In this document: one piece after another, positions 1 to 64,000 of the stretch
Layout: every line of letters begins with the position of its first letter
Numbering within the stretch: position 1 is the first letter of the stretch
Source: Paenibacillus sp. FSL R5-0766
GTDB taxonomy: Bacteria > Bacillota > Bacilli > Paenibacillales > Paenibacillaceae
Assembly (NCBI RefSeq): GCF_037971845.1
Contig: NZ_CP150227.1
Location: 4,216,001 to 4,280,000, forward strand
Reading direction: 5' to 3'
DNA: 64,000 nucleotides
Position numbers and translations under genes: made by a program
The notes under the pieces: generated by a model
What the model was told of the DNA's origin: nothing
Database searches by the model: none
What the model saw: the letters and a program-made list of their open reading frames with translations, nothing else

Positions 1-1486
1 CAACTGCTATCGCATCACTCGTTGGTGTTGGATCGCCCATGTCGTCCACGTTCACGGTTCCTGCATTGTTGGAAACAGCTTTCGCTGGTGCTGTAGAAGC
101 ACCCGGTGAGAATTGAGCCAACGCCTCAGCGTCTCCTTCTTCTTCTTTAATACCAAATATCGTAGACATGATTGCACCCACGATAAAGGCTAAAATCATA
201 CCCCCAAAGGAATACCAGAAGGTCTGTCCGATCAGGGAAGGAAGTCCTGGGAGACCACCGTTACCCGCAAGTACATACGCTTTCGCGCCAAAAGCAAGGG
301 CGAATCCGCCACCCACTGCACTACCAATCATGGCTGCAGCAAATGGTTTTTTGTATTTCATATTAACCCCGTACATTGCTGGCTCCGTTACACCCATGAG
401 TGCGGTGAAGCTCGTTGACAATGCCACGGTTTTGAGTTTTTTATCTTTTGCCCGGAAGAATACGCCGAGTGTTGCACCAGCCTGACCCATATTGGAGATA
501 AAGGTCAATGGCAAGAATTTATCGAAGCCCAGTGTAGCGATATTACTCAGGATGATCGGCACAAGTGCATAGTGCATTCCTGTCATAATAATGAGCGCCA
601 TCGCGCCGCCAAGAACAATACCTGCAATCAATCCGCCTTCATTCAGCAGCCAGTTGATGCCGCCAGACAATCCGCTACCTACAAATGTACCCAATGGACC
701 GATCGCAATCAGCGTTACCGGCACCATAACAAGTAAGGTAATCAGCGGCACAAGCAGCAGCTTGAGTGCAGCAGGGATAACGCGGTCAACCCATTTCTCA
801 ACATAGGACATCAACCATACTGCAAGAAGAATCGGGATAACCGATGAAGCATAACTTACTGCTGTAACCGGGATTCCCAAAAATCCAACCGATTCACCGC
901 TAGATAACAATGCTGTCATGTCCGGATACATGAGTGCAGTACCTAGTGCAATCGCAACAAACGGGTTACTGCCGAATTTACGAGCAGCGCTAACTGCAAT
1001 CAGTAAAGGCAGGTAGTGGAATACGCCGTCACCGATGGCTGAAAGAATACGATACGTATCCGTTCCGGCAGACATCCAACCTACGGACACGAATAGTGCA
1101 AGTAATCCTTTGAGCATACCTGCCGCAGTAATCGCTGGGAGCATCGGAGCAAAGACACCTGCGATTGTTTCAAAAATTTTCAGCACGACATTTTGTTTTT
1201 TATCCGACTTTGGCTCTTTCTTTTCTGTAGTTTGCTGGATTGCCGGATTTTCCTTCACCATGGCATCGAATACTTTTGCCACATCATTACCAATAATGAC
1301 TTGGAATTGATCTCCGGAAATATTCGTTCCCATGACCTTATCCAGTTTCTTGAGTGAGCCGTTATCAACTTTCTCGTTGTCTTTTAGATCAAAGCGCAAA
1401 CGTGTGACGCAGTGATACACCGAGTTAATATTGTTTGTTCCCCCAACGGCTTTAATGATCTCCTGCGCCGTTTCCTGATGTTTCAT
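1..1486 (-). CDS. bglP: Beta-glucoside-specific PTS permease, EIIBC(A), 3' end outside window
   Basis: Membrane permease of the phosphotransferase system that imports and phosphorylates an aryl-beta-glucoside-type sugar. The visible 495 codons start at an ATG preceded by GAGGAGG. The N-terminal EIIB domain has the phosphorylatable cysteine in CVTRLRF. It is followed by a long hydrophobic EIIC domain with several membrane segments (for example the GVTEPAMYG region). The last visible residues form a Thr/Pro/Asp linker, so an EIIA domain probably follows beyond base 1. A RAT/terminator lies in the leader and licT is immediately upstream, so expression is expected to need LicT antitermination. 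The exact sugar (salicin, cellobiose or other) cannot be read from the sequence. Confidence 0.9.
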   Translation of the reverse strand, partial: MKHQETAQEIIKAVGGTNNINSVYHCVTRLRFDLKDNEKVDNGSLKKLDKVMGTNISGDQFQVIIGNDVAKVFDAMVKENPAIQQTTEKKEPKSDKKQNVVLKIFETIAGVFAPMLPAITAAGMLKGLLALFVSVGWMSAGTDTYRILSAIGDGVFHYLPLLIAVSAARKFGSNPFVAIALGTALMYPDMTALLSSGESVGFLGIPVTAVSYASSVIPILLAVWLMSYVEKWVDRVIPAALKLLLVPLITLLVMVPVTLIAIGPLGTFVGSGLSGGINWLLNEGGLIAGIVLGGAMALIIMTGMHYALVPIILSNIATLGFDKFLPLTFISNMGQAGATLGVFFRAKDKKLKTVALSTSFTALMGVTEPAMYGVNMKYKKPFAAAMIGSAVGGGFALAFGAKAYVLAGNGGLPGLPSLIGQTFWYSFGGMILAFIVGAIMSTIFGIKEEEGDAEALAQFSPGASTAPAKAVSNNAGTVNVDDMGDPTPTSDAIAV

Positions 1487-1510
1487 GATGTTTTCCTCCT
1501 CATTTTTCCA

Positions 1511-1591
1511 ATAAAAAATACCCGAACGAATCTAGCGCATTTGGATGGCGCCATCTCATTCGGGTATTGCCTGATTGAACAGTAACAAGCC
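1511..1591 (-). promoter_or_regulatory. RAT antiterminator plus overlapping terminator before bglP
   Basis: On the minus strand a 29-nt element at 1563-1591 (GGCTTGTTACTG ... CAGGCAATACC) matches the ribonucleic antiterminator consensus bound by LicT/BglG proteins. It overlaps the left arm of a terminator: a 10-bp stem (AATACCCGAA / TTCGGGTATT, 1559-1568 with 1517-1526) followed by a T run. LicT binding to the RAT would block the terminator and let bglP be transcribed. Confidence 0.88.
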
Positions 1592-1618
1592 CATAGGATA
1601 TCCAGTTGTAATTTGATT

Positions 1619-2473
1619 CTATTGCGTGGACTTTTCGTCCCGCTTGGTTTTCATCAAACGTTCCAGATGGAGCGTTAGATATAACTGCTCAGAGTGAGTC
1701 ATGTCATACTGATAGTTCTTATGGATAAAAGTCTCGATCTTGCCGATACATTTGAATGTCTCCGGATAGTTTTTCCGAACCACTTCATATAAATATTCCT
1801 CAGCATCATCATGTGAAGAATGAGTAATGACACGTTGACAGAAATATTTCAAATGGGTGATGAAGCGGAAATAATTGACGCTATCTTCATCCAATTCGAC
1901 GTTGAAGTGATATTTGATGATATTCATAATCTCCTGCAACAGCTGCATCAGATGGGTAACATCGTTCATGGAATCATTGACTTCCGCATTGATAAAATGC
2001 AAGGCAATATTACAGATTTCATCTTTGGGAAACTCAATATCCAGTCTTTCCTTCAGCAAGGTCAGTGCTTCTCTGGCCACATCGTACTCCGCCTTATAGA
2101 AGTGCTGAACTTCCCAAGAAAGTGGATTACGAGTAATCATTCCTTTTTCCAAGCGTTGAACAGCAAAGTGAATGTGATCAGACAGCGAGACATAGATCCC
2201 GTCACTGATGGTTTTGTTCAATTGCGTTCGTGCCAGTGTCACAATATCATCTGTTGCCTGCAGAATCTCAATCGGCACTTCAGCTACGATGGATTTGAAT
2301 TTCTCATAGATTGATGCATCCTGAAGACGAAATACCTTCTCAATCCGCTCTTCATCAATCTCATCGCCTGCTTTGAACTTAAATCCGATACCCCGGCCGA
2401 GGATCAGTAGTTCCTGATTTTTGTCATCCACGGTACTGACAATATTGTTATTAAATATCTGTTTAATAATCAT
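1619..2473 (-). CDS. licT: LicT/BglG-family transcriptional antiterminator
   Basis: RNA-binding antiterminator of 284 residues that prevents early termination of beta-glucoside genes when its PTS sugar is present. The N-terminal co-antiterminator domain (about residues 1-55, starting MIIKQIFNNNIV) is followed by two PRD domains. Conserved histidines are visible in the LSDHIHFA and IALHFINAE motifs (PRD1) and in ITHLKYF and LTLHLERL (PRD2). The length is close to the usual 275-285. The ATG at 2473 was chosen because AGGTGGG lies just upstream and the N terminus then matches the family; an upstream in-frame extension would run through the leader terminator. It has its own RAT, so it autoregulates, and it precedes bglP. 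Confidence 0.93.
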   Translation of the reverse strand: MIIKQIFNNNIVSTVDDKNQELLILGRGIGFKFKAGDEIDEERIEKVFRLQDASIYEKFKSIVAEVPIEILQATDDIVTLARTQLNKTISDGIYVSLSDHIHFAVQRLEKGMITRNPLSWEVQHFYKAEYDVAREALTLLKERLDIEFPKDEICNIALHFINAEVNDSMNDVTHLMQLLQEIMNIIKYHFNVELDEDSVNYFRFITHLKYFCQRVITHSSHDDAEEYLYEVVRKNYPETFKCIGKIETFIHKNYQYDMTHSEQLYLTLHLERLMKTKRDEKSTQ

Positions 2474-2503
2474 TATGGACCCACCTGGTTTTTTTTGAGG
2501 AAT

Positions 2504-2579
2504 AAAAAAGGGCAAAACCAAAACAGAAATAATAAAATCATTTCCATAGTGGTTTTGCCCGCATTACCGGTAACAAGCC
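2504..2579 (-). promoter_or_regulatory. RAT antiterminator plus terminator in the licT leader
   Basis: The minus strand at 2551-2579 reads GGCTTGTTACCGG ... GCGGGCAAAACC, a close match to the LicT RAT consensus. The GGGCAAAACC arm (2551-2560) pairs with GGTTTTGCCC (2510-2519) and is followed by a T run, giving an intrinsic terminator that overlaps the RAT. This implies feedback control of licT by its own product. Confidence 0.9.
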
Positions 2580-2587
2580 TCGGAACT

Positions 2588-2616
2588 AATTTATCATAAC
2601 CTGAAAACGGTGTCAA
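2588..2616 (-). promoter_or_regulatory. Predicted sigma-A promoter of licT-bglP
   Basis: The minus strand has a perfect -35 TTGACA (2611-2616), a 17-bp spacer and a -10 TAAATT (2588-2593), placed directly upstream of the licT RAT. Confidence 0.65.
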
Positions 2617-2763
2617 CCCAAAAATAATACCGCTCTATTCCACTTCATTCCCTTACATGAGTCTTTTACCTACGCTTCCACGTTTAAGGGTTCATATGTT
2701 TTAATATTCGCATTTTGATGCAGATTCAAACGTCGTTATCCAACTCACTGCTTCGAACAAACT

Positions 2764-2789
2764 AAAGGCCCTTCTTTCGAAGGGCCTTT
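2764..2789 (-). terminator. Hairpin terminator after the metallophosphoesterase
   Basis: AAAGGCCCTTC and GAAGGGCCTTT form an 11-bp stem with a very short loop just beyond the stop codon of the minus-strand gene at 2795. The T tract is weak. Confidence 0.6.
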
Positions 2790-2794
2790 CATCA

Positions 2795-3895
2795 TTACTG
2801 GAACGTCACATTAATCTGTACAATCTCCGAACGACTACTAGTACGAATTGGAGGTCCCCAGAAGCCAAATCCTGAGGTTACGATGGAGTGCATAGAACCC
2901 TTTTGCAAATAACCCCAATCATTCTCGTAAATCGCTTGTGTAATGAACTGAGCAGGTGCAATCTGACCACGGTGGGTGTGACCAGATACGACCAGATCTA
3001 CATTATTCTGCTCCGCAATATCCAGATCATACGGCTGATGATCCATCATAAGTACCGGTTGGGTCAAATCAGTGCCTTGCATTAAAGTAGCTACTTCTGC
3101 CCGATCCTTCTCTGTTCGGTCTTTCCGACCAATGAGGGTGATCTTGTCATTCAGCACGATCTTGTCATCGTACAGAACTTGCATGTTGCTCTTCTCCAGC
3201 GCAGCAATCAGATCTTCAATCGGACCATCGAACTTATCGTGATTTCCGAGTGAAGCATAGACGCCGTATGGGGCCTGAATATCACTGATAATATCGGCGA
3301 TTCCGCTATTGAGGTACATATCCAGATTGTCATCAATAATATCTCCAGGATACAGCACCAGATCCGGCTTCAGTGCATTAATTTCCTCCACCATGCGTTT
3401 GGCATGTGCAGGGCCAGATAGAAGTCCGAAGTGCATATCGGCAGCCATGACAATGTTGAGCTTGTCTACACCTTCTACTTTTTTATCAATCTGGATATTA
3501 TACGTTCTCACTACAGGGCTGTAAGCGTTGAAAATTCCGTAACCCAATGTGGACACTAACAGCACCAGCGTAACAACTCCCGCCCATTTCTGTGTGTGAT
3601 GTCTTGGAATACGGGTTAATCTCAGCAACCACATCGTGAGGTGGACGACGGGCAGGATCAACAATAACAACGAGAAGATTGCCAGCCAGTAAGAACCGAT
3701 GATACCGAGGAACGAGATGCTTCCAAATAATCGTGCCAATATGAAGGAAGTGGCAAGGAATACAAGCGCAATAATATACAACCACCGAAATCTGGCGGAC
3801 ACGACAGGTTTCATCCAACTCCAACCGCTCCAGCCTATGTAGAACACTAATAAACCATATACAACCAAAAACAATATACCTGCTAATACAAACAT
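2795..3895 (-). CDS. Membrane-anchored calcineurin-like metallophosphoesterase
   Basis: Predicted hydrolase of 366 residues with about four N-terminal membrane segments (roughly residues 1-125) and a C-terminal metallophosphoesterase domain. The metal-binding motifs appear in order: DMHFG, GDIIDD, GNHD and GHTHRGQ. This resembles the YkuE/YpbG-type phosphodiesterases of Firmicutes. The substrate is unknown; phospholipid-type or nucleotide-type phosphodiesters are possible. The ATG at 3895 is preferred because the membrane segment begins there and GGAGG lies 11 bases upstream. A GTG at 3913 is an alternative. It is a single gene between the bgl and pentose phosphate genes. Confidence 0.85.
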   Translation of the reverse strand: MFVLAGILFLVVYGLLVFYIGWSGWSWMKPVVSARFRWLYIIALVFLATSFILARLFGSISFLGIIGSYWLAIFSLLLLILPVVHLTMWLLRLTRIPRHHTQKWAGVVTLVLLVSTLGYGIFNAYSPVVRTYNIQIDKKVEGVDKLNIVMAADMHFGLLSGPAHAKRMVEEINALKPDLVLYPGDIIDDNLDMYLNSGIADIISDIQAPYGVYASLGNHDKFDGPIEDLIAALEKSNMQVLYDDKIVLNDKITLIGRKDRTEKDRAEVATLMQGTDLTQPVLMMDHQPYDLDIAEQNNVDLVVSGHTHRGQIAPAQFITQAIYENDWGYLQKGSMHSIVTSGFGFWGPPIRTSSRSEIVQINVTFQ

Positions 3896-4065
3896 TCCCG
3901 GTCTAACCTCCACGTCAATAAGTTGTATTCTGAATTTTCATCAAGGACACAAGTCCGTCTGAACAAGTATAACGTAGTTGAAGGGTCAGATCACCTGTTT
4001 GCAAAAGCCAGATAGGTACATTTTATTACAATTTGATGATATTCAAATTCGTACCATAAACCAGA

Positions 4066-4126
4066 AAAAGCATTCCTGCAGTCGCCCTGAATAGTTAAAT
4101 TCAAAGACAACCGCAGGAATGCTTTA
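4066..4126 (-). terminator. Terminator after gnd
   Basis: On the minus strand AAAGCATTCCTGC pairs with GCAGGAATGCTTT across a loop of about 35 nt and is followed by a T run. It lies 16 bp past the gnd stop codon. Confidence 0.8.
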
Positions 4127-4141
4127 TTTTCGGAATTAAAA

Positions 4142-5560
4142 TTACTCGTTTGTGTCCATCCACTGGAAGTGGAATGAACCTTCTTTGTCCACACGTTTGA
4201 ATGTGTGAGCACCGAAGTAGTCACGTTGTGCTTGCAGCAAGTTTGCTGGCAAACGCTCTGTACGGTAGCTGTCGTAGTAAGAAAGAGCGCTGGAGAAGCC
4301 AGGTACCGGAATACCTTGTTTTACAGCAGCCGCTATAACTTCACGCCATGCACCTTGATAAGATTCAACGATGTTTTGGAAGTAAGGATCCAGCAAAAGG
4401 TTTTTGAGTTCTGCATCTTTGTCATATGCTTCTTTAATGTTTTGCAAGAACTGCGAACGGATGATGCAACCACCACGGAAGATCATGGCAATGTTACCGT
4501 ATTTCAGATCCCAGCCGTATTCATCGGAAGCTGCACGCATTTGTGCAAATCCTTGTGCATAAGATACGATTTTACTTGCAAACAGCGCTTTACGTACGTT
4601 CTCGATGAATGCTTTTTTGTCGCCGGAGAACGCTTCAGTCGCTGGTCCATTCAGGATTTTGCTAGCTGCTACACGCTCGTCCTTCATTGCAGACAAGAAA
4701 CGGGAAAATACGGATTCTGTAATCATGGACAATGGTACGCCGAGGTCAAGTGCACTTTGGCTTGTCCATTTACCTGTTCCTTTTTGCCCAGCAGCATCCA
4801 GAATAACGTCAACCATTGGTTTTCCTGTTTCCGGATCATATTTGGAGAAGATATCTGCCGTGATTTCGATCAGGTAGCTGTCCAGCTCCCCTTGATTCCA
4901 CTCGGTGAAGATCTCATGCAACTCTTCAACGGAAACGTTCAATACGGATTTGAGCAAGTGATAAGCTTCACCAATCAACTGCATATCTCCGTACTCGATA
5001 CCGTTATGCACCATTTTCACATAGTGTCCGGCACCGTCTGGTCCGATATATGTGCTGCAAGCGTCATCGCCAACTTTGGCAGAGATCGCTGTAAGGATCG
5101 GTTCTACCAACTGATAAGCACTTTCCTGACCGCCTGGCATGATTGCCGGGCCTTTCAGTGCGCCTTCTTCACCACCGGATACACCTGCTCCGATGAAGCG
5201 GAAACCTTTTCCTTCCAGTTCTTTACTGCGACGTTGTGTGTCAGGGAAGTACGCATTACCTCCATCGATAATAATGTCGCCTTGATCCAGATGAGGAAGC
5301 AGTTGCTCGATCGTTGCATCTGTTGCTTTACCTGCTTGTACCATGATCAGAATTTTACGCGGAGACTCCAGGGATTCCACGAATTCTTCAATAGTGAACG
5401 CACCTGTCAGGTTTTTCCCTTCTGCTTCTTTCAGAAGATCGTTCGTTTTCTCCGGGGAACGGTTAAATACCGATACCGAGAAACCTTTGCTTTCAATATT
5501 CAAAGCCAGGTTTTTACCCATTACTGCCAATCCAATAACACCAATCTGTTGTTTACTCAT
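4142..5560 (-). CDS. gnd: 6-phosphogluconate dehydrogenase, decarboxylating
   Basis: Cytosolic enzyme of 472 residues that converts 6-phosphogluconate and NADP+ to ribulose 5-phosphate, CO2 and NADPH in the oxidative pentose phosphate pathway. The N-terminal Rossmann motif [11 protein letters not shown] is present, as are the [12 protein letters not shown] motif, the catalytic [14 protein letters not shown] segment and the KGTGKWT signature. Length is as expected. The ATG at 5560 was chosen because GGGAGG is well spaced before it and the protein then starts [10 protein letters not shown]. It follows zwf and tal on the same strand and ends at a strong terminator, so the three genes probably act as one unit. 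Confidence 0.97.
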
Positions 5561-5620
5561 TATGTCCTCCCAATACTCCATTATTTATATAGTAAGTTGA
5601 AACGAATGAATGGTTATAGA

Positions 5621-6286
5621 TTATTGTACTGTTTTTTTCCAGTCTGCTGCAAATTTGTCCATACCTTGATCTGTCAGCGGGTGTTTGGAGATCTGTTCAA
5701 TGACGGAGAATGGAACAGTAGCAATATGTGCTCCAGCCATCGCTACACGTGTAACGTGATCCGGATGTCTTACAGAAGCAGCAATAATCTGTGCATCCAG
5801 GTTATGTGTACGGAACAATTCAGCAACTTTGGCAACCAATTGTACGCCATCTTCGGAGATATCATCAAGACGTCCCAGGAATGGGGATACATATGTTGCA
5901 CCAGCACGAGCAGCCAGAAGTGCCTGGTTCACAGTGAAGATCAACGTTACGTTGGTTTTCACGCCTTTTTTGGTCAAGTAACGGCAAGCTTCAAGTCCTG
6001 CAAGTGTCATTGGCAATTTGATCGTAATGTTTTTGTCGCTGTTGTTAATTTTGATCAATTCGTCTGCTTGTGCGATCATTTCTTCAGCAGTAAGTGCATC
6101 TGGTGTCACTTCCGCAGAAACGGACTCCACTTCAGGTACCAAACGCAAGATTTCTTCAATACGATCTTCGAATTTCACGCCTTCTTTGGCTACCAAAGAT
6201 GGGTTTGTTGTTACACCAGACAATACGCCGATTTTGTATGCTTTTTGGATATCTTCCACGTTAGCTGTATCGATAAAAAATTTCAT
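5621..6286 (-). CDS. tal: Transaldolase, short FSA-like type
   Basis: Transaldolase of 221 residues, the short single-domain class shared with fructose-6-phosphate aldolase, acting in the non-oxidative pentose phosphate pathway. It starts [13 protein letters not shown] with GGAGG upstream. The VTTNPSL motif lies near residue 25-31, the Schiff-base lysine is Lys90 in ITIKLPMT, and the C-terminal region has the TVPFSVIEQ segment. It sits between zwf and gnd with gaps of 36 and 60 bp, as part of the same gene group. True transaldolase rather than aldolase activity is inferred from family and context. Confidence 0.93.
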
Positions 6287-6322
6287 GATTTAATTACCTC
6301 CAGATATATTTTTTATTTTGGT

Positions 6323-7846
6323 TTAGAGATTTGCATTAACTGCCAAGGGGATGCTATCTGTAACTACAGACTCCTGATCCGCCGGCTCATCAAACCACCA
6401 GTGGTGACCTTCTTCTTCAAGCATAACATCTGATTCAGCCGGTCCATAGCTACCCGCAGGATACAGGTGAAGTGGTAACAGATTTTCCTGGAATGCATCC
6501 AGAATTGGCTGCACCCACGCCCATGACAATTCTACTTCATCCCAGTGGGCAAAGAAAGTTGGATCACCCAGCAAAGCATCACGAATCAGATTCTCGTAAG
6601 CTTCCGCGAGGTCACCTTTATCCGGAGAAAGATCGATGTGAACCGGTTTGAATTCACCTTTATTCTCAGGATCACTTGCATTCAGTTGCAATGTCATGCT
6701 CTGATCCGGACTCATCTCAATGACGAGCAGGTTTGGCTTGGAACCTTTGTTTTTCAGCACATTTGTCTGTCCTGAAGGTTCTTTGAATTCAATCACGATA
6801 CGTGTTGATTTCTCCTTCATTCTTTTACCCGTGCGAATGTAAAACGGAACACCACGCCAGAAGAAATCATCAATTTGCAATTTGGCAGCAATGAATGTGT
6901 CATTCATCGTATTTTCGGCTACACCTGGTTCAGCAGTATAAGCATTAACCGATTTACCTTGAATGTTGCCTTCTGCATACTGTCCACGGATGATGTTTGC
7001 GCCCACCGTTTGTTTTTGTAACGGCTGGATCGATTCCATAATGTGTTTTTTCTTCAATCCAACTTTTTCGGAAGTACTGTTGTAAGGAAGCTGAATCGCC
7101 ATCATCATGAGCAATTGCAACATATGATTCTGGAACATGTCTCGCACTGCACCAACATGATCATAATAGGATGCACGTTCTTCGACACCTACAGTCTCAT
7201 TCGCTGTAATTTGCACATTGGAGATGTAACGGTTGTTCCATAACGCCTTCATGATTGGGTTACTCTGATGCAACGTCTCCAGACGCTGTACCATCGGTTT
7301 GCCCAAATAGTGGTCAATCCGATAAATCTCTTCCTCCGTGAACGATTCGCTTAATTTGCGATTAAGGTCTCTAGCGGACTGCAGGTCGTGACCAAATGGC
7401 TTCTCGATGACGAGACGTTTCCAGCCCTCTGTGGAACCCAGTCCACTTTCTTGAATGTTCTCGGCAATCGGTTCGAAAAATTCAGGACCAACCGAGAGAT
7501 AAAACAAGCGATTGGACGGTATGCCAAGCTCAGCTTCTCTTTGTTCAACTAATCCCAACAGCTTTATATAATCTTCCTTATGGCTTATATTCAATACACT
7601 GTAGCGGAAAGCTTTCACAAATGACTTCACAACTTCAGGATCAGCTTGGCGTCTGGAAAATTCATTTAATGATTTTTCCACTTGTGCCTGAAAGAATTCA
7701 TCAGACCAATCTCTACGCCCCAGACCAATCAATGAGAAGGTTTCAGGAAGCTTCTGCTCAAGATATAAGTTATATAAGGCAGGATATATTTTTCTTTTGG
7801 CTAAATCGCCAGTTGCACCAAATAAAACAATGGTAGTTGGTTCCAT
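6323..7846 (-). CDS. zwf: Glucose-6-phosphate 1-dehydrogenase
   Basis: First enzyme of the oxidative pentose phosphate pathway, 507 residues, oxidising glucose 6-phosphate with NADP+. Visible motifs are the N-terminal nucleotide-binding GATGDLAKRKIYPALY, the EKPFGHDL segment and the active-site RIDHYLGKP. AAGGAG precedes the ATG. It is the first gene of zwf-tal-gnd and is divergent from a LysR-type regulator 112 bp away, which makes that regulator a candidate for its control. Confidence 0.97.
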   Translation of the reverse strand: MEPTTIVLFGATGDLAKRKIYPALYNLYLEQKLPETFSLIGLGRRDWSDEFFQAQVEKSLNEFSRRQADPEVVKSFVKAFRYSVLNISHKEDYIKLLGLVEQREAELGIPSNRLFYLSVGPEFFEPIAENIQESGLGSTEGWKRLVIEKPFGHDLQSARDLNRKLSESFTEEEIYRIDHYLGKPMVQRLETLHQSNPIMKALWNNRYISNVQITANETVGVEERASYYDHVGAVRDMFQNHMLQLLMMMAIQLPYNSTSEKVGLKKKHIMESIQPLQKQTVGANIIRGQYAEGNIQGKSVNAYTAEPGVAENTMNDTFIAAKLQIDDFFWRGVPFYIRTGKRMKEKSTRIVIEFKEPSGQTNVLKNKGSKPNLLVIEMSPDQSMTLQLNASDPENKGEFKPVHIDLSPDKGDLAEAYENLIRDALLGDPTFFAHWDEVELSWAWVQPILDAFQENLLPLHLYPAGSYGPAESDVMLEEEGHHWWFDEPADQESVVTDSIPLAVNANL

Positions 7847-7894
7847 CTTACCGTTCTCCTTCCAAGTAACTCTGGTTTCTTTGTTGTAGTTACA

Positions 7895-7912
7895 CTATAA
7901 TACGTTTTATAG
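7895..7912. promoter_or_regulatory. Inverted repeat between zwf and lysR
   Basis: CTATAA-N6-TTATAG forms a perfect dyad in the 112-bp divergent region. AT-rich dyads of this kind are typical LysR-family operators, so it may be the binding site of the adjacent regulator. The assignment is an inference. Confidence 0.45.
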
Positions 7913-7958
7913 CTATACAAGTAATTAATATATTTCACAGGAGCTATAGACCACATCT

Positions 7959-8843
7959 ATGACAACAAATTACGAACTATATAAAGTCTTTTATTGGGCC
8001 GCCAAAACGGGAAGTTTGACACAGGCTGCGAAAGCACTGTATATCACTCAACCCAGCGTCAGTCATGCCATTAAGCAATTGGAAGAGAGCTTTGGTCTTA
8101 CCTTGTTTTATCGAAATTCCAAGGGTGTAGCGTTGACACAGGAAGGTGCCAGTCTATATTCCTATATTGAACAATCCCAGATTCTGATCTCACTTGCGGA
8201 AGAAAAAATGGCCGCACTGAAGAATCTCGACAATGGAGAACTCCGGATTGGTGGCAGTGACTCCCTGTTCAAGCATTACATGCTGGCATATCTAGAGGAA
8301 TTCCACACCTTGTACCCTAACATCAAGCTACATCTGAGTCATGGAACCACACCGGAAGTCATTACGTTTCTGAAAGAAGGCAAGATCGACCTTGGTGTAG
8401 TTCGGATGCCCATTGTTGATCCACAGCTAGAAGTCAGGGAAAGTATTCAGTTGAAGGACTGTTTTGTAGCTGGGGAACGTTATGCTCAGTTGAAGGGTAA
8501 AGTCATGACACTTGAGATGCTTCTGGAGCATCAACTGATCCTCTTCTCCCGGAACAGCCGGGTTCGTATGGCTATAACCGAGTTGTTTAACAGTTATAAT
8601 TACACGTTGAAACCTGAGATTGAGGTTGGTAGCGTTGATCTGTTGATTGAGTTTGCGCGTCGAGGACTGGGGATTTCCTATGTCACACGTGAATTTATAT
8701 CCAAAGAGTTGGAGGAAGGTTCTCTCTTCGAAATTCAGCTTGATGTCCCGCTCCCCCCTTCCCATGTGGGGATTATGACCAAACGTAATATGCCAATTTC
8801 TCTGGCTGCCAACCGGTTTATGGATCTCATTTTCAAATCCTGA
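7959..8843 (+). CDS. LysR-family transcriptional regulator
   Basis: DNA-binding regulator of 294 residues. The N-terminal winged helix-turn-helix covers about residues 5-65 (GSLTQAAKALYITQPSVSHAI), and the rest is a periplasmic-binding-protein-like effector domain, normal in length. It is divergent from zwf with a dyad operator candidate between the two genes, so it may control zwf-tal-gnd and itself. The effector cannot be read from the sequence. Its stop codon is followed by a bidirectional terminator shared with cheA. Confidence 0.9.
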   Translation: MTTNYELYKVFYWAAKTGSLTQAAKALYITQPSVSHAIKQLEESFGLTLFYRNSKGVALTQEGASLYSYIEQSQILISLAEEKMAALKNLDNGELRIGGSDSLFKHYMLAYLEEFHTLYPNIKLHLSHGTTPEVITFLKEGKIDLGVVRMPIVDPQLEVRESIQLKDCFVAGERYAQLKGKVMTLEMLLEHQLILFSRNSRVRMAITELFNSYNYTLKPEIEVGSVDLLIEFARRGLGISYVTREFISKELEEGSLFEIQLDVPLPPSHVGIMTKRNMPISLAANRFMDLIFKS

Positions 8844-8872
8844 GTGGTCACAATGTCAAAAGGTACAACAAA

Positions 8873-8911
8873 GAGCCCCACCATCCAGTTAAGGATGATG
8901 AGGCTTTTTGG
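8873..8911. terminator. Bidirectional terminator between lysR and cheA
   Basis: GAGCCCCACCATCC pairs with GGATGATGAGGCTT, allowing G-U pairs, around a 6-nt loop. It is followed by TTTTT on the plus strand, and by a shorter T run on the minus strand. Confidence 0.75.
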
Positions 8912-8940
8912 CCTGCATAATGTTTGTGTTTATCTAACGA

Positions 8941-10956
8941 TTAAAGACTCACCAGATAGGACGCGTCCAATATAAGGGCAACCTTACCATTACCGAGAAT
9001 CGTTGCGCCAGAAAGATGGTTCATCGCTCCCAGATACGTACCGAGCGTCTTTATAACGACTTCCTGATTTCCTATAATCTCATCTACTGCGTAAGCTGCA
9101 ATTTTATCAACGGAACGCACGATCACCAGTGGAATGGTTTTGGATTTACGGTCCGTTCGTGGATAGTTGAGCCTGTCGCACAGTCGGTGAAAAGGTACAA
9201 TTCGTCCATGATTCAGGATCGCTTGTTGTCCCTGGATCATCTGAATATCTTCAGGTGAAATTCGAACAATCTCAGCAACATTATACATCGGCAAGATTAG
9301 AACACGACCCGATACTTTGACTAACAGACCTTTAATAATCGCCAAAGTAAGCGGTAGACGAATCGTAAACGTGGTGCCAACACCAACCTCCGTATCAATA
9401 TCAATGATACCGTTGAGACGCCCGATCTGGCTACGCACGATGTCCATTCCAACGCCGCGCCCCGATACTTCACTGACAGAAGAAGCTGTGGAGAAACCGG
9501 GCTCAAATATGAGATGAACAGCTTCCTGTGTTGATAGACGTGCAGCCTGTTCCTCACTGATGATACCTTTGCCCAAAGCGGAAGCTTTGATCTTCTCACC
9601 ATCGATACCTTTGCCATCATCCGAATAACGAATGACGACATGATTTTCTTCGTGAAACGAAGTTAATGTAATACGTCCTTTGGACGGCTTACCGTTCTCC
9701 GCACGCACCTCTACACTTTCAATACCATGATCAGCACTGTTGCGGATGAGATGGATCAGCGGGTCACTTAATTCTTCAATGATCATCCGGTCAAGCTCGG
9801 TCTCTCCACCTTGAATAACCAGTTCCAGATCCTTACCCAGCTTCTGCGATAGGTCACGAACCAATCTCGGGAAGCGACTGAATAGTTGATCAATAGGTAA
9901 CATCCGTGTCTTCATTACACCTTCTTGGAGTTCCTTGATCACCCTACCCATATGATCGGATACACCACTAATACTCCGGATGAGTGGTGAAGACTCCTTA
10001 CGCGCACCCGATCCACTCAGATCTGCAAGGGATGTTTGATCAATTAACAGTTCACCGACCAAATTCATCAAATGGTCCAGACGCTCAACACTCACACGAA
10101 CTGTAGGTTGAGCAGCCTTCACTTTCTCATCCGGCCCAGTTGGATTCACGGTAGGCAAGCTTTGTTTCGTTTGCTCTGTTTCAGAGATTAATTCAAGTGG
10201 TGCAGAAGTCGCTGCAACCTCATTGGATTCCAACAGATATGGATCAATCTCCAGCATATGAATATCCGAGTCTGAAGACAGATCTGCCTTAAGCTGCTGG
10301 GAATCCTTCGACGTTGCTACGATGATGATGAACTGACCATAATGATCATCTTCATTCTGCGCGCCCGGTTGACTCTCCATAAGCGAAGTAGCGACAACCG
10401 TACCACAGATGTCCTCAATACGTTGTCGTAAAATATGATATCTGGCCGCTTTCATCATGCACTTCTGCTCCAGCACAACATGAATGGACAATAACTGCTT
10501 GCCTGACACAATAGCTACCTGTGCCATAATCGACTCTGCTGGTTGCAATTGAGGTGTTTTAAGTTGCCCAACTACTGTCGGGGTCTGAATTAAATCCTTT
10601 ATTTCTCTTACTACTGCTCGAAAATCTGCATAGGCTTCCCCACGGATGTACTGATCACGAAGCACCTTCATGGCGTCCAAAGAGCGGAACAACGTATCAA
10701 TTAGCTCCGAAGTCATCTCCGGTTTTTTCTCCCGGACCCATTCAAGGGCATACTCCACTTCATGCGTGAGGTCGCTTAATTCACGAAAATCCATTGTGGA
10801 TGCCGATCCCTTGATGGTATGGGCTGCCCGAAACAGCGTCTGAACCAGCTCTACAGAAGGCGTAAGCTCCAATGCCAATAAAGACTGATCCATACGTTCC
10901 AGTTGATCATTCAGTTCTTCGATAAAGATGTCACGGTAGGCAGACAAATCCATCAT
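8941..10956 (-). CDS. cheA: Chemotaxis histidine kinase CheA
   Basis: Cytoplasmic kinase of 671 residues for a chemoreceptor array. Domains in order: Hpt (about 1-105, phosphorylated His in RAAHTIKGSAS), a P2-like response-regulator docking region (about 135-245), a dimerisation helix pair (about 280-345, VERLDHLMNLVGELL), the HATPase (about 345-535, with NSADHGIE and GRGVGMDIV) and a C-terminal CheW-like domain. GGGAGG lies before the MMDLSAY start. It is last in mcp-cheW-cheA. No cheY, cheB or cheR is nearby, so its response regulator must be encoded elsewhere. Confidence 0.95.
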   Translation of the reverse strand: MMDLSAYRDIFIEELNDQLERMDQSLLALELTPSVELVQTLFRAAHTIKGSASTMDFRELSDLTHEVEYALEWVREKKPEMTSELIDTLFRSLDAMKVLRDQYIRGEAYADFRAVVREIKDLIQTPTVVGQLKTPQLQPAESIMAQVAIVSGKQLLSIHVVLEQKCMMKAARYHILRQRIEDICGTVVATSLMESQPGAQNEDDHYGQFIIIVATSKDSQQLKADLSSDSDIHMLEIDPYLLESNEVAATSAPLELISETEQTKQSLPTVNPTGPDEKVKAAQPTVRVSVERLDHLMNLVGELLIDQTSLADLSGSGARKESSPLIRSISGVSDHMGRVIKELQEGVMKTRMLPIDQLFSRFPRLVRDLSQKLGKDLELVIQGGETELDRMIIEELSDPLIHLIRNSADHGIESVEVRAENGKPSKGRITLTSFHEENHVVIRYSDDGKGIDGEKIKASALGKGIISEEQAARLSTQEAVHLIFEPGFSTASSVSEVSGRGVGMDIVRSQIGRLNGIIDIDTEVGVGTTFTIRLPLTLAIIKGLLVKVSGRVLILPMYNVAEIVRISPEDIQMIQGQQAILNHGRIVPFHRLCDRLNYPRTDRKSKTIPLVIVRSVDKIAAYAVDEIIGNQEVVIKTLGTYLGAMNHLSGATILGNGKVALILDASYLVSL

Positions 10957-10970
10957 TCGTATATACCTCC

Positions 10971-11396
10971 CTAACCGCCCAATATTTCGTCCAGTTTCAA
11001 AATGCCCACAAGCTTGTCTTCCTGTTGACCCACCCCATGGAATAAATCTTCACGGTTACGACCATATCCACCGGTTGGCGGATGTATGTCCGAATATGTG
11101 GTTACCTTGTTCACGCGATCAACGATCAAGCCAATATATTCTTCCTGATGTCGAACTACGATAATGCGCGTCACTCTGGTGTCCGGTTCGTCCGTCATAC
11201 CCAACAGGTTCCGCAGACTCATCACACATACAACCTTGCCACGCAGATTAACTACCCCTTTGATCTCTGGGCGGCTGAATGGGATATCTGTAATGCTGAG
11301 CATTTTAATAATTTCGTGAATTTCTTCGATTCGAATGGCGCAAGTCTCTGCACCTACAGACAGTTCAATATATTGTTCCTTCTGAAGTGAAGACAT
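10971..11396 (-). CDS. cheW: Chemotaxis adaptor protein CheW
   Basis: Small coupling protein of 141 residues that links chemoreceptors to CheA. It is a single CheW domain with the expected NLRGKVVCVMSLRNLLG segment and the GLIVDRVNKV motif. The start was set at the ATG at 11396 behind GAGGGTG; an in-frame TTG lies one codon upstream. Spacing to cheA is 14 bp and to the receptor gene 24 bp, so the three are almost certainly one operon. Confidence 0.94.
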   Translation of the reverse strand: MSSLQKEQYIELSVGAETCAIRIEEIHEIIKMLSITDIPFSRPEIKGVVNLRGKVVCVMSLRNLLGMTDEPDTRVTRIIVVRHQEEYIGLIVDRVNKVTTYSDIHPPTGGYGRNREDLFHGVGQQEDKLVGILKLDEILGG

Positions 11397-11420
11397 CAAT
11401 TCACCCTCAATTCAATTTTA

Positions 11421-13010
11421 TTAATTTGTTTTGAAGGCAGCTGCCGAATTCGCCAGCTCTTCCGCCAGATGTGCCAGAGACTGGCACGTTGCCGCCGTCT
11501 CTTCTGATGCAGCCGCAGATTCTTCACTGGAAGCCGAGATGGATTCAACAGAGCTCATCACCTCTGCGGCTTGGGCTGCTTCTTCTTCACATGCAGCAGC
11601 AATTTCATTTACTTTCTGTGAGGAGTTATTGACCATATCAATGATCTGATCAAAAGCCTGTCCAGTCATGGAAGACTGCTCAACACTGGCTGCTACTGCC
11701 TGTACACTTTGTCTCGTATTTTCCTGCATCGCTTTGATGATGGCTGTAATTTCTTTGGTCGCCTCGCCGCTTCGTTCGGCAAGCTTCCGGACTTCATCTG
11801 CTACTACAGCGAATCCTCGTCCTTGTTCTCCGGCACGTGCCGCTTCAATTGCCGCATTCAGCGCAAGCAGATTGGTCTGCTCAGCGATATCGTCAATTAC
11901 TTCAATGATGTCACCGATTTTCCGAGAATCATCTTCAAGCTTGGTCATTTTTGTATTAACAGCTTGCATACCTTCCAATGAAGTCTGTACAACAAGTCCA
12001 CCTTCACGAGCAGTCTTCACCGTATCGTTGGACAGTTCAGCCGCTTCTTCCGCACTTGCAGCGACGGAGTTAATGGCAAGTGAAAGCTCCTTGAACAATT
12101 CGGAGATATTTCCCGCCTCACTGGATTGGCTCGTGCTGGTGCTCGCAATTTCCTGTGTGCTTGCTGAGATCTGTTCTGAAGAAGCAGCAACACTTTGGGA
12201 GTTCAACACGATATTGTTAATTAACTCTTTCAGATTATCGACCATCTGATTCAGTGCCGCAGCTAGTTGACCCACTTCATCGTTGCTGGAGATGTTTGAT
12301 TTAAGGGTCAGATTTCCGTTGGCAACTTCCGTAGCTAGACCCAGCATGGCCATGAGTGGCTTCGAAATGGAGCGAGAGATGATATATCCAATGAGAATAC
12401 TGAAGAGTACGGACAGAACCACAAGAATTATCGTTACTTTAAATGCTTGTGAATAGGCAGCCTGAGATTGTATATTCGCCTGTTCAGCCAAACTTTCATT
12501 AAGCTCGATCAAATTGGTAAGGAGCTCAACAATTTTGTCCCCTTGTGGTTTAAGCTCAATTTCAAGGTAGGTATTAAAGGCACTTTGATCATCTGCGACA
12601 GCCAGATTAGTTGCTCGTTCAAACATTGTTAAATATCCTGGATATTCTGCATCAAAATTACGGAGTAACTCTATTTCTTCAGGGGTTGTTGCAAGCGGAC
12701 GATAGATGGTCAGGCGATCATTCACACTCTGACGGATCGAAGCGATGTTCTCCGTGATCCGAGTTTTTTCAGTTTCGACGGTTTCGAAGCTTAAATCACG
12801 CACGTTCACGCGCATTCTTTGATAATCAATCTGAGCAGAGGATAATTCTTTTACAGAGATTAGATTGTTGTTATACATCGCTTGCATTCGTTCATTCGTA
12901 CTTCTCAATGTTACTACAGAGTAGACGCCAAGCGCCGCAATGATTATCGACACAATTAAAAACGCTGAGATAATCTTTGTTGCTGTTTTCAAATTTCCAA
13001 ACCACTTCAT
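11421..13010 (-). CDS. Methyl-accepting chemotaxis protein
   Basis: Transmembrane chemoreceptor of 529 residues. A first membrane helix at about 10-32 precedes a short four-helix-bundle type sensor domain (about 33-185). A second helix follows at about 188-210, then HAMP and a long coiled-coil signalling domain. The signalling tip carries the conserved hairpin [20 protein letters not shown]. The ATG at 13010 has AGGAGGAG upstream and begins [12 protein letters not shown]. The ligand is unknown. Its CheW and CheA partners are encoded directly downstream. Confidence 0.95.
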
Positions 13011-13473
13011 GTAATCTCCTCCTAGGCATCGTAGTGTCCAGTTATGTATATAACGCTTGGTAAACCCTTCTCTAGATCGCGCTCCAGACAACTTACGATC
13101 TATTTCGACATAAATATATTAAAACTGAATAGAAGATTTTTATTTCTATAAATTTACACTATTATGAATTTTATTTCAGATACAAAGAATCTTCTTTTTA
13201 ATATAAAATACACTTTTTACCTATTAAATTTCTTTTTAAATTTACATATATGCGTATAATCAACTTTCTGCATTGACTTACACATATATCTCCATACAAA
13301 ATTTCATGTGGCATGATCTTCTTATATTTACATAAGAAGTTGTATAGTTCTTGCGTCTAACAAATATCACTTCCCACTTAAAAAAATGATGTATTTTTGC
13401 TGTACACACTCAACATTTCAAGACCTAAGTCTAATAAATGATTACTTATACTGAGTCCATTTTCCCATAAAAA
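13011..13473. other. AT-rich intergenic region, no gene seen
   Basis: About 460 bp of very AT-rich sequence upstream of the receptor gene. It must hold the mcp-cheW-cheA promoter, but I could not pick a convincing sigma-A or sigma-D site, and I see no protein-coding frame with a ribosome binding site. Confidence 0.6.
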
Positions 13474-13502
13474 AACCAAACCCGAATCAACAAAGTTTGG
13501 TT
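13474..13502 (-). terminator. Terminator after the gene at 13556
   Basis: On the minus strand AACCAAAC pairs with GTTTGGTT and is followed by seven T residues, about 55 bp past the stop codon at 13556. Confidence 0.75.
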
Positions 13503-13555
13503 TTGGAGCAAAAAAAAAACTTTAAATTACATATAACCCGTTTAAAACTAACTAC

Positions 13556-14236
13556 TTATGTGTTATACAACTTCTCCAGTTCAATTAAGCGGTCCTTAAT
13601 CCTGTGCGGAATAATACCAAACAGGTTATCCCACGTCATGAATATCTCCGGTTTTAGTAAATATTCTTCGAACTCCATGGTAGGTATAAACGCTTTGGTC
13701 TGTAGATAACGCTCTACCTGAGCATCGATCTGTTCATTTGTTTCAAAATAATCTTGAAACAACTCATTCACAAGTAGCCCATCACATCCAGCTTCGGCAC
13801 CTGCTGCACTATACAGGTTTGGCAGTAACTCAAATACAACCGGAAGTGGTGAGAAAGCATGTTTGCCAGGCTGCGAGTACAAGCATACATGATGTCCAAC
13901 CACATTGACCCGTTCCTTCAACAATCCACGCAGCACCTTCCCATGAAAGCTGGCTTCACAGTCTACTACCTCTCCGTCATGACCCACATAAACCCATACA
14001 TGCTCCATTTCATACAGATGTCCAATCTCATAATCCCACCAGATTGCATATTCAATTACATATTGTACTGCCTCGGTCGGAAACTTAATGTCCCTTCTGA
14101 ACGATGGTGAAGGCCCGGATTGATGCAACACCGAAATGCCAACAAAATCAGGATAAAAGGGTTCGGCTCTGTCAAACATCAAAATCGGTGCATAACTCAT
14201 TGCAGTTTCAAGCGTTCTCATTTCTGACATGTTCAT
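13556..14236 (-). CDS. Hypothetical protein with YAPIL and DYEIGH...EHVWVYV motifs
   Basis: Protein of 226 residues that I do not recognise firmly. It starts MNMSEMRTLETA behind GGAGG with 8-bp spacing. The N-terminal YAPILMFDRAEPFYPDF and the central DYEIGHLYEMEHVWVYVG plus ASFHGK segments resemble the Vps62-like or necrosis-inducing-like beta-sandwich families. In those families such histidine and acidic residues sit in a conserved core. No signal peptide or membrane segment is seen. It is monocistronic, between the chemosensory operon and a cupin gene. Function unknown. Confidence 0.75.
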   Translation of the reverse strand: MNMSEMRTLETAMSYAPILMFDRAEPFYPDFVGISVLHQSGPSPSFRRDIKFPTEAVQYVIEYAIWWDYEIGHLYEMEHVWVYVGHDGEVVDCEASFHGKVLRGLLKERVNVVGHHVCLYSQPGKHAFSPLPVVFELLPNLYSAAGAEAGCDGLLVNELFQDYFETNEQIDAQVERYLQTKAFIPTMEFEEYLLKPEIFMTWDNLFGIIPHRIKDRLIELEKLYNT

Positions 14237-14305
14237 TCATGAATCCTCCATTTTTGTTGGATGTTCATACTATACTAACGATTATTACATCAAGACGTCA
14301 AAAAA

Positions 14306-14333
14306 CCTGCAACTGTTATTCTCCAGTTACAGG
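14306..14333 (-). terminator. Terminator after the cupin gene
   Basis: CCTGTAACTG pairs with CAGTTGCAGG on the minus strand (one G-U pair) with an 8-nt loop and a following T6 run. It lies about 35 bp past the stop of the cupin gene. Confidence 0.75.
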
Positions 14334-14367
14334 CTTTGTACTTTGATAATGAATATGGAATCTTGAA

Positions 14368-14964
14368 TTAAGACTTCTGTTTATTGGATGGTGACACGGA
14401 CGTCTTGGAAGGTGAAGTCGATTGATCAGAAACCTGCGTATCACATCCTATTGGTGGGCCCAGAATCGCATCATTTTTAATGGAAGCAACAGCTCTCGCA
14501 TATGCCTCCTCATCCAAACAGTACGCACGGTGAGCCACCTCCGGCGGTGTAGCTGCCAAGAAATCCGCTCCAAACACAATATCAGGCGTTGGCTGATCAA
14601 AGATTGTTAATACATATACATCATCTGTCTCAGCGACAAACCAGTGAAACCAGCCTTTCGGGAATACCACAACCTGACCTGGTTTCAGACGATATGTCAA
14701 TCGTTCACGCGCAAACGGATTGAAGACTGACGCTGTAATTTCACCGGTGATGACCACAACCATCTCCGTGACATTGGTGTGCCAGTGCGGCTGCACAATA
14801 ATTCCTTTGCTTAAGTACACGTTGAAGAAACCATTCACAAGGGTCGGCAGCTGTTCTCCAAACAACTGGGTTACGTAGTTGCGTGAATCCCTCTGATAAT
14901 TGACAACCGCATTGGAATCGGCTGCCAGCGGAACATTCGGGGCTTGTAAAATCGGATTCATCAT
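14368..14964 (-). CDS. Germin-type cupin-domain protein
   Basis: Single-domain cupin of 198 residues. Metal-binding motif 1 is visible in VQPHWHTNVTEMVVVITGE (two His and one Glu) and motif 2 in FPKGWFHWFV, so a bound Mn or similar metal is likely. Oxalate-decarboxylase-like and spore cupins share this fold. The tail is low-complexity Ser/Thr/Lys. AGGAGGAG precedes the MMNPIL start. A longer paralogue with the same ALxPxxVA/HxYCLDE-like C-terminal half (AHRAYCLDEEAYARAVASI, IIGPP/ILGPPIGC motif) lies at 31361. Enzymatic function is not known. Confidence 0.85.
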   Translation of the reverse strand: MMNPILQAPNVPLAADSNAVVNYQRDSRNYVTQLFGEQLPTLVNGFFNVYLSKGIIVQPHWHTNVTEMVVVITGEITASVFNPFARERLTYRLKPGQVVVFPKGWFHWFVAETDDVYVLTIFDQPTPDIVFGADFLAATPPEVAHRAYCLDEEAYARAVASIKNDAILGPPIGCDTQVSDQSTSPSKTSVSPSNKQKS

Positions 14965-15338
14965 ACGATCATTTCTCCTCCTTGGGCATACATCTCATTG
15001 TTGTACTGTATGCCGGAGAATAGAAAGATAATACCGCGACTTCTTCCCGCCGTAGACCGGGTGTTCTTCGCTGTCCATAAGATCCCGACAATCCAACTTG
15101 TTACGGTTGAATGCGGCTTCTCCGTGATTTCAAAAACTCACCCAGTTTTTTTGTTACGGCTCATACTTGTGTCCATAGACATCGTTCCTTTTTATAAAAG
15201 TATTCAAGCCTATTCGACTCTATCCCAAAATGGTAGTCTCTGAATGACTTTGATATAATTCATCTATCATCAGTTCTGCAAAATACTGGGTTTACAAGTA
15301 GCTTAGCATCGATTGATGCAGAACGAAAGGAGCATAAC
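14965..15338. other. Intergenic region, no convincing gene
   Basis: This stretch holds the upstream region of the cupin gene. An 81-codon open frame at 14998-15243 has no ribosome binding site and no recognisable features, so I do not call it. AT-rich segments near 15240-15300 may hold promoters. Confidence 0.5.
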
Positions 15339-15485
15339 ATGATCCCCAATGTTGGAGATGTATACTGCGTGTACGGTCACGAAGCAGGAATGAGAACATT
15401 TGCTGTTTATTACCTCTCCAGTCCGCATTGTCTTCAAGTTTTGATGACTATTTCATCAAGTGAACGGCAAGCCATTGCGTTATGA
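15339..15485 (+). CDS. Small 48-residue protein, possibly a truncated gene
   Basis: Short frame starting MIPNVGDVYCVYGHEAGM with an excellent ribosome binding site (GAAAGGAG, 6 bp before the ATG). It ends at TGA after SSSERQAIAL. Two cysteines, an aromatic-rich middle and no membrane segment are seen. The strong translation signal argues for a real or formerly real gene. The abrupt end suggests it could be the intact N terminus of a longer broken gene. Function unknown. Confidence 0.5.
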   Translation: MIPNVGDVYCVYGHEAGMRTFAVYYLSSPHCLQVLMTISSSERQAIAL

Positions 15486-15524
15486 TTGTCTAATTAACTT
15501 TAAATGGCCCAATGGTCGACAAAT

Positions 15525-15568
15525 GCAAATGGAACGAAGCAGAAAACACGCTGCTTCGTTCCATTTGC
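15525..15568. terminator. Perfect 18-bp inverted repeat, probable terminator
   Basis: GCAAATGGAACGAAGCAG and its exact complement are separated by 8 nt. It lies between the small gene and the end of the glycoamylase-like gene (30 bp past that stop codon). There is no clear T tract, so it may also stabilise mRNA ends. Confidence 0.6.
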
Positions 15569-15597
15569 ACAATCGGTATGGCAAGTTCTCTTCTTCT

Positions 15598-16950
15598 TCA
15601 TTGAATGGAAAACACTTCTTTTTTCAATAATTTTTCTGGCGTCTGCCCTATCACATCACTGTGAAAATAATCGCGTATAACGCCATCTTGAAGATAATTG
15701 GCGATCGACACCATAATCATCCCTTGATCCAGTGCCAGATAAGCTTTTGCAAGTTCTCCCGTTTCAACATTGACTGAGTCATAGAACCCATATTTGCCAA
15801 ACATTTTGAAGTTCTTTAAAGCTTTAATGTTCTTTCGAACAGCTTCAGGGGAATAATCCAAGGCAAGGAATGATGCGTGTGCTGTTACCGTTGCTCCATC
15901 TTTATAACCTGAGGTACCCAACGGTGTTGCTGCAAACTCACTGTAACCTGTAGGAGTTGCAGAAGGTGAAAAGCCCCATGCGGCATACCCTTTTTCTTTG
16001 GCGTATTCGATCTGCAATTCGACATGACGCTGGTTGTTCAATCCCAAAGCTTGAGTACCCAGGTCTTTTTCCTTTATGACCATACCGGGCATAAGAGCTT
16101 CAAACATGCTGCCTCCCCAGCTTGGCACGAACTTTTTATCCTTGTATACATAACTTCCTTCAAACACATCCACTCCATCATACTTAACGGATTTGCCTTG
16201 AGGAATCTGAGCTTGCCAATCCCATTCTTGAGGTAATGTGCGATACATCTTCCACCAATGATCTTGGGGAACGTCACCTTTCCCAATAGCAATATAGCTG
16301 CCTACACGTGGTTCCGTATAAAACATCCCATAATGGTGATCCGTCAGCGCGCCTTCAGCCACATCATAACCTCCGCGGAATTGGCCGACTTCAGGATCAT
16401 ATAGCGGAGTATAATTCATATTTGTAACCAACTTGCTTGTTTCCCCATGAAGTTCTTCATAGGCTTGCCCAACAACAATTAAACCAGCGGATAACCAGCC
16501 ATTATCGACTTGGGAAATAAATTGGCCCCAATCTTTCTTCACTGATCCGTCATCTGTGTTATACCAGTTATAAAATAGGCCGTTCCACTTTTCTAACTTT
16601 TCGAGGGAATTTATAGTTGTTTGCAGGCGATGTACAGCTTCTTTCTTTGAAATAATGCCCAATTGTTGCGCTGAAACGGTACTCATCATATACATTGCGA
16701 TGTTTGTGGGCGAGGTACGTTTAGCTTCTTCTATCCCGTTTTCAGTGTGCCGTACTTCATCGTAAGTCAAGCCGGTGTTCTGATCCGTATAGTCCTCAAA
16801 AAACGTATAAGTCTTATATGCAATCGCTTTCAATTCTGCTCGAAATCCAATTAAATTGCTTGAGTCACCTGCTGAAGCCATAGGAGTTAAAGCTAGATTA
16901 GCTAACAGACAAAAAGTTAAAATAAAGCTGAATTGTTTTACTTTTTTCAT
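15598..16950 (-). CDS. Secreted glycoamylase-like glycoside hydrolase
   Basis: Exported protein of 450 residues with a signal peptide (MKKVKQFSF...ALTPMASAG, cleavage near residue 28). The mature part resembles the alpha/alpha-barrel glycoamylase-like family found in beta-1,2-glucanases (GH144-like) and in the C-terminal part of cyclic glucan synthases. Family segments include TSPTNIAMYMMSTV, WNGLFYNWYNTDDGS, QVDNGWLSAGLIV, WGGSMFEALMP and AAWGFSPSATPTGYSEF. It likely releases oligosaccharides outside the cell; the exact linkage is an inference. Two LacI-type palindromes upstream suggest sugar-responsive repression. It is monocistronic. Confidence 0.82.
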   Translation of the reverse strand: MKKVKQFSFILTFCLLANLALTPMASAGDSSNLIGFRAELKAIAYKTYTFFEDYTDQNTGLTYDEVRHTENGIEEAKRTSPTNIAMYMMSTVSAQQLGIISKKEAVHRLQTTINSLEKLEKWNGLFYNWYNTDDGSVKKDWGQFISQVDNGWLSAGLIVVGQAYEELHGETSKLVTNMNYTPLYDPEVGQFRGGYDVAEGALTDHHYGMFYTEPRVGSYIAIGKGDVPQDHWWKMYRTLPQEWDWQAQIPQGKSVKYDGVDVFEGSYVYKDKKFVPSWGGSMFEALMPGMVIKEKDLGTQALGLNNQRHVELQIEYAKEKGYAAWGFSPSATPTGYSEFAATPLGTSGYKDGATVTAHASFLALDYSPEAVRKNIKALKNFKMFGKYGFYDSVNVETGELAKAYLALDQGMIMVSIANYLQDGVIRDYFHSDVIGQTPEKLLKKEVFSIQ

Positions 16951-16973
16951 GATTTTCTCCCTTCAAATGGATT

Positions 16974-17023
16974 CGAAACGTTTCGTGTATATGTTATCAT
17001 AAATTTCCCATTTCCGTAAACAA
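16974..17023 (-). promoter_or_regulatory. Promoter with LacI-type operator for the glycoamylase-like gene
   Basis: On the minus strand a -35 TTGTTT (17018-17023), 16-bp spacer and -10 TATGAT (16996-17001) are followed by the perfect palindrome CGAAACGTTTCG at 16974-16985, which overlaps the expected transcription start. This placement fits repression by a LacI-family protein. Confidence 0.65.
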
Positions 17024-17080
17024 GAAAATAGAACGCTTACAAATACTGAATATAATATGGATTATTAATAAATGTAAATT

Positions 17081-17092
17081 CGAAACGTTTCA
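17081..17092. promoter_or_regulatory. Second LacI-type operator
   Basis: CGAAACGTTTCA repeats 11 of 12 bases of the operator at 16974-16985. The two are 107 bp apart, suggesting looping by a tetrameric LacI-family repressor. No LacI-family gene is present in the window. Confidence 0.6.
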
Positions 17093-17184
17093 TTAAAGGG
17101 GCCACATTAAGGTAACTCACGTGGAATTATATGACGTATTTGAACGTTTGAGGGTCTTTTAGATTCAAAATTGAAGAGATAAAG

Positions 17185-17209
17185 AGCCTGACTCCATAGG
17201 AATCAGGCT
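17185..17209 (-). terminator. Hairpin after the zinc-ribbon gene
   Basis: AGCCTGA-TCC / GGA-TCAGGCT stem with a 3-nt loop about 30 bp past the stop at 17240, ending the minus-strand cluster. The T run is weak. Confidence 0.55.
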
Positions 17210-17239
17210 TAACCCTTTCTGTATCAATTCTAAACCGTT

Positions 17240-17725
17240 CTAAGTTGCTACAACTGTTGTTCCGCAATACTCGCAATCCGTTGATTGCTTAGGAAGTACT
17301 TTTGCCTTCGCCCCACACCCCGGGCAACTCACTGAAATAGGCCTTTGTGTCTCTTCAACTTTCTCATCGACTTTCTCTTCAGTGTTTTCCTTATCTGAAA
17401 AATTGATCTCTGTATAGTTAATTGTATTATGACTACTGTAACTCACGGTGTTGCTATTGTAGCTTGAATAAGTACGCGGATCCGGATTTTCGCGATCAAG
17501 ATGACCTCCATAGTCTCCCCCATAAAACTTTCGTTCCGGGACACGCTTTTTACTAACACGTTTTTTCCTAAGCAATTTAATACCAAAAAACAAAAATAAA
17601 AATTCAACGATAATAACTCCAATTATGCCAAATAGATCCCCACTTTTGTGATTGTCTGCATTGAAAAAAGCAAAGGGTGTGCCAATAGCATACACCATAA
17701 AAATGAGCCCGAAAAACTTCCTCAA
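17240..17725 (-). CDS. Small membrane protein with C-terminal zinc ribbon
   Basis: Protein of 161 residues with two N-terminal membrane helices (about 3-21 and 33-52), a basic stretch, a long Ser/Tyr/Asn/Glu-rich linker and a C-terminal zinc ribbon (CPGCGAKAKV ... CEYCGTT). The start is assigned to TTG at 17725 because GGGAGG lies properly before it and the protein then begins (M)RKFFGLIF, parallel to MKRFFGIIF in the neighbour at 17818. Both are paralogues built the same way. It is last in a four-gene cluster with the YdjH-like and SPFH genes. Function unknown, likely envelope-related. Confidence 0.75.
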   Translation of the reverse strand: MRKFFGLIFMVYAIGTPFAFFNADNHKSGDLFGIIGVIIVEFLFLFFGIKLLRKKRVSKKRVPERKFYGGDYGGHLDRENPDPRTYSSYNSNTVSYSSHNTINYTEINFSDKENTEEKVDEKVEETQRPISVSCPGCGAKAKVLPKQSTDCEYCGTTVVAT

Positions 17726-17817
17726 TTTGATTCCTCCCAAACAAACTCTACGCCTAACCGACACACTACAAGTATCCGTCCGCTAAAACTGTTAAAGTCT
17801 ATTTATGTTAGCTACGA

Positions 17818-18159
17818 CTAAGAGATCCTCATTGTCGTTCCACAATACTCACAATCCGCAGACAAAGTAGGATATACCTTTACCTTGGCTCCACACCCTG
17901 AACAATTCACGGCTACATATTCTTGAGGTGCCTCGTCATATTTCTCATGATGCTGATCTTCGTAATATTGATTAGTGTTAGAACGAGATTTAGGCCGACC
18001 ACACATTTTAATTCCCGTAACAAGTACGATAACCCCAGGGATAAAAAGAATTATCGTACTGATAATGGCCGTTTCTGTTCCCTCGGATATTAATATTAAA
18101 GATAACAAGATCGTCAGAGACGAAAGCATAATGAATATAATTCCAAAAAATCTTTTCAC
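17818..18159 (-). CDS. Small membrane protein with C-terminal zinc ribbon, paralogue
   Basis: Protein of 113 residues starting at GTG behind AGGAGG. It has two membrane helices (about 4-24 and 29-49) and a C-terminal zinc ribbon (CSGCGAKVKVYPTLSADCEYCGTT) nearly identical in layout to that of the gene at 17240. The linker is short. It lies 18 bp downstream of the YdjH-like gene, so it is probably cotranscribed. Function unknown; the shared ribbon suggests binding to the same partner as its paralogue. Confidence 0.75.
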   Translation of the reverse strand: MKRFFGIIFIMLSSLTILLSLILISEGTETAIISTIILFIPGVIVLVTGIKMCGRPKSRSNTNQYYEDQHHEKYDEAPQEYVAVNCSGCGAKVKVYPTLSADCEYCGTTMRIS

Positions 18160-18177
18160 CGCGTTTCCTCCTGCAAT

Positions 18178-18918
18178 TTATGATTTGCTTGTCAAGATCT
18201 GTTGATTGCGCTCTTTCAAACGGAACTTTAACTGGGATAGTTGCGAAGCAAAACGTTCACTATTTACCAATTCCCCTGCTTCGTACTGATTTGCAAGCTC
18301 ACTGTTCATCAATTCAATGTCCAGCAAGATCTGGCGGTCATTTTTCTCAAGGGAATCCGGAGTGATTGGGTCACTATACTTTACAAGTTCAATTAATGAT
18401 TGAACGGTTTTGCGCTCTTCTTCCACAGTTAGGACGGGATGTTGCACCATGGTATGAAGCAATTGCTGTAAAGCTTTTTCGATTAATTGTAAGTTTGCGA
18501 TTTTTGTATGTTCATCTGTTTCATGACGACGCGCACTCTGAATATAGATCATAATGATTCCGCACAAAATAATTGCGATCGCAATCGTTACCGTATGTAA
18601 CAATACGAACCAGCGAAGCGCATGATCTGCTGAACCTGTTACCAACGTGTAGATCATCACACATATCAGATAAATAACCAATACTACACCTAAAGCTGTG
18701 TAACCTGGAACAAACCGTTTAAACCGATCCATATTTTGCATGATGAACCGTGCGTATATCCAAATAGCCGTAATCGCTACATAAGAAGCAACGAGATTTA
18801 TCCAAAAAGAAAACGATAGAAGCGCATGATTATACAGCGTAAAAGAAACGATTGATGATACTAACATGCATATTAAATAGACGACATCCAAAATCAAGAG
18901 ATTGCTCCGTTTTACCAT
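18178..18918 (-). CDS. YdjH-like membrane protein
   Basis: Protein of 246 residues with four predicted membrane helices in the first 140 residues (starting at about 7, 33, 68 and 98), followed by a soluble helical tail of about 110 residues. In size and layout it resembles Bacillus YdjH, which is encoded beside the SPFH protein YdjI. The ATG at 18918 follows the stop of the SPFH gene by 2 bp, and the AAGGAGG lies inside the end of that gene, so the two are translationally coupled. A GTG at 18921 is an alternative start. Role inferred: envelope partner of the SPFH protein. Confidence 0.7.
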   Translation of the reverse strand: MVKRSNLLILDVVYLICMLVSSIVSFTLYNHALLSFSFWINLVASYVAITAIWIYARFIMQNMDRFKRFVPGYTALGVVLVIYLICVMIYTLVTGSADHALRWFVLLHTVTIAIAIILCGIIMIYIQSARRHETDEHTKIANLQLIEKALQQLLHTMVQHPVLTVEEERKTVQSLIELVKYSDPITPDSLEKNDRQILLDIELMNSELANQYEAGELVNSERFASQLSQLKFRLKERNQQILTSKS

Positions 18919-18920
18919 CA

Positions 18921-20228
18921 CTATACCTGTCCTCCTTCTTGCAGATTGTTTCCGCAATCGAGACAGAACTTCTGGCCGGGTTTTACCTCATGTTGGCACC
19001 GACTACATTTCAAGCTTAAACTTGTGCCACAGTTGCCACAGAATTTTGTATGACCGGAATTCATATGGTTACAATTTGGGCATGGGCTAGGCATCGGTTG
19101 ATCACATTGGATACATTCCAATGCGTTCTCTGCATTATCCGCCCCACATGAAGGACATGCATGGTATTTGTCACCACAGTTAGGACAAAATTTGGTTCCC
19201 TTTGGCAAGGCATGTCCACAATTATTGCAATCTGTTGTTGCTGCGGATTGTTCGGCTAATGAATTGCCACATTTGCTGCAAAAAGCGCTGTTCTCCTGGT
19301 TCGGATGATGACACTGCTTACATATACTTACTGCAGGCGTTTCCTTCGTAGACATCACTTTAGACATCTGGGACATCTCGCCACTGAAAGAACCCCCCAG
19401 ACCAACTCCCATCCCCATACCAAGCCCTGCGCCCATGATGTCTGACTGCATGCTTCCTTCATTCTTCGCTGCACCTTCAAGCGTATCAAACGAACGTTCT
19501 TGCTGATATGTGTACCCAATGATATCCATCTCAGCTTTGCGTGCCAACGCTTCTCTTAATCGAATGACTGAAGGGTCTTCTTCGGGGAGATTGACATTGT
19601 GAATATACAAGTTGATTAACTCAATACCAAATTCTTCAAAAGTAGAAGCTATCGTATCTGCAAAATGTCGTGATATCTCAGCGATATATGCATTGATCTC
19701 CAAAACACTTACTTTTCTATGTATTAGATATGAAGACAACATGGAGTTAATATTCATGATAATCAACCCACGGAAGTAATTAATCATATTCACTTGGTTA
19801 AACTCAGGCAGTGTTCCCACAAGCTTGACCAAAAATTTTCGTGAATCCGAAATTTTAATTCCCATTTGTCCAAATGTTCTTACGGGAACAATAATATTAT
19901 ACTTGGGATCCTGGATCTGAATCGGATTCGCCGTTCCCCACTTAACGTCCAATGCGCTTACTTGATTGACATACCATACTTCTGCTGCAAAAGGTGACTT
20001 TCCTCCGAACGGAAGGTTAACGAGTCGGTTCAGGATTGGGATATTCGCAGTACTCAGCGTATGCCTTCCGGGTCCAAACATATCAAGCGCTCTTCCATCC
20101 TTGAAAAGAATTGCTTGTTGAGATTGATTCACAATTAACTGGGTCCATGTTCCCAGTTCAGTCTCGGGATGTTTCCAAGCAAACACATCAGGTGAGCCAT
20201 CATACTTAATTACGTCAATAATCGCCAT
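18921..20228 (-). CDS. YdjI-like SPFH-domain protein with five zinc ribbons
   Basis: Protein of 435 residues. Residues 1-about 270 form an SPFH/virion-core-protein-like domain of the YdjI family, which in Bacillus subtilis recruits PspA to the membrane. A glycine-rich GAGLGMGMGVGLGG linker follows. The last 135 residues hold five successive treble-clef-type zinc ribbons with ten CxxC knuckles (for example CKQC/CSKC, CNNC/CPNC, CPSC/CIQC). It is the first gene of the cluster 20228-17240. No pspA-like gene is adjacent, unlike the Bacillus locus. It likely acts in membrane-stress scaffolding; the ligand of the ribbons is unknown. Confidence 0.82.
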   Translation of the reverse strand: MAIIDVIKYDGSPDVFAWKHPETELGTWTQLIVNQSQQAILFKDGRALDMFGPGRHTLSTANIPILNRLVNLPFGGKSPFAAEVWYVNQVSALDVKWGTANPIQIQDPKYNIIVPVRTFGQMGIKISDSRKFLVKLVGTLPEFNQVNMINYFRGLIIMNINSMLSSYLIHRKVSVLEINAYIAEISRHFADTIASTFEEFGIELINLYIHNVNLPEEDPSVIRLREALARKAEMDIIGYTYQQERSFDTLEGAAKNEGSMQSDIMGAGLGMGMGVGLGGSFSGEMSQMSKVMSTKETPAVSICKQCHHPNQENSAFCSKCGNSLAEQSAATTDCNNCGHALPKGTKFCPNCGDKYHACPSCGADNAENALECIQCDQPMPSPCPNCNHMNSGHTKFCGNCGTSLSLKCSRCQHEVKPGQKFCLDCGNNLQEGGQV

Positions 20229-20442
20229 GTTTAATTCCTCAATTCAGTATTAGATTACTATAATTTACTAAAAAGTTCTTTTGCTAAAACACTGATTCTA
20301 CACTATTTCCTATATTTAATTATCTTTCATCTACTTGTTCCATGTTTAGGCATTGATATTTTACCATTTCTAACCTTAATACGCACTAACATAGTTCATT
20401 TTTCATATGATATTTTTTCTATATTGGCATGTTCATAATAGT

Positions 20443-20478
20443 AAAAACCTCTTCCATATGTTCATAGGAAAGAGGTTA
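20443..20478 (-). terminator. Terminator after the DUF6809-like gene
   Basis: AACCTCTTTCC pairs with GGAAGAGGTT on the minus strand with one bulge and is followed by TTTTT, about 35 bp past the stop at 20513. The rest of 20229-20442 is AT-rich and holds no gene that I can see; it must contain the promoter of the SPFH cluster. Confidence 0.7.
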
Positions 20479-20512
20479 ACTATATAACCACATGTTGTGA
20501 AAAATCAAAATA

Positions 20513-20782
20513 TTAGCTTGAGTATCCACTCTCGATCATAATCAACGTCCCAATTTTGAAACCACTGGCAAAAGCCTCTCTTGAATGAATAGAGTGAACT
20601 TGATCCATCATATCAAACAATACCTCGAGTTGTTTAAAGTCATCCTCCGAAAGCTTTCTCTGAAATTTTTCGATAGAAGCTGTAATCTCCTTATTAATAG
20701 AACGATACTCCGAATCTTTAGGAACAATATTCTCTTCTGGTCTCAGGTTACCGTAATATAATTCTTCTATAATATTTCCCAC
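20513..20782 (-). CDS. Small DUF6809-like protein
   Basis: Protein of 89 residues starting at GTG behind AAAGGGG. The pattern MGNIIEELYYGNLRPEENIVP followed by a helix-rich segment and FASGFKIGTLIMIE matches a small soluble family common in Firmicutes (DUF6809-like). Its function is unknown; similar proteins often lie in mobile or single-gene contexts. It is monocistronic and ends at a good terminator. Confidence 0.7.
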   Translation of the reverse strand: MGNIIEELYYGNLRPEENIVPKDSEYRSINKEITASIEKFQRKLSEDDFKQLEVLFDMMDQVHSIHSREAFASGFKIGTLIMIESGYSS

Positions 20783-20864
20783 ATCACAGACCCCTTTCTC
20801 TTATACATGTCTGGTACTCTTCTCATGACAATTATATAAGATTGACAGACAATGCTGGGAATTT

Positions 20865-20879
20865 ATGCGATATTCGCAT
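20865..20879. promoter_or_regulatory. Short palindrome in divergent promoter region
   Basis: ATGCGA-TAT-TCGCAT is a perfect dyad between the divergent genes at 20782 and 21036. A related half-site (GATATCGCAT) lies about 40 bp further on. It could be an operator; no regulator is adjacent. Confidence 0.3.
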
Positions 20880-20948
20880 ATGATTCTTATAGCTTTCATA
20901 GGATATCGCATTTTGCATGCTTGCTTTGACATAATAATGTAGCGCTTG

Positions 20949-20978
20949 TTGAGCCCTACCTCGGGAGTATGCTAAGAT
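20949..20978 (+). promoter_or_regulatory. Predicted promoter of the serine hydrolase gene
   Basis: TTGAGC, an 18-bp spacer and TAAGAT, ending about 58 bp before the ATG at 21036. Confidence 0.4.
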
Positions 20979-21035
20979 AATGGACACCTATTTCTACAAA
21001 ATCCTATAACAAATCAACCGTACAGAAAGGACACT

Positions 21036-22016
21036 ATGAATCCTTCATCACTGTCATCCAAGTTGCAACAAATCATTCCGCCGCTGGATCTGCGAAGCTG
21101 CCTCGTCAGCGTGCGCGGTGAGATTATGTACGAACACTACCGCAACCAAGAGGCTGCGACTGATATTGCAAAAATCAATTCATGTACCAAGAGTGTGCTA
21201 TCCGCCCTCATCTGTATAGCGATGGATAAAGGCTTGTTACCAGAGGCATCAGCCCCAGTCTCTACTTTTTTCCCACAGTTGACATCCGATCCTGATCCGC
21301 GTAAACCTTCGATCACGCTGGAACAACTGCTTACCATGACAGCCGGATTCAACTGGGACGAGTTCGGCGGGCAGAATTCATTCCCTCGCATGACCCGCAC
21401 CGATCATTGGGTGGATTTTGCATTGGAACAACGCTTAAGCCATGTACCGGGTACATATATGGAGTACAACTCAGGAGTATCACAGATCCTATCCGCCATC
21501 CTGATGCAAAATGCAGGTATGAACGTAGCCGAGTTCGCAGAACGTTATCTTTTTGAACCGCTGGGAATTAAGGATTATGAATGGGAAAGTGACCCTCAAG
21601 GTGTACATACTGGCGGATTCGGTCTTAAGATGTTACCCGTAGATCTGCTAAAATTCGGTCAGCTGTTTCTACAGCAAGGTATGTGGGAGGGTGAGTCTCT
21701 CATTTCAAGTGATCTCGTTTCCCGTTCGACACAACCTTTCATTACAGTCACTCCACCGAATCGCGGCAGTTATGCTTGGCATTGGTGGGTGGATGTCTAT
21801 CCGAACGAAAGGTCTGACTCCGAAAATATTGCTGCTGAAGACGACCAACCCAATCTCCATTATTATTACGCGCGAGGATTTGGTGGTCAGTATGTATATA
21901 TTGTCCCAGAGCTCGAACTTGTTACGGTGTTAACCAATGACAAACGAAAGAAAGAGAAACCTCCGCTGGATGTTTTCCCTCGATTAATTGCCCCTGAGCT
22001 ATGGAAAATGTTATAA
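21036..22016 (+). CDS. Beta-lactamase-family serine hydrolase
   Basis: Protein of 326 residues with the class C beta-lactamase/esterase fold. The nucleophile motif SxxK is Ser49-Lys52 (SCTK), the second motif is Tyr-Asn in MEYNSG near residue 142, and the third region is the GFGGQYV segment near residue 290. No signal peptide is visible, so a cytosolic esterase or peptidase role is more likely than penicillin resistance. GAAAGG precedes the ATG. Monocistronic; it converges on a second hydrolase of the same superfamily. Confidence 0.85.
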   Translation: MNPSSLSSKLQQIIPPLDLRSCLVSVRGEIMYEHYRNQEAATDIAKINSCTKSVLSALICIAMDKGLLPEASAPVSTFFPQLTSDPDPRKPSITLEQLLTMTAGFNWDEFGGQNSFPRMTRTDHWVDFALEQRLSHVPGTYMEYNSGVSQILSAILMQNAGMNVAEFAERYLFEPLGIKDYEWESDPQGVHTGGFGLKMLPVDLLKFGQLFLQQGMWEGESLISSDLVSRSTQPFITVTPPNRGSYAWHWWVDVYPNERSDSENIAAEDDQPNLHYYYARGFGGQYVYIVPELELVTVLTNDKRKKEKPPLDVFPRLIAPELWKML

Positions 22017-22050
22017 ACGCAGGCAATCCTTCTTTCCTGTTCGATCAATT

Positions 22051-22094
22051 AACCCCCAACCTTGTGGCCATAACCTGACCATAGGTTGAGGGTT
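22051..22094. terminator. Bidirectional terminator between two serine hydrolase genes
   Basis: AACCC-CAACCT--TGG pairs with CCA-AGGTTGAGGGTT around a 12-nt loop in the 83-bp convergent gap. Confidence 0.7.
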
Positions 22095-22099
22095 ATTCG

Positions 22100-23122
22100 T
22101 CATGCCAAAGCTTCTTCGATAGCAATTGTTATTGGATACGGACCAGACTCTTGATTAGAGAGCACAACCAGTTGTAGGTCATAGTCCGGATACACGGAAG
22201 ACATGAACGACACCCCTGGATCAAACCCCATGACATGAAATTTGAAAATGTCTTCCCCCTTGCGGTCAATCCAGATACCCTGCCCATAGTACTCTTCATC
22301 CTCTTGATGAGCATGTGGAGTTAATAACTGCCGTCTTGTCTCTTCATTCAACAATTGGTGACCCAGCAAAGCACCCCAAAATCGAATCATATCCGGTGCC
22401 GTAACATAGGCTCCACCGTCCGATCCACCTTTGACAGGAATGGAGAACATATTAGTATTCCAAGAGCCATCTTCATGATCGATATACCCTAAAGCTGTGT
22501 TACGCGGGAGCTGATCTGTTACGAAGTAACCGGAGTCCTTCATGCCACACCTTTTGAAAATATGTTCTTCCACATAATCTGTAAACGACAGTCCTGAATG
22601 TTGTTCCACGATAAGCCCCAGCACAATGAAACCCGCATTATTGTAATGAAAACGTTCACCCGGAGCAGACTTCATTGGCAGATGCTGAAACATGGGCAGA
22701 AAGTCACTTAGCCGCCGCATCGCGTAGACGGGTCTGTCTGTCCATAATTCTGAAAAGTCATCCATCACTTCTTCATCGAAATAATCCGGAATGCTTGACG
22801 TGTGTGTTAACAACTGCTGGATGGTGATCCCTTTGTCCCACAGTGGAAACTCCACATCCAATACATCCGTAAGCTTGGAATCCGCAGACAACTTGCCCGC
22901 TTCAATTAGTTGGCATACACTCACTGCCGTGAAGATCTTACATCCAGATGCAATTCCAAAGCGTGTATCCGCCTGATTGGCAAGTTCTTCACTGCGATTG
23001 GCATAACCACGTTTCATATTCAAAAGGGTTTTCCCGGCTTGCTGGAGTAATACAACACCCGAAAAATTCACGCGTTCCATGACTTCTTCTACTTTTGTTG
23101 TCAGCTCTACTGCATTCAACAT
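22100..23122 (-). CDS. Beta-lactamase-family serine hydrolase
   Basis: Protein of 340 residues with the same fold as its convergent neighbour but only distantly alike. SxxK is Ser59-Lys62 (SGCK), YxN is in RFHYNNAGF near residue 150, and the KTG-like region is in the GGSDGGAYV segment. No signal peptide is visible. The ATG at 23122 is preferred (AGGTG 9 bp before); GTG at 23134 is an alternative. Probably an esterase or D-aminopeptidase-like enzyme of unknown substrate. Confidence 0.83.
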   Translation of the reverse strand: MLNAVELTTKVEEVMERVNFSGVVLLQQAGKTLLNMKRGYANRSEELANQADTRFGIASGCKIFTAVSVCQLIEAGKLSADSKLTDVLDVEFPLWDKGITIQQLLTHTSSIPDYFDEEVMDDFSELWTDRPVYAMRRLSDFLPMFQHLPMKSAPGERFHYNNAGFIVLGLIVEQHSGLSFTDYVEEHIFKRCGMKDSGYFVTDQLPRNTALGYIDHEDGSWNTNMFSIPVKGGSDGGAYVTAPDMIRFWGALLGHQLLNEETRRQLLTPHAHQEDEEYYGQGIWIDRKGEDIFKFHVMGFDPGVSFMSSVYPDYDLQLVVLSNQESGPYPITIAIEEALA

Positions 23123-23212
23123 TTTGTTGTTCACCTACTTGTCTATGTATTCATTACATTCTCATTCTTAATTCTTCGTCATATCCTGCATACCTGCCAA
23201 ACTTTCATAAAA

Positions 23213-23251
23213 AGAAGGATTACTCCCTTATAAAAGGAAATAACCCTTCTT
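23213..23251 (-). terminator. Imperfect hairpin after tetR
   Basis: AGAAGG-TTA-TCC and its near-complement around a short AT loop lie 15 bp past the tetR stop codon. Confidence 0.45.
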
Positions 23252-23265
23252 CAGACAACGTAAGA

Positions 23266-23859
23266 TTAAGTTTGACATAGCATGCTCAAATGCTGTTCAA
23301 TCACTTGTTCCACTCGTTTTACCGTAAGTCTATCTGGTTGCATTAGGATATGAATGGCGAGCCCATCCACAAGAGCATATAACTTCTCTATCTCCATCTC
23401 GGCATCCAGTTCAGGATGTGTCATCCCTTGCTTCTGCAACTCCTCTATCACCCATTGAACCGATCGATACATCCCCTGATGCATCTGATCACTTAACTTT
23501 TTTAATTCGGGGTACACCAATAATTTGGCTGTAAACGAAAACCAGACCTCCATTTCCATCATTCTATCATCGTCCAACGGGAGAAATTGCAAGAGCAGAT
23601 TCTTCATATCCTGCAGTACAGATCCACTCATCTGTAACGCCTCCACCCTTTTCTGTACACGTTCTGCAAAAAGATTCATGCAAAAGGTGAACAATTCGGC
23701 CTGTGTGGCAAAATAATGACGCATGGAACCTACAGATAGTCCCGCTTCCTTTGCTATATTCCGAACTGTAGCATGCTCCAGTCCGTGCACTTGAATGACC
23801 CGGATTGCTGCATCAGCAACGATTTTCCTTTGAGCTTCATGATCTACGATTTTTGGCAT
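23266..23859 (-). CDS. TetR-family transcriptional repressor
   Basis: Regulator of 197 residues. The N-terminal helix-turn-helix (about residues 10-55: AADAAIRVIQVHG...VRNIAKEAGLSVGSMRHYF) is clear, followed by an all-helical ligand domain. The start MPKIVDHEAQ at 23859 fits the family, although its ribosome binding site is weak. It is divergent from an alpha/beta hydrolase gene with a palindrome in the gap, so it probably represses that gene and itself. The inducer is unknown. Confidence 0.85.
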   Translation of the reverse strand: MPKIVDHEAQRKIVADAAIRVIQVHGLEHATVRNIAKEAGLSVGSMRHYFATQAELFTFCMNLFAERVQKRVEALQMSGSVLQDMKNLLLQFLPLDDDRMMEMEVWFSFTAKLLVYPELKKLSDQMHQGMYRSVQWVIEELQKQGMTHPELDAEMEIEKLYALVDGLAIHILMQPDRLTVKRVEQVIEQHLSMLCQT

Positions 23860-23914
23860 GACAACATTATACATCAAACTTCTCTTTTTGTAATACAGTG
23901 TGCTATAATCTTTT

Positions 23915-23931
23915 TTAATACATTGTATTAA
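23915..23931. promoter_or_regulatory. TetR operator candidate
   Basis: TTAATACA-T-TGTATTAA is a perfect 17-bp palindrome in the divergent gap between tetR and the hydrolase gene. A partial copy (TAATACAGTGTGC) overlaps an AT-rich promoter-like region at about 23890-23909. Confidence 0.65.
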
Positions 23932-23968
23932 TATATAAAACAGCTGTAGGAGAGGAATTCATAAGATC

Positions 23969-24982
23969 ATGCATACAACTACCCCAGCCTCAACACGCAA
24001 GAATTTCAGAGTTTTCACCTTCATAGTAAGGTTGTTCTGCACAATGCTACTACTGATAGGTGCCGCATTCCTCTATGAGTGGTTTGCTTCCTCGCACGCC
24101 AAAAAGGACTTTCCACCTCCAGGTACGTTAGTTCAAGTCGGCGGTTACCAACTACACATTCATAAACAAGGCAATGGTTCACCGACCATACTTATGGAGG
24201 CTGGAAGTGGTGAAACCAGTTTGTCGTGGAGAGACATTCCTGTGGAACTAGCCCAACATGCAACGGTGGTCACGTATGATCGCTCAGGATATGCCTGGAG
24301 CGAATCTGCACCTACAGAACGTACAGGTGCAAATATCGTCAAAGATTTACATGCTGCTCTGGAGAAGGAGAACATACGCGGCCCTTACGTTATGGTAGGT
24401 CATTCTCTTGGGGGTATGTATGCTAGACTCTTTGCACAGACCTATTCAAATGAGGTTCAGAGCCTTGTCCTCATTGATGCGCGACCTGAGGATGATGAAC
24501 GGAACACAAAGGCTTTGTTGGAACAGGCTCAGTTTCAGGGAAACCCGTCTGCGTCCTTGTTATCTTTACTGAAGGTATCTGGCGCTTTCAGATTATTTCA
24601 AGACTTTATGCTTGATGGTCTGGTTGCCAAGCAAGATCGGGATACTTTTGTTAATGTGATTGCTACCCCTTCCTATTTTCAAGCCAAAGAAGAAGAAGCC
24701 CTACTTGCCCATTCAACAGAAGATGCCATTCGTGGCCAACGTCTTGGATCAATCCCTGTACGTATCATTGCACGCGGACGTCCTCAAGACTATGCTAGTG
24801 CAGGGATTCCGGTTGACATTGGGCAGAAGCTCGAATCCATATGGCAATCGGGACAACGTAACATGTTGAATATATCGAAGGATAGTCAGCTCATTGTGGC
24901 TACCCGCAGTGGTCATATGATTATTCATGATGAACCTGAACTGGTTGTGAAAACAATCCTTCAGCTAATCTCTGATAAGTAG
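23969..24982 (+). CDS. Membrane-anchored alpha/beta hydrolase
   Basis: Protein of 337 residues with one N-terminal membrane helix (about 16-37) and an alpha/beta-hydrolase domain. The nucleophile elbow is GHSLGG (Ser146), the oxyanion region is EAGSGETSLSW, and the catalytic His is in TRSGHMIIHDEP near residue 316. Such proteins act as esterases or lipases facing outward. It is divergent from tetR across an operator candidate, so expression is probably induced by a ligand of that repressor. Confidence 0.85.
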   Translation: MHTTTPASTRKNFRVFTFIVRLFCTMLLLIGAAFLYEWFASSHAKKDFPPPGTLVQVGGYQLHIHKQGNGSPTILMEAGSGETSLSWRDIPVELAQHATVVTYDRSGYAWSESAPTERTGANIVKDLHAALEKENIRGPYVMVGHSLGGMYARLFAQTYSNEVQSLVLIDARPEDDERNTKALLEQAQFQGNPSASLLSLLKVSGAFRLFQDFMLDGLVAKQDRDTFVNVIATPSYFQAKEEEALLAHSTEDAIRGQRLGSIPVRIIARGRPQDYASAGIPVDIGQKLESIWQSGQRNMLNISKDSQLIVATRSGHMIIHDEPELVVKTILQLISDK

Positions 24983-25022
24983 AGATATCTTTTTCAGAAC
25001 ATCCTCCGCTCGACCCAATGTT

Positions 25023-25067
25023 AAAGGGCTGTTCCGATAGCCAGTGTATGACTTGGAACAGCCCTTT
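25023..25067. terminator. Strong bidirectional terminator
   Basis: AAAGGGCTGTTCC and GGAACAGCCCTTT form a perfect 13-bp stem between the convergent hydrolase and DUF1361 genes. Confidence 0.85.
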
Positions 25068-25121
25068 AAGCAATATACATTAAGATTAGATCTAATGAGT
25101 TCGGCCTTAAGAAAACATGAG

Positions 25122-25865
25122 TTAGCGTAACGCTTGCAGGTCCGATTCGGGACTTCCTGTACTCTTCTTCGTTTCACGGGGAGCCCTCGTATTGATCAGA
25201 TAATACAATGTGGCATAGATTGTAGTGATAAACGTGCCAAAAAACAGGCAAAACGCCAGAGACGGACGGCTTACACTTTCGTGCATCAGCTCAATCAGCG
25301 TCTCGCGATTCGTCAGTGCATCCCAGCTATTCAGTCGATATACACGTCCAAGCAAGACCCCATAACTTCCCAAAGCACAGCCAGCCAGTACAAAGATCCA
25401 GGATGCCGAGCGTCCAATTCGGTGATAGATCACTTCCTGAAGCTGATACATCGACAGGAATCCAAGCAGGAGTCCAGTCCAGACAAACATTAATACAACA
25501 CTTAAGTCGTACCAATACGTGTAGTCCACTCCGTTCCCAACATAATACCGGGAACTTCTCGCTGTCAGATGAACCAGATCCGTAACAATATAAGAGGAGT
25601 TCGGGAAAAACAACAACCACAGCAGACCACTAGCGACTGCAAGCCATGCGGCACCTTTCCATTTCACATCACTTAGAAGATAGGCTACATAAGAGAACAC
25701 AAAAGGAATCCAGCCCAAGAACAGATTCCAGATCAGGAAGCGGAAATAACGCTGATCCAGCCAATCTGCGGCTACATAGTACAACCCTAGCGTTACTATT
25801 GTGACCACACTAAGGAAAATAAATATGCGAATATAATTCAGTTTTCTCAATGATTCTGACCTCAC
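25122..25865 (-). CDS. DUF1361 membrane protein
   Basis: Integral membrane protein of 247 residues with about six or seven helices. The conserved LFFPNSSYIVTDLVHL segment and the following YWYDLSVVL region mark the DUF1361 family. The function of the family is unknown. The tail is hydrophilic (KKSTGSPESDLQ). It is divergent from the CotF-like gene and ends at a shared terminator. Confidence 0.82.
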   Translation of the reverse strand: MRSESLRKLNYIRIFIFLSVVTIVTLGLYYVAADWLDQRYFRFLIWNLFLGWIPFVFSYVAYLLSDVKWKGAAWLAVASGLLWLLFFPNSSYIVTDLVHLTARSSRYYVGNGVDYTYWYDLSVVLMFVWTGLLLGFLSMYQLQEVIYHRIGRSASWIFVLAGCALGSYGVLLGRVYRLNSWDALTNRETLIELMHESVSRPSLAFCLFFGTFITTIYATLYYLINTRAPRETKKSTGSPESDLQALR

Positions 25866-25938
25866 TTATGTACATAATTTTACTACGCTCCAAGCATACT
25901 AGAATCATACCATTTACCAAAGGAGAATCAAATTTACA

Positions 25939-26598
25939 ATGAATCCAAATTCCATGAACCCTCAGAATGCAGTACAACCTACATTAAACACCAATCCAAA
26001 TGTCACCCCTAACATGAATCATGGCGGGCATGAGATGTTCGACGTGCATGAGATTCTGTCCTCCACCATTAACGTCCTGGATCAATACATGATCTTACGT
26101 ACATTTGTGCAGAGCCAGGAACTGATTGGCATTCTCGACCGGCAGTACAATTTCATCTTATCCCAGTACAATCTGACAGCAGAGTGTTTTGCATCCGGAC
26201 AGAAGCCTCATGAAGAGACGGCAACCTACATGATCCCCAACATCGTACCACCGGTATATGGCCTTAAGCCATCAGCACCGAAAAAGCCAAATCAGAGCTT
26301 GGCCGATGTAAAGGATGCCGGAATTAGCGGTCATATGCTGGGACTGATCAAATCACATGCCAGTCTGCTCGGCATGACCTGCAACGAGATCACAAATGGA
26401 ACGGTTCGCCGAGTCGTCGCTTCGCAGATCCAGCATTTTATCGAGATGGCCTATGAAATTTTCATGTTCCAGAATAAAAACGCCTATTACCAAGTACCTC
26501 AACTCACTCAAAGTGATACACAACAGATGCTTCAGGCATATATTCCAGCAACCGGAGCACCTCAGATGCCTAATAGTAGTAATAAACCACTTCATTAA
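25939..26598 (+). CDS. Spore coat protein, CotF-like
   Basis: Protein of 219 residues with a low-complexity Asn/Pro/Met-rich N terminus (about 1-33) and a helical CotF-type domain: DVHEILSSTINVLDQYMILR, then a second half with LIKSHASLLGMTCNEITNG and FIEMAYEIFMFQNKNAYY. Such proteins are packed in the coat of endospores. AAAGGAG precedes the ATG. Expression late in sporulation is expected, though I could not fix a sigma-E or sigma-K promoter. It ends at a good terminator. Confidence 0.85.
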   Translation: MNPNSMNPQNAVQPTLNTNPNVTPNMNHGGHEMFDVHEILSSTINVLDQYMILRTFVQSQELIGILDRQYNFILSQYNLTAECFASGQKPHEETATYMIPNIVPPVYGLKPSAPKKPNQSLADVKDAGISGHMLGLIKSHASLLGMTCNEITNGTVRRVVASQIQHFIEMAYEIFMFQNKNAYYQVPQLTQSDTQQMLQAYIPATGAPQMPNSSNKPLH

Positions 26599-26623
26599 TT
26601 AGAAGATAATGATCGAATACCTA

Positions 26624-26664
26624 GAACAGTCTCTTGAACCCTTTCGGGTTTTTAGGGGCTGTTC
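26624..26664 (+). terminator. Terminator after the CotF-like gene
   Basis: GAACAG/CTGTTC outer stem with an inner AACCC-TTTC-GGGTT hairpin, then TTT. Confidence 0.75.
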
Positions 26665-26840
26665 TTTCATTATTTGTAATCATTTTCCTACTGAAGACAC
26701 TTGATTCGCCTACCAGAAACTGGTTTAATCAAAGACAGAACTTACATATTCAACATACGGATCATACATATAAAATACGGTAAAATGCGGTTATAAGAAA
26801 ATTCAAATGGCTTTTTCTTCATTAATGGGGAGGTATACAA

Positions 26841-27794
26841 ATGAGATGGAAGCAACCTGCTAAACTGGGTTTACTGGCTACGGCTCTTGGCTGTACTGCC
26901 ATTGGCGCAATAATCACACCTTCAACAACACTGGCTGCATCTGTCCCCGCTTCCAAAGCGGTGTATCATCAATTCCAAACCTATCGAACAGAGGCATTGA
27001 AGTCCACAGAAAGTCTGGTTAAAGCGCGTAAATACCTGATGAATCATATCGATAAAGTCAGCCCTTGGCAGGCCACATTAATGACGCTGCAACTTGAGAA
27101 CATGCAGAACGTGAAATTGGCTGATATGGATTACCAAATGTATACGGAACAATTTCAACAGGCCATATCTCAAGCCCATGAACAACTTGGTTACGAACAG
27201 AAGCTTACATATAGTCGTCTGCTCAAAGAAATTAAAGATCCGACCGTGAAGAAACTTCTGCAGGAAGCATCTGATCTCGGGTTCAAACTGGAAACCAGTG
27301 AAGGCTTGTATTACCCCATCATCAATTATGAGATATATCAAAAGTTCAAACCTTTTGTAAAGGCTGATATTGCTGCATACATTGATATTATGGCTACCGA
27401 GTCCAACCAAATGACAACTTCAGATGGGGGCATTATCATCTCTTGGAACGAATTAATCCAGCGTGCATTGGAGAAAGAAGCCTTTTTGAACAACTTTCCG
27501 AATTCCAATCGTACAACAGCAGTGAAGCAAGGGTTATTTGTGGATTATCTGTTTTACGGAAGTGACAACACACCTGCTTATGATTGGTACACGGATGAAG
27601 AAATTCGCACCATGGACCCTGAGGTGAAACAGGCCTACGAGAAAGCTTTGGCTAAGCGGGAGCCCGATACGCAGAGTGTTCTTCTGGACACTATGGAAAA
27701 GATTTTACTGATTCTCAATCAGAACAATGATGAGCTTACACCTGAAGTCAGAGCAATCATTGAACCTGTTCAACAACAATTTGCCCGTGAATAA
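26841..27794 (+). CDS. Secreted hypothetical protein
   Basis: Protein of 317 residues with a signal peptide (MRWKQPAKLGLLATALG...TTLAASVPA, cleavage near residue 33). The mature part is helical and rich in Gln, Glu, Lys and Tyr, with no cysteine and no motif that I recognise. GGGGAGG lies before the ATG. It is monocistronic and ends at a strong terminator. It may be a cell-wall or medium protein; function unknown. Confidence 0.75.
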   Translation: MRWKQPAKLGLLATALGCTAIGAIITPSTTLAASVPASKAVYHQFQTYRTEALKSTESLVKARKYLMNHIDKVSPWQATLMTLQLENMQNVKLADMDYQMYTEQFQQAISQAHEQLGYEQKLTYSRLLKEIKDPTVKKLLQEASDLGFKLETSEGLYYPIINYEIYQKFKPFVKADIAAYIDIMATESNQMTTSDGGIIISWNELIQRALEKEAFLNNFPNSNRTTAVKQGLFVDYLFYGSDNTPAYDWYTDEEIRTMDPEVKQAYEKALAKREPDTQSVLLDTMEKILLILNQNNDELTPEVRAIIEPVQQQFARE

Positions 27795-27826
27795 TCGGGT
27801 GCTGAATCGCAAAATGTGAACGCCAA

Positions 27827-27863
27827 AAAAGCGGCAGTCCTCGAGACAGAGGTTGCCGCTTTT
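27827..27863 (+). terminator. Terminator after the secreted protein gene
   Basis: AAAAGCGGCA-CCTC and GAGG-TGCCGCTTTT form a strong hairpin. It also has A/T runs on both sides, so it may serve the convergent sigma factor gene too. Confidence 0.85.
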
Positions 27864-27893
27864 AAATTTACATATCAAGTCCTTACGTTTGGA

Positions 27894-28829
27894 TCAAAGA
27901 GTTGAAGTTTCTATTGATGTAAGTTTGTTTGGATTTACAACGAGATACACGCCCTCAATCCGCTCTCCGGAAGTGTCCAACTCCAAACAGAGTACCTCGG
28001 ACAACTGCCCTTCTTTCATCAACGCGAGTTGAAGTTCGCCATTAATCCACATCGGTACCCATTCCCTTTCACGCAATCGCGTAAGGACTCGCCGTGAGGT
28101 CAGGAGTGCAAGCACACCTTTGTGAATGTTCATTGTTCTCATAACCGTATGCACAACGCCACCGCCATCTGCTGTAAATACAGGCTGATCCGCCAGTAAC
28201 TCCAGCATGGCAGAGACGTCATAACGAAGGAAAGCCGATGTAAAACGGCTCAGCAATTCACCTTTAGCTATCATATCTGCATCACTCTGCTCGATCGGCG
28301 GAAGTCTTTCAGGCAAGTTCCGTCTGGCGCGGCTAAAGATTTGACGACAGTTAGTCTCCGTTTTGCCCAGCCAATCCGCTATTTCGGAATAATCATATCG
28401 GAACGCTTCACGAAGGACAAAAACAGCCCGTTCCATGGGCGATAGACGCTCCAACATGACCAGATAGGCGTAGGAGATCAGCTCTTTTTTCTCCATCGTT
28501 TCCTCTGGCATGTTCGCCTCTTCACTGTCACCCATCGGCTCTGGCAGCCACTCACCAACATAACTTTCCCGCTGATTACGGGCGGAATTTAGCAGATTCA
28601 AACTTCGGTTCACAATCAATCTGGCGATGTAGGACTTGGGATTACGAATATCCTGAGCAGACGTGCTCTGAATCCCCGCAAAGCAATCCTGCACAATATC
28701 TTCAGCTTCTACCACACTACCCAGCATGCGGTAAGCTATGGAAAATGCATATTTTTTATAACGAATATACAACTCACCAACATCCAGAGAAGACACATCT
28801 GGCTCATTGGCGTGGAGATTGGAATTCAT
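27894..28829 (-). CDS. ECF sigma factor of the SigJ type
   Basis: RNA polymerase sigma factor of 311 residues. Region 2 (YKKYAFSIAYRMLGSVVEAEDIVQD) and region 4 (LSPMERAVFVLREAFRYDYSEIADWLG) are followed by a SnoaL-like C-terminal domain of about 130 residues, the layout of ECF41/SigJ-like factors that sense a signal through this domain instead of an anti-sigma factor. The ATG at 28829 has AGAGGGGG before it. It is directly downstream of an AhpD-like gene, which is the usual genomic partner. Conditions of activity are unknown. Confidence 0.88.
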   Translation of the reverse strand: MNSNLHANEPDVSSLDVGELYIRYKKYAFSIAYRMLGSVVEAEDIVQDCFAGIQSTSAQDIRNPKSYIARLIVNRSLNLLNSARNQRESYVGEWLPEPMGDSEEANMPEETMEKKELISYAYLVMLERLSPMERAVFVLREAFRYDYSEIADWLGKTETNCRQIFSRARRNLPERLPPIEQSDADMIAKGELLSRFTSAFLRYDVSAMLELLADQPVFTADGGGVVHTVMRTMNIHKGVLALLTSRRVLTRLREREWVPMWINGELQLALMKEGQLSEVLCLELDTSGERIEGVYLVVNPNKLTSIETSTL

Positions 28830-28863
28830 AAGAATGGCCCCCTCTGGCATGGTGCGTGTATTT

Positions 28864-29310
28864 TTAGTTAAAGCAACCCGGATACATTCCAGTTGTGATC
28901 GCAATCCGGTTCCAGTTATTAATCGTGTTAATGGCCAGGATCAGATCCACCAGTTCGGATTCACTGAAATGTTCACGAACCTTATCGTACAACGCAAGGG
29001 GTACACCGTGTTTCGAGATTCGGGTCACCGCTTCAGCCAGCTCCAGCATAACACGTTCTTGATCCGTGAAGAAAGCCACTTCACGCCACACACTCAGCAA
29101 TAAAATATGATCCGCATAATCTCCCAGTTTCATCAGATCTTTGGCATGCATATCGAGACAAAAGGCGCAGCCATTAATCTGGGACACTCGGATTTTTAAC
29201 AGCTCATACAATACTTTATTTTCAAATTGCCCGGATATATATTGCTCCATCGCCATCATCGCTTTAAAAGCACCTGGACTAGCTACTCTGTAATTCGTTC
29301 TTAAATTCAT
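28864..29310 (-). CDS. Carboxymuconolactone decarboxylase/AhpD-like protein
   Basis: Protein of 148 residues with the redox-active motif Cys48-x-x-Cys51-x-x-x-His55 (GCAFCLDMH), typical of AhpD-like alkylhydroperoxidases. It begins MNLRTNYRVASPGAFKAM, the standard start of this subgroup. It lies 34 bp upstream of the SigJ-type sigma factor gene, a conserved pairing. The inferred role is peroxide or thiol redox chemistry under control of that sigma factor. Confidence 0.88.
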   Translation of the reverse strand: MNLRTNYRVASPGAFKAMMAMEQYISGQFENKVLYELLKIRVSQINGCAFCLDMHAKDLMKLGDYADHILLLSVWREVAFFTDQERVMLELAEAVTRISKHGVPLALYDKVREHFSESELVDLILAINTINNWNRIAITTGMYPGCFN

Positions 29311-29716
29311 TTCTTATTCGCCTCCGTCATTTGGTTTACATACTGTAGACAAATGACGGTTGGGATCTGTGACATTCTTTGCGAAAATCTTTTTATGCTC
29401 ACAAGGATGTCAGCTCAACTAACGAATATTCACACTGAGATTCTGATGGCAGGACAACCTCCTTGGAGTCAATAATCAGTAATGGAAAAACATACTGAAA
29501 GGTTGTTCTCTTTTTACAATTAACATCTAACGTAAGAAAAATCCGGATTTCCCCGTATCCATGTACGGTTTTTACTGATCTATTTGTGATTTCAAACAAA
29601 AACAAGTTACCTATATTGATATATCGACCAAAAGAGTAGTAACATACGGCTAACCAAGTTAACTTTTCTAACATAAAAAGAGAATCGTTTATTCATATCG
29701 GCAAGGAGTGTTTCCT
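29311..29716. other. Intergenic region with one half of a dispersed repeat
   Basis: No gene is supported. At 29409-29452 the sequence (CTCAACTAACGAATATTCAC... GATTCTGATGGCAG) matches the left end of the palindromic repeat at 30779. The remainder is AT-rich and must contain the promoter of the Rieske gene. Confidence 0.5.
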
Positions 29717-30763
29717 ATGATAACTTCCAACGCAAACCGTAATGTGACGTCCGAATTGCCTAGAGTGTGTACGTTCACCGCAGAAGACTGGCATGTATTA
29801 TCCCAATATTGGTACCCGGTAGCCCAAGCAACCGAAGTAACAGACAAACCCCTGGCTGCTCAATTACTCGACGTGAAGCTGGTTCTCTACCGCAGTAATG
29901 ATCAGATTGTGGTAGCCAAGGATCTTTGTTTTCACCGCGGGGCTCCACTTAGCAAAGGCTGGGTAGAAAATGGCGAGATTGTCTGCCCTTATCACGGTTT
30001 TCGTTATAATTGTGAAGGAAAATGTACCGTAGTTCCTGCGCACCCAAGTTCCAAGATCTCGCCTAAGCTCAAACTTATCGTCTATCCGGCAGTCGAACGT
30101 TATGGCTTGATCTGGACCACTTTAGCGGGAAAGGAAGAACAGATCCCCTCCTTCCCTGGATGGGATGATCCGTATTATATCAATATTTTGCCACCCAACT
30201 TTGACATTGCTGGTTCCTCTGGACGACAAATGGAGGGATTCCTGGATGTATCCCATTTTGCCTATGTGCATACCGAAACGTTTGGTGATCGAAACAACAC
30301 AGAAGTCCCCCAATACAAAGTAAAACGCGAAGGTAATGAGTTACTGGCCGAGTATTGGAGTACGGTGAGTAACTATGGCAAAGGGCAAGATCTTGTTGCA
30401 CCTGAAGGTTTCCAATGGCTGCGCGAGTTTCGGGTTTTTCCACCCTTTGCGGCTTCTCTTACGGTACATTTCCCAGGAGACGACAAGCTAAATATTCTGA
30501 ATTGTGCTTCGCCGATCTCTGCCCGTTATACACGTTTATTCTGTCCAATCACACGCAACTTTGACAAAGACGCTCCGATTGAAGACACAATCAAATTCAA
30601 CTTACAGGTATTTGAAGAAGACCGCGAGATGGTCGAGTCACAGAAACCGGAGGATCTGCCCCTTGATCTGCATGCCGAGGCCCATATTCCCGCAGACCGT
30701 ACTTCGATTGCTTATCGTCAATTGTTAACGGAGCTTGGCTTGGGACGAAATTACACGTCGTAA
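29717..30763 (+). CDS. Rieske [2Fe-2S] oxygenase
   Basis: Protein of 348 residues of the PaO/VanA-like ring-hydroxylating oxygenase type. The Rieske cluster ligands are Cys71, His73, Cys90 and His93 (CFHRG ... CPYHG). The mononuclear iron site is in FLDVSHFAYVH (Asp and two His near residues 176-187). The ATG at 29717 follows AAGGAG by 8 bp. No reductase or ferredoxin gene is adjacent, so electrons must come from an unlinked partner. The substrate is unknown. It is flanked on both sides by repeat sequences. Confidence 0.88.
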   Translation: MITSNANRNVTSELPRVCTFTAEDWHVLSQYWYPVAQATEVTDKPLAAQLLDVKLVLYRSNDQIVVAKDLCFHRGAPLSKGWVENGEIVCPYHGFRYNCEGKCTVVPAHPSSKISPKLKLIVYPAVERYGLIWTTLAGKEEQIPSFPGWDDPYYINILPPNFDIAGSSGRQMEGFLDVSHFAYVHTETFGDRNNTEVPQYKVKREGNELLAEYWSTVSNYGKGQDLVAPEGFQWLREFRVFPPFAASLTVHFPGDDKLNILNCASPISARYTRLFCPITRNFDKDAPIEDTIKFNLQVFEEDREMVESQKPEDLPLDLHAEAHIPADRTSIAYRQLLTELGLGRNYTS

Positions 30764-30778
30764 ATAGATAGTATATAA

Positions 30779-30995
30779 GTTCAACTAATGAATATATTTA
30801 CACTGGCACTCCGATGGCAGAATAACTTTACGATCGCTGTTATCCCCAGATTTTTTTATTCCATTTTTTCATAGGGAAAATCCGGTGATAGCGTAGGCTT
30901 CCGATGTAGCTTTCTTTTAGAAAGCTTTTAGGCGAACGCTCCGCTTCTTCAAGTTATTTCTGCCCTCTCCGTTATCGTGTAAATGTTAGTTGAAC
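30779..30995. repeat. 217-bp palindromic (MITE-like) element
   Basis: The ends are imperfect inverted repeats of about 45 bp: the left starts GTTCAACTAATGAATATATT and the right, on the other strand, starts GTTCAACTAACATTTACACG. The interior holds a hairpin AGCTTTCT-TTT-AGAAAGCT. No coding frame is present. Related half-elements occur at 29409, 40949 and 41596, so it looks like a dispersed, non-autonomous repeat family. Confidence 0.7.
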
Positions 30996-31049
30996 ATTTT
31001 CTTAGGAACTCAGGACATCTTATTTGGCCTCTAGGTCCTCATTTAAAAT

Positions 31050-31270
31050 TGTAAGGAACATCAGACACTTTACTTCCCAAAATCCCCCGATAAAAACATT
31101 TCATACGGCTGTTTATTCTGATATAAGGTGTCTCAGATTCTTTAGATTTCTAGGCACGCTTCAAATCCTTGATTAAGATGCCTTCGATTCGTTAGCGCTT
31201 CATACTTCGCTCTAAACACGTTCAGGTATGCATCTGCTTTCAGCAGGTTTGAAGACACCTTTAATCAAAG
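31050..31270. repeat. Two further imperfect inverted repeats
   Basis: TAAGGAACATCAGACACTTT (31052-) is an imperfect inverse of the segment at about 31122-31144. CTTGATTAAGATGCCTT (about 31168-31184) is an imperfect inverse of the segment at about 31251-31269. Together with the 217-bp element this gives about 500 bp of non-coding, structure-rich DNA. Confidence 0.5.
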
Positions 31271-31301
31271 AAAGAAGCGTTCCTTTGCGGACGCTTCTTT
31301 T
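31271..31301. terminator. Bidirectional terminator
   Basis: AAGAAGCGT / ACGCTTCTT stem with a 10-nt loop, T run on the plus strand and A run at the other side. It lies between the Rieske gene region and the end of the convergent cupin gene. Confidence 0.75.
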
Positions 31302-31360
31302 GCTATACCTAATTTAATTGAAGTACCTATGTGTATTAGATAAACCTTGCCTCATAAACA

Positions 31361-32146
31361 TTATCTTTCCTCTTGATTATTCGTATTCACAGGAAGCTCT
31401 CTATAGTACGGACAGCCCGGCTCATGAATGATACGTGGATCAACCCAAGTGCCCCAGTACGGAAGACGGTTCACGTAAGGTTGCATATTTGGCTGCATGT
31501 TGGGTTGTGTGTTTGGTTGCATGTTTGGCTGTACATTGGGTTGTACATTCGGCATTACGTAAGGCTGATGATTCACATTTGGAGCACTGTTAGAGGCAGG
31601 GGCAGTTGAAGCCTGGCAATCTGCCGGCGGGCCAATAATCACTGTTTTTTGGATGGGGGCGAGCGCTTCTTGAATTTTTGTCTCGTCCAGACAGTACGTA
31701 TGAGCCAGAACATTCGCAGGGGTAAGACGCAAGATGTCTGAGCCAAATATCGCTTCAGGCACAGGTGCATCGAAGATCGCCAGTAAGTGCGTATGATCTA
31801 CAGTAGCCATTTCATAGTGCCACCAACCTTGAGGTACATTAGCCACCTGCCCTGGAGTAATCGGGAAATGAAGCAATTCATTGGTGAACGGATTAATGAG
31901 GGACACGACGGCCGCACCGCTGATGCAGTATACCAACTCCGTTGCATTCTGATGCGTATGTGGTTCAACCACATTGCCCGTGTTGAGGAAAATATCCAGT
32001 AAAGAAGCATTGCCCAGTGTGTTTAACTGCTTGATGGAAAGAGCGTTAATATAGTTGTTCTCATCCTTCTTGAATAACGGGTTATTGCTCAAATCGTAAG
32101 TAAATTCGGTGGTTGGTAAAGTGTAATCCATGTATGAGGTTGCCAA
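31361..32146 (-). CDS. Cupin-domain protein with Gln-Pro-Asn repeat tail
   Basis: Protein of up to 261 residues, a longer paralogue of the cupin at 14368. Cupin motif 1 is in VEPHTHQNATELVYCISG and motif 2 in VPQGWWHYEMA, with His and Glu metal ligands. The C-terminal part shares the HTYCLDE and IIGPPADC segments with the paralogue. About residues 205-240 form repeats of the type QPNxQPNM, followed by a Pro/Arg-rich end with CPYY. The start is unsure: TTG at 32146 or ATG at 32131, neither with a strong ribosome binding site. Possibly a spore or surface protein; function unknown. Confidence 0.8.
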   Translation of the reverse strand: MATSYMDYTLPTTEFTYDLSNNPLFKKDENNYINALSIKQLNTLGNASLLDIFLNTGNVVEPHTHQNATELVYCISGAAVVSLINPFTNELLHFPITPGQVANVPQGWWHYEMATVDHTHLLAIFDAPVPEAIFGSDILRLTPANVLAHTYCLDETKIQEALAPIQKTVIIGPPADCQASTAPASNSAPNVNHQPYVMPNVQPNVQPNMQPNTQPNMQPNMQPYVNRLPYWGTWVDPRIIHEPGCPYYRELPVNTNNQEER

Positions 32147-32250
32147 AATAAAACGCCTGCCCTTCGCTCTCGGTTTAGGTCATAACCTATATGCCAGCTT
32201 ATGCCCAGCGCCCAGATACGTGAGCCCATTTCCGCCAAGTTCTCATCGCA

Positions 32251-32298
32251 TAACAAATATCCCTGACTCGGACATCCCGAGCAGGGCTCTATTTGTTA
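32251..32298 (-). terminator. Long hairpin overlapping the LRR gene stop codon
   Basis: TAACAAATA and TATTTGTTA form the outer arms, with inner CCCTG/CAGGG and CTCGG/CCGAG pairs. The stem covers the stop codon of the gene at 32296. Confidence 0.6.
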
Positions 32299-33348
32299 CA
32301 TGTTCTTTTTCATTTCCCAGACTTCTTCCCAATGGGTTCCAAATGGAATATTCATTAAGTCTACATACTCCAGCCAGTGCATTCTTGTGACAACATCCGG
32401 AGTTCCCTCAATTAGTGCATTCGTCACCAGTAAAGCACGCAAATTCTTCAGTCTTTCCAACTCGGGAGGAAGTTCACGTATCCCGGAATATACTATCTCC
32501 AGATACTTCAGCTCACTTAATTCACCAATCTCAGGCGGAATACAATTTAATCCCAACTCAGTTTGTGGTTTGGGCCTCCAACCAGGTGCAGATTCAAAAG
32601 GGCTGCCACAATAAATTCTTAATTCTTGAAGTTGCTTCAATTTCCCGATTTCTGCCGGAATACACTCCAGATCCAGCGTTGTAATGACCAATCTTTCCAA
32701 TGAAGTAAGTTCAAACAGACTTGCAGGGAGTGAGTACAGATTCTGCTCAAAAATCGTCAACTCCTTCAAGTGCTTCAACTCCCGAATTCGTTCGGGAAGC
32801 TCACTTAAACCATGTAAGCTGATATCCAGCTTATCGGTCTGATGCCTGATCGCATCGTCCAGAAGATGATCAATTTCCTTATGACGGTCCAATTCAAAGA
32901 ACAACCCTGGAATCCGCTCCATAAGTTCACTCGCTTCTTTGTATGTAATCCTCATGCCATACATATGCTCATGGGCAACCGAGAAAAAATAATCATTTCC
33001 GTCTTCTGTCATAAAGCAAAGATCGTCCGGCAATGACGGGTAACACCAATCATGAAAACGATTGGCTTCTTCTTTGAGCACTTGACCCGATTCCGGCGTA
33101 CAGCGATATGTATAATAGGTGCCTTCGGAATAATAGGCTCCGCTTTTCAGCATCATCTCTTCCATCGTAGCACGTTCCACAAGATAGGGCTGCAATCTCT
33201 CTAACACACGAACTACTTCCGGTATCTCATTCTCTTCGTACCTTTGTCTGTCTACCAGCACAAAACGATCTGCCTTCTCGATCAATTCGTCAATCAACAG
33301 TTCATAGGCAGTTCCTCTTGGATCAGTGTGAAAAGCTACGGCTACCAT
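32296..33348 (-). CDS. Leucine-rich-repeat protein
   Basis: Protein of 350 residues. The first 170 residues are a unique acidic domain without recognised motifs (includes HDWCYPSLPDDLCF and EHMYGMRITYKEASELMER). Residues about 185-340 contain roughly six 23-residue leucine-rich repeats (for example LTSLERLVITTLDLECIPAEI, ELKYLEIVYSGIRELPPEL) of the bacterial LPxxI type. The ATG at 33348 has GAGGGGG before it. No signal peptide, so an intracellular protein-binding role is likely. It neighbours a SUKH-rich operon on the same strand. Function unknown. Confidence 0.8.
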   Translation of the reverse strand: MVAVAFHTDPRGTAYELLIDELIEKADRFVLVDRQRYEENEIPEVVRVLERLQPYLVERATMEEMMLKSGAYYSEGTYYTYRCTPESGQVLKEEANRFHDWCYPSLPDDLCFMTEDGNDYFFSVAHEHMYGMRITYKEASELMERIPGLFFELDRHKEIDHLLDDAIRHQTDKLDISLHGLSELPERIRELKHLKELTIFEQNLYSLPASLFELTSLERLVITTLDLECIPAEIGKLKQLQELRIYCGSPFESAPGWRPKPQTELGLNCIPPEIGELSELKYLEIVYSGIRELPPELERLKNLRALLVTNALIEGTPDVVTRMHWLEYVDLMNIPFGTHWEEVWEMKKNM

Positions 33349-33463
33349 AGGTTCCCCCTCATTACTCATTATTCATTATTCATTAATCTTCAATCTGCTG
33401 TATCATCTGAAACCACTGTGGCATAGGCTGATATCATCAATCCAGTCATTGGAGGCTTATTAC

Positions 33464-33787
33464 ATGGCATACGGCCCTGGTTCAGTTTCATCCCCGCAAT
33501 CTGCGGGTTATCCTTACCCTTATTATCCGTCACCCCCACCGTATCCTTACCCTTATCCCTATCCATACCCGCCCATCGTTCCTGTTCCACTACCGTATCC
33601 GATCGGTGGTCCTTGGTGGCATGGTGGATATCCAGGAGGCGGTTATCCCGGCGGTGGTTACCCAGGTGGGCACCATGGTCCTTTCCCTGGAGGTGGCTAT
33701 CCCGGCGGACCTCACGGCGGTGGACCTGGTGGGCACGGTGGACCTCCAGGCGGAGGATTTCACGGACATCGTTTCTTTCAGTGGTAA
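33464..33787 (+). CDS. Pro/Tyr/Gly-rich low-complexity protein
   Basis: Protein of 107 residues. The ATG at 33464 follows GGAGG by 8 bp. After a short Ser-rich start it has repeated Pro-Tyr pairs (about residues 18-42), then GYPGGGYPGG-type repeats with many Gly and His up to the end (HGHRFFQW). Such composition is seen in spore-coat and surface proteins and in His-rich metal-binding tails. It sits alone on the plus strand between minus-strand genes and ends at a small hairpin. Confidence 0.7.
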   Translation: MAYGPGSVSSPQSAGYPYPYYPSPPPYPYPYPYPYPPIVPVPLPYPIGGPWWHGGYPGGGYPGGGYPGGHHGPFPGGGYPGGPHGGGPGGHGGPPGGGFHGHRFFQW

Positions 33788-33824
33788 TCATTAGACTTAT
33801 TCAAAGTACTGGTTCATATCAGAT

Positions 33825-33850
33825 AAAGGAGTTGCTTCGGCAGCTTCTTT
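33825..33850 (+). terminator. TTCG-loop terminator
   Basis: AAAGGAGTTGC-TTCG-GCAGCTTCTTT forms an 11-bp stem with G-U pairs and a stable tetraloop, about 40 bp past the Gly-rich gene. Confidence 0.6.
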
Positions 33851-33884
33851 ATTATTGAAGGAATTGTCTAATCGTGCAGGACTT

Positions 33885-34499
33885 TTAATACGTGATCTCA
33901 TCCATCATCTTCAAATTACGGTTCGACATAACGAGCAGATCAGTGAAAGTAGGCGTTAGGAAATAAACAAAGTCCGGATCGTGTACATACATAATAATCT
34001 GCCCATACGTCCCTTCCGCCGTTGGATCAAAATCGAGCATCAGATACAGTGAACCTCCCGCGATTGTTGCAAAAGGAATCCATTGTTTGTGGAACAGGTA
34101 TGGCTTGATCTCCGGGTCCAACTGGCTGATCTCCTCCGCAGAATAATACTCTTCCAACTTCTCATCTACTTCACAGAAGTATTGTTTGGTCTCTCGAATC
34201 TCTTCCAATGACATCAGATAAAATGGCGTACATCGGCCCGTCTCGGCATCACCCGGGTACAGCACATGCAACCCGTAGCCACTGCCGTCTTTCCTTTGGT
34301 AAAAGGCACGAAAATCGCCAGGCAGCCGGATGCCATACTCCTTTTCGAATAGATCCAGACTTTCCTCGGATGCACCTTCCCGATGTTGATATTCTTCAAA
34401 CAATTGCCGAATCTCTTGATCCTGTATTCTCTCATCTAACAAGTGATTCAACTCGTCCATTAACACGTTTAATGATACATTCGGGTCCAATCTCACCAC
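33885..34499 (-). CDS. SUKH (SMI1/KNR4) family protein
   Basis: Protein of 204 residues starting at GTG behind GGGGAGG. The SUKH fold is shown by LDLFEKEYGIRLPGDFRAFYQRKDGSG near residues 48-75 and by WIPFATIAGGSLYLMLDFDP plus GTYGQIIMYVHD near 140-175. In bacteria, SUKH proteins are best known as immunity proteins against nuclease or deaminase toxins, but some have other roles. It is the last gene of a seven-gene minus-strand group (38933-33885). No toxin gene is visible here. Confidence 0.85.
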   Translation of the reverse strand: MVRLDPNVSLNVLMDELNHLLDERIQDQEIRQLFEEYQHREGASEESLDLFEKEYGIRLPGDFRAFYQRKDGSGYGLHVLYPGDAETGRCTPFYLMSLEEIRETKQYFCEVDEKLEEYYSAEEISQLDPEIKPYLFHKQWIPFATIAGGSLYLMLDFDPTAEGTYGQIIMYVHDPDFVYFLTPTFTDLLVMSNRNLKMMDEITY

Positions 34500-34511
34500 A
34501 CCTCCCCTAAC

Positions 34512-34934
34512 TCAGTTCTTCACTTCTTGTAGATATTGATGATATTCCCAAAACGCTTCTTCCTCTCCGCCGCCTTCAATCAGAATCATGACTGCGTAAG
34601 ATAACAAATTAAGCCATTGTTCCATCAATGCCACCTGTTCGTCCGAAATGAGGTTGTTGCTGCGAAGCATACCCTCAGGTTCAACGGCCCAAGCACGTGC
34701 CATGTGAGTAATTCCCCATAGACATGCCATGACTTCCCGATCCAGTGAAGGCCGTGCAAGTTCGGGTGCCAAAACCCGCAATATCTCCATCAACTCATGA
34801 AAATTCTCCTCAATTAATTGTCCACGAAAGGGCCGCAGACTGCCAATAAAACCGTTCTCCATCTTAGGATGACTCAGATCATCATAGGAAAAGGAGTGAC
34901 ATTTTAATAACGTTACAGCCTCTTCACGTTCCAT
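34512..34934 (-). CDS. Hypothetical 140-residue protein
   Basis: Soluble, mostly helical acidic protein starting MEREEAVTLLKCHSF at 34934, with GGGGTGAAGGA upstream. No recognised family. It contains LWGITHMARAWAVEPEGMLRSN and ends with an Glu-rich GGGEEEAFWEYHQYLQ stretch. The distances to neighbours (12 and 31 bp) place it firmly in the SUKH operon. Small acidic proteins in such settings are often immunity proteins, but this is only an inference. Confidence 0.65.
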   Translation of the reverse strand: MEREEAVTLLKCHSFSYDDLSHPKMENGFIGSLRPFRGQLIEENFHELMEILRVLAPELARPSLDREVMACLWGITHMARAWAVEPEGMLRSNNLISDEQVALMEQWLNLLSYAVMILIEGGGEEEAFWEYHQYLQEVKN

Positions 34935-34965
34935 TCCTTCACCCCTAACTAGGTAAAATGCTGCC

Positions 34966-36267
34966 TCACCAGCGCAGAGGTTCTTCTCCACGCCACAACA
35001 CATACCGCTCCAACTCACGAAGAGTGCCTGTACCGATCCCGTACTCGTCCATTTCTTTGGAACAAAGATCAAGCAGATGCAGCATGCCACCATATGTGCC
35101 AACTGCAAGTTTGGATCGCTCTGGTGATACGGCGAGAGAATAGATCGTACTACCCACAAAATGGCGCCATACTTCCTTACCCTCGCCATTCACACAATAC
35201 AGGTAACCATATGCATCTCCAAGTACCATGCCTGACTCTATTTCCACTGCTGCATACACACGTGCATTCTCATCCATCACTGGCCAATCTTCCTTCGTTT
35301 CGTTGCCTGCAATTGATTCCAGCGGGACTTGTATCGTGACCCCGTTATAGAAATGACATGCGTTAAACAAGACGGTCTGGTTATCACTGGTGAATGCTGC
35401 ATAATGAGGGTAGCTCGATTCTGGATAGAGAGAGTATGTCTTGTTCAGCTGGCGGTCCATCACCATATGATTGCTCCCTTGGCTACCATATGCAATCCAT
35501 CGACCATCCCGAGATACCGCTGCATGCCCCATATCTATCTGTGTATCCTCTAGCTCATACTCTTCGATCTCTGCCAGATCGGGATGAAGCAAGGTCACCT
35601 GGGCTTGTGTGACAAGATATATCCCGTATCTTGAATGTATAAGTAGTGCTCTGCCTTCATCCATAGGTATAAGTCCTTCAAGTGTCCGTTCGGGATGCTC
35701 ACAGTCCGCAAGTGATTCAATCCGAGGTAATGCCGACTGTATCCGGGCTTGAATATCTTCCCATCGATATGTCGCTATCTCCTGTCCTTCCAACTTGCGA
35801 TCTGGCTGACGAATGATACGTATCCCATCTGGTCCTGCAAGCGCAAAGTCAAGTCCATCCGATGAGCAACCTGCAAAAGTATATGGAGAGATCAACTGCC
35901 ATCCGTGCTGATCCATCGTATATATCTGACTATTCTCCGTGAAAATTCCCGTATTACATACAATTGTTTCCTCGTTCAGATAACCTACAACTTTGACCGC
36001 TTGCATGGAAGCCTGAAACGCCTCATTCAGTGGCCACGTCGCTGCTGGCAGCTCACGTCGGAGCACCTCCAGGTCACCGTGGAGATTGGCCTGTCTAACC
36101 ATCTGGAATACTTCAGTACTCATTCCGCTTCTGGAGTCTACCTCCAACTCGGATTCATCCGGTTGCTCTCCCTGCATACTTCTCCGGACAAATGCATTGA
36201 CATCCCTTGCATAACGCTTGCCTTCATTGCGCCATTGTTCCGCAATGTCTTCCTTTAACCAACTCAT
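34966..36267 (-). CDS. Beta-propeller (WD40/PQQ-like) protein
   Basis: Protein of 433 residues with a helical N terminus (about 1-85) and a repeat region resembling WD40 or quinoprotein-type blades, for example AAVSRDGRWIAYGSQGSNHM, YAAFTSDNQTVLFNACHF and SLAVSPERSKLAVGTYGGMLHLLDL. No signal peptide, so it acts in the cytoplasm, probably as a protein-binding scaffold. It has 31 bp and 21 bp gaps to neighbours in the SUKH operon. Function unknown. Confidence 0.75.
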   Translation of the reverse strand: MSWLKEDIAEQWRNEGKRYARDVNAFVRRSMQGEQPDESELEVDSRSGMSTEVFQMVRQANLHGDLEVLRRELPAATWPLNEAFQASMQAVKVVGYLNEETIVCNTGIFTENSQIYTMDQHGWQLISPYTFAGCSSDGLDFALAGPDGIRIIRQPDRKLEGQEIATYRWEDIQARIQSALPRIESLADCEHPERTLEGLIPMDEGRALLIHSRYGIYLVTQAQVTLLHPDLAEIEEYELEDTQIDMGHAAVSRDGRWIAYGSQGSNHMVMDRQLNKTYSLYPESSYPHYAAFTSDNQTVLFNACHFYNGVTIQVPLESIAGNETKEDWPVMDENARVYAAVEIESGMVLGDAYGYLYCVNGEGKEVWRHFVGSTIYSLAVSPERSKLAVGTYGGMLHLLDLCSKEMDEYGIGTGTLRELERYVLWRGEEPLRW

Positions 36268-36288
36268 AGGTGTCCCTCCACTCTGCCC

Positions 36289-37023
36289 CTATTCATATGC
36301 CGTACAATGATGTGCCTGCAAGAACATACTGATTTCGTTATCCGTCGCCTCCTCCGCACCATTCTTTTCTTCATAGAACAGGGCAACTTCTCTCCCAGCT
36401 GCATAGTTAAATCGTAAATATCCTCCCATCGACACCATGAACATCTTGCACATGTACTCATTCTCCAACACAGCATCCCAATTAAATTCTGTTTTGCATG
36501 TATCGGCGAGTTCCTTCATGGAGCTTCCCTGTTCTGTCCCTGAAAAATGGTAAAACGTATGTTTCCGCAGCTCATTCCACGGTTCAAAGTATAGTGGCGT
36601 TATCGGTTTATCCTGATGATAATACCCACAATAGATCCGGTCCAACGTTTCACCAAATTCAGTCTCCGAGCATGTCCATAAGGTGATATTCTCATCATGA
36701 CGTGGTAGCCACAGCAGCCCCTCAACTTCCGGATGAACAGCAAGGAAATCTCCATCTACAGAACTGCCGATGGAGATGCACTGTTCAAGTTGATGCTGAC
36801 TTATAGGCGAATCATCCGTATGTATCCAAAAATCATATTCCACAAAAGGCTTCAACACTTCCGAGTCAGGTCTCTGCACATTCATCCAACCCGTGTATGT
36901 ACCTTCCCCGTATTGCTCAATCCAGGTGCGGTATGATAAAGGTAGCGAGATGCCGTGCTGTTGTTCAAAGTGATCCAGTTCCTCTGTTGGAACCGGCTTA
37001 AGTACACGGGATACAATATACAT
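36289..37023 (-). CDS. SUKH (SMI1/KNR4) family protein
   Basis: Protein of 244 residues. The N-terminal motif LDHFEQQHGISLPLSYRTWIEQYGEGTYTGW (about 17-47) is the typical SUKH start, and the IGSSVDGDFLAVHPEVEGLLWLPR segment near 85-110 is the second conserved region. The C-terminal 90 residues are less typical. It is unlike the SUKH protein at 33885 outside these motifs, as is usual for divergent immunity proteins. Located 45 bp from the gene upstream and 21 bp from the propeller gene. Confidence 0.85.
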   Translation of the reverse strand: MYIVSRVLKPVPTEELDHFEQQHGISLPLSYRTWIEQYGEGTYTGWMNVQRPDSEVLKPFVEYDFWIHTDDSPISQHQLEQCISIGSSVDGDFLAVHPEVEGLLWLPRHDENITLWTCSETEFGETLDRIYCGYYHQDKPITPLYFEPWNELRKHTFYHFSGTEQGSSMKELADTCKTEFNWDAVLENEYMCKMFMVSMGGYLRFNYAAGREVALFYEEKNGAEEATDNEISMFLQAHHCTAYE

Positions 37024-37068
37024 TTTTCGACATCTCCCATCTCAGTTTGGTTCATTCGTTTACAGGAT

Positions 37069-37626
37069 CTAAGCCAATTCTTCCTGTACAATTTCAGTCC
37101 ATACTCCTTTACGATTCAGAATGCGAATGGCAAAGGCATCATATCCATCACGCTTGACCTGATCAAAATGCATGAGTTCTCCCGTGATCAGTTCATATGC
37201 ACCATTTTCATCTACATCTTCGCCAAACTCGTCATCCCAAGGCACATTGTAGTAGGCCGTCAACTCAACTTTAAAGATGTCCTCTCCTTCAACATCCAGG
37301 TAAGGACGAAGGGGTCTGTCATGTAGTGCTTCTTCCGAATAGGTCTCACATAACATGGCATCATATCCGTGCTTGGCGGTATCAATGAGCAGATAGCGCT
37401 CACCCGTGACCGTATGCTCCGCATATACAAGAAGCGGTGTCGAATCATGCCAGGTAATCAGATCATCTTCGGTCAAGTCACCATAATAAAAAATATGGAA
37501 TTTATCATGACCATCACTCGTTTGAAGTTTGCCTTTCCATTCCACTTCATCGGACTTTATGTCCTCTTCTTTCCTAATTAATCCTTCCAGATAAACAGGT
37601 CCGTGTTGTACACCATACTCATTCAT
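37069..37626 (-). CDS. Hypothetical acidic protein
   Basis: Protein of 185 residues, strongly acidic, with no signal peptide or membrane helix and no family that I recognise. It contains FHIFYYGDLTEDDLITWHD, TGERYLLIDTAKHGYDAMLCE and GVWTEIVQEEL. The Tyr-Asp-Ala-Met/Phe pattern occurs twice (HGYDAMLCE, DGYDAFAIR). Its ATG overlaps the stop of the preceding membrane protein gene by 4 bp, indicating translational coupling. A possible immunity-type protein. Confidence 0.65.
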   Translation of the reverse strand: MNEYGVQHGPVYLEGLIRKEEDIKSDEVEWKGKLQTSDGHDKFHIFYYGDLTEDDLITWHDSTPLLVYAEHTVTGERYLLIDTAKHGYDAMLCETYSEEALHDRPLRPYLDVEGEDIFKVELTAYYNVPWDDEFGEDVDENGAYELITGELMHFDQVKRDGYDAFAIRILNRKGVWTEIVQEELA

Positions 37627-38279
37627 CGTCTCGCCTCCGATTTGTTCATTCGAATGGTAACCACTTTGTGATCCTCATCCACCGTCAGTTTCACATCGAT
37701 ATTTAACTTGTCGCGAAATAACGCCGTAATATTAATATAAGGATCGCGAACAGCTTCACCGCCGCCACCATTCGTAGAACGGCTCATTCCCTGATGAATA
37801 ATGGATTCCACCAGCTGTTTATCTCCCTTGCCGGTGTTATTGTAGGTGTAGATCACCTGCCCATCCTGATCATACAGATTCAAAACCGTTGTAAAATCGT
37901 TGGCGTTCTCATACTGCCTCTCGGTCTGCACATAGTTGTGATCTGTTCGTTGATAGTTTAAAGTACCAGCCAGATACGGATTGTCCCCGCCGGGCTTCAC
38001 ATCATATTCCTGATAGGCCAGATTAAACAGGTATTGGAGATGACTCATGTCGATCCGGTAATAAAACTGACGGTTATCTTCCTCTTTGTCCATCGCTGCA
38101 AAACTGTTAATCAGTGGCCAGGCTTCATAGGACTTCCCATTAACATCAACGGCGAGAGCATAGTCAGATAATACTGTCTCTTTTTGAAATACACCAAATG
38201 TCTGTAAAATAAAATAAGCCGGAATCATCAACATACCCAGAATGACTGCAAAAATAGTAAGTTTAACTCGTAGTTTCAT
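37623..38279 (-). CDS. Membrane-anchored hypothetical protein
   Basis: Protein of 218 residues with a single N-terminal membrane helix (about 7-28) and an exported or lumenal domain of 190 residues lacking cysteine. That domain includes DPYINITALFRDKLNIDVKL and ends in basic residues. Unknown family. It is translationally coupled (ATGA overlap) to the acidic protein downstream and has 45 bp to the zinc-ribbon gene upstream, so it belongs to the SUKH operon. Confidence 0.65.
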   Translation of the reverse strand: MKLRVKLTIFAVILGMLMIPAYFILQTFGVFQKETVLSDYALAVDVNGKSYEAWPLINSFAAMDKEEDNRQFYYRIDMSHLQYLFNLAYQEYDVKPGGDNPYLAGTLNYQRTDHNYVQTERQYENANDFTTVLNLYDQDGQVIYTYNNTGKGDKQLVESIIHQGMSRSTNGGGGEAVRDPYINITALFRDKLNIDVKLTVDEDHKVVTIRMNKSEARR

Positions 38280-38324
38280 ATCTTCTCTCCTTGCGGCTTT
38301 AACGCTTCATCTTCAATTCCATTC

Positions 38325-38933
38325 TCATCCAGTCTTGTGCTGAAGCTTCGACAGTGTACGAACAACCACATCCCTGTTCTTCGCATCTTTGATATAAGCC
38401 GGAATACTATGTGAAGCCGTTCGTATAGGCATATTTCCGTATTTCACACGCAGATCTGCGGAGACATAAGCGATGAGATAATTCAGATGTTCCCGATTCA
38501 CAGCCCATATTATTTTTCCTCTGAACTCATCCAGGAAGTATAATTCCAGCTCGAACACAGGATCTTTCCCTGCACAAATCTCGGAAAAACACCTTTGGTA
38601 TGTCGGCGTGGCGTGTAATTCAACCTGATTCACAGAACCACAATGCGGACATTCTACATGCGTTGATCGGTGAGACGTCTTTTTCTCGTCTGTGACTTCC
38701 ACGTTGAACCAGCGTTCACATACAGCACAATTCCCCTTGGCTTTATATTGATATACTGGTTCTTCAAAAGCTTGAGCGTAACATTCGAAACACTTCCATC
38801 CCAGTTGATCATTCCGTTGTTCAATCGAAGCGTGCCCACCGCATTTGGGACATTTCACATCAATCCGCTCTCCCCGTCGAAGAACCGAATAAAAACTGTA
38901 CTTATACGCACCTTCATCTTCGAAACGTTTCAT
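38325..38933 (-). CDS. Zinc-ribbon protein, first gene of the SUKH operon
   Basis: Protein of 202 residues with three CxxC pairs: CPKCGG, CFECYA, CAVCER and a fourth in VECPHCGS, forming two probable zinc ribbons in the first 105 residues. The second half has VFELELYFLDEFRGKIIWAV and ends near HSIPAYIKDAKNRDVVV. The ATG at 38933 has AGAAGGGTGG upstream. No known function. The CxxC-type ribbons and operon position suggest a nucleic-acid or protein-binding role. Confidence 0.7.
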   Translation of the reverse strand: MKRFEDEGAYKYSFYSVLRRGERIDVKCPKCGGHASIEQRNDQLGWKCFECYAQAFEEPVYQYKAKGNCAVCERWFNVEVTDEKKTSHRSTHVECPHCGSVNQVELHATPTYQRCFSEICAGKDPVFELELYFLDEFRGKIIWAVNREHLNYLIAYVSADLRVKYGNMPIRTASHSIPAYIKDAKNRDVVVRTLSKLQHKTG

Positions 38934-39089
38934 CCTGTATCCACCCTTCTCCCTGAAACTATGACACACATTGCGTTAGAATACTCAACATTTACCAATC
39001 CATCTCTCTAAAATTATATGAAACTCCGTTCCACAGCACAAGAATGGAAGACAGATTGTTGGAAATGCCTCTAATACGACATACCCAAG

Positions 39090-39132
39090 TGTGTGCCTCA
39101 TCACACCCGTCCCCACCTCAATAACGTAATCT
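39090..39132 (+). promoter_or_regulatory. Fnr/Crp-type box and promoter of nirK
   Basis: TGTGT-GCCTCA-TCACA at 39090-39105 matches TGTGA-N6-TCACA at 9 of 10 positions. A -10 candidate TAATCT at 39127-39132 puts the predicted start at about 39139, which is 41.5 bp from the box centre, the class II activator position. A weaker copy (TGTGA-AAAACA-TCACT) lies at 39178-39193, just before the coding region. Confidence 0.6.
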
Positions 39133-39213
39133 ATAACTAAATAACTACTGAAATGAAAGAAAACCTGTTTTTTAGATTGTGAAAAACATCACTTGAGTAA
39201 AGGTTGTGCAACT

Positions 39214-40209
39214 ATGTTCTCCTTACTGAATGTATATAAATGGTCACTCGTATTCGCTATATTCACAGCAACGCTCTCTCACTGTAGTTCAACTGATACG
39301 GTTAAACCTGTTCACCACGATGAAGTCTCCTCCTCCTCCTCTGCGGTCAGTCAACCCCCGGTGGACCCGATCATTCGCAGAGAAGGTACTACGGTATATA
39401 TTGAAATGACGGCTCAGGTTACAGATGTCGAAATCTCCGAAGGAGTGATCTACAACGCTTGGACATTTAATGGTACCGTTCCCGGACCCGTCCTACGAGT
39501 GACCGAGGGAGATACATTGGTGTTCACGTTAAAAAATAAAGATTCCAGCCTGCCTCACTCCATGGATTTTCACGCTGTACATGCTGCTCCAAGCAGCAAA
39601 TTTATTGATGTGATGCCAGGCGAGGAAGGCACGTTCACCTACTCAACCTCCTCACCAGGTGTATTCATGTATCACTGTGGAACCAAACCGGTTCTTGCCC
39701 ATATCGCAAACGGGATGTACGGCATGATTATTGTTGAACCCAAGGCTGGATATCCTTCCGATGACTTGGTTGATCGTGAGTATACCCTTGTTCAGAGTGA
39801 ATGGTACAAAGAGCATGATTATGAAGCTTTTTTGAACGGGGAACCGGATTATGTCGTATTTAACGGTAATGACTATGGATTAGTAAAACATCCCCTGTTA
39901 GCCAAAGTAGGAGATACGGTGCGAATCTATGTCAGTAATGCCGGACCCAATGAAGTCTCATCCTTCCACGTTGTGGGTACCATTATGGACCGTGTGTATA
40001 CCGATGGGAATCCACGCAACATCCAGTATGGAATACAGACGGTTATGCTTCCCGCAAGTGGTGGAGCTGTCGTAGAGTTCACCGTGACCGAAGAAGGTGA
40101 TTATGCGATTGTAACCCATCAGTTCAACCATGTAGCCAAAGGCGCTGCCGCTGTTCTGCGTGTGACCAAGGATGGTACGGATCATGGTGGACCCACGATG
40201 TCTCACTGA
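39214..40209 (+). CDS. nirK: Copper-containing nitrite reductase-like protein
   Basis: Exported two-domain cupredoxin of 331 residues that would reduce nitrite to nitric oxide. All expected copper ligands are present: type 1 His115, Cys155, His163, Met168; type 2 His120, His154, His302. The catalytic Asp118 and a second-domain His252 are present too. The N terminus is a signal-type sequence with a Cys at residue 24, in an atypical lipobox (LSHC), so a lipid anchor is possible. The ATG at 39214 is a choice; TTG at 39193 is an alternative. It is followed 56 bp later by a Crp/Fnr gene. Confidence 0.8.
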   Translation: MFSLLNVYKWSLVFAIFTATLSHCSSTDTVKPVHHDEVSSSSSAVSQPPVDPIIRREGTTVYIEMTAQVTDVEISEGVIYNAWTFNGTVPGPVLRVTEGDTLVFTLKNKDSSLPHSMDFHAVHAAPSSKFIDVMPGEEGTFTYSTSSPGVFMYHCGTKPVLAHIANGMYGMIIVEPKAGYPSDDLVDREYTLVQSEWYKEHDYEAFLNGEPDYVVFNGNDYGLVKHPLLAKVGDTVRIYVSNAGPNEVSSFHVVGTIMDRVYTDGNPRNIQYGIQTVMLPASGGAVVEFTVTEEGDYAIVTHQFNHVAKGAAAVLRVTKDGTDHGGPTMSH

Positions 40210-40265
40210 GACATAACAATAGATAATGGCTATACCTATCCTGAACCATTCGAGGTGATTAAACG

Positions 40266-40952
40266 ATGATCTGTACACACGAAGCGAAGGATGCCTGTTT
40301 CTCCAAAGTATCTCTGTTCCAGCATCTTGATCCATCCGAAGCTGCCTTGCTGATCTCCCTTCTGCATACCCGCAAATATAACAAAGGCGAAGTTGTCGTT
40401 CAGGAGGGCGAACGCTCAGATACGCTTTACGTGGTCCACCAGGGATGTGTGAAGTTATCCAAATACAATGGAAATGGCAAGGAACATATTATTCGGTTTC
40501 TGTTTCCCGGTGATTTCTTCGGACAAGATTCCCTGTTACACCAAAAACCACATGCCGCGAACGCCGAAGTTCTGGAGCCTTCAGCCATCTGCTCTATCAG
40601 CAAGCATGACTTTGACCAGTTACTTGAACATGATCCGAAGCTTGCTTACCATTTCCTGCTTGCCATTTCCAATCTTCTGCGTGAAACAGATGAATGGAAC
40701 AGTTCGCTCAGTGCGATGACAACGGAACAGAAGATTGCCAAGCTGCTTTTGTATTTCCATACCCGAAATCATGCAAGGCATGAGATCCGCTTGCCTGTTT
40801 TCAAAAAAGATATGGCTCTGTTACTCGGGATTACACCTGAAACACTAAGTCGCAAACTTACCATGATGCAAACTCAGGGGCTACTTCAGGTTACAGGAAA
40901 CTGCATCCTTATTCTTCAACTGGAGCAGCTTAGGGAAAAGGTTACTCACTGA
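40266..40952 (+). CDS. Crp/Fnr-family regulator with FNR-type recognition helix
   Basis: Regulator of 228 residues with an N-terminal cyclic-nucleotide-binding-type domain and a C-terminal winged helix-turn-helix. The recognition helix reads TPETLSRKL, which has the E-x-x-S-R pattern of FNR and Dnr, proteins that bind TTGAT-N4-ATCAA. Cysteines occur at residues 3 and 11, in HQGCVKL, in SAICSIS and near the C terminus, so a redox or Fe-S sensing mode is possible, but the spacing is not that of E. coli FNR. GAGGTG precedes the ATG, and it follows nirK by 56 bp, probably in the same transcript. Confidence 0.85.
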   Translation: MICTHEAKDACFSKVSLFQHLDPSEAALLISLLHTRKYNKGEVVVQEGERSDTLYVVHQGCVKLSKYNGNGKEHIIRFLFPGDFFGQDSLLHQKPHAANAEVLEPSAICSISKHDFDQLLEHDPKLAYHFLLAISNLLRETDEWNSSLSAMTTEQKIAKLLLYFHTRNHARHEIRLPVFKKDMALLLGITPETLSRKLTMMQTQGLLQVTGNCILILQLEQLREKVTH

Positions 40953-40992
40953 ACTAAAGATTTGACAATAACACTGAGATGACAGAATAACA
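40949..40992. repeat. Degenerate copy of the dispersed repeat end
   Basis: The stretch with TAACACTGAGATGACAGAATAAC matches the left end of the 217-bp element at 30779 (ACACTGxxATxxxxxxGCAGAATAAC) in a shortened form. It overlaps the end of the regulator gene. Confidence 0.35.
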
Positions 40993-41026
40993 GCGTATTT
41001 GGACAAGTATTATATTTCACATCAGA

Positions 41027-41069
41027 TGTGAGTATCGTCACAGTGCGGGCTTACGTTAGCGTATACAGT
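41027..41069 (+). promoter_or_regulatory. Perfect Fnr/Crp-type box and promoter of the YlbF-like gene
   Basis: TGTGA-GTATCG-TCACA at 41027-41042 is a perfect consensus box. A -10 candidate TACAGT (41064-41069), or TATACA at 41062-41067, puts the start near 41076, again about 41 bp from the box centre. Confidence 0.75.
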
Positions 41070-41098
41070 TAAGAAAAGATCTACAGGAGGGTTTTGCG

Positions 41099-41524
41099 AT
41101 GAATACGGTTGTTAAATTGGACAAACAGATCATTATGCACAAAATGCAGGAGTTATGTTCACTACTGTTACAAGATGAAGGATACAAAGAGATGCGGGAC
41201 ATGATTGATCAGTTTGCAGCAGATGAACAGGCCACAGCCCAGTATGAGCGTTTTATGGAGAAACATCAGGCACTGGAGGAGAAAGAACGGCAAAATATTG
41301 AGTTGCTTGCCTCTGAAATTCAGGTATATGAAGAGGAAGAACGCGCTCTTTATGATCATCCCCTCATTCGACGGTTCATCTATGCACAGCGCGAGTTCAG
41401 CCAGCTGCATCAGCAGATCAGTCACTATTTCACGAAATCCGTGGAAATGAACCGTCTACCCGAAGCGAATGAACTGGGTAAAGAGGCTTGCGGGTGTGGA
41501 GGAAGTTGTTCCAGCAACCACTAA
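41099..41524 (+). CDS. YlbF/YmcA-family protein with Cys-rich tail
   Basis: Protein of 141 residues, almost fully helical with a coiled-coil middle (about 45-85), as in YlbF/YmcA proteins that in Bacillus form a complex with YaaT affecting RNA maturation and sporulation. The C-terminal tail has CGCGGSC, three closely spaced cysteines that could bind an Fe-S cluster or other metal. AGGAGGG lies 6 bp before the ATG. It is monocistronic under a perfect Fnr-type box, so it is expected to be expressed under low oxygen. Confidence 0.78.
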   Translation: MNTVVKLDKQIIMHKMQELCSLLLQDEGYKEMRDMIDQFAADEQATAQYERFMEKHQALEEKERQNIELLASEIQVYEEEERALYDHPLIRRFIYAQREFSQLHQQISHYFTKSVEMNRLPEANELGKEACGCGGSCSSNH

Positions 41525-41547
41525 GATTATCTTTTGTCTGAATAATA

Positions 41548-41592
41548 AAAAGAGTATCCGATCAGAAACCACTCTGTTCGGATACTCTTTTT
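41548..41592 (+). terminator. Terminator after the YlbF-like gene
   Basis: AAAAGAGTATCCGA pairs with TCGGATACTCTTT around a 16-nt loop, followed by TTTTT. It may also end the convergent ZIP gene transcript. Confidence 0.85.
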
Positions 41593-41595
41593 ATA

Positions 41596-41642
41596 TAGAT
41601 TTAACTAATATTTACACGACTATGTAGTGGACAGCGATCGGA
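41596..41642. repeat. Half copy of the dispersed palindromic repeat
   Basis: ATTTAACTAATATTTACACG and the following ...GGACAGCGATCGG match the inverted right end of the element at 30779 (GTTCAACTAACATTTACACG ... GGGCAG). Confidence 0.45.
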
Positions 41643-41657
41643 AACGTATTCTGTCAT

Positions 41658-42383
41658 CTACAGATCCAACAACAGTGATACGAGCAATCCCATGGATGCA
41701 ATCAAACCCACGACAGGGCCGCCTTCCTCAAAGGCTTCTGGCATCATCGTCGAGCAGATCATCGCAATGATTCCACCACCTGCAAATGCACCAATTGCTG
41801 CACCCATCTCCTCAGGAAGCTGCTCGAGAAACAGATATCCACCCAGAGCTGCAAACGCGGAGATCAGCAATACACTTAACCACATCAACATAATTTTCGC
41901 ACGACTGTACTTGCTACCCTGCAATCCAACCGTACTCGACAGACCTTCAGGGATGTTGCTGACAAAAATGGATACCACCAGCACCACACTGACACCGTTA
42001 CCAGCCAGCAAGCTGGCTCCAAGCATGATGGATTCCGGGATAGCGTCCATTACTGTGCCTGCAAAGATCCCCAAGCCGCTTTGATTCGAGTCTCCTGACC
42101 TTCCCGAGCGTTTACGCCCTGCCCCACCCTTTGCCGAGATGAGCAGGTCAAACAAGGTATACACGACGGCACCTGCCGTAAAACCAATGGCTGTAGGGAT
42201 AATCCCCCCATCATTCAGCGCATCTCCGAGTAGTTCAAAGGTAGCTGCCCCGATTAATGTACCTGTCCCAAAAGCCATGATCCATCCGATGACTCGTTTA
42301 GGAATCTTTAGAAACAGGGCTGCGAGTGCACCAATGACAACCGCTGAGGCAGAGATGCCGCCCCACATGAATGCAGTCCACAT
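41658..42383 (-). CDS. ZIP-family metal transporter
   Basis: Inner-membrane divalent metal transporter of 241 residues with about seven or eight helices. The metal-path signatures are DAIPESIMLG and FVSNIPEGLSST, each with the conserved Pro-Glu, and there is a hydrophilic Gly/Ser/Arg loop near residues 85-100. Zinc, iron or manganese are possible substrates. GAGAGGGG lies before the ATG. Its stop faces the terminator of the YlbF-like gene. No metal-responsive site was seen. Confidence 0.87.
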   Translation of the reverse strand: MWTAFMWGGISASAVVIGALAALFLKIPKRVIGWIMAFGTGTLIGAATFELLGDALNDGGIIPTAIGFTAGAVVYTLFDLLISAKGGAGRKRSGRSGDSNQSGLGIFAGTVMDAIPESIMLGASLLAGNGVSVVLVVSIFVSNIPEGLSSTVGLQGSKYSRAKIMLMWLSVLLISAFAALGGYLFLEQLPEEMGAAIGAFAGGGIIAMICSTMMPEAFEEGGPVVGLIASMGLLVSLLLDL

Positions 42384-42465
42384 CCGGGTCGACCCCTCTC
42401 TTGTTCAATAATCTTCTATCATTCCATTAACCCTTGCCGACGAATCAAAAACAATCCTGTGACGT

Positions 42466-42508
42466 TGTGACCTATATCACCTGCTGTGTTCAAAAATCAC
42501 GCTATGAT
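42466..42508 (+). promoter_or_regulatory. Fnr-type box and promoter facing antisense to ywiC
   Basis: TGTGA-CCTATA-TCACC (42466-42481) matches the box at 9 of 10 positions. On the plus strand a good -10, TATGAT at 42503-42508, gives a start at about 42515, 41.5 bp from the box centre. A transcript from here would run antisense through ywiC toward the fnr-like gene. On the minus strand, toward the ZIP gene, no matching -10 was found. Confidence 0.45.
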
Positions 42509-42521
42509 GAAATGATGCGGT

Positions 42522-43250
42522 TTACAACAGAACAGACCAGATCAGGAACTGTACGGCTCCAATAATTTCAATGATACCGACCTTCATAGGACGCAGTGTT
42601 CTGCCTGCATATATGAAGGTGCGTACAGCGGAATAGATATACGCCAAAGACATCCATGGATATCCGATCACCATCGGTATGATAATTAGAAGGATATGTA
42701 CCATGCGAGTTAGCATCAGCCATCGCTTATTCGTTCGCTCTCGAAAGACTGATTTCACAAAGAACGTACTTCCTGTAAAATGTAAGAAAGAAAACAAAAC
42801 GACGATTGCCATTCCATAGTCCCAGTGCCCGCCTCCTATGAGATAAGCAGCTGCTCCCCCTAGAGAGAATACCAGCATGGCACACAGGTCATTGGTAAGC
42901 GAGCGTTCTACTTTGTGTCTCACATGCCAGATGTTCACCAGCAACAAGCCAGCCAGTACCGGGCCAAAGAATAATAGTGAGATCTGACCCAGAACGGGTG
43001 GGATCAGACAGATTAGAGCCACTGTACCGTAGATTGCCGCCCACTTGTAGAGACGATGTCGATTGGCATTCTTTTTCAAAGACTGTAGTAAGGGATACGC
43101 GGTTAGATATAATCCAAGCCAAGCTACAAATAAGGGCGCATGCAGCCAGTGCGGACCACTTGCAATCACACCTACCAGAAAAGGCACACTAACCATGGCC
43201 CAGCCGCCATGTTCATGAGGGATAACGATTGAATGCGTATTGGTTTTCAC
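42522..43250 (-). CDS. YwiC-like membrane protein
   Basis: Integral membrane protein of 242 residues with about seven or eight helices. The signature HEHGGWAMVSVPFLVG at the N terminus marks the YwiC family. It starts at GTG behind AGGAGG. In Bacillus subtilis ywiC lies in the narK-fnr-ywiC-arfM-nar region, and here it is divergent from an fnr-like gene, so its link with nitrate respiration is conserved. The biochemical role is unknown. Confidence 0.87.
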   Translation of the reverse strand: MKTNTHSIVIPHEHGGWAMVSVPFLVGVIASGPHWLHAPLFVAWLGLYLTAYPLLQSLKKNANRHRLYKWAAIYGTVALICLIPPVLGQISLLFFGPVLAGLLLVNIWHVRHKVERSLTNDLCAMLVFSLGGAAAYLIGGGHWDYGMAIVVLFSFLHFTGSTFFVKSVFRERTNKRWLMLTRMVHILLIIIPMVIGYPWMSLAYIYSAVRTFIYAGRTLRPMKVGIIEIIGAVQFLIWSVLL

Positions 43251-43271
43251 CTCACAGTTAACCTCCTAGGA

Positions 43272-43300
43272 TTGAATGATATCGAAGTTAGAAATATGAA
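43272..43300 (+). promoter_or_regulatory. Predicted promoter of the fnr-like gene
   Basis: TTGAAT, a 17-bp spacer and TATGAA, about 20 bp before the ATG at 43321. No Fnr-type box overlaps it. Confidence 0.55.
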
Positions 43301-43320
43301 CACAGAGAGGAAAGATTCTC

Positions 43321-44022
43321 ATGAGCAGGGTAAACAAAGATTCAGCAGCGGAGTTTCTACAACAGTTCCCCATCTTTCAGGACCTTAGTCCAGAAGAATT
43401 AATGCAGGTCGAAGATATCGCCATTTCCAGAAGCATTCATAAGAAAACGGTCATTTTTAGCGAAGGTAGCGAAAAAGAAGCTGTTTTTTTCATTCGTACC
43501 GGCATCGTAAAAGCATATAAAACGGATGAGAACGGACATGAACAGATTGTCTCTTTTCTCAAAACAGGAGATATGTTCCCGCACACCGGCTTTTTTAACG
43601 CACACCCCTATCCGGCTACCGCTGAAGCGATTACACCTACCGAATTACTGGCCATACCCGTCAGACTGTTCGAACGTTTAATGCTGAGCACTCCATCGAT
43701 TGCGATCAAAATCATGCGTGTACTCGGAGACAAAATACGAGAATTACAGGATAAATTGCAGGTACTCTCTGGTCAGGACGTGCGCAACCGCGTGCTTTCC
43801 TTCCTTCTCATGCTCGCAGAACAACACGGACAGACGCATGGAGACCAAATTATCATCAACCTGCCCATGACACACCAGGAGTTTGCCAATTCCATTGGTA
43901 CAACAAGGGAAACAGCGAATCGGCTTCTGAATCAGCTTACAAAAGAGCATTTGATCGAAGTGGATCGCAGCCGAATTATCATTCTTGATTTACAAGCATT
44001 GAAGCAACAAAGGGATGCCTGA
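43321..44022 (+). CDS. Crp/Fnr-family regulator with CRP-type recognition helix, no cysteines
   Basis: Regulator of 233 residues with a cNMP-binding-type beta-barrel (about 15-130), a dimer helix and a C-terminal HTH. The recognition helix TTRETANRLL has the R-E-T-x-x-R pattern that in CRP reads TGTGA, so this protein is the best candidate for binding the TGTGA-N6-TCACA boxes around it. It contains no cysteine at all, so unlike Bacillus Fnr it cannot carry an Fe-S cluster and must sense another signal or be constitutive. It is divergent from ywiC and convergent with narK. Confidence 0.88.
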   Translation: MSRVNKDSAAEFLQQFPIFQDLSPEELMQVEDIAISRSIHKKTVIFSEGSEKEAVFFIRTGIVKAYKTDENGHEQIVSFLKTGDMFPHTGFFNAHPYPATAEAITPTELLAIPVRLFERLMLSTPSIAIKIMRVLGDKIRELQDKLQVLSGQDVRNRVLSFLLMLAEQHGQTHGDQIIINLPMTHQEFANSIGTTRETANRLLNQLTKEHLIEVDRSRIIILDLQALKQQRDA

Positions 44023-44077
44023 CCGCCCAGCTCTACTGGGGTTATTCCAAGTTCTTACACCAATCTCTGTGTGCAAA

Positions 44078-44116
44078 AAGAGACCTTAACGCCTGCAATT
44101 GATGTTAAGGTCTCTT
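44078..44116. terminator. Bidirectional terminator between the fnr-like gene and narK
   Basis: AAGAGACCTTAAC and its exact complement form a 13-bp stem around a 13-nt loop. On the minus strand it is followed by a T run, ending the nar operon. Confidence 0.88.
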
Positions 44117-44144
44117 GCTGTATGCACAATTACCGATACATGTA

Positions 44145-45656
44145 TCAGGCGATTGTGAGCTCTGGCCTGCCCATGTCACTGAACATGCCCGCATAATATT
44201 TGACATCGCCTGCCTCATTACGGATTGCCGTAATACTTAGCCATTCCTGATAGATCTCTCCGTTTTTCTTCCGATTCCAGATCTCGCCTTGCCAATATCC
44301 TTTTTCACGTAATTCCAGCCATAATTGGTCATAGAAACGTTTGTCCTGTTTACCGGATTTCAGCAGGCTTGGCTTCTGTCCAACCGCCTCTTCAGCACTA
44401 TAACCAGTGACCGCAGTAAAGGCCGGGTTCACGGATGTAATAACGCTGTTCGTATCTGTGATCAGAATAGCTTCAATGGTACTCTCCAGAATGCTCGCAG
44501 ATAACTGGAGTTTCTCCTGGTAGAACATCCAGATCACAAGTACAAGACTGACCAACGCAATCTGAGACAAAGCCATGAAACCAATGGCATAATGACCGGT
44601 CATGCTGTACAACAAAGTCAACATCAACGGAGGGAAGAATCCACCCAGTCCCCCCATAGCGGAGATCATTCCATTCGCTACACCTGGTTGTTTGACGAAA
44701 TACATTGGCACTAATTTGAAAATGGTTCCGTTACCTGTCCCTGCGCATAATGCCACAGTCAGACATCCAATCGTGTAGATATAGAATGATGGCGCGAAGG
44801 ATAATACAATCGCTGCGATCGTTAATCCGCCGAACACAAACATTAATATTTTGAATGGATTAAATCGATCTCCAAGCCAACCTCCCACGGGCCTCATAAT
44901 GGTTGCAACGAGAATGAATCCCGCTGTACGAATACCTGCATCGACTTTATCCATCTGAAAGTGACTAACCATGAAATTCGGCAAGTACACCGTAAATGCC
45001 ACGAACGAGCCAAATGTCAGAAAATAAAACAAGCAGAGCAACCATAGTTTATTGTTGCGTGATATGGCCTTCAGTTGCTGCATTAAAGGAGCGTTAACTC
45101 GTACTTCCTGTTTGTCACCCAGAACGAAATTCAGCGCCGCCATCCCTAATAGCAAAATACTGTAGAGCAGAACCGTCGTAGACCATCCCATACGATCAGC
45201 GATCAGCGGGGCTCCGAATGCAGACAGTGCTGTACCCAGGTTACCAATTCCGTAGATCCCGTTAACAAATCCATGTCGCTCTTTCGGATAATATTTGGGC
45301 AGTGAAGTTACACCGACGGAGAAGACAGCTCCCCCAATACCGAGGAACAATCCACCAATCACCAGATCACTGAACGACGTCGCACGGCTAATCCACCATA
45401 CCGGAGCCAGCAGCAGGACAAAGCTGATCATGAAAATATTGCGTGCTCCATATCGATTCGTCCAATAACCAATCGGAATACGGGCAATCGATCCGATCAA
45501 TACGGGAATCGCTGTCGCCCACGCAAGCTGGGAAGACGTAAGCGCAATATCTTCTTTAATAAATGGCATCAGAGATGACAGGATAACCCATACCATGAAA
45601 CCCAGAACCAGACTTGCCGTTTGCAAGGGCAGTTGAACCTTTCCTTTATGTTGCAT
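44145..45656 (-). CDS. narK: NarK-type nitrate/nitrite transporter fused to a PAS domain
   Basis: Protein of 503 residues. Residues 1 to about 382 are a major-facilitator nitrate/nitrite transporter with twelve helices and the usual motifs, such as GYWTNRYGARN and GIGNLGTALSAFGAPL. The last about 120 residues form a typical PAS domain of the S-box kind (VNPAFTAVTGYSAEEAVGQ, then GYWQGEIWNRKKNGEIYQEW). No kinase or other output domain follows. It starts immediately after the narI stop, so it is the last gene of the nar operon. The PAS part may gate transport by redox or ligand state. Confidence 0.9.
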   Translation of the reverse strand: MQHKGKVQLPLQTASLVLGFMVWVILSSLMPFIKEDIALTSSQLAWATAIPVLIGSIARIPIGYWTNRYGARNIFMISFVLLLAPVWWISRATSFSDLVIGGLFLGIGGAVFSVGVTSLPKYYPKERHGFVNGIYGIGNLGTALSAFGAPLIADRMGWSTTVLLYSILLLGMAALNFVLGDKQEVRVNAPLMQQLKAISRNNKLWLLCLFYFLTFGSFVAFTVYLPNFMVSHFQMDKVDAGIRTAGFILVATIMRPVGGWLGDRFNPFKILMFVFGGLTIAAIVLSFAPSFYIYTIGCLTVALCAGTGNGTIFKLVPMYFVKQPGVANGMISAMGGLGGFFPPLMLTLLYSMTGHYAIGFMALSQIALVSLVLVIWMFYQEKLQLSASILESTIEAILITDTNSVITSVNPAFTAVTGYSAEEAVGQKPSLLKSGKQDKRFYDQLWLELREKGYWQGEIWNRKKNGEIYQEWLSITAIRNEAGDVKYYAGMFSDMGRPELTIA

Positions 45657-46382
45657 CTACATCGCCCTTTCCTTTTTTTGTTCCTGATTCGGATACACAG
45701 CACCATCTCTTCTGCGATACAGCACATAACTGCGTTTCAGATAACCCAGTGGCATACTCAACATGTGAACCAGACGTGTAAATGGAAACACGCAGTACAG
45801 TACAAAGGTAAGCAGAATGTGTACTTTGAAGTTCATCGGTACATTCTGCATCAGAACGGGATCAGGCTGGAATACGATCAGACCGCGCAACCACGGATTA
45901 ATCGTTGTTCGATAGTCAAAACCTGTGTGATTCACCGCATTAGCCGAGGTCGCCAGTATTCCGGTGACAATGACTATGATCAACATGGCAAGTGCCATCC
46001 AATCCCCGATGCTGCTTGTCGCCCGCACTCTGCGAGCAACATAACGGCGAACCAGCAAAATGACAGCACCTGCCAATGCAATGATCCCCGCAGGCAGTCC
46101 TCCTGCGATAGCCATCAAGTGATATCCTTCATCACTCAGTCCAATCCAGCGATAGAACTCCACTGGAACAAGCAAACCGGCAATATGTCCACAGATTACA
46201 GCGAATATCCCAATATGGAAGAGTAAACTGCCCCATTTTAGCATGCGTTTCTCCAACATCTCACTGGACTTGGACGTCCAACTGAAAGGATTCGTCACAT
46301 AACGCCAGATTGTCGCCGTAATACAGAAAACAATGACCATATAGGGAAGAGCGCCCCATAACAACAGTTCCAGTGTACTCAC
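45657..46382 (-). CDS. narI: Respiratory nitrate reductase gamma subunit
   Basis: Membrane diheme cytochrome b subunit of 241 residues that passes electrons from menaquinol to NarH-NarG. Five helices are visible, with the heme histidines in LLFHIGIFAVICGH and KVHILLTFVLY ... TRLVH. It overlaps the end of narJ by 4 bp (ATGA) and is followed directly by narK. Slightly longer than usual because of a basic C-terminal tail. Confidence 0.95.
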   Translation of the reverse strand: MSTLELLLWGALPYMVIVFCITATIWRYVTNPFSWTSKSSEMLEKRMLKWGSLLFHIGIFAVICGHIAGLLVPVEFYRWIGLSDEGYHLMAIAGGLPAGIIALAGAVILLVRRYVARRVRATSSIGDWMALAMLIIVIVTGILATSANAVNHTGFDYRTTINPWLRGLIVFQPDPVLMQNVPMNFKVHILLTFVLYCVFPFTRLVHMLSMPLGYLKRSYVLYRRRDGAVYPNQEQKKERAM

Positions 46383-47056
46383 CGATTCCCCCTCCTCATC
46401 TGGGCAGCGATCTGCATAAGATCTGCAGGTTGTTGGTTAACTGTCTCTTCTTGTTCTGGCACATCAGGGGCAGGAGGCTCAGGAATGACCTGTAACATCA
46501 GACTGAGCAATGGTCCATATGGGCTGTTCTGTCCCGTAATGCTTTCGCTCATTGTGACCAACGCCTTATGGCAACTGGAGAGCACCCCTAAGGCATCTTC
46601 CTCGGGAGCCTCAGCTACAAATTCAAGCACCATAGGCAAATAGTCCGGCAACTCACTCACTTCCATATAAAATCCCGCAGCTTCATATCTGCGTTTCAAT
46701 TCAATCAGAGCCGGGCCCCGATCCCGTTCATCGCCATGAAGAGCATACGTGAGATAGAGGTTACACTTTTTATCAAAATCGAATGTACGAACATAGGCAT
46801 CCTGCCACTCAATCGAGCTTACCGCCTGTGCTTCATCTACAAATGTCAGCAAGATCTGGTTCACCATCTCATCGGAAATGGACTGTATAGCTTCCTTCAC
46901 TCCTTGCAGTCCTTCTCTCCATGCTGTATCCGGATATTGCAACAGGTAGGAGATCAGTTTACAGACCATTCTTCTCGTATTCGAATCGTAAACCAGAGCC
47001 TGACCTGTTCCCTCATTGGGTTCGATCGTCATCGTTGTCATTGTCTCCTTTCCCAT
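46379..47056 (-). CDS. narJ: Nitrate reductase molybdenum cofactor assembly chaperone
   Basis: Cytoplasmic chaperone of 225 residues needed to insert molybdenum cofactor into NarG. The family pattern is visible in RRMVCKLISYLLQYPDTAWREGL and LPDYLPMVLEFVAEAP. The ATG at 47056 shares its A with the narH stop codon TGA, and GGGG lies 7 bp before it. Other in-frame starts follow within 12 codons. The C terminus is Pro/Glu-rich, as in many family members. Confidence 0.92.
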   Translation of the reverse strand: MGKETMTTMTIEPNEGTGQALVYDSNTRRMVCKLISYLLQYPDTAWREGLQGVKEAIQSISDEMVNQILLTFVDEAQAVSSIEWQDAYVRTFDFDKKCNLYLTYALHGDERDRGPALIELKRRYEAAGFYMEVSELPDYLPMVLEFVAEAPEEDALGVLSSCHKALVTMSESITGQNSPYGPLLSLMLQVIPEPPAPDVPEQEETVNQQPADLMQIAAQMRRGNR

Positions 47057-48525
47057 CAAAATACCCCACAAGAACCAGGACCACCTGCAAAATCAAGTCC
47101 GCAGCTGCCCTGTTCGCTGAAGAGATCTTCCACTTCCTCACGGTGGGCTGGCGGGATGACAAAACGATCATTATACTTCGCAATCGCGAGCAGTCGGTAC
47201 ATGTCCTCCACTTCCTGCGCATCCATGCCTACTCTTTCCAACAATGCCGATTCACTGGTCTTACCCGTCTGCTGATTACGCATGTGAATGCGCATAACGG
47301 CCATCTTCCGCAGGACCTCACGAATTCGATCCGTATCTCCTGCTGTAAGCAGATTGGCAAGATACTCCACCGGAATACGCATGTTATCAATCGCAGGGAA
47401 AATATCATTAGCCTCCAGTGAACTTCCCTGTCCCTCTACCCGATTGGTAATCGGGCTAAGCGGTGGAATGTACCATACCATTGGCATGGTACGGTATTCA
47501 GGGTGAAGCGGGAGCGCAATTTTCCAGTCGATAACCATTTTATAAATAGGGGACTGCTGCGCTGCAATAATCCAATCCTCGGGAATTCCTGCCTCACGCG
47601 CTTCGCGAATCACCTCAGGGTCATTCGGATCAAGGAAAATATCCATCTGGGATTCATAGAGATCCTGGTCATTTTCAACGGAAGCAGCAGCTTCAACACG
47701 GTCTGCATCATACAGCATCAGGCCGATATAGCGGATACGTCCCACACAGGTTTCGGAACAGATCGTTGGCAGACCCGCTTCAATCCGCGGGAAACATAGC
47801 GTACATTTCTCGGCTTTGTTTGTCTGCCAATTGAAATAGACCTTTTTGTACGGACAGCTCGAAACACAGAATCTCCATGCGCGGCATGCATTTTGGTCAA
47901 CCAGTACAATCCCGTCTTCTTCCCGTTTGTACATCGCTCCGGAAGGACAGGAGGACACACAGGCTGGGTTAAGGCAATGTTCACAGATCCGTGGCAGATA
48001 CATCATAAATACCTGTTCAAAATCCATCTTGATCGAATCCTCGACACCCTTCATGTTGGGGTCTTCCATCCCGGTTACATGGGCACCTGCCAGATCATCC
48101 TCCCAGTTAGGTCCCCACTCCAGATTCATATATTCACCGGTAATCTGGGATTTCGGTCTTGCTACAGGCTGATGTTTTTTCTCCGGGCTGTTCGTCAGTT
48201 TCTCATACTCGTAGGTCCATGGCTCGTAATAATCATCAATGGTAGGCTGATCCGGGTTATGGAAAATGTTAAGCAAGCGTCTTGCCCGTGTGCCGGACTT
48301 CAATTCCAGTTTGCCATTCTTCATCTCCCAGCCACCGCGATAACGCTCCTGGTCCTCCCATTGTTTCGGATAACCCACCCCTGGTTTGGTCTCTACATTG
48401 TTCCAGTACATATATTCTGCACCTGGACGATTGGTCCAGGTGTTTTTGCACGTAACACTACATGTATGACACCCTATGCATTTGTCCAGATTCATGACCA
48501 TACTGACTTGTGCTTTAATCTTCAA
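47056..48525 (-). CDS. narH: Respiratory nitrate reductase beta subunit
   Basis: Iron-sulfur subunit of 489 residues. Four cysteine groups for Fe-S clusters are visible: CIGCHTCSVTCKNTW, CEHCLNPACVSSCPSG, CRAWRFCVSSCPY and CTLCFPRIEAGLPTICSETC. The CRAWRFC form has the Trp that marks the [3Fe-4S] cluster of NarH. The start is TTG (MKIKAQ) with AGGAGG 9 bp upstream, overlapping the end of narG by 11 bp. Second subunit of the quinol-nitrate reductase at the cytoplasmic membrane face. Confidence 0.96.
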   Translation of the reverse strand: MKIKAQVSMVMNLDKCIGCHTCSVTCKNTWTNRPGAEYMYWNNVETKPGVGYPKQWEDQERYRGGWEMKNGKLELKSGTRARRLLNIFHNPDQPTIDDYYEPWTYEYEKLTNSPEKKHQPVARPKSQITGEYMNLEWGPNWEDDLAGAHVTGMEDPNMKGVEDSIKMDFEQVFMMYLPRICEHCLNPACVSSCPSGAMYKREEDGIVLVDQNACRAWRFCVSSCPYKKVYFNWQTNKAEKCTLCFPRIEAGLPTICSETCVGRIRYIGLMLYDADRVEAAASVENDQDLYESQMDIFLDPNDPEVIREAREAGIPEDWIIAAQQSPIYKMVIDWKIALPLHPEYRTMPMVWYIPPLSPITNRVEGQGSSLEANDIFPAIDNMRIPVEYLANLLTAGDTDRIREVLRKMAVMRIHMRNQQTGKTSESALLERVGMDAQEVEDMYRLLAIAKYNDRFVIPPAHREEVEDLFSEQGSCGLDFAGGPGSCGVF

Positions 48526-51500
48526 GCCAATCCACCTCCTGCAGTTTTCTTATGATGACATTGAGGTCACGCTGATTGCCTGTCGGACCATAGTAGTTGA
48601 AGCCATAACTTAACTGGGCATAACCACCGATCATATGGGTGGGCTTCACATGAATACGTGTCGGACTGTTATGCGTCCCCCCACGTGTCTGTGATATTTT
48701 GGTGCCCGGAACGTTAATATGACGGTCCTGAGCGTGATACATGAATGCCATGCCGCGAGGAATACGGTGGGTCACTACGGCTCGGGCAACGACTACTCCG
48801 TTACGGTTGAAACATTCGATCCAGTCGTTGTCAACCAGTCCGGCTTCTTCTGCATCTTCGTAGTTCATCCAGATTGTCGGGCCACCTCGGAACAACGTCA
48901 GCATCGGCAGCGCATCATAGTACATACTGTGGATCGACCACTTATTATGCGGTGTCAGGTAGTTCAGGACAATCTCCTTTCCCCCTTCGATCGGACGTTT
49001 GCTGTTTGGATGGAACGGTGTATGCTTCAGCACAGGTTTAAATGTCGCTAATGTCTCTCCGAACTCGCGGAGCATCGCATGATCAATATAGAACTGCTGT
49101 CTGCCCGTCAATGTACGCCATGGAATCAGGCGCTCCACATTGGTGGTGAATGGCGAATATCTTCGTCCGCCTTTTTCCGATCCGCTGAATGCAGGCGAGG
49201 TAACGACCGTTTTCGGTTTGGAAGTGATCTCGTCAAACGTAAAACATTCCTCAGACCGTTCCTCAGCCAAATCTTTCAGATGCAATGCTGTTTTCTGTTC
49301 AAGCGCTTCCCACGCACGCACAGCCATCTTGCCGTTCGTTGTACTGGACAAGGTCAGAATGGCCTCAGCAACATTACGGTCTGTGCTCAGATCCGGACAT
49401 CCTTGTCCAACGCCATCTTTACGATGCACGCCCAGGATGCCCTTGAGTTTTTCATACTCTTCACTGGCAGACCAGGATATGCCTTTGGTACCGATTGGTT
49501 TATCCTTCACCACAGGTCCAAGGCTGATCATTTTGTTATATACGGCAGCATAGTCACGTTCCACGACCTGAATATGCGGCATCGTTTTCCCCGGGATTGC
49601 TTCACATTCTCCCGCGCTCCAGTCTTTGATCTCTCCGTACGGTTGGGCAAGCTCATCTGGTGAATCATGCAACAGCGGTGTAGCTATGATCTCCTTCTGT
49701 GGACCATCAAATTGCTGCGCAGCCATCTCGGAGAATACACGTGCAATTTCCTTGAAGGTATCCCAGTCCGAACGGGATTCCCACTGCGTGGCTACAGCCG
49801 GATTAAATGGATGAACGAACGGATGCATATCCGTACTGCTCAGATCGCTTTTCTCATACCAGGTCGCTGCTGGCAGAACAATATCGGAATACATCGCCGT
49901 ACCTGCCATCCGGAAATCCATATTGATCATCAGGTCGAGTTTGCCTTCCGGTGCTTCATCCACCCATTCCACATGCTCCGGGCGCAGTCCATGATCGTCA
50001 TCATTCAGCAATCCGTTCGTTGCACCGAGCAGATGCTTGAGGAAATACTCATGTCCTTTGCCGGAACTTGAGATCAGATTCGCTCTCCAGACAAATAGTA
50101 CACGCGGGAAGTTCGCTGGATCATCGGGTTGCTCGATTGAGAACTTCAGATTTTTGTTCTCCAATTCAGAGGCTACATAAGCACCGATCTCTTCCTTCGT
50201 CGTTGCTCCAGCCTGCAGTGCATCCTGATGCAGATCAATTGAGTTACGATTGAATTGTGGATAAGATGGAAGCCAGCCCATACGCGCAGCCATCACATTA
50301 TAATCAGCCACATGCTGGAACCGCGGTTCACCCTCAAGCGCCGAAGTCAATTCTCCTACTTGGGTCTCCTCGTATCTCCATTGATCTGTCGCAAAGTAGA
50401 AGAAAGATGTTCCGTTCTGCAGACGTGCAGGTCCGGTCCAGTCACGAGCAAAGGCAATCGTCTGCCAGCCTTCAGCCGGACGCAGTTTTTCTTGACCAAC
50501 ATAGTGCGCCCAACCTCCACCGTTCACACCCTGACAGCCTGTCATCAGTATTAAGTTAATGATGGCGCGATAGATGACGTCGGAGTTGTACCAGTGATTA
50601 ATACCGGCTCCCATGATGATCATGGAACGCCCTTTGGTATCGATCGCATTTTGTGCAAACTCACGTGCAATCTGTACTACAGTCTCTTGGTCCACACCAG
50701 TGATTTTCTCTTGCCACGCTGGGGTGAATGGTTTTACCTGTGATGCATTCAAGATGTCGTCTTCACGGTGAACACGTACACTCAACTGCTCCGCACCAGT
50801 GACTACTTCTGCTGAATCCGCAGAACGTGTCATTTCACGTTCAATTCCGTATTTGGCAAGTACCAGATCGTATACGGCTGTTACCGTAATCCATCTGTCC
50901 CCCAGCCAGATCTGGCGTACAGGAATCTGCCGCTTCATGACATGTTTTCCCTCATCATCAAAGTACGGCAGTTGAATGGTTACGAGATCATGATGGACTC
51001 CGAGCATGGATAGTCTTGGATCAATCGGCTCACCGTTCTCCACCTGTTCCATTTTGAGATTCCATGTGCCTTCTTCACCCCAACGGAATCCCAAACTTCC
51101 TTTTGGCATCGCATAGGTTCCACTGTTCTCATCGTATACAAGCGTTTTCCATGCCATATTGTTGCCCGTAATACCCAGGTCTTCCCCAACGAGAAATCTG
51201 CCTGCTGTGTGTATGCCGTCCTTTTCTTCCACAATCAGCAGATTTGGAAAGTCCGTATACTGTTTGGCATATTGCATGAAATAGTCCGTAGGCTTTTCAA
51301 TATAAAACTCTTTCAGGATGACATGGCCCATAGCCATCGCCAGAGCGCCGTCCGTTCCTTGTTTTACCGACATCCATGTGTCTGCAAATTTCACATATTC
51401 CGCATAGTCCGGGCTGATCGACACCACTTTCGTTCCCCGATAACGTGCTTCTGCCAGGAAGTGGGCATCCGGTGTCCGCGTCATTGGCAGATTCGAGCCC

Positions 51501-52267
51501 CATACCAGAATGTATCCCGAGTTGTACCAGTCACTGCTCTCCGGCACATCCGTTTGATCGCCCCAGATCTGAGGTGAAGCCGGCGGCAGATCCGCATACC
51601 AGTCATAGAAGCTGAGCAATGGTGATCCCATTAGGGAGAGGAAGCGCGACCCTGCTGCATAACTGACCATCGACATGGCAGGAATTGGAGAGAAACCAAT
51701 AATCCGATCCGGTCCATATTCTTTGATCGTATGAATTAGCGAAGCGGCAATAATCTGTGTCACTTCACCCCATGACGCGCGAATTAATCCACCTTTACCA
51801 CGTACCGATTTGTATCTTTTCACTTTGGCCGGATCATCCGCAATGCTGGACCACGCTTGAACCGGGTCACCATGTGTCTGAAGCGCATCACGCCACATGT
51901 CCAGCAGCGCACCACGTACGTAAGGATGTTTGACACGTAGCGGGCTGTACAGATACCATGAGAAACTCGCTCCACGCGGACAACCTCGTGGTTCAAATTC
52001 CGGCATATCCGGTCCGGTTGAAGGATAGTCGGTAGCCTGCGTTTCCCAAGTAACAATGCCGTCTTTCACATAGATCTGCCAGCTGCATGATCCGGTACAA
52101 TTGACGCCGTGTGTGGAACGCACCACTTTGTCATGCTGCCAGCGGCGGCGGTAGATATCTTCCCAATCCCGGTTGACCGGGGACATCTCACTCCAGCCCT
52201 CCGCACTTTTTTCACGTTTGGCAAAATATTTGAGTTTGCCCATCCAGGGCATGCTTTTGTTACTCAT
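48515..52267 (-). CDS. narG: Respiratory nitrate reductase alpha subunit
   Basis: Catalytic subunit of 1250 residues that reduces nitrate to nitrite with a bis-MGD molybdenum cofactor. The N-terminal [4Fe-4S] site is in STHGVNCTGSCSWQIYVKDG with CPRGASFSW. The Mo-ligand region is SSDWYNSGYILVWGSN. The length is typical for NarG and there is no Tat signal peptide, so it faces the cytoplasm. It lies 58 bp downstream of moaA, in the order moaA-narGHJI-narK. Regulation is probably through the Fnr-type box upstream of moaA. Confidence 0.97.
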   Translation of the reverse strand: MSNKSMPWMGKLKYFAKREKSAEGWSEMSPVNRDWEDIYRRRWQHDKVVRSTHGVNCTGSCSWQIYVKDGIVTWETQATDYPSTGPDMPEFEPRGCPRGASFSWYLYSPLRVKHPYVRGALLDMWRDALQTHGDPVQAWSSIADDPAKVKRYKSVRGKGGLIRASWGEVTQIIAASLIHTIKEYGPDRIIGFSPIPAMSMVSYAAGSRFLSLMGSPLLSFYDWYADLPPASPQIWGDQTDVPESSDWYNSGYILVWGSNLPMTRTPDAHFLAEARYRGTKVVSISPDYAEYVKFADTWMSVKQGTDGALAMAMGHVILKEFYIEKPTDYFMQYAKQYTDFPNLLIVEEKDGIHTAGRFLVGEDLGITGNNMAWKTLVYDENSGTYAMPKGSLGFRWGEEGTWNLKMEQVENGEPIDPRLSMLGVHHDLVTIQLPYFDDEGKHVMKRQIPVRQIWLGDRWITVTAVYDLVLAKYGIEREMTRSADSAEVVTGAEQLSVRVHREDDILNASQVKPFTPAWQEKITGVDQETVVQIAREFAQNAIDTKGRSMIIMGAGINHWYNSDVIYRAIINLILMTGCQGVNGGGWAHYVGQEKLRPAEGWQTIAFARDWTGPARLQNGTSFFYFATDQWRYEETQVGELTSALEGEPRFQHVADYNVMAARMGWLPSYPQFNRNSIDLHQDALQAGATTKEEIGAYVASELENKNLKFSIEQPDDPANFPRVLFVWRANLISSSGKGHEYFLKHLLGATNGLLNDDDHGLRPEHVEWVDEAPEGKLDLMINMDFRMAGTAMYSDIVLPAATWYEKSDLSSTDMHPFVHPFNPAVATQWESRSDWDTFKEIARVFSEMAAQQFDGPQKEIIATPLLHDSPDELAQPYGEIKDWSAGECEAIPGKTMPHIQVVERDYAAVYNKMISLGPVVKDKPIGTKGISWSASEEYEKLKGILGVHRKDGVGQGCPDLSTDRNVAEAILTLSSTTNGKMAVRAWEALEQKTALHLKDLAEERSEECFTFDEITSKPKTVVTSPAFSGSEKGGRRYSPFTTNVERLIPWRTLTGRQQFYIDHAMLREFGETLATFKPVLKHTPFHPNSKRPIEGGKEIVLNYLTPHNKWSIHSMYYDALPMLTLFRGGPTIWMNYEDAEEAGLVDNDWIECFNRNGVVVARAVVTHRIPRGMAFMYHAQDRHINVPGTKISQTRGGTHNSPTRIHVKPTHMIGGYAQLSYGFNYYGPTGNQRDLNVIIRKLQEVDWLED

Positions 52268-52324
52268 TGTTGTCCTCCCACATATATGACCTGTTGATGC
52301 AAGTCGAATCCTGAACCGCTGTTG

Positions 52325-53326
52325 CTAACCTCCGATTTGCGACATATGTCGCAGCGTTGGTGTGCCGTCAATCTGTTGCCCATTTAAGGCTTTTAACATG
52401 TCATGTGTCTCGGGTTTGGCTCCGAGCGCCTTGTAAAATAAATCCTGCACCGCCTTGTCATCACCTACGAGTGGACGAACATTGAACTCATCTGACCAGT
52501 AGAGACAAGGTTTGATATTTCCGTCTGCTGTCAGCCTAAGCCGATTGCAATTTCCGCAGAAATGGCTGCTCACCGGGTGAATCAGACCAAAGGTTCCGGC
52601 AGCTCCCACAATGCGATAACTATCTGCTGGTCCATTCCCATAAATCTCTCCACAGCTTTCGTACTCCCATCGTGCTCCGCATGTTTCCAGCACATGTTCG
52701 AGGGGCATATACCCAGATCTCCAACCTTCTCCACTTTCACCAATAGGCATGTACTCGATAAAACGAATATGAATGGGTTCATCCCGGGTCATCCTCAGAA
52801 AGTCTTCCACTTCATCGTCGTTCACGCCTTTCATCAGCACCACGTTCAGCTTGATCGGATGAAATCCGGCTTTTTGGCTGGCCTTAATGCCGTCCAGCAC
52901 ACGCTGCACCTTGCCGCCTCGGGTAATGCTTGCGAATCGTTCTGGCTTCAAAGAATCCAGGCTTATGTTCACCCGTGTTAGCCCCGCAGCCTTCAGCAGA
53001 TCCGCATAAGCTGCCAAATAGATGCCATTGGTGGTCAATGCGATATCTTCAATTCCTGGAATAGCGGACAACATCGCAATCAGTTGATCCAGCCCCTTAC
53101 GAACAAGAGGCTCCCCTCCAGTTAAACGCAATTTCCGAATGCCCAATGGAGCAAGCGCCTTAACGATGGACGTGATTTCTTCATAGGACAGGATTCGTTC
53201 TGTCGGTTCAAACTGCATTCCTTCCTCTGGCATGCAATACACACAGCGGAGATTACAACGATCCGTAACCGAAATTCTTAAGTAATCATGTTTTCTTCCA
53301 AACGGGTCCATTAATTTTGATTCCAT
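52325..53326 (-). CDS. moaA: GTP 3',8-cyclase MoaA (molybdenum cofactor synthesis)
   Basis: Radical-SAM enzyme of 333 residues for the first step of molybdopterin synthesis. The N-terminal cluster motif is Cys24-x3-Cys28-x2-Cys31 (CNLRCVYC). The C-terminal second cluster is CGNCNRLRLTADGNIKPC. The protein ends in Gly-Gly, important in the family. GGGAGG precedes the ATG. It is first in the nar operon, which matches the need of NarG for the cofactor. Other moa/moe genes are not in the window. Confidence 0.96.
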   Translation of the reverse strand: MESKLMDPFGRKHDYLRISVTDRCNLRCVYCMPEEGMQFEPTERILSYEEITSIVKALAPLGIRKLRLTGGEPLVRKGLDQLIAMLSAIPGIEDIALTTNGIYLAAYADLLKAAGLTRVNISLDSLKPERFASITRGGKVQRVLDGIKASQKAGFHPIKLNVVLMKGVNDDEVEDFLRMTRDEPIHIRFIEYMPIGESGEGWRSGYMPLEHVLETCGARWEYESCGEIYGNGPADSYRIVGAAGTFGLIHPVSSHFCGNCNRLRLTADGNIKPCLYWSDEFNVRPLVGDDKAVQDLFYKALGAKPETHDMLKALNGQQIDGTPTLRHMSQIGG

Positions 53327-53413
53327 ACACGTACCTCCCTTCTCAAGGGTGCTGTATTCACATCAGCCGAAGGAGAAAGCTGTTTTCTCTCATCCAGTGT
53401 CATCTTGACGCTA

Positions 53414-53456
53414 AATATAAGGATGTCTCGCTCGCTGAACTGTGCAAAATATCACA
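53414..53456 (-). promoter_or_regulatory. Fnr-type box and promoter of moaA-narGHJI-narK
   Basis: TGTGC-AAAATA-TCACA on the plus strand (53441-53456) is TGTGA-N6-GCACA on the minus strand, matching 9 of 10 positions. A -10 TATATT on the minus strand (53414-53419) puts the start at about 53407, 41.5 bp from the box centre. Confidence 0.7.
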
Positions 53457-53561
53457 AGAAGTGAAACATAGCGCACAGTTGCACATCTATATATGCTCAC
53501 CAACCCTTTTCCAAACAGGATTCTGGTCTAAATAAGTCTAAATTATGGCAAAAAGAAATGT

Positions 53562-53603
53562 GTGAGCCTGCTCACACAGACCCCTCTTCACGTTTTCTAT
53601 AAT
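53562..53603 (+). promoter_or_regulatory. Perfect Fnr-type box and promoter of the DUF2249 operon
   Basis: GTGTGAGC-CT-GCTCACAC at 53561-53578 is a perfect 18-bp palindrome containing TGTGA-N6-TCACA. A perfect -10 TATAAT at 53598-53603 gives a start at about 53611, 41.5 bp from the centre, a classical class II site. Confidence 0.85.
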
Positions 53604-53645
53604 CAAATTGCAGCACCACACTATCCCTATTTGGAGGAATGACAC

Positions 53646-53879
53646 ATGAACACATACGCAGCAACCATTAATGCCACGGAGTATCCACCGCATTTGAAAC
53701 ATAAAGTTATTTTCGAAACGTTTGATCAGTTGCAACCACAGGAATCCATGCTGCTCATCAATGATCACGATCCAAAGCCACTTCGATTCCAGTTCCAGTC
53801 CACACATCCTGATGGCTTCAACTGGGAGTATATTGAGCAGGGCCCTACAACCTTCCAGGTCAAGATCAGCAAACTATAG
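53646..53879 (+). CDS. DUF2249 protein
   Basis: Protein of 77 residues forming a single DUF2249 domain, recognisable from HKVIFETFDQLQPQESMLLINDHDPKPLRFQF and WEYIEQGPTTFQVKIS. GGAGG lies before the ATG. DUF2249 proteins are frequently found beside denitrification and NO-related genes; their biochemical role is not established. It is first in a five-gene operon under a perfect Fnr-type promoter, divergent from moaA-nar. Confidence 0.85.
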   Translation: MNTYAATINATEYPPHLKHKVIFETFDQLQPQESMLLINDHDPKPLRFQFQSTHPDGFNWEYIEQGPTTFQVKISKL

Positions 53880-53898
53880 AATTGGAGCTGAACCCGCT

Positions 53899-54273
53899 AT
53901 GGCCCACGTTGAAATCATTGACAATACTACACTTCGCATCACGCTGAGGTTGGAAGATGCCACAACCATGGTGCAGATAGCACAGCGTGAGCAGGCCGAA
54001 TATGCGCAAGAGATTGTTACCATTTACGAAAAAATGCCTGTGTTCGAATATACTCACTTCTGTTTTTACGCCTATGACAGTGCAAGACTATTTGAGCGTG
54101 TACTCGGCATGGACCCCAAAGCCTATCTGTCCTTTTCCCTCGATGCGCCGGAGTCATTCTTCTACGCGCTGTACGGTGGAATGGCCGCCCTTTATGAATC
54201 ATCTCTACAGTTGGTACAACAGGCGGATGTAGCTAGCGCAGGATCGGATGTGAACGCACATGTCTCCATCTGA
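53899..54273 (+). CDS. Hypothetical protein in the DUF2249 operon
   Basis: Protein of 124 residues starting MAHVEIIDNTTLRITLRL. The ATG lies 19 bp after the first DUF2249 stop codon with GGAGC upstream, and its end overlaps the next gene by 14 bp. No family recognised. It contains FEYTHFCFYAYDSARLFERVLGMDPKAYLSF and aromatic-rich helices but no obvious cofactor motif (one cysteine). Its tight placement suggests a direct role with the DUF2249 proteins. Confidence 0.7.
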   Translation: MAHVEIIDNTTLRITLRLEDATTMVQIAQREQAEYAQEIVTIYEKMPVFEYTHFCFYAYDSARLFERVLGMDPKAYLSFSLDAPESFFYALYGGMAALYESSLQLVQQADVASAGSDVNAHVSI

Positions 54274-54865
54274 TGTCCATATTGTTGAATTGGATGTACG
54301 CACTCATCTGAGTAAAAAGTTGGAGCCGTTTCAGCTGATCATGGACACGGTCAAAAGCCTTCAGCATGAAGATGTCTTTGTACTACATGCTCCATTCAAG
54401 CCGACGCCTCTGCTCGGTATTCTCAAGATGAAAGGGTATTCCAGCACATCTGAACGCAGGAGTTCAGATCACTGGGTTACCACGTTTGTGCACAAAAAAA
54501 ATAAAACCGGTGCAAAGGTAATTTCTGCAATGGTTTTATCTGGATCAGAAGTTAATTCGGAACCCGATTCAGATGAAGAATCAGCTTCATGCAAAGGACA
54601 TCCGGAGGAGCAAGTTGTTGCGATTGCAAACATTGAAACTCCACAGGCACCCAAAGTTATATTGGACAATCGCGGATTGGAACCGCCACAGCCCATGATG
54701 CGAACACTTGCGGCTCTGGAGCGTTGCAAACCTGGGGAAGTCGTACTGATTCACAATGACCGTGTACCTGTATTCCTGATTGAAGAGTTGAACAATCTCG
54801 GTTGCACCTACACGGTTGAAGATCAAGCCGATGGCACAGCCAAAGTGAGAATTGAAAAAGGGTAA
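54260..54865 (+). CDS. Tandem DUF2249 protein
   Basis: Protein of 201 residues with two DUF2249 domains. The first (about 8-78) has LDVRTHLSKKLEPFQLIMDTV and VFVLHAPFKPTPLLGILKMKGY, close to the family consensus. The second (about 130-198) has LDNRGLEPPQPMMRTLAALERC and VVLIHNDRVPVFLIEELNNLG. An acidic linker joins them. The start overlaps the preceding gene by 14 bp; the next gene begins 14 bp later. With the gene at 53646 this makes three DUF2249 domains in one operon. Confidence 0.85.
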   Translation: MSPSDVHIVELDVRTHLSKKLEPFQLIMDTVKSLQHEDVFVLHAPFKPTPLLGILKMKGYSSTSERRSSDHWVTTFVHKKNKTGAKVISAMVLSGSEVNSEPDSDEESASCKGHPEEQVVAIANIETPQAPKVILDNRGLEPPQPMMRTLAALERCKPGEVVLIHNDRVPVFLIEELNNLGCTYTVEDQADGTAKVRIEKG

Positions 54866-54878
54866 GGAGGCGAAAGCC

Positions 54879-56111
54879 ATGTCCAGGTTGCCGTTTCTTT
54901 TTATCATCACGGGCATCTTTGGATTTGTAATGTATCACGCCTTCTCTCTGCTCTCGCTGACAGGTTGGCTTGGTGATGAACTCAGAGGACCCGAAGGCTG
55001 GTTTCATGCCCATCTGTTTGTACTCGGGTGGGCAACCATGCTCGCTATGGGTGCCGTTTATCAGTTGATACATGTTATTTTGCAAGCCAATATCTACAGT
55101 CTGGTTCTCGGTTATTGTCATTATTTCTTGTTCAGTATCGGAATCGTAGGCATGTTATACGGCTTCATTCGTGCAGATGTCATCTGGATTGCCGGTTCTG
55201 CGACACTCGCGCTCTCTGGCATCCTGTTGTTCGGATGGAATATGGCTGTTACCCTCTTCCGTGCCTCACAATGGAATCCGGTAACAATCAGTGCCGCATG
55301 TTCCTGTCTCTATCTGGTTCTAACCGGGCTTTCCGGTATGCTGATGGGTCTGAATTTTGCCTTTGGTGATTGGAATAGTCTGCATGAACGCTTATTCGGC
55401 GCACATATCTGGATGGGAACACTTGGCTGGTTTGGCATGTTAATTACCGGCTTCAGTTACAAAATGCTTCCGATGTTCTACCTGTCCCACGATTATTCCA
55501 TTCGACTGCAAAAAGTGGTCCTGGTTCTGTGGAATGCAGCTGTAATTACAGGTGTTGTCGCATTTCTGACAGGTATCAAGGGAGGCTTGCTCTGGCTTGC
55601 GCTCTTACTTCTAACCGCCGCCCTTCTCTTCTATGTGTATCACTTGGAGCAAATTCAGGAGAAAAGGCACAAAAGTAACCCAGGTCCGGGTATTCGCTGG
55701 TCTGTGTATGTAAGTCGTGCCTTTGCCGTGTATGCTGTCGCCCTATTGATCTATTCTGCACAAGGAACCGAACTGCTGCTCCATCCACGTGTTGTTCTAT
55801 TGTCTGGATGGGTATATCTCGGGGGCTGGGTATCCCTCACCATACTCGGATATGCCTCCAAAATCGTACCTTTTCTGTGGTGGACCCACAAATACGGCAA
55901 GCAGGCAGGCAGACCCGGAACACCGCTAATGGCTGGTATGCTGAGTGAACGGAACGTCAATTGGGGGATGATCGCCATGGTGGCTGGAAGCCTTCTGCTA
56001 GTCAGTGGAATTCTGATTAATCTGGCAGAGGTCATGATGGTTGGAGGGACGATCTTGTCTCTTGTCTCCATTGTTTATATAACAAATATTACTTTGGTAT
56101 TCCGACGTTAA
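54879..56111 (+). CDS. Heme-copper-oxidase/NnrS-like membrane protein
   Basis: Integral membrane protein of 410 residues with about eleven or twelve helices. It is related to cbb3-type oxidase subunit I and NnrS-like proteins. Three repeated segments share the pattern G-W-x(n)-G-x-x-Y/A-x-x-x-P, seen in HAHLFVLGWATMLAMGAVYQ, AHIWMGTLGWFGMLITGFSY and the WVYLGGWVSLTILGYASKIV region, each with flanking His. The full set of heme and copper ligands of a true oxidase is not evident. The ATG at 54879 has AAGGAGG 9 bp upstream. A role in NO or nitrite stress is likely but unproven. Confidence 0.75.
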   Translation: MSRLPFLFIITGIFGFVMYHAFSLLSLTGWLGDELRGPEGWFHAHLFVLGWATMLAMGAVYQLIHVILQANIYSLVLGYCHYFLFSIGIVGMLYGFIRADVIWIAGSATLALSGILLFGWNMAVTLFRASQWNPVTISAACSCLYLVLTGLSGMLMGLNFAFGDWNSLHERLFGAHIWMGTLGWFGMLITGFSYKMLPMFYLSHDYSIRLQKVVLVLWNAAVITGVVAFLTGIKGGLLWLALLLLTAALLFYVYHLEQIQEKRHKSNPGPGIRWSVYVSRAFAVYAVALLIYSAQGTELLLHPRVVLLSGWVYLGGWVSLTILGYASKIVPFLWWTHKYGKQAGRPGTPLMAGMLSERNVNWGMIAMVAGSLLLVSGILINLAEVMMVGGTILSLVSIVYITNITLVFRR

Positions 56112-56139
56112 CATAAATAAGGTGGATTGGAGAGTGAAC

Positions 56140-56442
56140 ATGATGGAACAAACCACGCATTTGCTAGAATGTCTCAAGGAAGTATATGACCCTGAATTAG
56201 GTGTTAATATCGTTGACCTTGGTCTGGTGTATGAAGTAAGGGAAGAAGCTGAACGAGTACATGTACGGATGACGTTAACTACACCAGGTTGTCCGCTGCA
56301 CGATACCATCGTTGGTGCGGTGAAATGGGTTTTGCAGGAAAATACAAATAAGACCGATATTGATGTTCAAGTCGTGTGGGAGCCACAGTGGTCTCCACAG
56401 CTGATGTCGAATGAAGCCAAGGAAATGCTGGGATACTTCTAG
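56140..56442 (+). CDS. DUF59/MIP18-family (metal-sulfur cluster) protein
   Basis: Protein of 100 residues of the DUF59 family, which includes the Fe-S cluster assembly factors SufT/Cia2. It contains VYDPELGVNIVDLGLVYEV and TTPGCPLHDTIVGAVKWVL, the family signature with a conserved Cys. The ATG at 56140 is directly behind GGAGAG; GTG at 56122 is an alternative. It is last in the DUF2249 operon, suggesting Fe-S repair or assembly, a known need under NO stress. Confidence 0.88.
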   Translation: MMEQTTHLLECLKEVYDPELGVNIVDLGLVYEVREEAERVHVRMTLTTPGCPLHDTIVGAVKWVLQENTNKTDIDVQVVWEPQWSPQLMSNEAKEMLGYF

Positions 56443-56447
56443 GCAGA

Positions 56448-56585
56448 ATGACTATAGACCGGATGAATGAACAAGTTGCTGGCGGAATACGAAGAGCGTA
56501 CTTAAATCTGATGTTCTCAGACCCAAGTATGCTTTTTGTTTTGCGATGGGAACATACACTTGGTATACACCCCGGAGATTGCTAG
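56448..56585 (+). CDS. Possible 45-residue open frame
   Basis: A frame starting MTIDRMNEQVAGGIRRAYLNL just after the DUF59 gene, ending at TAG. The ribosome binding site is weak (TAGG). There is no family match. It may be a remnant or chance frame; included because it is contiguous with the operon. Confidence 0.25.
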   Translation: MTIDRMNEQVAGGIRRAYLNLMFSDPSMLFVLRWEHTLGIHPGDC

Positions 56586-56630
56586 AAGGACGAATGTTGG
56601 AGCAGCGTATTCTTGAAAAATAATAAATAA

Positions 56631-56653
56631 GGAAACTCCAGAATAGAGTTTCC
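56631..56653. terminator. Terminator at the convergent gap
   Basis: GGAAACTC pairs with GAGTTTCC around a 7-nt loop between the DUF59 gene and the convergent cupin gene, with A/T runs around it. Confidence 0.65.
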
Positions 56654-56706
56654 CTAATATTGGTGCCAATCAGTGAATCATTTTATAGATTCCTTGATAT
56701 TAGATC

Positions 56707-57051
56707 TTAGATGTCCTTTGCATACGATGCTGATGGTACTTTATTTAACACCACGAACAAACGAACCTCCTGATCTCCTGTATTATGGAATGCGAACTCT
56801 ACTTCACCGCCGCAATGAATCACATCCTCTTGTTTCACCGCTTGTTCTTTTCCATCCAGAATAAGTGTACCTGTGCCTTCGACCACCAGCAAAATAACGT
56901 CTGTGCCCGGATGTTTATGAACGGGAAGCTGCTGTCCTGGCAGAAAATGAAGTACAAAGGTCACTCCACCACCCTGTTGGAATAAAACCCGTTTCGTGAA
57001 ACGGTCCTCACTGAATGTTTTGACTTCTTGCAATGATGTAATAGTCATCAT
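56707..57051 (-). CDS. Small cupin-domain protein
   Basis: Single cupin of 114 residues with metal ligands in VHKHPGTDVILLVVEGTG (His pair, Glu replaced by Asp/Val region) and a second motif around DVIHCGGEVEFAFHN. The ATG at 57051 lies behind GAGGAGG with ideal spacing. Upstream is a TTGAT-N4-ATCAA site, so it may belong to the anaerobic regulon. Convergent with the DUF2249 operon. Its substrate is unknown; it resembles small quercetinase-like or mannose isomerase-like cupins. Confidence 0.82.
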   Translation of the reverse strand: MMTITSLQEVKTFSEDRFTKRVLFQQGGGVTFVLHFLPGQQLPVHKHPGTDVILLVVEGTGTLILDGKEQAVKQEDVIHCGGEVEFAFHNTGDQEVRLFVVLNKVPSASYAKDI

Positions 57052-57098
57052 AATCGTCCTCCTCGATAATATAATCTGTGAATGCATTCATCTTATCG

Positions 57099-57144
57099 CA
57101 AAAAAGCCCGCGTTTCCTTGATCTGAATCAAGAAAATGCGGGCA
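57099..57144 (-). terminator. Terminator of the ABC operon containing an FNR-type box
   Basis: On the minus strand GCCCGC ... GCGGGC form a stem of about 17 bp, with mismatches, followed by T6. The loop-proximal part is TTGAT-CTGA-ATCAA (57118-57131), identical to the FNR/Dnr consensus. Its centre is 41.5 bp from a predicted start (57083) with -10 TAAGAT (57090-57095, minus strand), upstream of the cupin gene, so it may be both terminator and activator site. Confidence 0.65.
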
Positions 57145-57191
57145 ATGAACAAATCATGGTCGGTCCTAATGACCGTCTGTTTCTAAGATGG

Positions 57192-59153
57192 TTACACCAT
57201 CATTTTGCGCAGAGAAGTGATATATCTCGAACGTATAATGATGAAATAAAACGTCTGTGCAAGTACAAAGGCACCAAATACAGTCAACACCGGCATCGTA
57301 TAATTGGTAATCCCGAATTCAGTAAGAAATGGCTTAACCACGACCAGAGTTTCAATGATAGCTACCCCGATCGGTAAAAAGAACAGAATAGCAATCTGAA
57401 CGGTGGATGATCGTTTCATTTCCTGGAAACTGAGACCCATTTTCGAAAGAGAATGCACCATCCTTCCATCCGCTTCAAGATCGGTATGCAGTCTGAAATA
57501 CAGAAAGCTTGCGGAAGAGATGGAGAAGATTAATCCGATAAATATGCCCAGAAAGGTAAAGAGTGCTGTACCCTGTCTGTATCTCTCAAAATCTCCATAT
57601 CGAGTGGTCAGAAATCCGGAGTAATTCTCATCCGAAGAAGCATTATCGCTTCGAATGGTATCTGCCGACGACAGTAGCTGATCGCTAACCATGGCTTCCG
57701 AGGAGTGACGGTCAGGTACAGCATGACCCCATGCCGGAATCTGATACAGAACTTTGCCAGATAACCTGTTTCTTTTGATCTGTTGTGTGACATCTTCAAA
57801 CTTCTCATCCGATAGAACGACTACACCTGTAGAATAGATCAGAGTTGCGAACCTTGGCTCTACATCCGTAGCTGTAACTCTTGTTTGCAATGAACCTTCC
57901 TCTAGATTCAGAGTCAAAGTGTCTCCTTCCGCATAATTGCGAAATCTGTTTCGATCAATCTGAGCCTGATCCTTCTCATTACGTGAATCTACGAACAATG
58001 CTGAGTCTGAATCCAATTGGAATGTCTTTTTTCCTAGGATTGTATTGAATCGGTTGTAATGACTGAGCGGCATGACCGAGACAGCACTCTGATCCGCATC
58101 AGACCAGAAGTACTCCAGATACATTTGCTGATAATCCAAGCCTGCGGCTTCAAGTTTCGAATCAATAGCACTCATATCCAATTGCTCTGTTGGTCTGAAT
58201 ACGTTGTATTGAATTGCAAAATCGTTGTTTGTAAACTGCTCCCGGTTCTCCTGATCCAGTGACAAAATTACAACTGCACTCATTGAAGCAATCGCAATCA
58301 CCACGGTCACCATAAAGAGCATGCGGGCATTATCCTTCATTTTATAACTCATCTCTGAGATCCATAACAGACGTGTACCATGCCATACGGTTTTACGATT
58401 ACGCTTCAATAAACGGATGATGAGCACGGAAAGTTGTGAATAGAAAAAATACGTCCCGGCTATCCCTGTTACAGCTGCAATCAGGATGGTTCCGCCATTT
58501 AACCCGCTGCGGAGTACCACAAAACCTACTGTAAGTAATGCAAAACCCAGAAGTGAGAAGAACCATGAAGCTTTCGGCTCTTTTTTAGGTTTGTTGGTCC
58601 CCGTCAAAAGTTCTAACGTCTGTTTGTTTCCGATAAAAACCAGTGTGAAGAGTGAAATGCAGAAAAATAATAACAGAAAGGCCCCAATCGTAATCAGAAT
58701 CGCTTTCACGGGAAAATAAAAAGGCAGATCATCCATCCCGATAAAACGAGTGGTTAACATCAGGAACAGCTTGGACAACAACATACCTCCGCCGATCCCG
58801 GCAATAATGGACAGGCATCCGATCAACATATTCTCCAGAATGACCAATCTCCGAATCTGCCTGGGCTCGGCACCAAGTATGGTCAGAATGCCAAACTCTT
58901 TATTCCGTGATTTGAGAAAAGCACTGATGGAATACATAACAAAGAAAAATGCAAACACATATACGATAATCGAAGCGATCTGCATTCCCGTAGCGGTTGT
59001 GTCACCCATCGGCAACTCTGTCACATACGGATGATAAATGAACACCGCATAAGCGAAGAAGATCATGACCATAAATACACTACTTAGAAAAAAAACAATA
59101 TACGCTCGCCCATTCCGGCGAATATTGTTAAACGCGAATTGAGGAAAGCTCAT
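57192..59153 (-). CDS. BceB-type ABC transporter permease
   Basis: Membrane subunit of 653 residues with about ten helices and two FtsX domains. Between helices 7 and 8 there is a large extracellular domain of about 200 residues (starting near LSLDQENREQFTNND), typical of peptide-antibiotic-sensing transporters of the BceB/YxdM type. The start at 59153 has GGGGAGGG upstream and begins MSFPQFAFNNIRRN. It overlaps the end of the ATPase gene by 26 bp. A cognate two-component system is encoded upstream. The likely task is sensing and removing a cell-wall-active peptide. Confidence 0.92.
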   Translation of the reverse strand: MSFPQFAFNNIRRNGRAYIVFFLSSVFMVMIFFAYAVFIYHPYVTELPMGDTTATGMQIASIIVYVFAFFFVMYSISAFLKSRNKEFGILTILGAEPRQIRRLVILENMLIGCLSIIAGIGGGMLLSKLFLMLTTRFIGMDDLPFYFPVKAILITIGAFLLLFFCISLFTLVFIGNKQTLELLTGTNKPKKEPKASWFFSLLGFALLTVGFVVLRSGLNGGTILIAAVTGIAGTYFFYSQLSVLIIRLLKRNRKTVWHGTRLLWISEMSYKMKDNARMLFMVTVVIAIASMSAVVILSLDQENREQFTNNDFAIQYNVFRPTEQLDMSAIDSKLEAAGLDYQQMYLEYFWSDADQSAVSVMPLSHYNRFNTILGKKTFQLDSDSALFVDSRNEKDQAQIDRNRFRNYAEGDTLTLNLEEGSLQTRVTATDVEPRFATLIYSTGVVVLSDEKFEDVTQQIKRNRLSGKVLYQIPAWGHAVPDRHSSEAMVSDQLLSSADTIRSDNASSDENYSGFLTTRYGDFERYRQGTALFTFLGIFIGLIFSISSASFLYFRLHTDLEADGRMVHSLSKMGLSFQEMKRSSTVQIAILFFLPIGVAIIETLVVVKPFLTEFGITNYTMPVLTVFGAFVLAQTFYFIIIRSRYITSLRKMMV

Positions 59154-59898
59154 GTGAATTCCCTCCCCAGAAGGATAAAGTATCAATGATCCGCTGGAAA
59201 AACGTCTGTCGATTATCTCCGCGGTGTACCTCGGCTGCCAGTTTTCCGTCCTTGATGAACACAATTCGGTTGCAATAACTTGCAGCAAGGGGATCATGCG
59301 TAACCAGCATAATGGTCGTTTTCTCCTGCTGGTTAATCTGTTCAAGCGACTCCATGACCGCTTGGGATGACGTAGAATCCAGGGCACCGGTGGGTTCATC
59401 CGCCAAAACAATCGAAGGCATATTAATCATGGATCTCGCTATGGCTGTCCGCTGTCGCTGTCCACCCGAAATTTCGTAGGCTCGTTTATCCAGAATGTGA
59501 TCAATCCCGAGCTTGGCTGTAATGCGATGTAGTCTGCTCTCCATCTCCTTTAGTTTGACCTTGTCCAGTGTCAATGGAAGTACAATATTCTCTGCAACAG
59601 TCAGCGTGTCCAACAGATTGAAATCCTGAAAGACAAATCCGAGTTCCCGACGTCGGAACATGGCAAGTTCTTTCTTTTTCATATCAAAGGGGTTCATGCC
59701 ATTAATCAGCACCTTGCCTGAGCTGGGTTCATCAATGGTGGAGACCATGTTTAACAATGTGGTTTTGCCACTACCCGACGGGCCCATAATACCCACAAAC
59801 TCACCTTGCTTGATTGTCAGATGAATATCACTAAGGGCCTGAGTCTGCACTTTGCCCTGATATACTTTGTTCAGTCCCGATACCTGTAACATTTCCAT
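59128..59898 (-). CDS. BceA-type ABC transporter ATPase
   Basis: ATP-binding subunit of 256 residues. Walker A is GPSGSGKTTL, the signature is ISGGQRQRTAIA, and Walker B is IVLADEPTGALD, all of the MacB/BceA group. AGGAGGG precedes the ATG. Works with the BceB-like permease that overlaps its end. Upstream is a 30-bp inverted repeat that could be the response-regulator site. Confidence 0.94.
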   Translation of the reverse strand: MEMLQVSGLNKVYQGKVQTQALSDIHLTIKQGEFVGIMGPSGSGKTTLLNMVSTIDEPSSGKVLINGMNPFDMKKKELAMFRRRELGFVFQDFNLLDTLTVAENIVLPLTLDKVKLKEMESRLHRITAKLGIDHILDKRAYEISGGQRQRTAIARSMINMPSIVLADEPTGALDSTSSQAVMESLEQINQQEKTTIMLVTHDPLAASYCNRIVFIKDGKLAAEVHRGDNRQTFFQRIIDTLSFWGGNSHELSSIRV

Positions 59899-59984
59899 TC
59901 GTAATTCCCTCCTGATCCATCATTCTTTATACGTTAATTCTATTCTTATCCTAACCGACCTCCCCTAACGGTGCTATCGAATTA

Positions 59985-60014
59985 CCTTAAACTTCTCTTA
60001 CAGCCCGTTTAAGG
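59985..60014. promoter_or_regulatory. Inverted repeat upstream of the ABC genes
   Basis: CCTTAAAC-N14-GTTTAAGG is a perfect dyad about 90-115 bp upstream of the ATPase start. It is a candidate binding site for the response regulator encoded at 61082. Confidence 0.5.
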
Positions 60015-60053
60015 TTTTGTTCCCCTACCTCCTCTATCACAATTCTGTGCATT

Positions 60054-60083
60054 AAAAAAGCACCTCGCCCATGGGCAAAGCGC
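60054..60083 (-). terminator. Terminator after the sensor kinase
   Basis: An imperfect stem around GCCC-AT-GGGC followed by T6 on the minus strand lies immediately after the kinase stop. It may separate the regulatory genes from the transporter genes. Confidence 0.65.
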
Positions 60084-60086
60084 TCT

Positions 60087-61085
60087 TCACTTCGGATATT
60101 TCGAATGAATCCAGCTGAATCTAACCAACGTTCCCTCATTCGGCTCGGAAAACAACTCGACACGGTTATCCAGGCGGTTACTGATCTCACGGACCAGATA
60201 TAATCCCATTCCCGTTGATTCGTGGTATTGCCTGCCCCGTTCGCCTGTAAAATAGGGATTGAACACGCGATGAATATCTTCGGACGAGATGCCAATTCCC
60301 TCATCCTGAATGTCCAGGATTGTACGTTCTTCCTGCTTATAGCCTGTAATGATCACTTTTTTGCCTGATTTGCTATCGGAATAGTTCACGGCATTGGTCA
60401 GAATCTGGGTGAACATGAACCGCAGCCACTTGGAGTCACTATATATCTGAAGGTCGTCCTCCATACGAATATCCGGCGTAATGCCTCTGCGAATAAACAA
60501 ACGTCGGTTCTCTGCAATGCTACTCCGAAGCACTTCTTGCAAAGACAACAGCTCCACACGAAAATCCCCTTCAAACTGTTCAAGCCTTGATGAATGCAAG
60601 ACCATTTCAAGTCCTTTGCGCAGCTTATCCAGCTCATCCTGAATACTGCCAGCCGTCTCATCGTCCACATCTTCCAAGGTCAGTTGGATAATGGACAACG
60701 GGGTCTTCATCTGATGAACCCAGCGATTCATGAATACCACCTGCTGTTCCTTGCTAGTACGTAACTGACCCATCTCGTTCTGCCGATTACGCTCCAGTTC
60801 ATGTAACAATTCCTGGATGGCTTCCGCCACGATCGAATTTCCAAGCGTTTGGAAAGGCTCGTTTACCAGTTTACGTGGTTGTTGAAGTAGACGATAATAC
60901 GCTCGCAGCTGGAGGTAACGTATGACCAGATAGACCAACAGCACAACAGTACTGATCAGCATGCCATAGAGGACAATCTTCATCGGGCGGCCCTCCCCAG
61001 AGAGCCAGTAGACACACGGGACCAGCAGCATCTGTAACACATAAAATCCGACTAACATCAGGTGGTCTTTCAGGAAAAGTCTCAT
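60087..61085 (-). CDS. BceS-type intramembrane-sensing histidine kinase
   Basis: Sensor kinase of 332 residues with two N-terminal helices (about 8-28 and 35-57) joined by a loop of only a few residues, so it cannot sense the peptide itself and depends on the transporter. The phosphorylated His is in NRWVHQMKTPLSII near residue 124. N, G1 and G2 boxes are visible in QILTNAVNYS, DEGIGIS and GMGLYLVREI. Its start overlaps the end of the regulator gene by 4 bp. Confidence 0.92.
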   Translation of the reverse strand: MRLFLKDHLMLVGFYVLQMLLVPCVYWLSGEGRPMKIVLYGMLISTVVLLVYLVIRYLQLRAYYRLLQQPRKLVNEPFQTLGNSIVAEAIQELLHELERNRQNEMGQLRTSKEQQVVFMNRWVHQMKTPLSIIQLTLEDVDDETAGSIQDELDKLRKGLEMVLHSSRLEQFEGDFRVELLSLQEVLRSSIAENRRLFIRRGITPDIRMEDDLQIYSDSKWLRFMFTQILTNAVNYSDSKSGKKVIITGYKQEERTILDIQDEGIGISSEDIHRVFNPYFTGERGRQYHESTGMGLYLVREISNRLDNRVELFSEPNEGTLVRFSWIHSKYPK

Positions 61086-61795
61086 TTTCCTTTCCCCTGT
61101 GAGGATGAATCCAGTTCCAACACTCGATAACCCGCTCCGCGAACCGTCTCCAAAATCTCTTCTGCACCCAGTTCCTTCAACTTCCGGCGAACACGTGTAA
61201 TATAGACATTCAACGTATTATCATCGATAAAATGCTGATCTTCCCACATCTGTTCCAGCAATTTTTCCCGGCTGACAACTCGACCTGCCTTTGCCATCAG
61301 TGCTTCCACCAGTATCGCTTCCTTCTGTGTCAGTTCTGTTGAACGTTCCTCATACTCCAGTACAAATCGCTCAGGATAGAGGATCATGGGACCATTCTTC
61401 ACTGTTACTTCCTGCTGAACAGCAGCGTAAGAACCATAGGCTCGACGCAGCTGACTTCGTACTTTGGCAAGAACGACTTCATATTGAAAAGGTTTTGTAA
61501 TATAATCATCCGCTCCATGTTCCAACGCCATAATCTGATCCATACCGCTATCACGAGCCGATATGAATAAAATGGGACATATGGAATGTGTGCGTATCTG
61601 CCTGCACCAGTAGTATCCATCATATTGAGGCAAATTCACATCCATCAGCACAAGGTCCGGATTCATTTCCACAAATTCATCCAGTACATGACGAAAATCA
61701 TCTATGACCTGTACCTGGAATCCATTTCGGGTCAGATAAGCCGCCAGCAATCCAGCTAACTTGGCATCATCTTCAACCAACAATATCGACTGCAT
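61082..61795 (-). CDS. BceR-type (OmpR family) response regulator
   Basis: Response regulator of 237 residues. The receiver domain has the phosphorylated Asp in DLVLMDVNLPQYDG near residue 53, with ISARDSGMD and ITKPF. The winged helix-turn-helix domain (about 135-230) ends TVRGAGYRVL. It likely binds upstream of the ABC genes at 59898. Preceded by an 83-bp gap from the NAD-kinase-like gene. Confidence 0.94.
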   Translation of the reverse strand: MQSILLVEDDAKLAGLLAAYLTRNGFQVQVIDDFRHVLDEFVEMNPDLVLMDVNLPQYDGYYWCRQIRTHSICPILFISARDSGMDQIMALEHGADDYITKPFQYEVVLAKVRSQLRRAYGSYAAVQQEVTVKNGPMILYPERFVLEYEERSTELTQKEAILVEALMAKAGRVVSREKLLEQMWEDQHFIDDNTLNVYITRVRRKLKELGAEEILETVRGAGYRVLELDSSSQGKGK

Positions 61796-61878
61796 CGTTA
61801 ACCCTCTTTCCGTTTCCTGACGTCAGTGTATCACATCTAGTTACCCATTCTAGTCGGAAACGGCTTGAAAATAAAGGG

Positions 61879-62928
61879 TCAGACCACGAGACGTCCCCTC
61901 TTCTCTGCCAACCCAATGATGGCTTCCACTCCTGAATTAAACTCAAGAAAATCCTGCTCGACCCCATCGCTGAAAATAACACCGTCCTCCGGCATCTGGG
62001 ATACAATGTGCAATGGTTGCTTCGAATGAATCTGTCCAAACACCAGATTGGCCGCAGTCGTCCGGCTCGGGAACGGTTCACGTACTGAAAAATATAAATA
62101 AGGCGCATCCCAGTTAAAATGATTCAGATCTTGCCTGCTTCCATGAATGGATGCCGATGCTGCAGCGACCTCCGCTTCGGAATTCAGGTTCTGCCATGCC
62201 GCCGATCCAACAATGCCCGTGGCTCCCGCCAGCACACTTTTAAACCAGCCTGTCGATCCCATGCCTGTGGATACAATGATGCCACTGGAGGATTGTTGTT
62301 CTGTCGATGTACCCAAACGCACTTCATAACGCGCCGATACATGTGTCTTCCGACCAATGAACAGATCATTGACACCATATAGATACTGTCCATCATTGAG
62401 TTCCACTTTGGCGAGAGTGACTTCTTTTAATGTTCGTTGCTTTCGAATGACATCAGGAACAATGAAGCTCAGATCCTCCACGGTAAAAGGTAATAACACG
62501 CCATCCCACCGCATCGGGTCCGGGTTCACACCGATGAGCGGCTGCTCGGTTACGTATTTGAGGGTGTTGGCTACAAGCCCATCCTGTCCAACCACGACCA
62601 CGATATCCTGATCTCCAAAGATAAAATTGGGCACATGTTCTCGATCAATCGTCTGAACCCGTCCCAATTGACCCAGTTGCTGCTGTGCCTGCTGCACAGA
62701 TAGCCGATAACGACGGTCTTCCTCCATATAATCACTGAAGTCTGCGCCCAGACGTTCAATATAGAACTGAGCTTGCTGCACCGTGTTATATCGAACCACC
62801 AGCTCTTCCAGTCGGGTCCGGCGTTTCACCAGAATCAGCTTGTGTTCACTCATCCGATCATCTGCCGTGGCCTGCTGACGTACTGATTTCCCTGCCTGCT
62901 CTGCTTGCTCTCTTCTTCCTAATCTCAT
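61879..62928 (-). CDS. NAD-kinase-like protein
   Basis: Protein of 349 residues of the NAD kinase/diacylglycerol kinase-like superfamily. The family's GGDG motif appears as GQDG (VVVVGQDGLVANTL), followed by IGVNPDP (GxNxG-like) and VSTGMGSTGW (STPxGSTxY-like). An N-terminal coiled region of about 110 residues is unusual. The altered GQDG raises doubt about kinase activity. Its ATG overlaps the SPFH stop by 4 bp, so the two proteins are made together. A nucleotide- or NAD-binding function at a membrane scaffold is inferred. Confidence 0.75.
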   Translation of the reverse strand: MRLGRREQAEQAGKSVRQQATADDRMSEHKLILVKRRTRLEELVVRYNTVQQAQFYIERLGADFSDYMEEDRRYRLSVQQAQQQLGQLGRVQTIDREHVPNFIFGDQDIVVVVGQDGLVANTLKYVTEQPLIGVNPDPMRWDGVLLPFTVEDLSFIVPDVIRKQRTLKEVTLAKVELNDGQYLYGVNDLFIGRKTHVSARYEVRLGTSTEQQSSSGIIVSTGMGSTGWFKSVLAGATGIVGSAAWQNLNSEAEVAAASASIHGSRQDLNHFNWDAPYLYFSVREPFPSRTTAANLVFGQIHSKQPLHIVSQMPEDGVIFSDGVEQDFLEFNSGVEAIIGLAEKRGRLVV

Positions 62929-63968
62929 CTCGCTCGACCTCCGTGATCTCTGCCCTGCGCAGGAGACATCAATCCCTGCAACAGATCTGGCGAGATATTA
63001 AGTTGCCCAATCTTGCCCGCATTTTCAGCCAGTTCCTGGAATGCAAGTGCGATCAGCTTATCAGAATTCATGCCCATATTCGCCATTGCTTGCAGTACAT
63101 TTGGCTGTACATTTTGCAATGAATTCATCACGGCAGCAATCTCATAGGCTTTTGCATCTGCCTCGGCATTGTGATTGGCAATGGTTAACTCAATCAGTTG
63201 CTGCTTGCGTTCCTCCATCGCTGTATTGAACTGAAGCTGCTCCTGCTCCATCTCATTTTGTTTCTGTTTCACCGAGCGTTCTGCCTGTAATTGGGTCTCA
63301 CGAATCTGCTGTTTCTTTGTCTCTACGGCAATTTCGGTGTTCAGTTCGTTCTCTTTCACTCGACGTTCCTGTTCAATGGATGCATTGCGACGCACATAGA
63401 GTGCTTCGTCTGCCTGACGCAAAATATCTTCCCGCGCTTGTGCTTCCAATGCACGCATCGTCTCTTTATTAGGCAGAATGGCAAGTATCGATAGACTCAT
63501 CAGCTCAACGCCCAGTTTCTCCAACTCTTCACTTTGCACAACCTCGCGTTTCATGCTGCTCGCCAGCCGTTCACTGGATTGAATGGCCTCCTTCAGCGGC
63601 ATTTGCTCCAGATGTTTCTTGGTCAGTACTTTGGCTGTGGTGATCACCCGTTGATCCAGCTTGCCGGGGTCGTCGGAGATATACCGATTCTTGCGCAAAT
63701 TGTACGTGTAATTCAGGCTTTGGGTTATTTTCAGATAATCCACAATGCGATAACTTAGCTGCCCTTGCACAGTAACCGTCTGATAATCCGCCGTAATCTC
63801 TTCGAACATGAACGGTACATCCACCGAGGATACGGGTAGAACCACTACCGATGTGGTCGGCTCATAATAATAGAAGGACAATCCCACACCTTGACGCTGT
63901 ATTTCACCATTTTTCACTTTCATGACATACTCACTGGGTTGAAATTTCACAAATCGGAATCCAAACAT
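62925..63968 (-). CDS. SPFH (band 7) domain protein
   Basis: Protein of 347 residues with an SPFH domain (about 1-190) and a long coiled coil (about 180-270) rich in Gln, Glu and Arg, ending in a Gly/Arg-rich tail. No membrane helix or signal peptide at the N terminus, so membrane attachment would be by lipid or partner. SPFH proteins form large ring or lattice scaffolds. It is translationally coupled to the NAD-kinase-like gene. Start MFGFRFVKFQPSEY lies behind GGGGAATG. The gene is complete, but its upstream region ends at base 64000. Confidence 0.87.
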   Translation of the reverse strand: MFGFRFVKFQPSEYVMKVKNGEIQRQGVGLSFYYYEPTTSVVVLPVSSVDVPFMFEEITADYQTVTVQGQLSYRIVDYLKITQSLNYTYNLRKNRYISDDPGKLDQRVITTAKVLTKKHLEQMPLKEAIQSSERLASSMKREVVQSEELEKLGVELMSLSILAILPNKETMRALEAQAREDILRQADEALYVRRNASIEQERRVKENELNTEIAVETKKQQIRETQLQAERSVKQKQNEMEQEQLQFNTAMEERKQQLIELTIANHNAEADAKAYEIAAVMNSLQNVQPNVLQAMANMGMNSDKLIALAFQELAENAGKIGQLNISPDLLQGLMSPAQGRDHGGRAR

Positions 63969-64000
63969 GGATCATTCCCCATTTCTTAATATTGTCGTTT

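Follow-up and report, generated by a model that had tools for sequence, protein, structure and literature searches.

The closest described counterparts of the operon analysed here contain proteins of the DUF2249 family, which we take to be the same as COG4309. In Thermus thermophilus, drpA and drpB were described as bicistronic, and that report ties the pair to nar: deletion of drp makes nar expression nitrate-independent, the mutants regulate nar differently and have less nitrate reductase activity, and double mutants produce the nitrate reductase subunits with little activity (PMC6282519). The Thermus pair is also covered by a review (PMC7694296). According to a study from 2005, COG4309 genes lie with nor genes in predicted NO-responsive regulons of proteobacteria, and a relevance for NO reductase was suggested (PMC1274295). 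The archaeon Haloferax mediterranei has four DUF2249 genes, induced under denitrification and located near nirK/nor or nar/nos, and the five-gene operon is absent from the available part of their description (PMC11218638). NnrS, a membrane protein of NO-linked gene clusters, shields iron from dinitrosyl complexes (PMC9246220, PMC11526790).

The Paenibacillus operon, composed of genes A to E and located in a 64-kb window (the whole stretch of DNA that was analysed), resembles the Thermus case in that A is homologous to DrpA and C to DrpB, but it tracks nirK more than nar; unlike in the COG4309-nor case, the Paenibacillus genomes searched show no NO reductase. Its preliminary description as an undescribed system is only half correct, because DrpA/DrpB are counterparts of the DUF2249 pair (PMC6282519) and COG4309 had been noted with nor in 2005 (PMC1274295). 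In the literature on DUF2249, COG4309, DrpA/DrpB, NnrS, Paenibacillus nirK and TIGR04053, covered mostly through openly available papers, neither B nor the five-gene operon was the subject of any title or abstract listed, and no NO-resistance measurement for an operon mutant was found.

Organization of the Locus and Its Promoter

The features of the operon and of its surroundings in the window are as follows.

39090-39105 and 39178-39193, unstranded: two CRP/FNR-type boxes upstream of nirK, one mismatch each
39214..40209, + strand: nirK, copper nitrite reductase (aligns at E 8e-121 with nitrite reductases of solved structure and retains the ligand region; co-occurrence)
40266..40952, + strand: crp1, CRP/FNR regulator with 5 Cys, from its sequence a possible Fe-S FNR
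43321..44022, + strand: crp2, CRP/FNR regulator with no Cys in its sequence
44145..53326, - strand: narK-narIJHG-moaA block, missing (apart from narK remnants in one genome) from six relatives in which nirK and the operon are present
53559..53578, unstranded: CRP/FNR-type palindrome, TGTGTGAGC-CT-GCTCACACA, with the core TGTGAN6TCACA at 53561-53576
53598..53603, + strand: -10 box TATAAT at class II spacing, its first base 29.5 bp past the palindrome centre
53646..53879, + strand: gene A, 77 aa, protein with one DUF2249 domain (PF10006, E 2e-23), homologous to DrpA of Thermus
53899..54273, + strand: gene B, 124 aa, without a Pfam or NCBIfam family in profile searches
54260..54865, + strand: gene C, 201 aa, two DUF2249 (TusA-like) domains (PF10006 twice), DrpB homologue without DUF1858
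54879..56111, + strand: gene D, 410 aa, 12-TM membrane protein with a heme-copper oxidase/NO reductase fold in the predicted structure
56140..56442, + strand: gene E, 100 aa, DUF59/SufT-like Fe-S assembly protein (PF01883, E 8e-17)

The operon, at 53646-56442 on the + strand and divergent from moaA-nar, has intergenic spacings of +19, -14, +13 and +28 bp; coordinates and spacings agree with the tight five-gene unit behind a palindrome and a TATAAT at the class II distance that had been described beforehand. The three DUF2249 domains (one in A, two in C) and the DUF59 protein (E) of that description are likewise found, as matches to PF10006 and PF01883 above the Pfam cut-offs.

The operon promoter carries a conserved CRP/FNR-type box. 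In the window the palindrome consists of 9-bp arms around a 2-bp centre, giving 18 paired bases. Among 79 loci, four of which are second copies from the same genome, 76 have gene A and sufficient upstream DNA; in 74 of these 76 a box with at most one mismatch lies within 200 bp upstream of gene A, and in 58 it is perfect, as against 2.9% (perfect, 1.2%) of 2370 random 200-bp pieces from the same loci, a frequency above chance. The spacing of 28-29 bp from the box to a TATAAT-like hexamer is preserved in most loci. Across the 64-kb window alone, the pattern at up to two mismatches is not enriched (31 seen vs 41 expected). Of the two regulators encoded nearby, crp2 cannot be an Fe-S FNR because it has no cysteine. 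The window's nirK, aligned with 3wi9 at E 8e-121, retains DFHAVH and YHC...H...M, as in copper nitrite reductases, and scores under the NCBIfam TIGR02376 cut-off.

The Soluble Proteins

A is a single DUF2249 protein located in a denitrification cluster, as is DrpA, and is 43% identical to the homologous DUF2249 protein of T. thermophilus JL-18, in which DrpA and DrpB were identified by their position after nar and by size. C matches a 273-aa Thermus protein in a profile comparison (E 3e-27), but it is not a full DrpB (DUF1858 plus two DUF2249 domains), having two DUF2249 domains and no DUF1858, which the Thermus protein possesses. All 43 sequences compared for C have H43, H71 and H165. TusA sulfurtransferases have their catalytic cysteine within CPxP; the second domain of C matches PF01206 above the cut-off, but reads EPPQP where that cysteine is expected. 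With P142, P143 and P145 invariant in 43/43 sequences and no Cys at the site, C was rejected as a TusA sulfurtransferase. E matches PF01883 and has a conserved Cys, as SufT/DUF59 proteins do (C51 and H54 are conserved in 51/51 sequences), with scores under the NCBIfam equivalog cut-offs.

B, proposed earlier as a possible new component, is real and unnamed in any library searched. At E 1e-3 it matches 336 proteins, the window's own B included, and 66 of its 67 loci carry Bacillota titles; none of 59 family members matches Pfam at E 0.01. Its predicted structure (pLDDT 91) has no convincing match among solved structures, which does not in itself prove a new fold, and with B, C and D as HMMER queries nothing significant turned up among PDB sequences. 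Neither the Thermus 144-aa protein mentioned below nor any of 22 plasmid-region proteins, from eight regions picked by hand out of 70 listed hits, showed homology to B (none below E 1.6), and no match to B was found among the Thermus proteins compared.

The Membrane Protein D

D had been labelled NnrS-like, and this family label proved wrong. Both are multi-helix membrane proteins of NO-linked gene clusters, but D has no PF05940 hit at E up to 1 and the hhalign profile-profile probability is 9%, while R. etli NnrS matches PF05940 at 5e-111. By its predicted 12-TM catalytic-subunit fold, modelled with good confidence, D belongs to the heme-copper oxidase superfamily in the wide sense; families homologous to the oxidases were reportedly defined by Pei in 2014. 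COX1 of Pfam matches D weakly, below the cut-off. No direct profile match to NorB was found, the similarity being visible by fold only, and D is 12-13% identical to cbb3 oxidase CcoN and NO reductase NorB.

Heme-copper oxidase and NO reductase enzymes have six metal-ligand histidines, among them residues in TM7 and TM10, where the active-site ligands of NO reductases sit. D, in contrast, has only two invariant histidines in 46/46 sequences, His45 (TM2) and His176 (TM6), and none in TM7 or TM10, and so lacks the ligand set of such an enzyme.

The Module in Distant Bacteria

An A-C-D-E module is common to Bacillota, Alphaproteobacteria and Thermus. In R. etli and S. meliloti the order A-D-C-E is found between nor genes/hemN and nnrS-nirK; in the stretches examined from Mesorhizobium and Thermus, the module neighbours nos or nar. 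In T. thermophilus JL-18 the stretch with the DUF2249 genes also encodes, further on, a homologue of D (E 1.4e-48) and a DUF59 protein, which places the drp pair within this larger module; Thermus differs by an additional protoglobin and a 144-aa protein weakly similar to COX1. Thermus drpAB, so far taken as a nitrate sensor, is thereby recast as belonging to a larger unit that includes an Fe-S assembly protein and a membrane protein of oxidase fold.

Co-Occurrence with nirK and narG

The presence of the operon tracks nirK more closely than narG. Among 75 genomes of the genus, nirK is present in 32/32 with the operon vs 1/43 without it, and narG, counted solely above the curated cut-off, in 26/32 vs 20/43; four genomes with weak nirK matches (E ~1e-21), taken as other multicopper oxidases, are left out of the nirK counts. 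In a tool-drawn sample of 344 genomes of the family, with 41 genomes that have weak matches (31-35% identity) left out on the same grounds, nirK was found in 50/57 genomes with B vs 10/287 without it, and narG in 43/57 vs 91/287; as the genomes are related by descent, Fisher p-values for these co-occurrences overstate the evidence. The link between nirK and B persists within narG-positive (37/43 vs 4/91) and narG-negative family genomes (13/14 vs 6/196), and among family genomes lacking nirK, B tracks narG (6/93 vs 1/191).

The proposed link to NO-producing metabolism is thus borne out. Of the earlier tie to nar and nirK together, the nirK part stood (no operon-bearing genus genome lacks nirK, and B occurs without it in 7/57 family genomes, six of these with narG and two with norB), but the nar part was weakened, since 6/32 genus genomes have the operon without narG. 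These six genomes, which amount to a natural experiment, retain nirK, crp1, crp2 and the operon, with B present in 4/6; in five of them the alignments of nirK and of whichever operon genes are present cover at least 98%, and one retains narK remnants. On the tree they represent six changes, at least five of them forced. Ten family genomes have nirK and no B; among the eight inspected (all but G322 and G349), A-C-D-E is present in six, and in one A adjoins nirK.

Possible Function

The nirK-bearing Paenibacillus genomes searched contain no evident NO reductase, which raises the question of how they survive their own NO, and the operon offers a concrete candidate set of genes. Tentatively, it may serve NO-producing nitrite reduction as an accessory module, guarding iron centres against NO. 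NO released by NirK would lead a CRP/FNR regulator to turn the operon on; D, judging from its two histidines and predicted fold, may bind one heme in the membrane and there capture or relay NO, or electrons; and E, together with A (partnered by B) and C, the small soluble DUF2249 proteins, would protect or rebuild NO-attacked iron centres (Fe-S clusters, heme iron). The operon would then act like NnrS, as an iron-pool guard, without being NnrS. The Fe-S repair protein RIC is encoded within 10 kb of B at 7/67 loci. The two uncharacterised families, B and D, gain a testable setting in this way.

To our knowledge, the space between helices 2 and 6 is left empty in ordinary oxidases. A bolder version, which we regard as improbable, would put A-C-D-E at the centre of an NO-handling complex, widespread and so far unrecognised, in which D, an oxidase fold with its catalytic site lost, would hold a single heme between these helices and pass electrons or NO on to DUF2249 carriers; in Paenibacillus it would take the place of the NO reductase that is missing there, and B would be a new-fold partner of A.

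Rather than protecting against NO as such, the operon could supply heme or Fe-S clusters for anaerobic respiration. Consistent with this are the HemY (protoporphyrinogen/coproporphyrinogen oxidase) and AhbD-like radical SAM (TIGR04053) genes within 10 kb of B at 15/67 and 21/67 loci, respectively, the hemN found next to A-D-C-E in R. etli and S. meliloti, the SufT-like E, and the low nitrate reductase activity of the Thermus double mutants (PMC6282519). It is nevertheless unlikely, as the 20 narG-positive genus genomes without nirK do without the operon, although nitrate reductase needs heme and Fe-S clusters.

A system in which NirK receives quinol electrons from D and depends on the small proteins for its maturation would agree with co-occurrence being tightest with nirK, and with loci in which nirK follows A-B (L070) or B-C-D-E (L094), adjoins A (L171) or lies ~3 kb behind A-C-D-E (L172). 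The position beside nos or nar in Mesorhizobium and Thermus argues against it, and a copper enzyme has no evident need for an Fe-S assembly protein; such a role appears doubtful.

There is similarly little probability that A senses nitrate and C restrains nar regulators, as proposed for DrpA/DrpB. The homology, the effect of the Thermus deletion on nar expression (PMC6282519), the divergent moaA-nar and the presence of narG within 10 kb of B at 18/67 loci vs nirK at 9/67 (the window's own nirK, ~13 kb away, falls outside this reach) favour such a sensor, but six genomes have the operon without narG, 20 narG-positive genus genomes lack it, C has no DUF1858, and neither a membrane protein of oxidase fold nor an Fe-S assembly protein would be expected as a part of it.

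That D is a new catalytic NO reductase replacing NorB, with A, B, C and E as maturation or electron-transfer parts, is very improbable given its two invariant histidines, neither in TM7 or TM10, and the nor genes that accompany D in R. etli and S. meliloti. The missing enzyme is not qNOR, whose domain occurs in 0/75 genus genomes and 17/344 family genomes. Six nirK-bearing genus genomes searched for oxidases contain, besides D, only full-length oxidase ORFs of 635-687 aa, typed as aa3 in two of the six.

Operon organization and promoter

The operon and the CRP/FNR-type boxes of the window are laid out as follows.

41027-41042, CRP/FNR-type box without mismatch, after the regulator gene crp1
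42466-42481, CRP/FNR-type box with one mismatch, near ywiC
53559-53578, palindrome TGTGTGAGC-CT-GCTCACACA, upstream of A
53598-53603, TATAAT, at class II spacing to the palindrome
53646-53879 (+), A, DUF2249 (Pfam, 2e-23)
53899-54273 (+), B, no match in the Pfam search
54260-54865 (+), C, DUF2249 twice, the second domain also matching TusA (Pfam)
54879-56111 (+), D, a Pfam match to COX1 below threshold and nothing else
56140-56442 (+), E, DUF59/FeS_assembly_P (Pfam, 8e-17)

The genes are separated by 19 (A-B), 13 (C-D), and 28 bp (D-E), and B and C overlap by 14 bp. The genes, domains, palindrome, and TATAAT of the preliminary description are confirmed; its NnrS label for D has to be dropped, as Pfam offers only the sub-threshold COX1 match.

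The box upstream of A is conserved. Among 79 loci surveyed (L030-L108), 76 have a copy of A and at least 150 bp of upstream DNA, four of them being second copies of the same genome. Within 200 bp upstream of A, TGTGAN6TCACA is perfect in 58 of the 76 and has at most one mismatch in 74; for 2370 fragments of 200 bp drawn at random from these loci the proportions are 1.2% and 2.9%, respectively. Its usual position is roughly 75 bp upstream of A, with 28-29 bp to a hexamer resembling a -10 box, and the genera concerned include Paenibacillus, Cohnella, Bacillus, and Alicyclobacillus. The crp2 product (43321-44022), encoded next to nar, contains no cysteine and therefore cannot be an Fe-S oxygen sensor.

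Association with nirK and narG

Of 75 genomes of the genus, 32 carry DUF2249 (three matches apiece) and the same 32 carry D, its frame broken in two; B is present in 26, one copy being a fragment. narG exceeds the cut-off in 46 genomes and true nirK, leaving out four weak matches, is found in 33. nirK accompanies the operon in 32/32 genomes and occurs in 1/43 without it; for narG the figures are 26/32 and 20/43.

The family sample (344 genomes) contains B in 57, narG in 134, a qNOR domain in 17, and nirK in 60, not counting 41 genomes with weak nirK matches only. nirK is present in 50/57 genomes with B and 10/287 without, narG in 43/57 and 91/287; the p-values of such associations are too small, the genomes being related by shared ancestry. 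The link to nirK is seen both among narG-positive genomes (37/43 with B versus 4/91 without) and among narG-negative ones (13/14 versus 6/196). Within nirK-negative genomes B still tracks narG (6/93 versus 1/191 without narG), and of the seven genomes with B but no nirK six have narG and two a qNOR domain. Distance speaks against the nirK link: narG lies within 10 kb of B in 18/67 loci and nirK in 9/67. A layout like that of the window itself, where nirK is farther away than 10 kb, escapes this count. Eight of the ten genomes with nirK but no B were inspected. Five of the ten are genus members carrying A-C-D-E; in G105 A-C-D-E lies about 3 kb before nirK, in G306 A adjoins nirK, and G033 has lost nar and the operon together, keeping nirK-crp1-zip-crp2-cupin.

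Six operon-bearing genomes without narG (L097-L102) lack the nar-moaA block between crp2 and A and retain nirK, crp1, crp2, and the operon, with B in four. ywiC, located in the window between zip and crp2, is also absent from five, and zip is reduced to a 9% match in L097. In L098 the nar block was likely lost, since narK remnants persist in the gap between crp2 and A. Several genes of G054 (L102), including nirK, C, D, and a cupin gene, are in pieces, perhaps owing to assembly quality. On a tree of 32 genomes built on A, C, and part of D, the nar-less state requires six changes, of which branches with good support impose at least five; from the tree alone loss and gain are indistinguishable.

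Nitrite and NO reductases

The window's NirK (39214-40209) matches solved nitrite reductases (E 8e-121), and at 216 of 296 bits it is below the NCBIfam nirK cut-off, so that this model would miss it. The qNOR domain PF22085 occurs in 0/75 genus genomes, though nirK is present in 33; judged by this domain, the nirK-positive ones may release NO and have no known enzyme to reduce it. In eight genus genomes, six of them nirK-positive, the oxidases besides D comprise one or two ORFs each of 635-687 aa, a length unlike that of NORs; the window genome's two, the only ones typed, are aa3-type CtaD/QoxB.

Related loci in other groups

Eight records were chosen by hand. Rhizobium etli p42f carries, downstream of nor genes (some read from product names) and hemN, DUF2249, a 450-aa hypothetical protein, double DUF2249, and DUF59, followed by nnrS and nirK; S. 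meliloti pSymA has the same gene order. In Mesorhizobium nos precedes D and C, with A and E close by, and in Agrobacterium A and C, without D, lie between nor and nnrS-nirK. In Azospirillum, Eleftheria, and Haloferax, DUF2249 genes occur in the vicinity of nos or nor, without the complete module; the Haloferax neighbour weakly resembles D (E 0.003). One Thermus locus follows nar.

L141:10016-12802, T. thermophilus JL-18, DrpA-like and DrpB-like genes and, close behind them, 144-aa protein (weak COX1 similarity), protoglobin, D homologue, and DUF59

Thermus drpAB is described as bicistronic (PMC6282519). The D homologues score profile E-values of 4e-33 to 1e-48 and 100% in hhalign. L060, titled Arthrobacter beigongshangensis, carries a Bacillota-type operon and is perhaps a mislabelled or mixed assembly.

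Neighbours and putative function

Within 10 kb of B are found RIC (7/67 loci), the protoporphyrinogen/coproporphyrinogen oxidase HemY (15/67), and, near A-B, an AhbD-like TIGR04053 radical SAM/SPASM protein (21/67).

L078:10715-13227, TIGR04053 protein; 20 other B loci likewise

HemY and the TIGR04053 protein are candidates for a pair that completes heme anaerobically in Bacillota. Alicyclobacillus-type loci also hold a conserved unnamed 435-aa family (c43; L077:14248-15555, L069, L071, L074, L076) with zero Pfam or NCBIfam matches, in the neighbourhood of A, B, and remote homologues of C and D.

D combines an oxidase fold in the membrane with two histidines, E is an Fe-S assembly factor, and the small TusA-like proteins bear histidines and lack the sulfurtransferase cysteine. 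These parts and the neighbours RIC, HemY, and TIGR04053 point to iron chemistry under NO. NnrS, likewise linked to NO, shields iron from dinitrosyl complexes, according to PMC9246220 and PMC11526790. Because of the parts, the neighbours, the oxidase and qNOR searches, and the NnrS parallel, A-E is read as a putative NO-protection or iron-cofactor maintenance module. A wider role of the module fits the Thermus double mutants, in which, according to PMC6282519, nitrate reductase is made and shows little activity.
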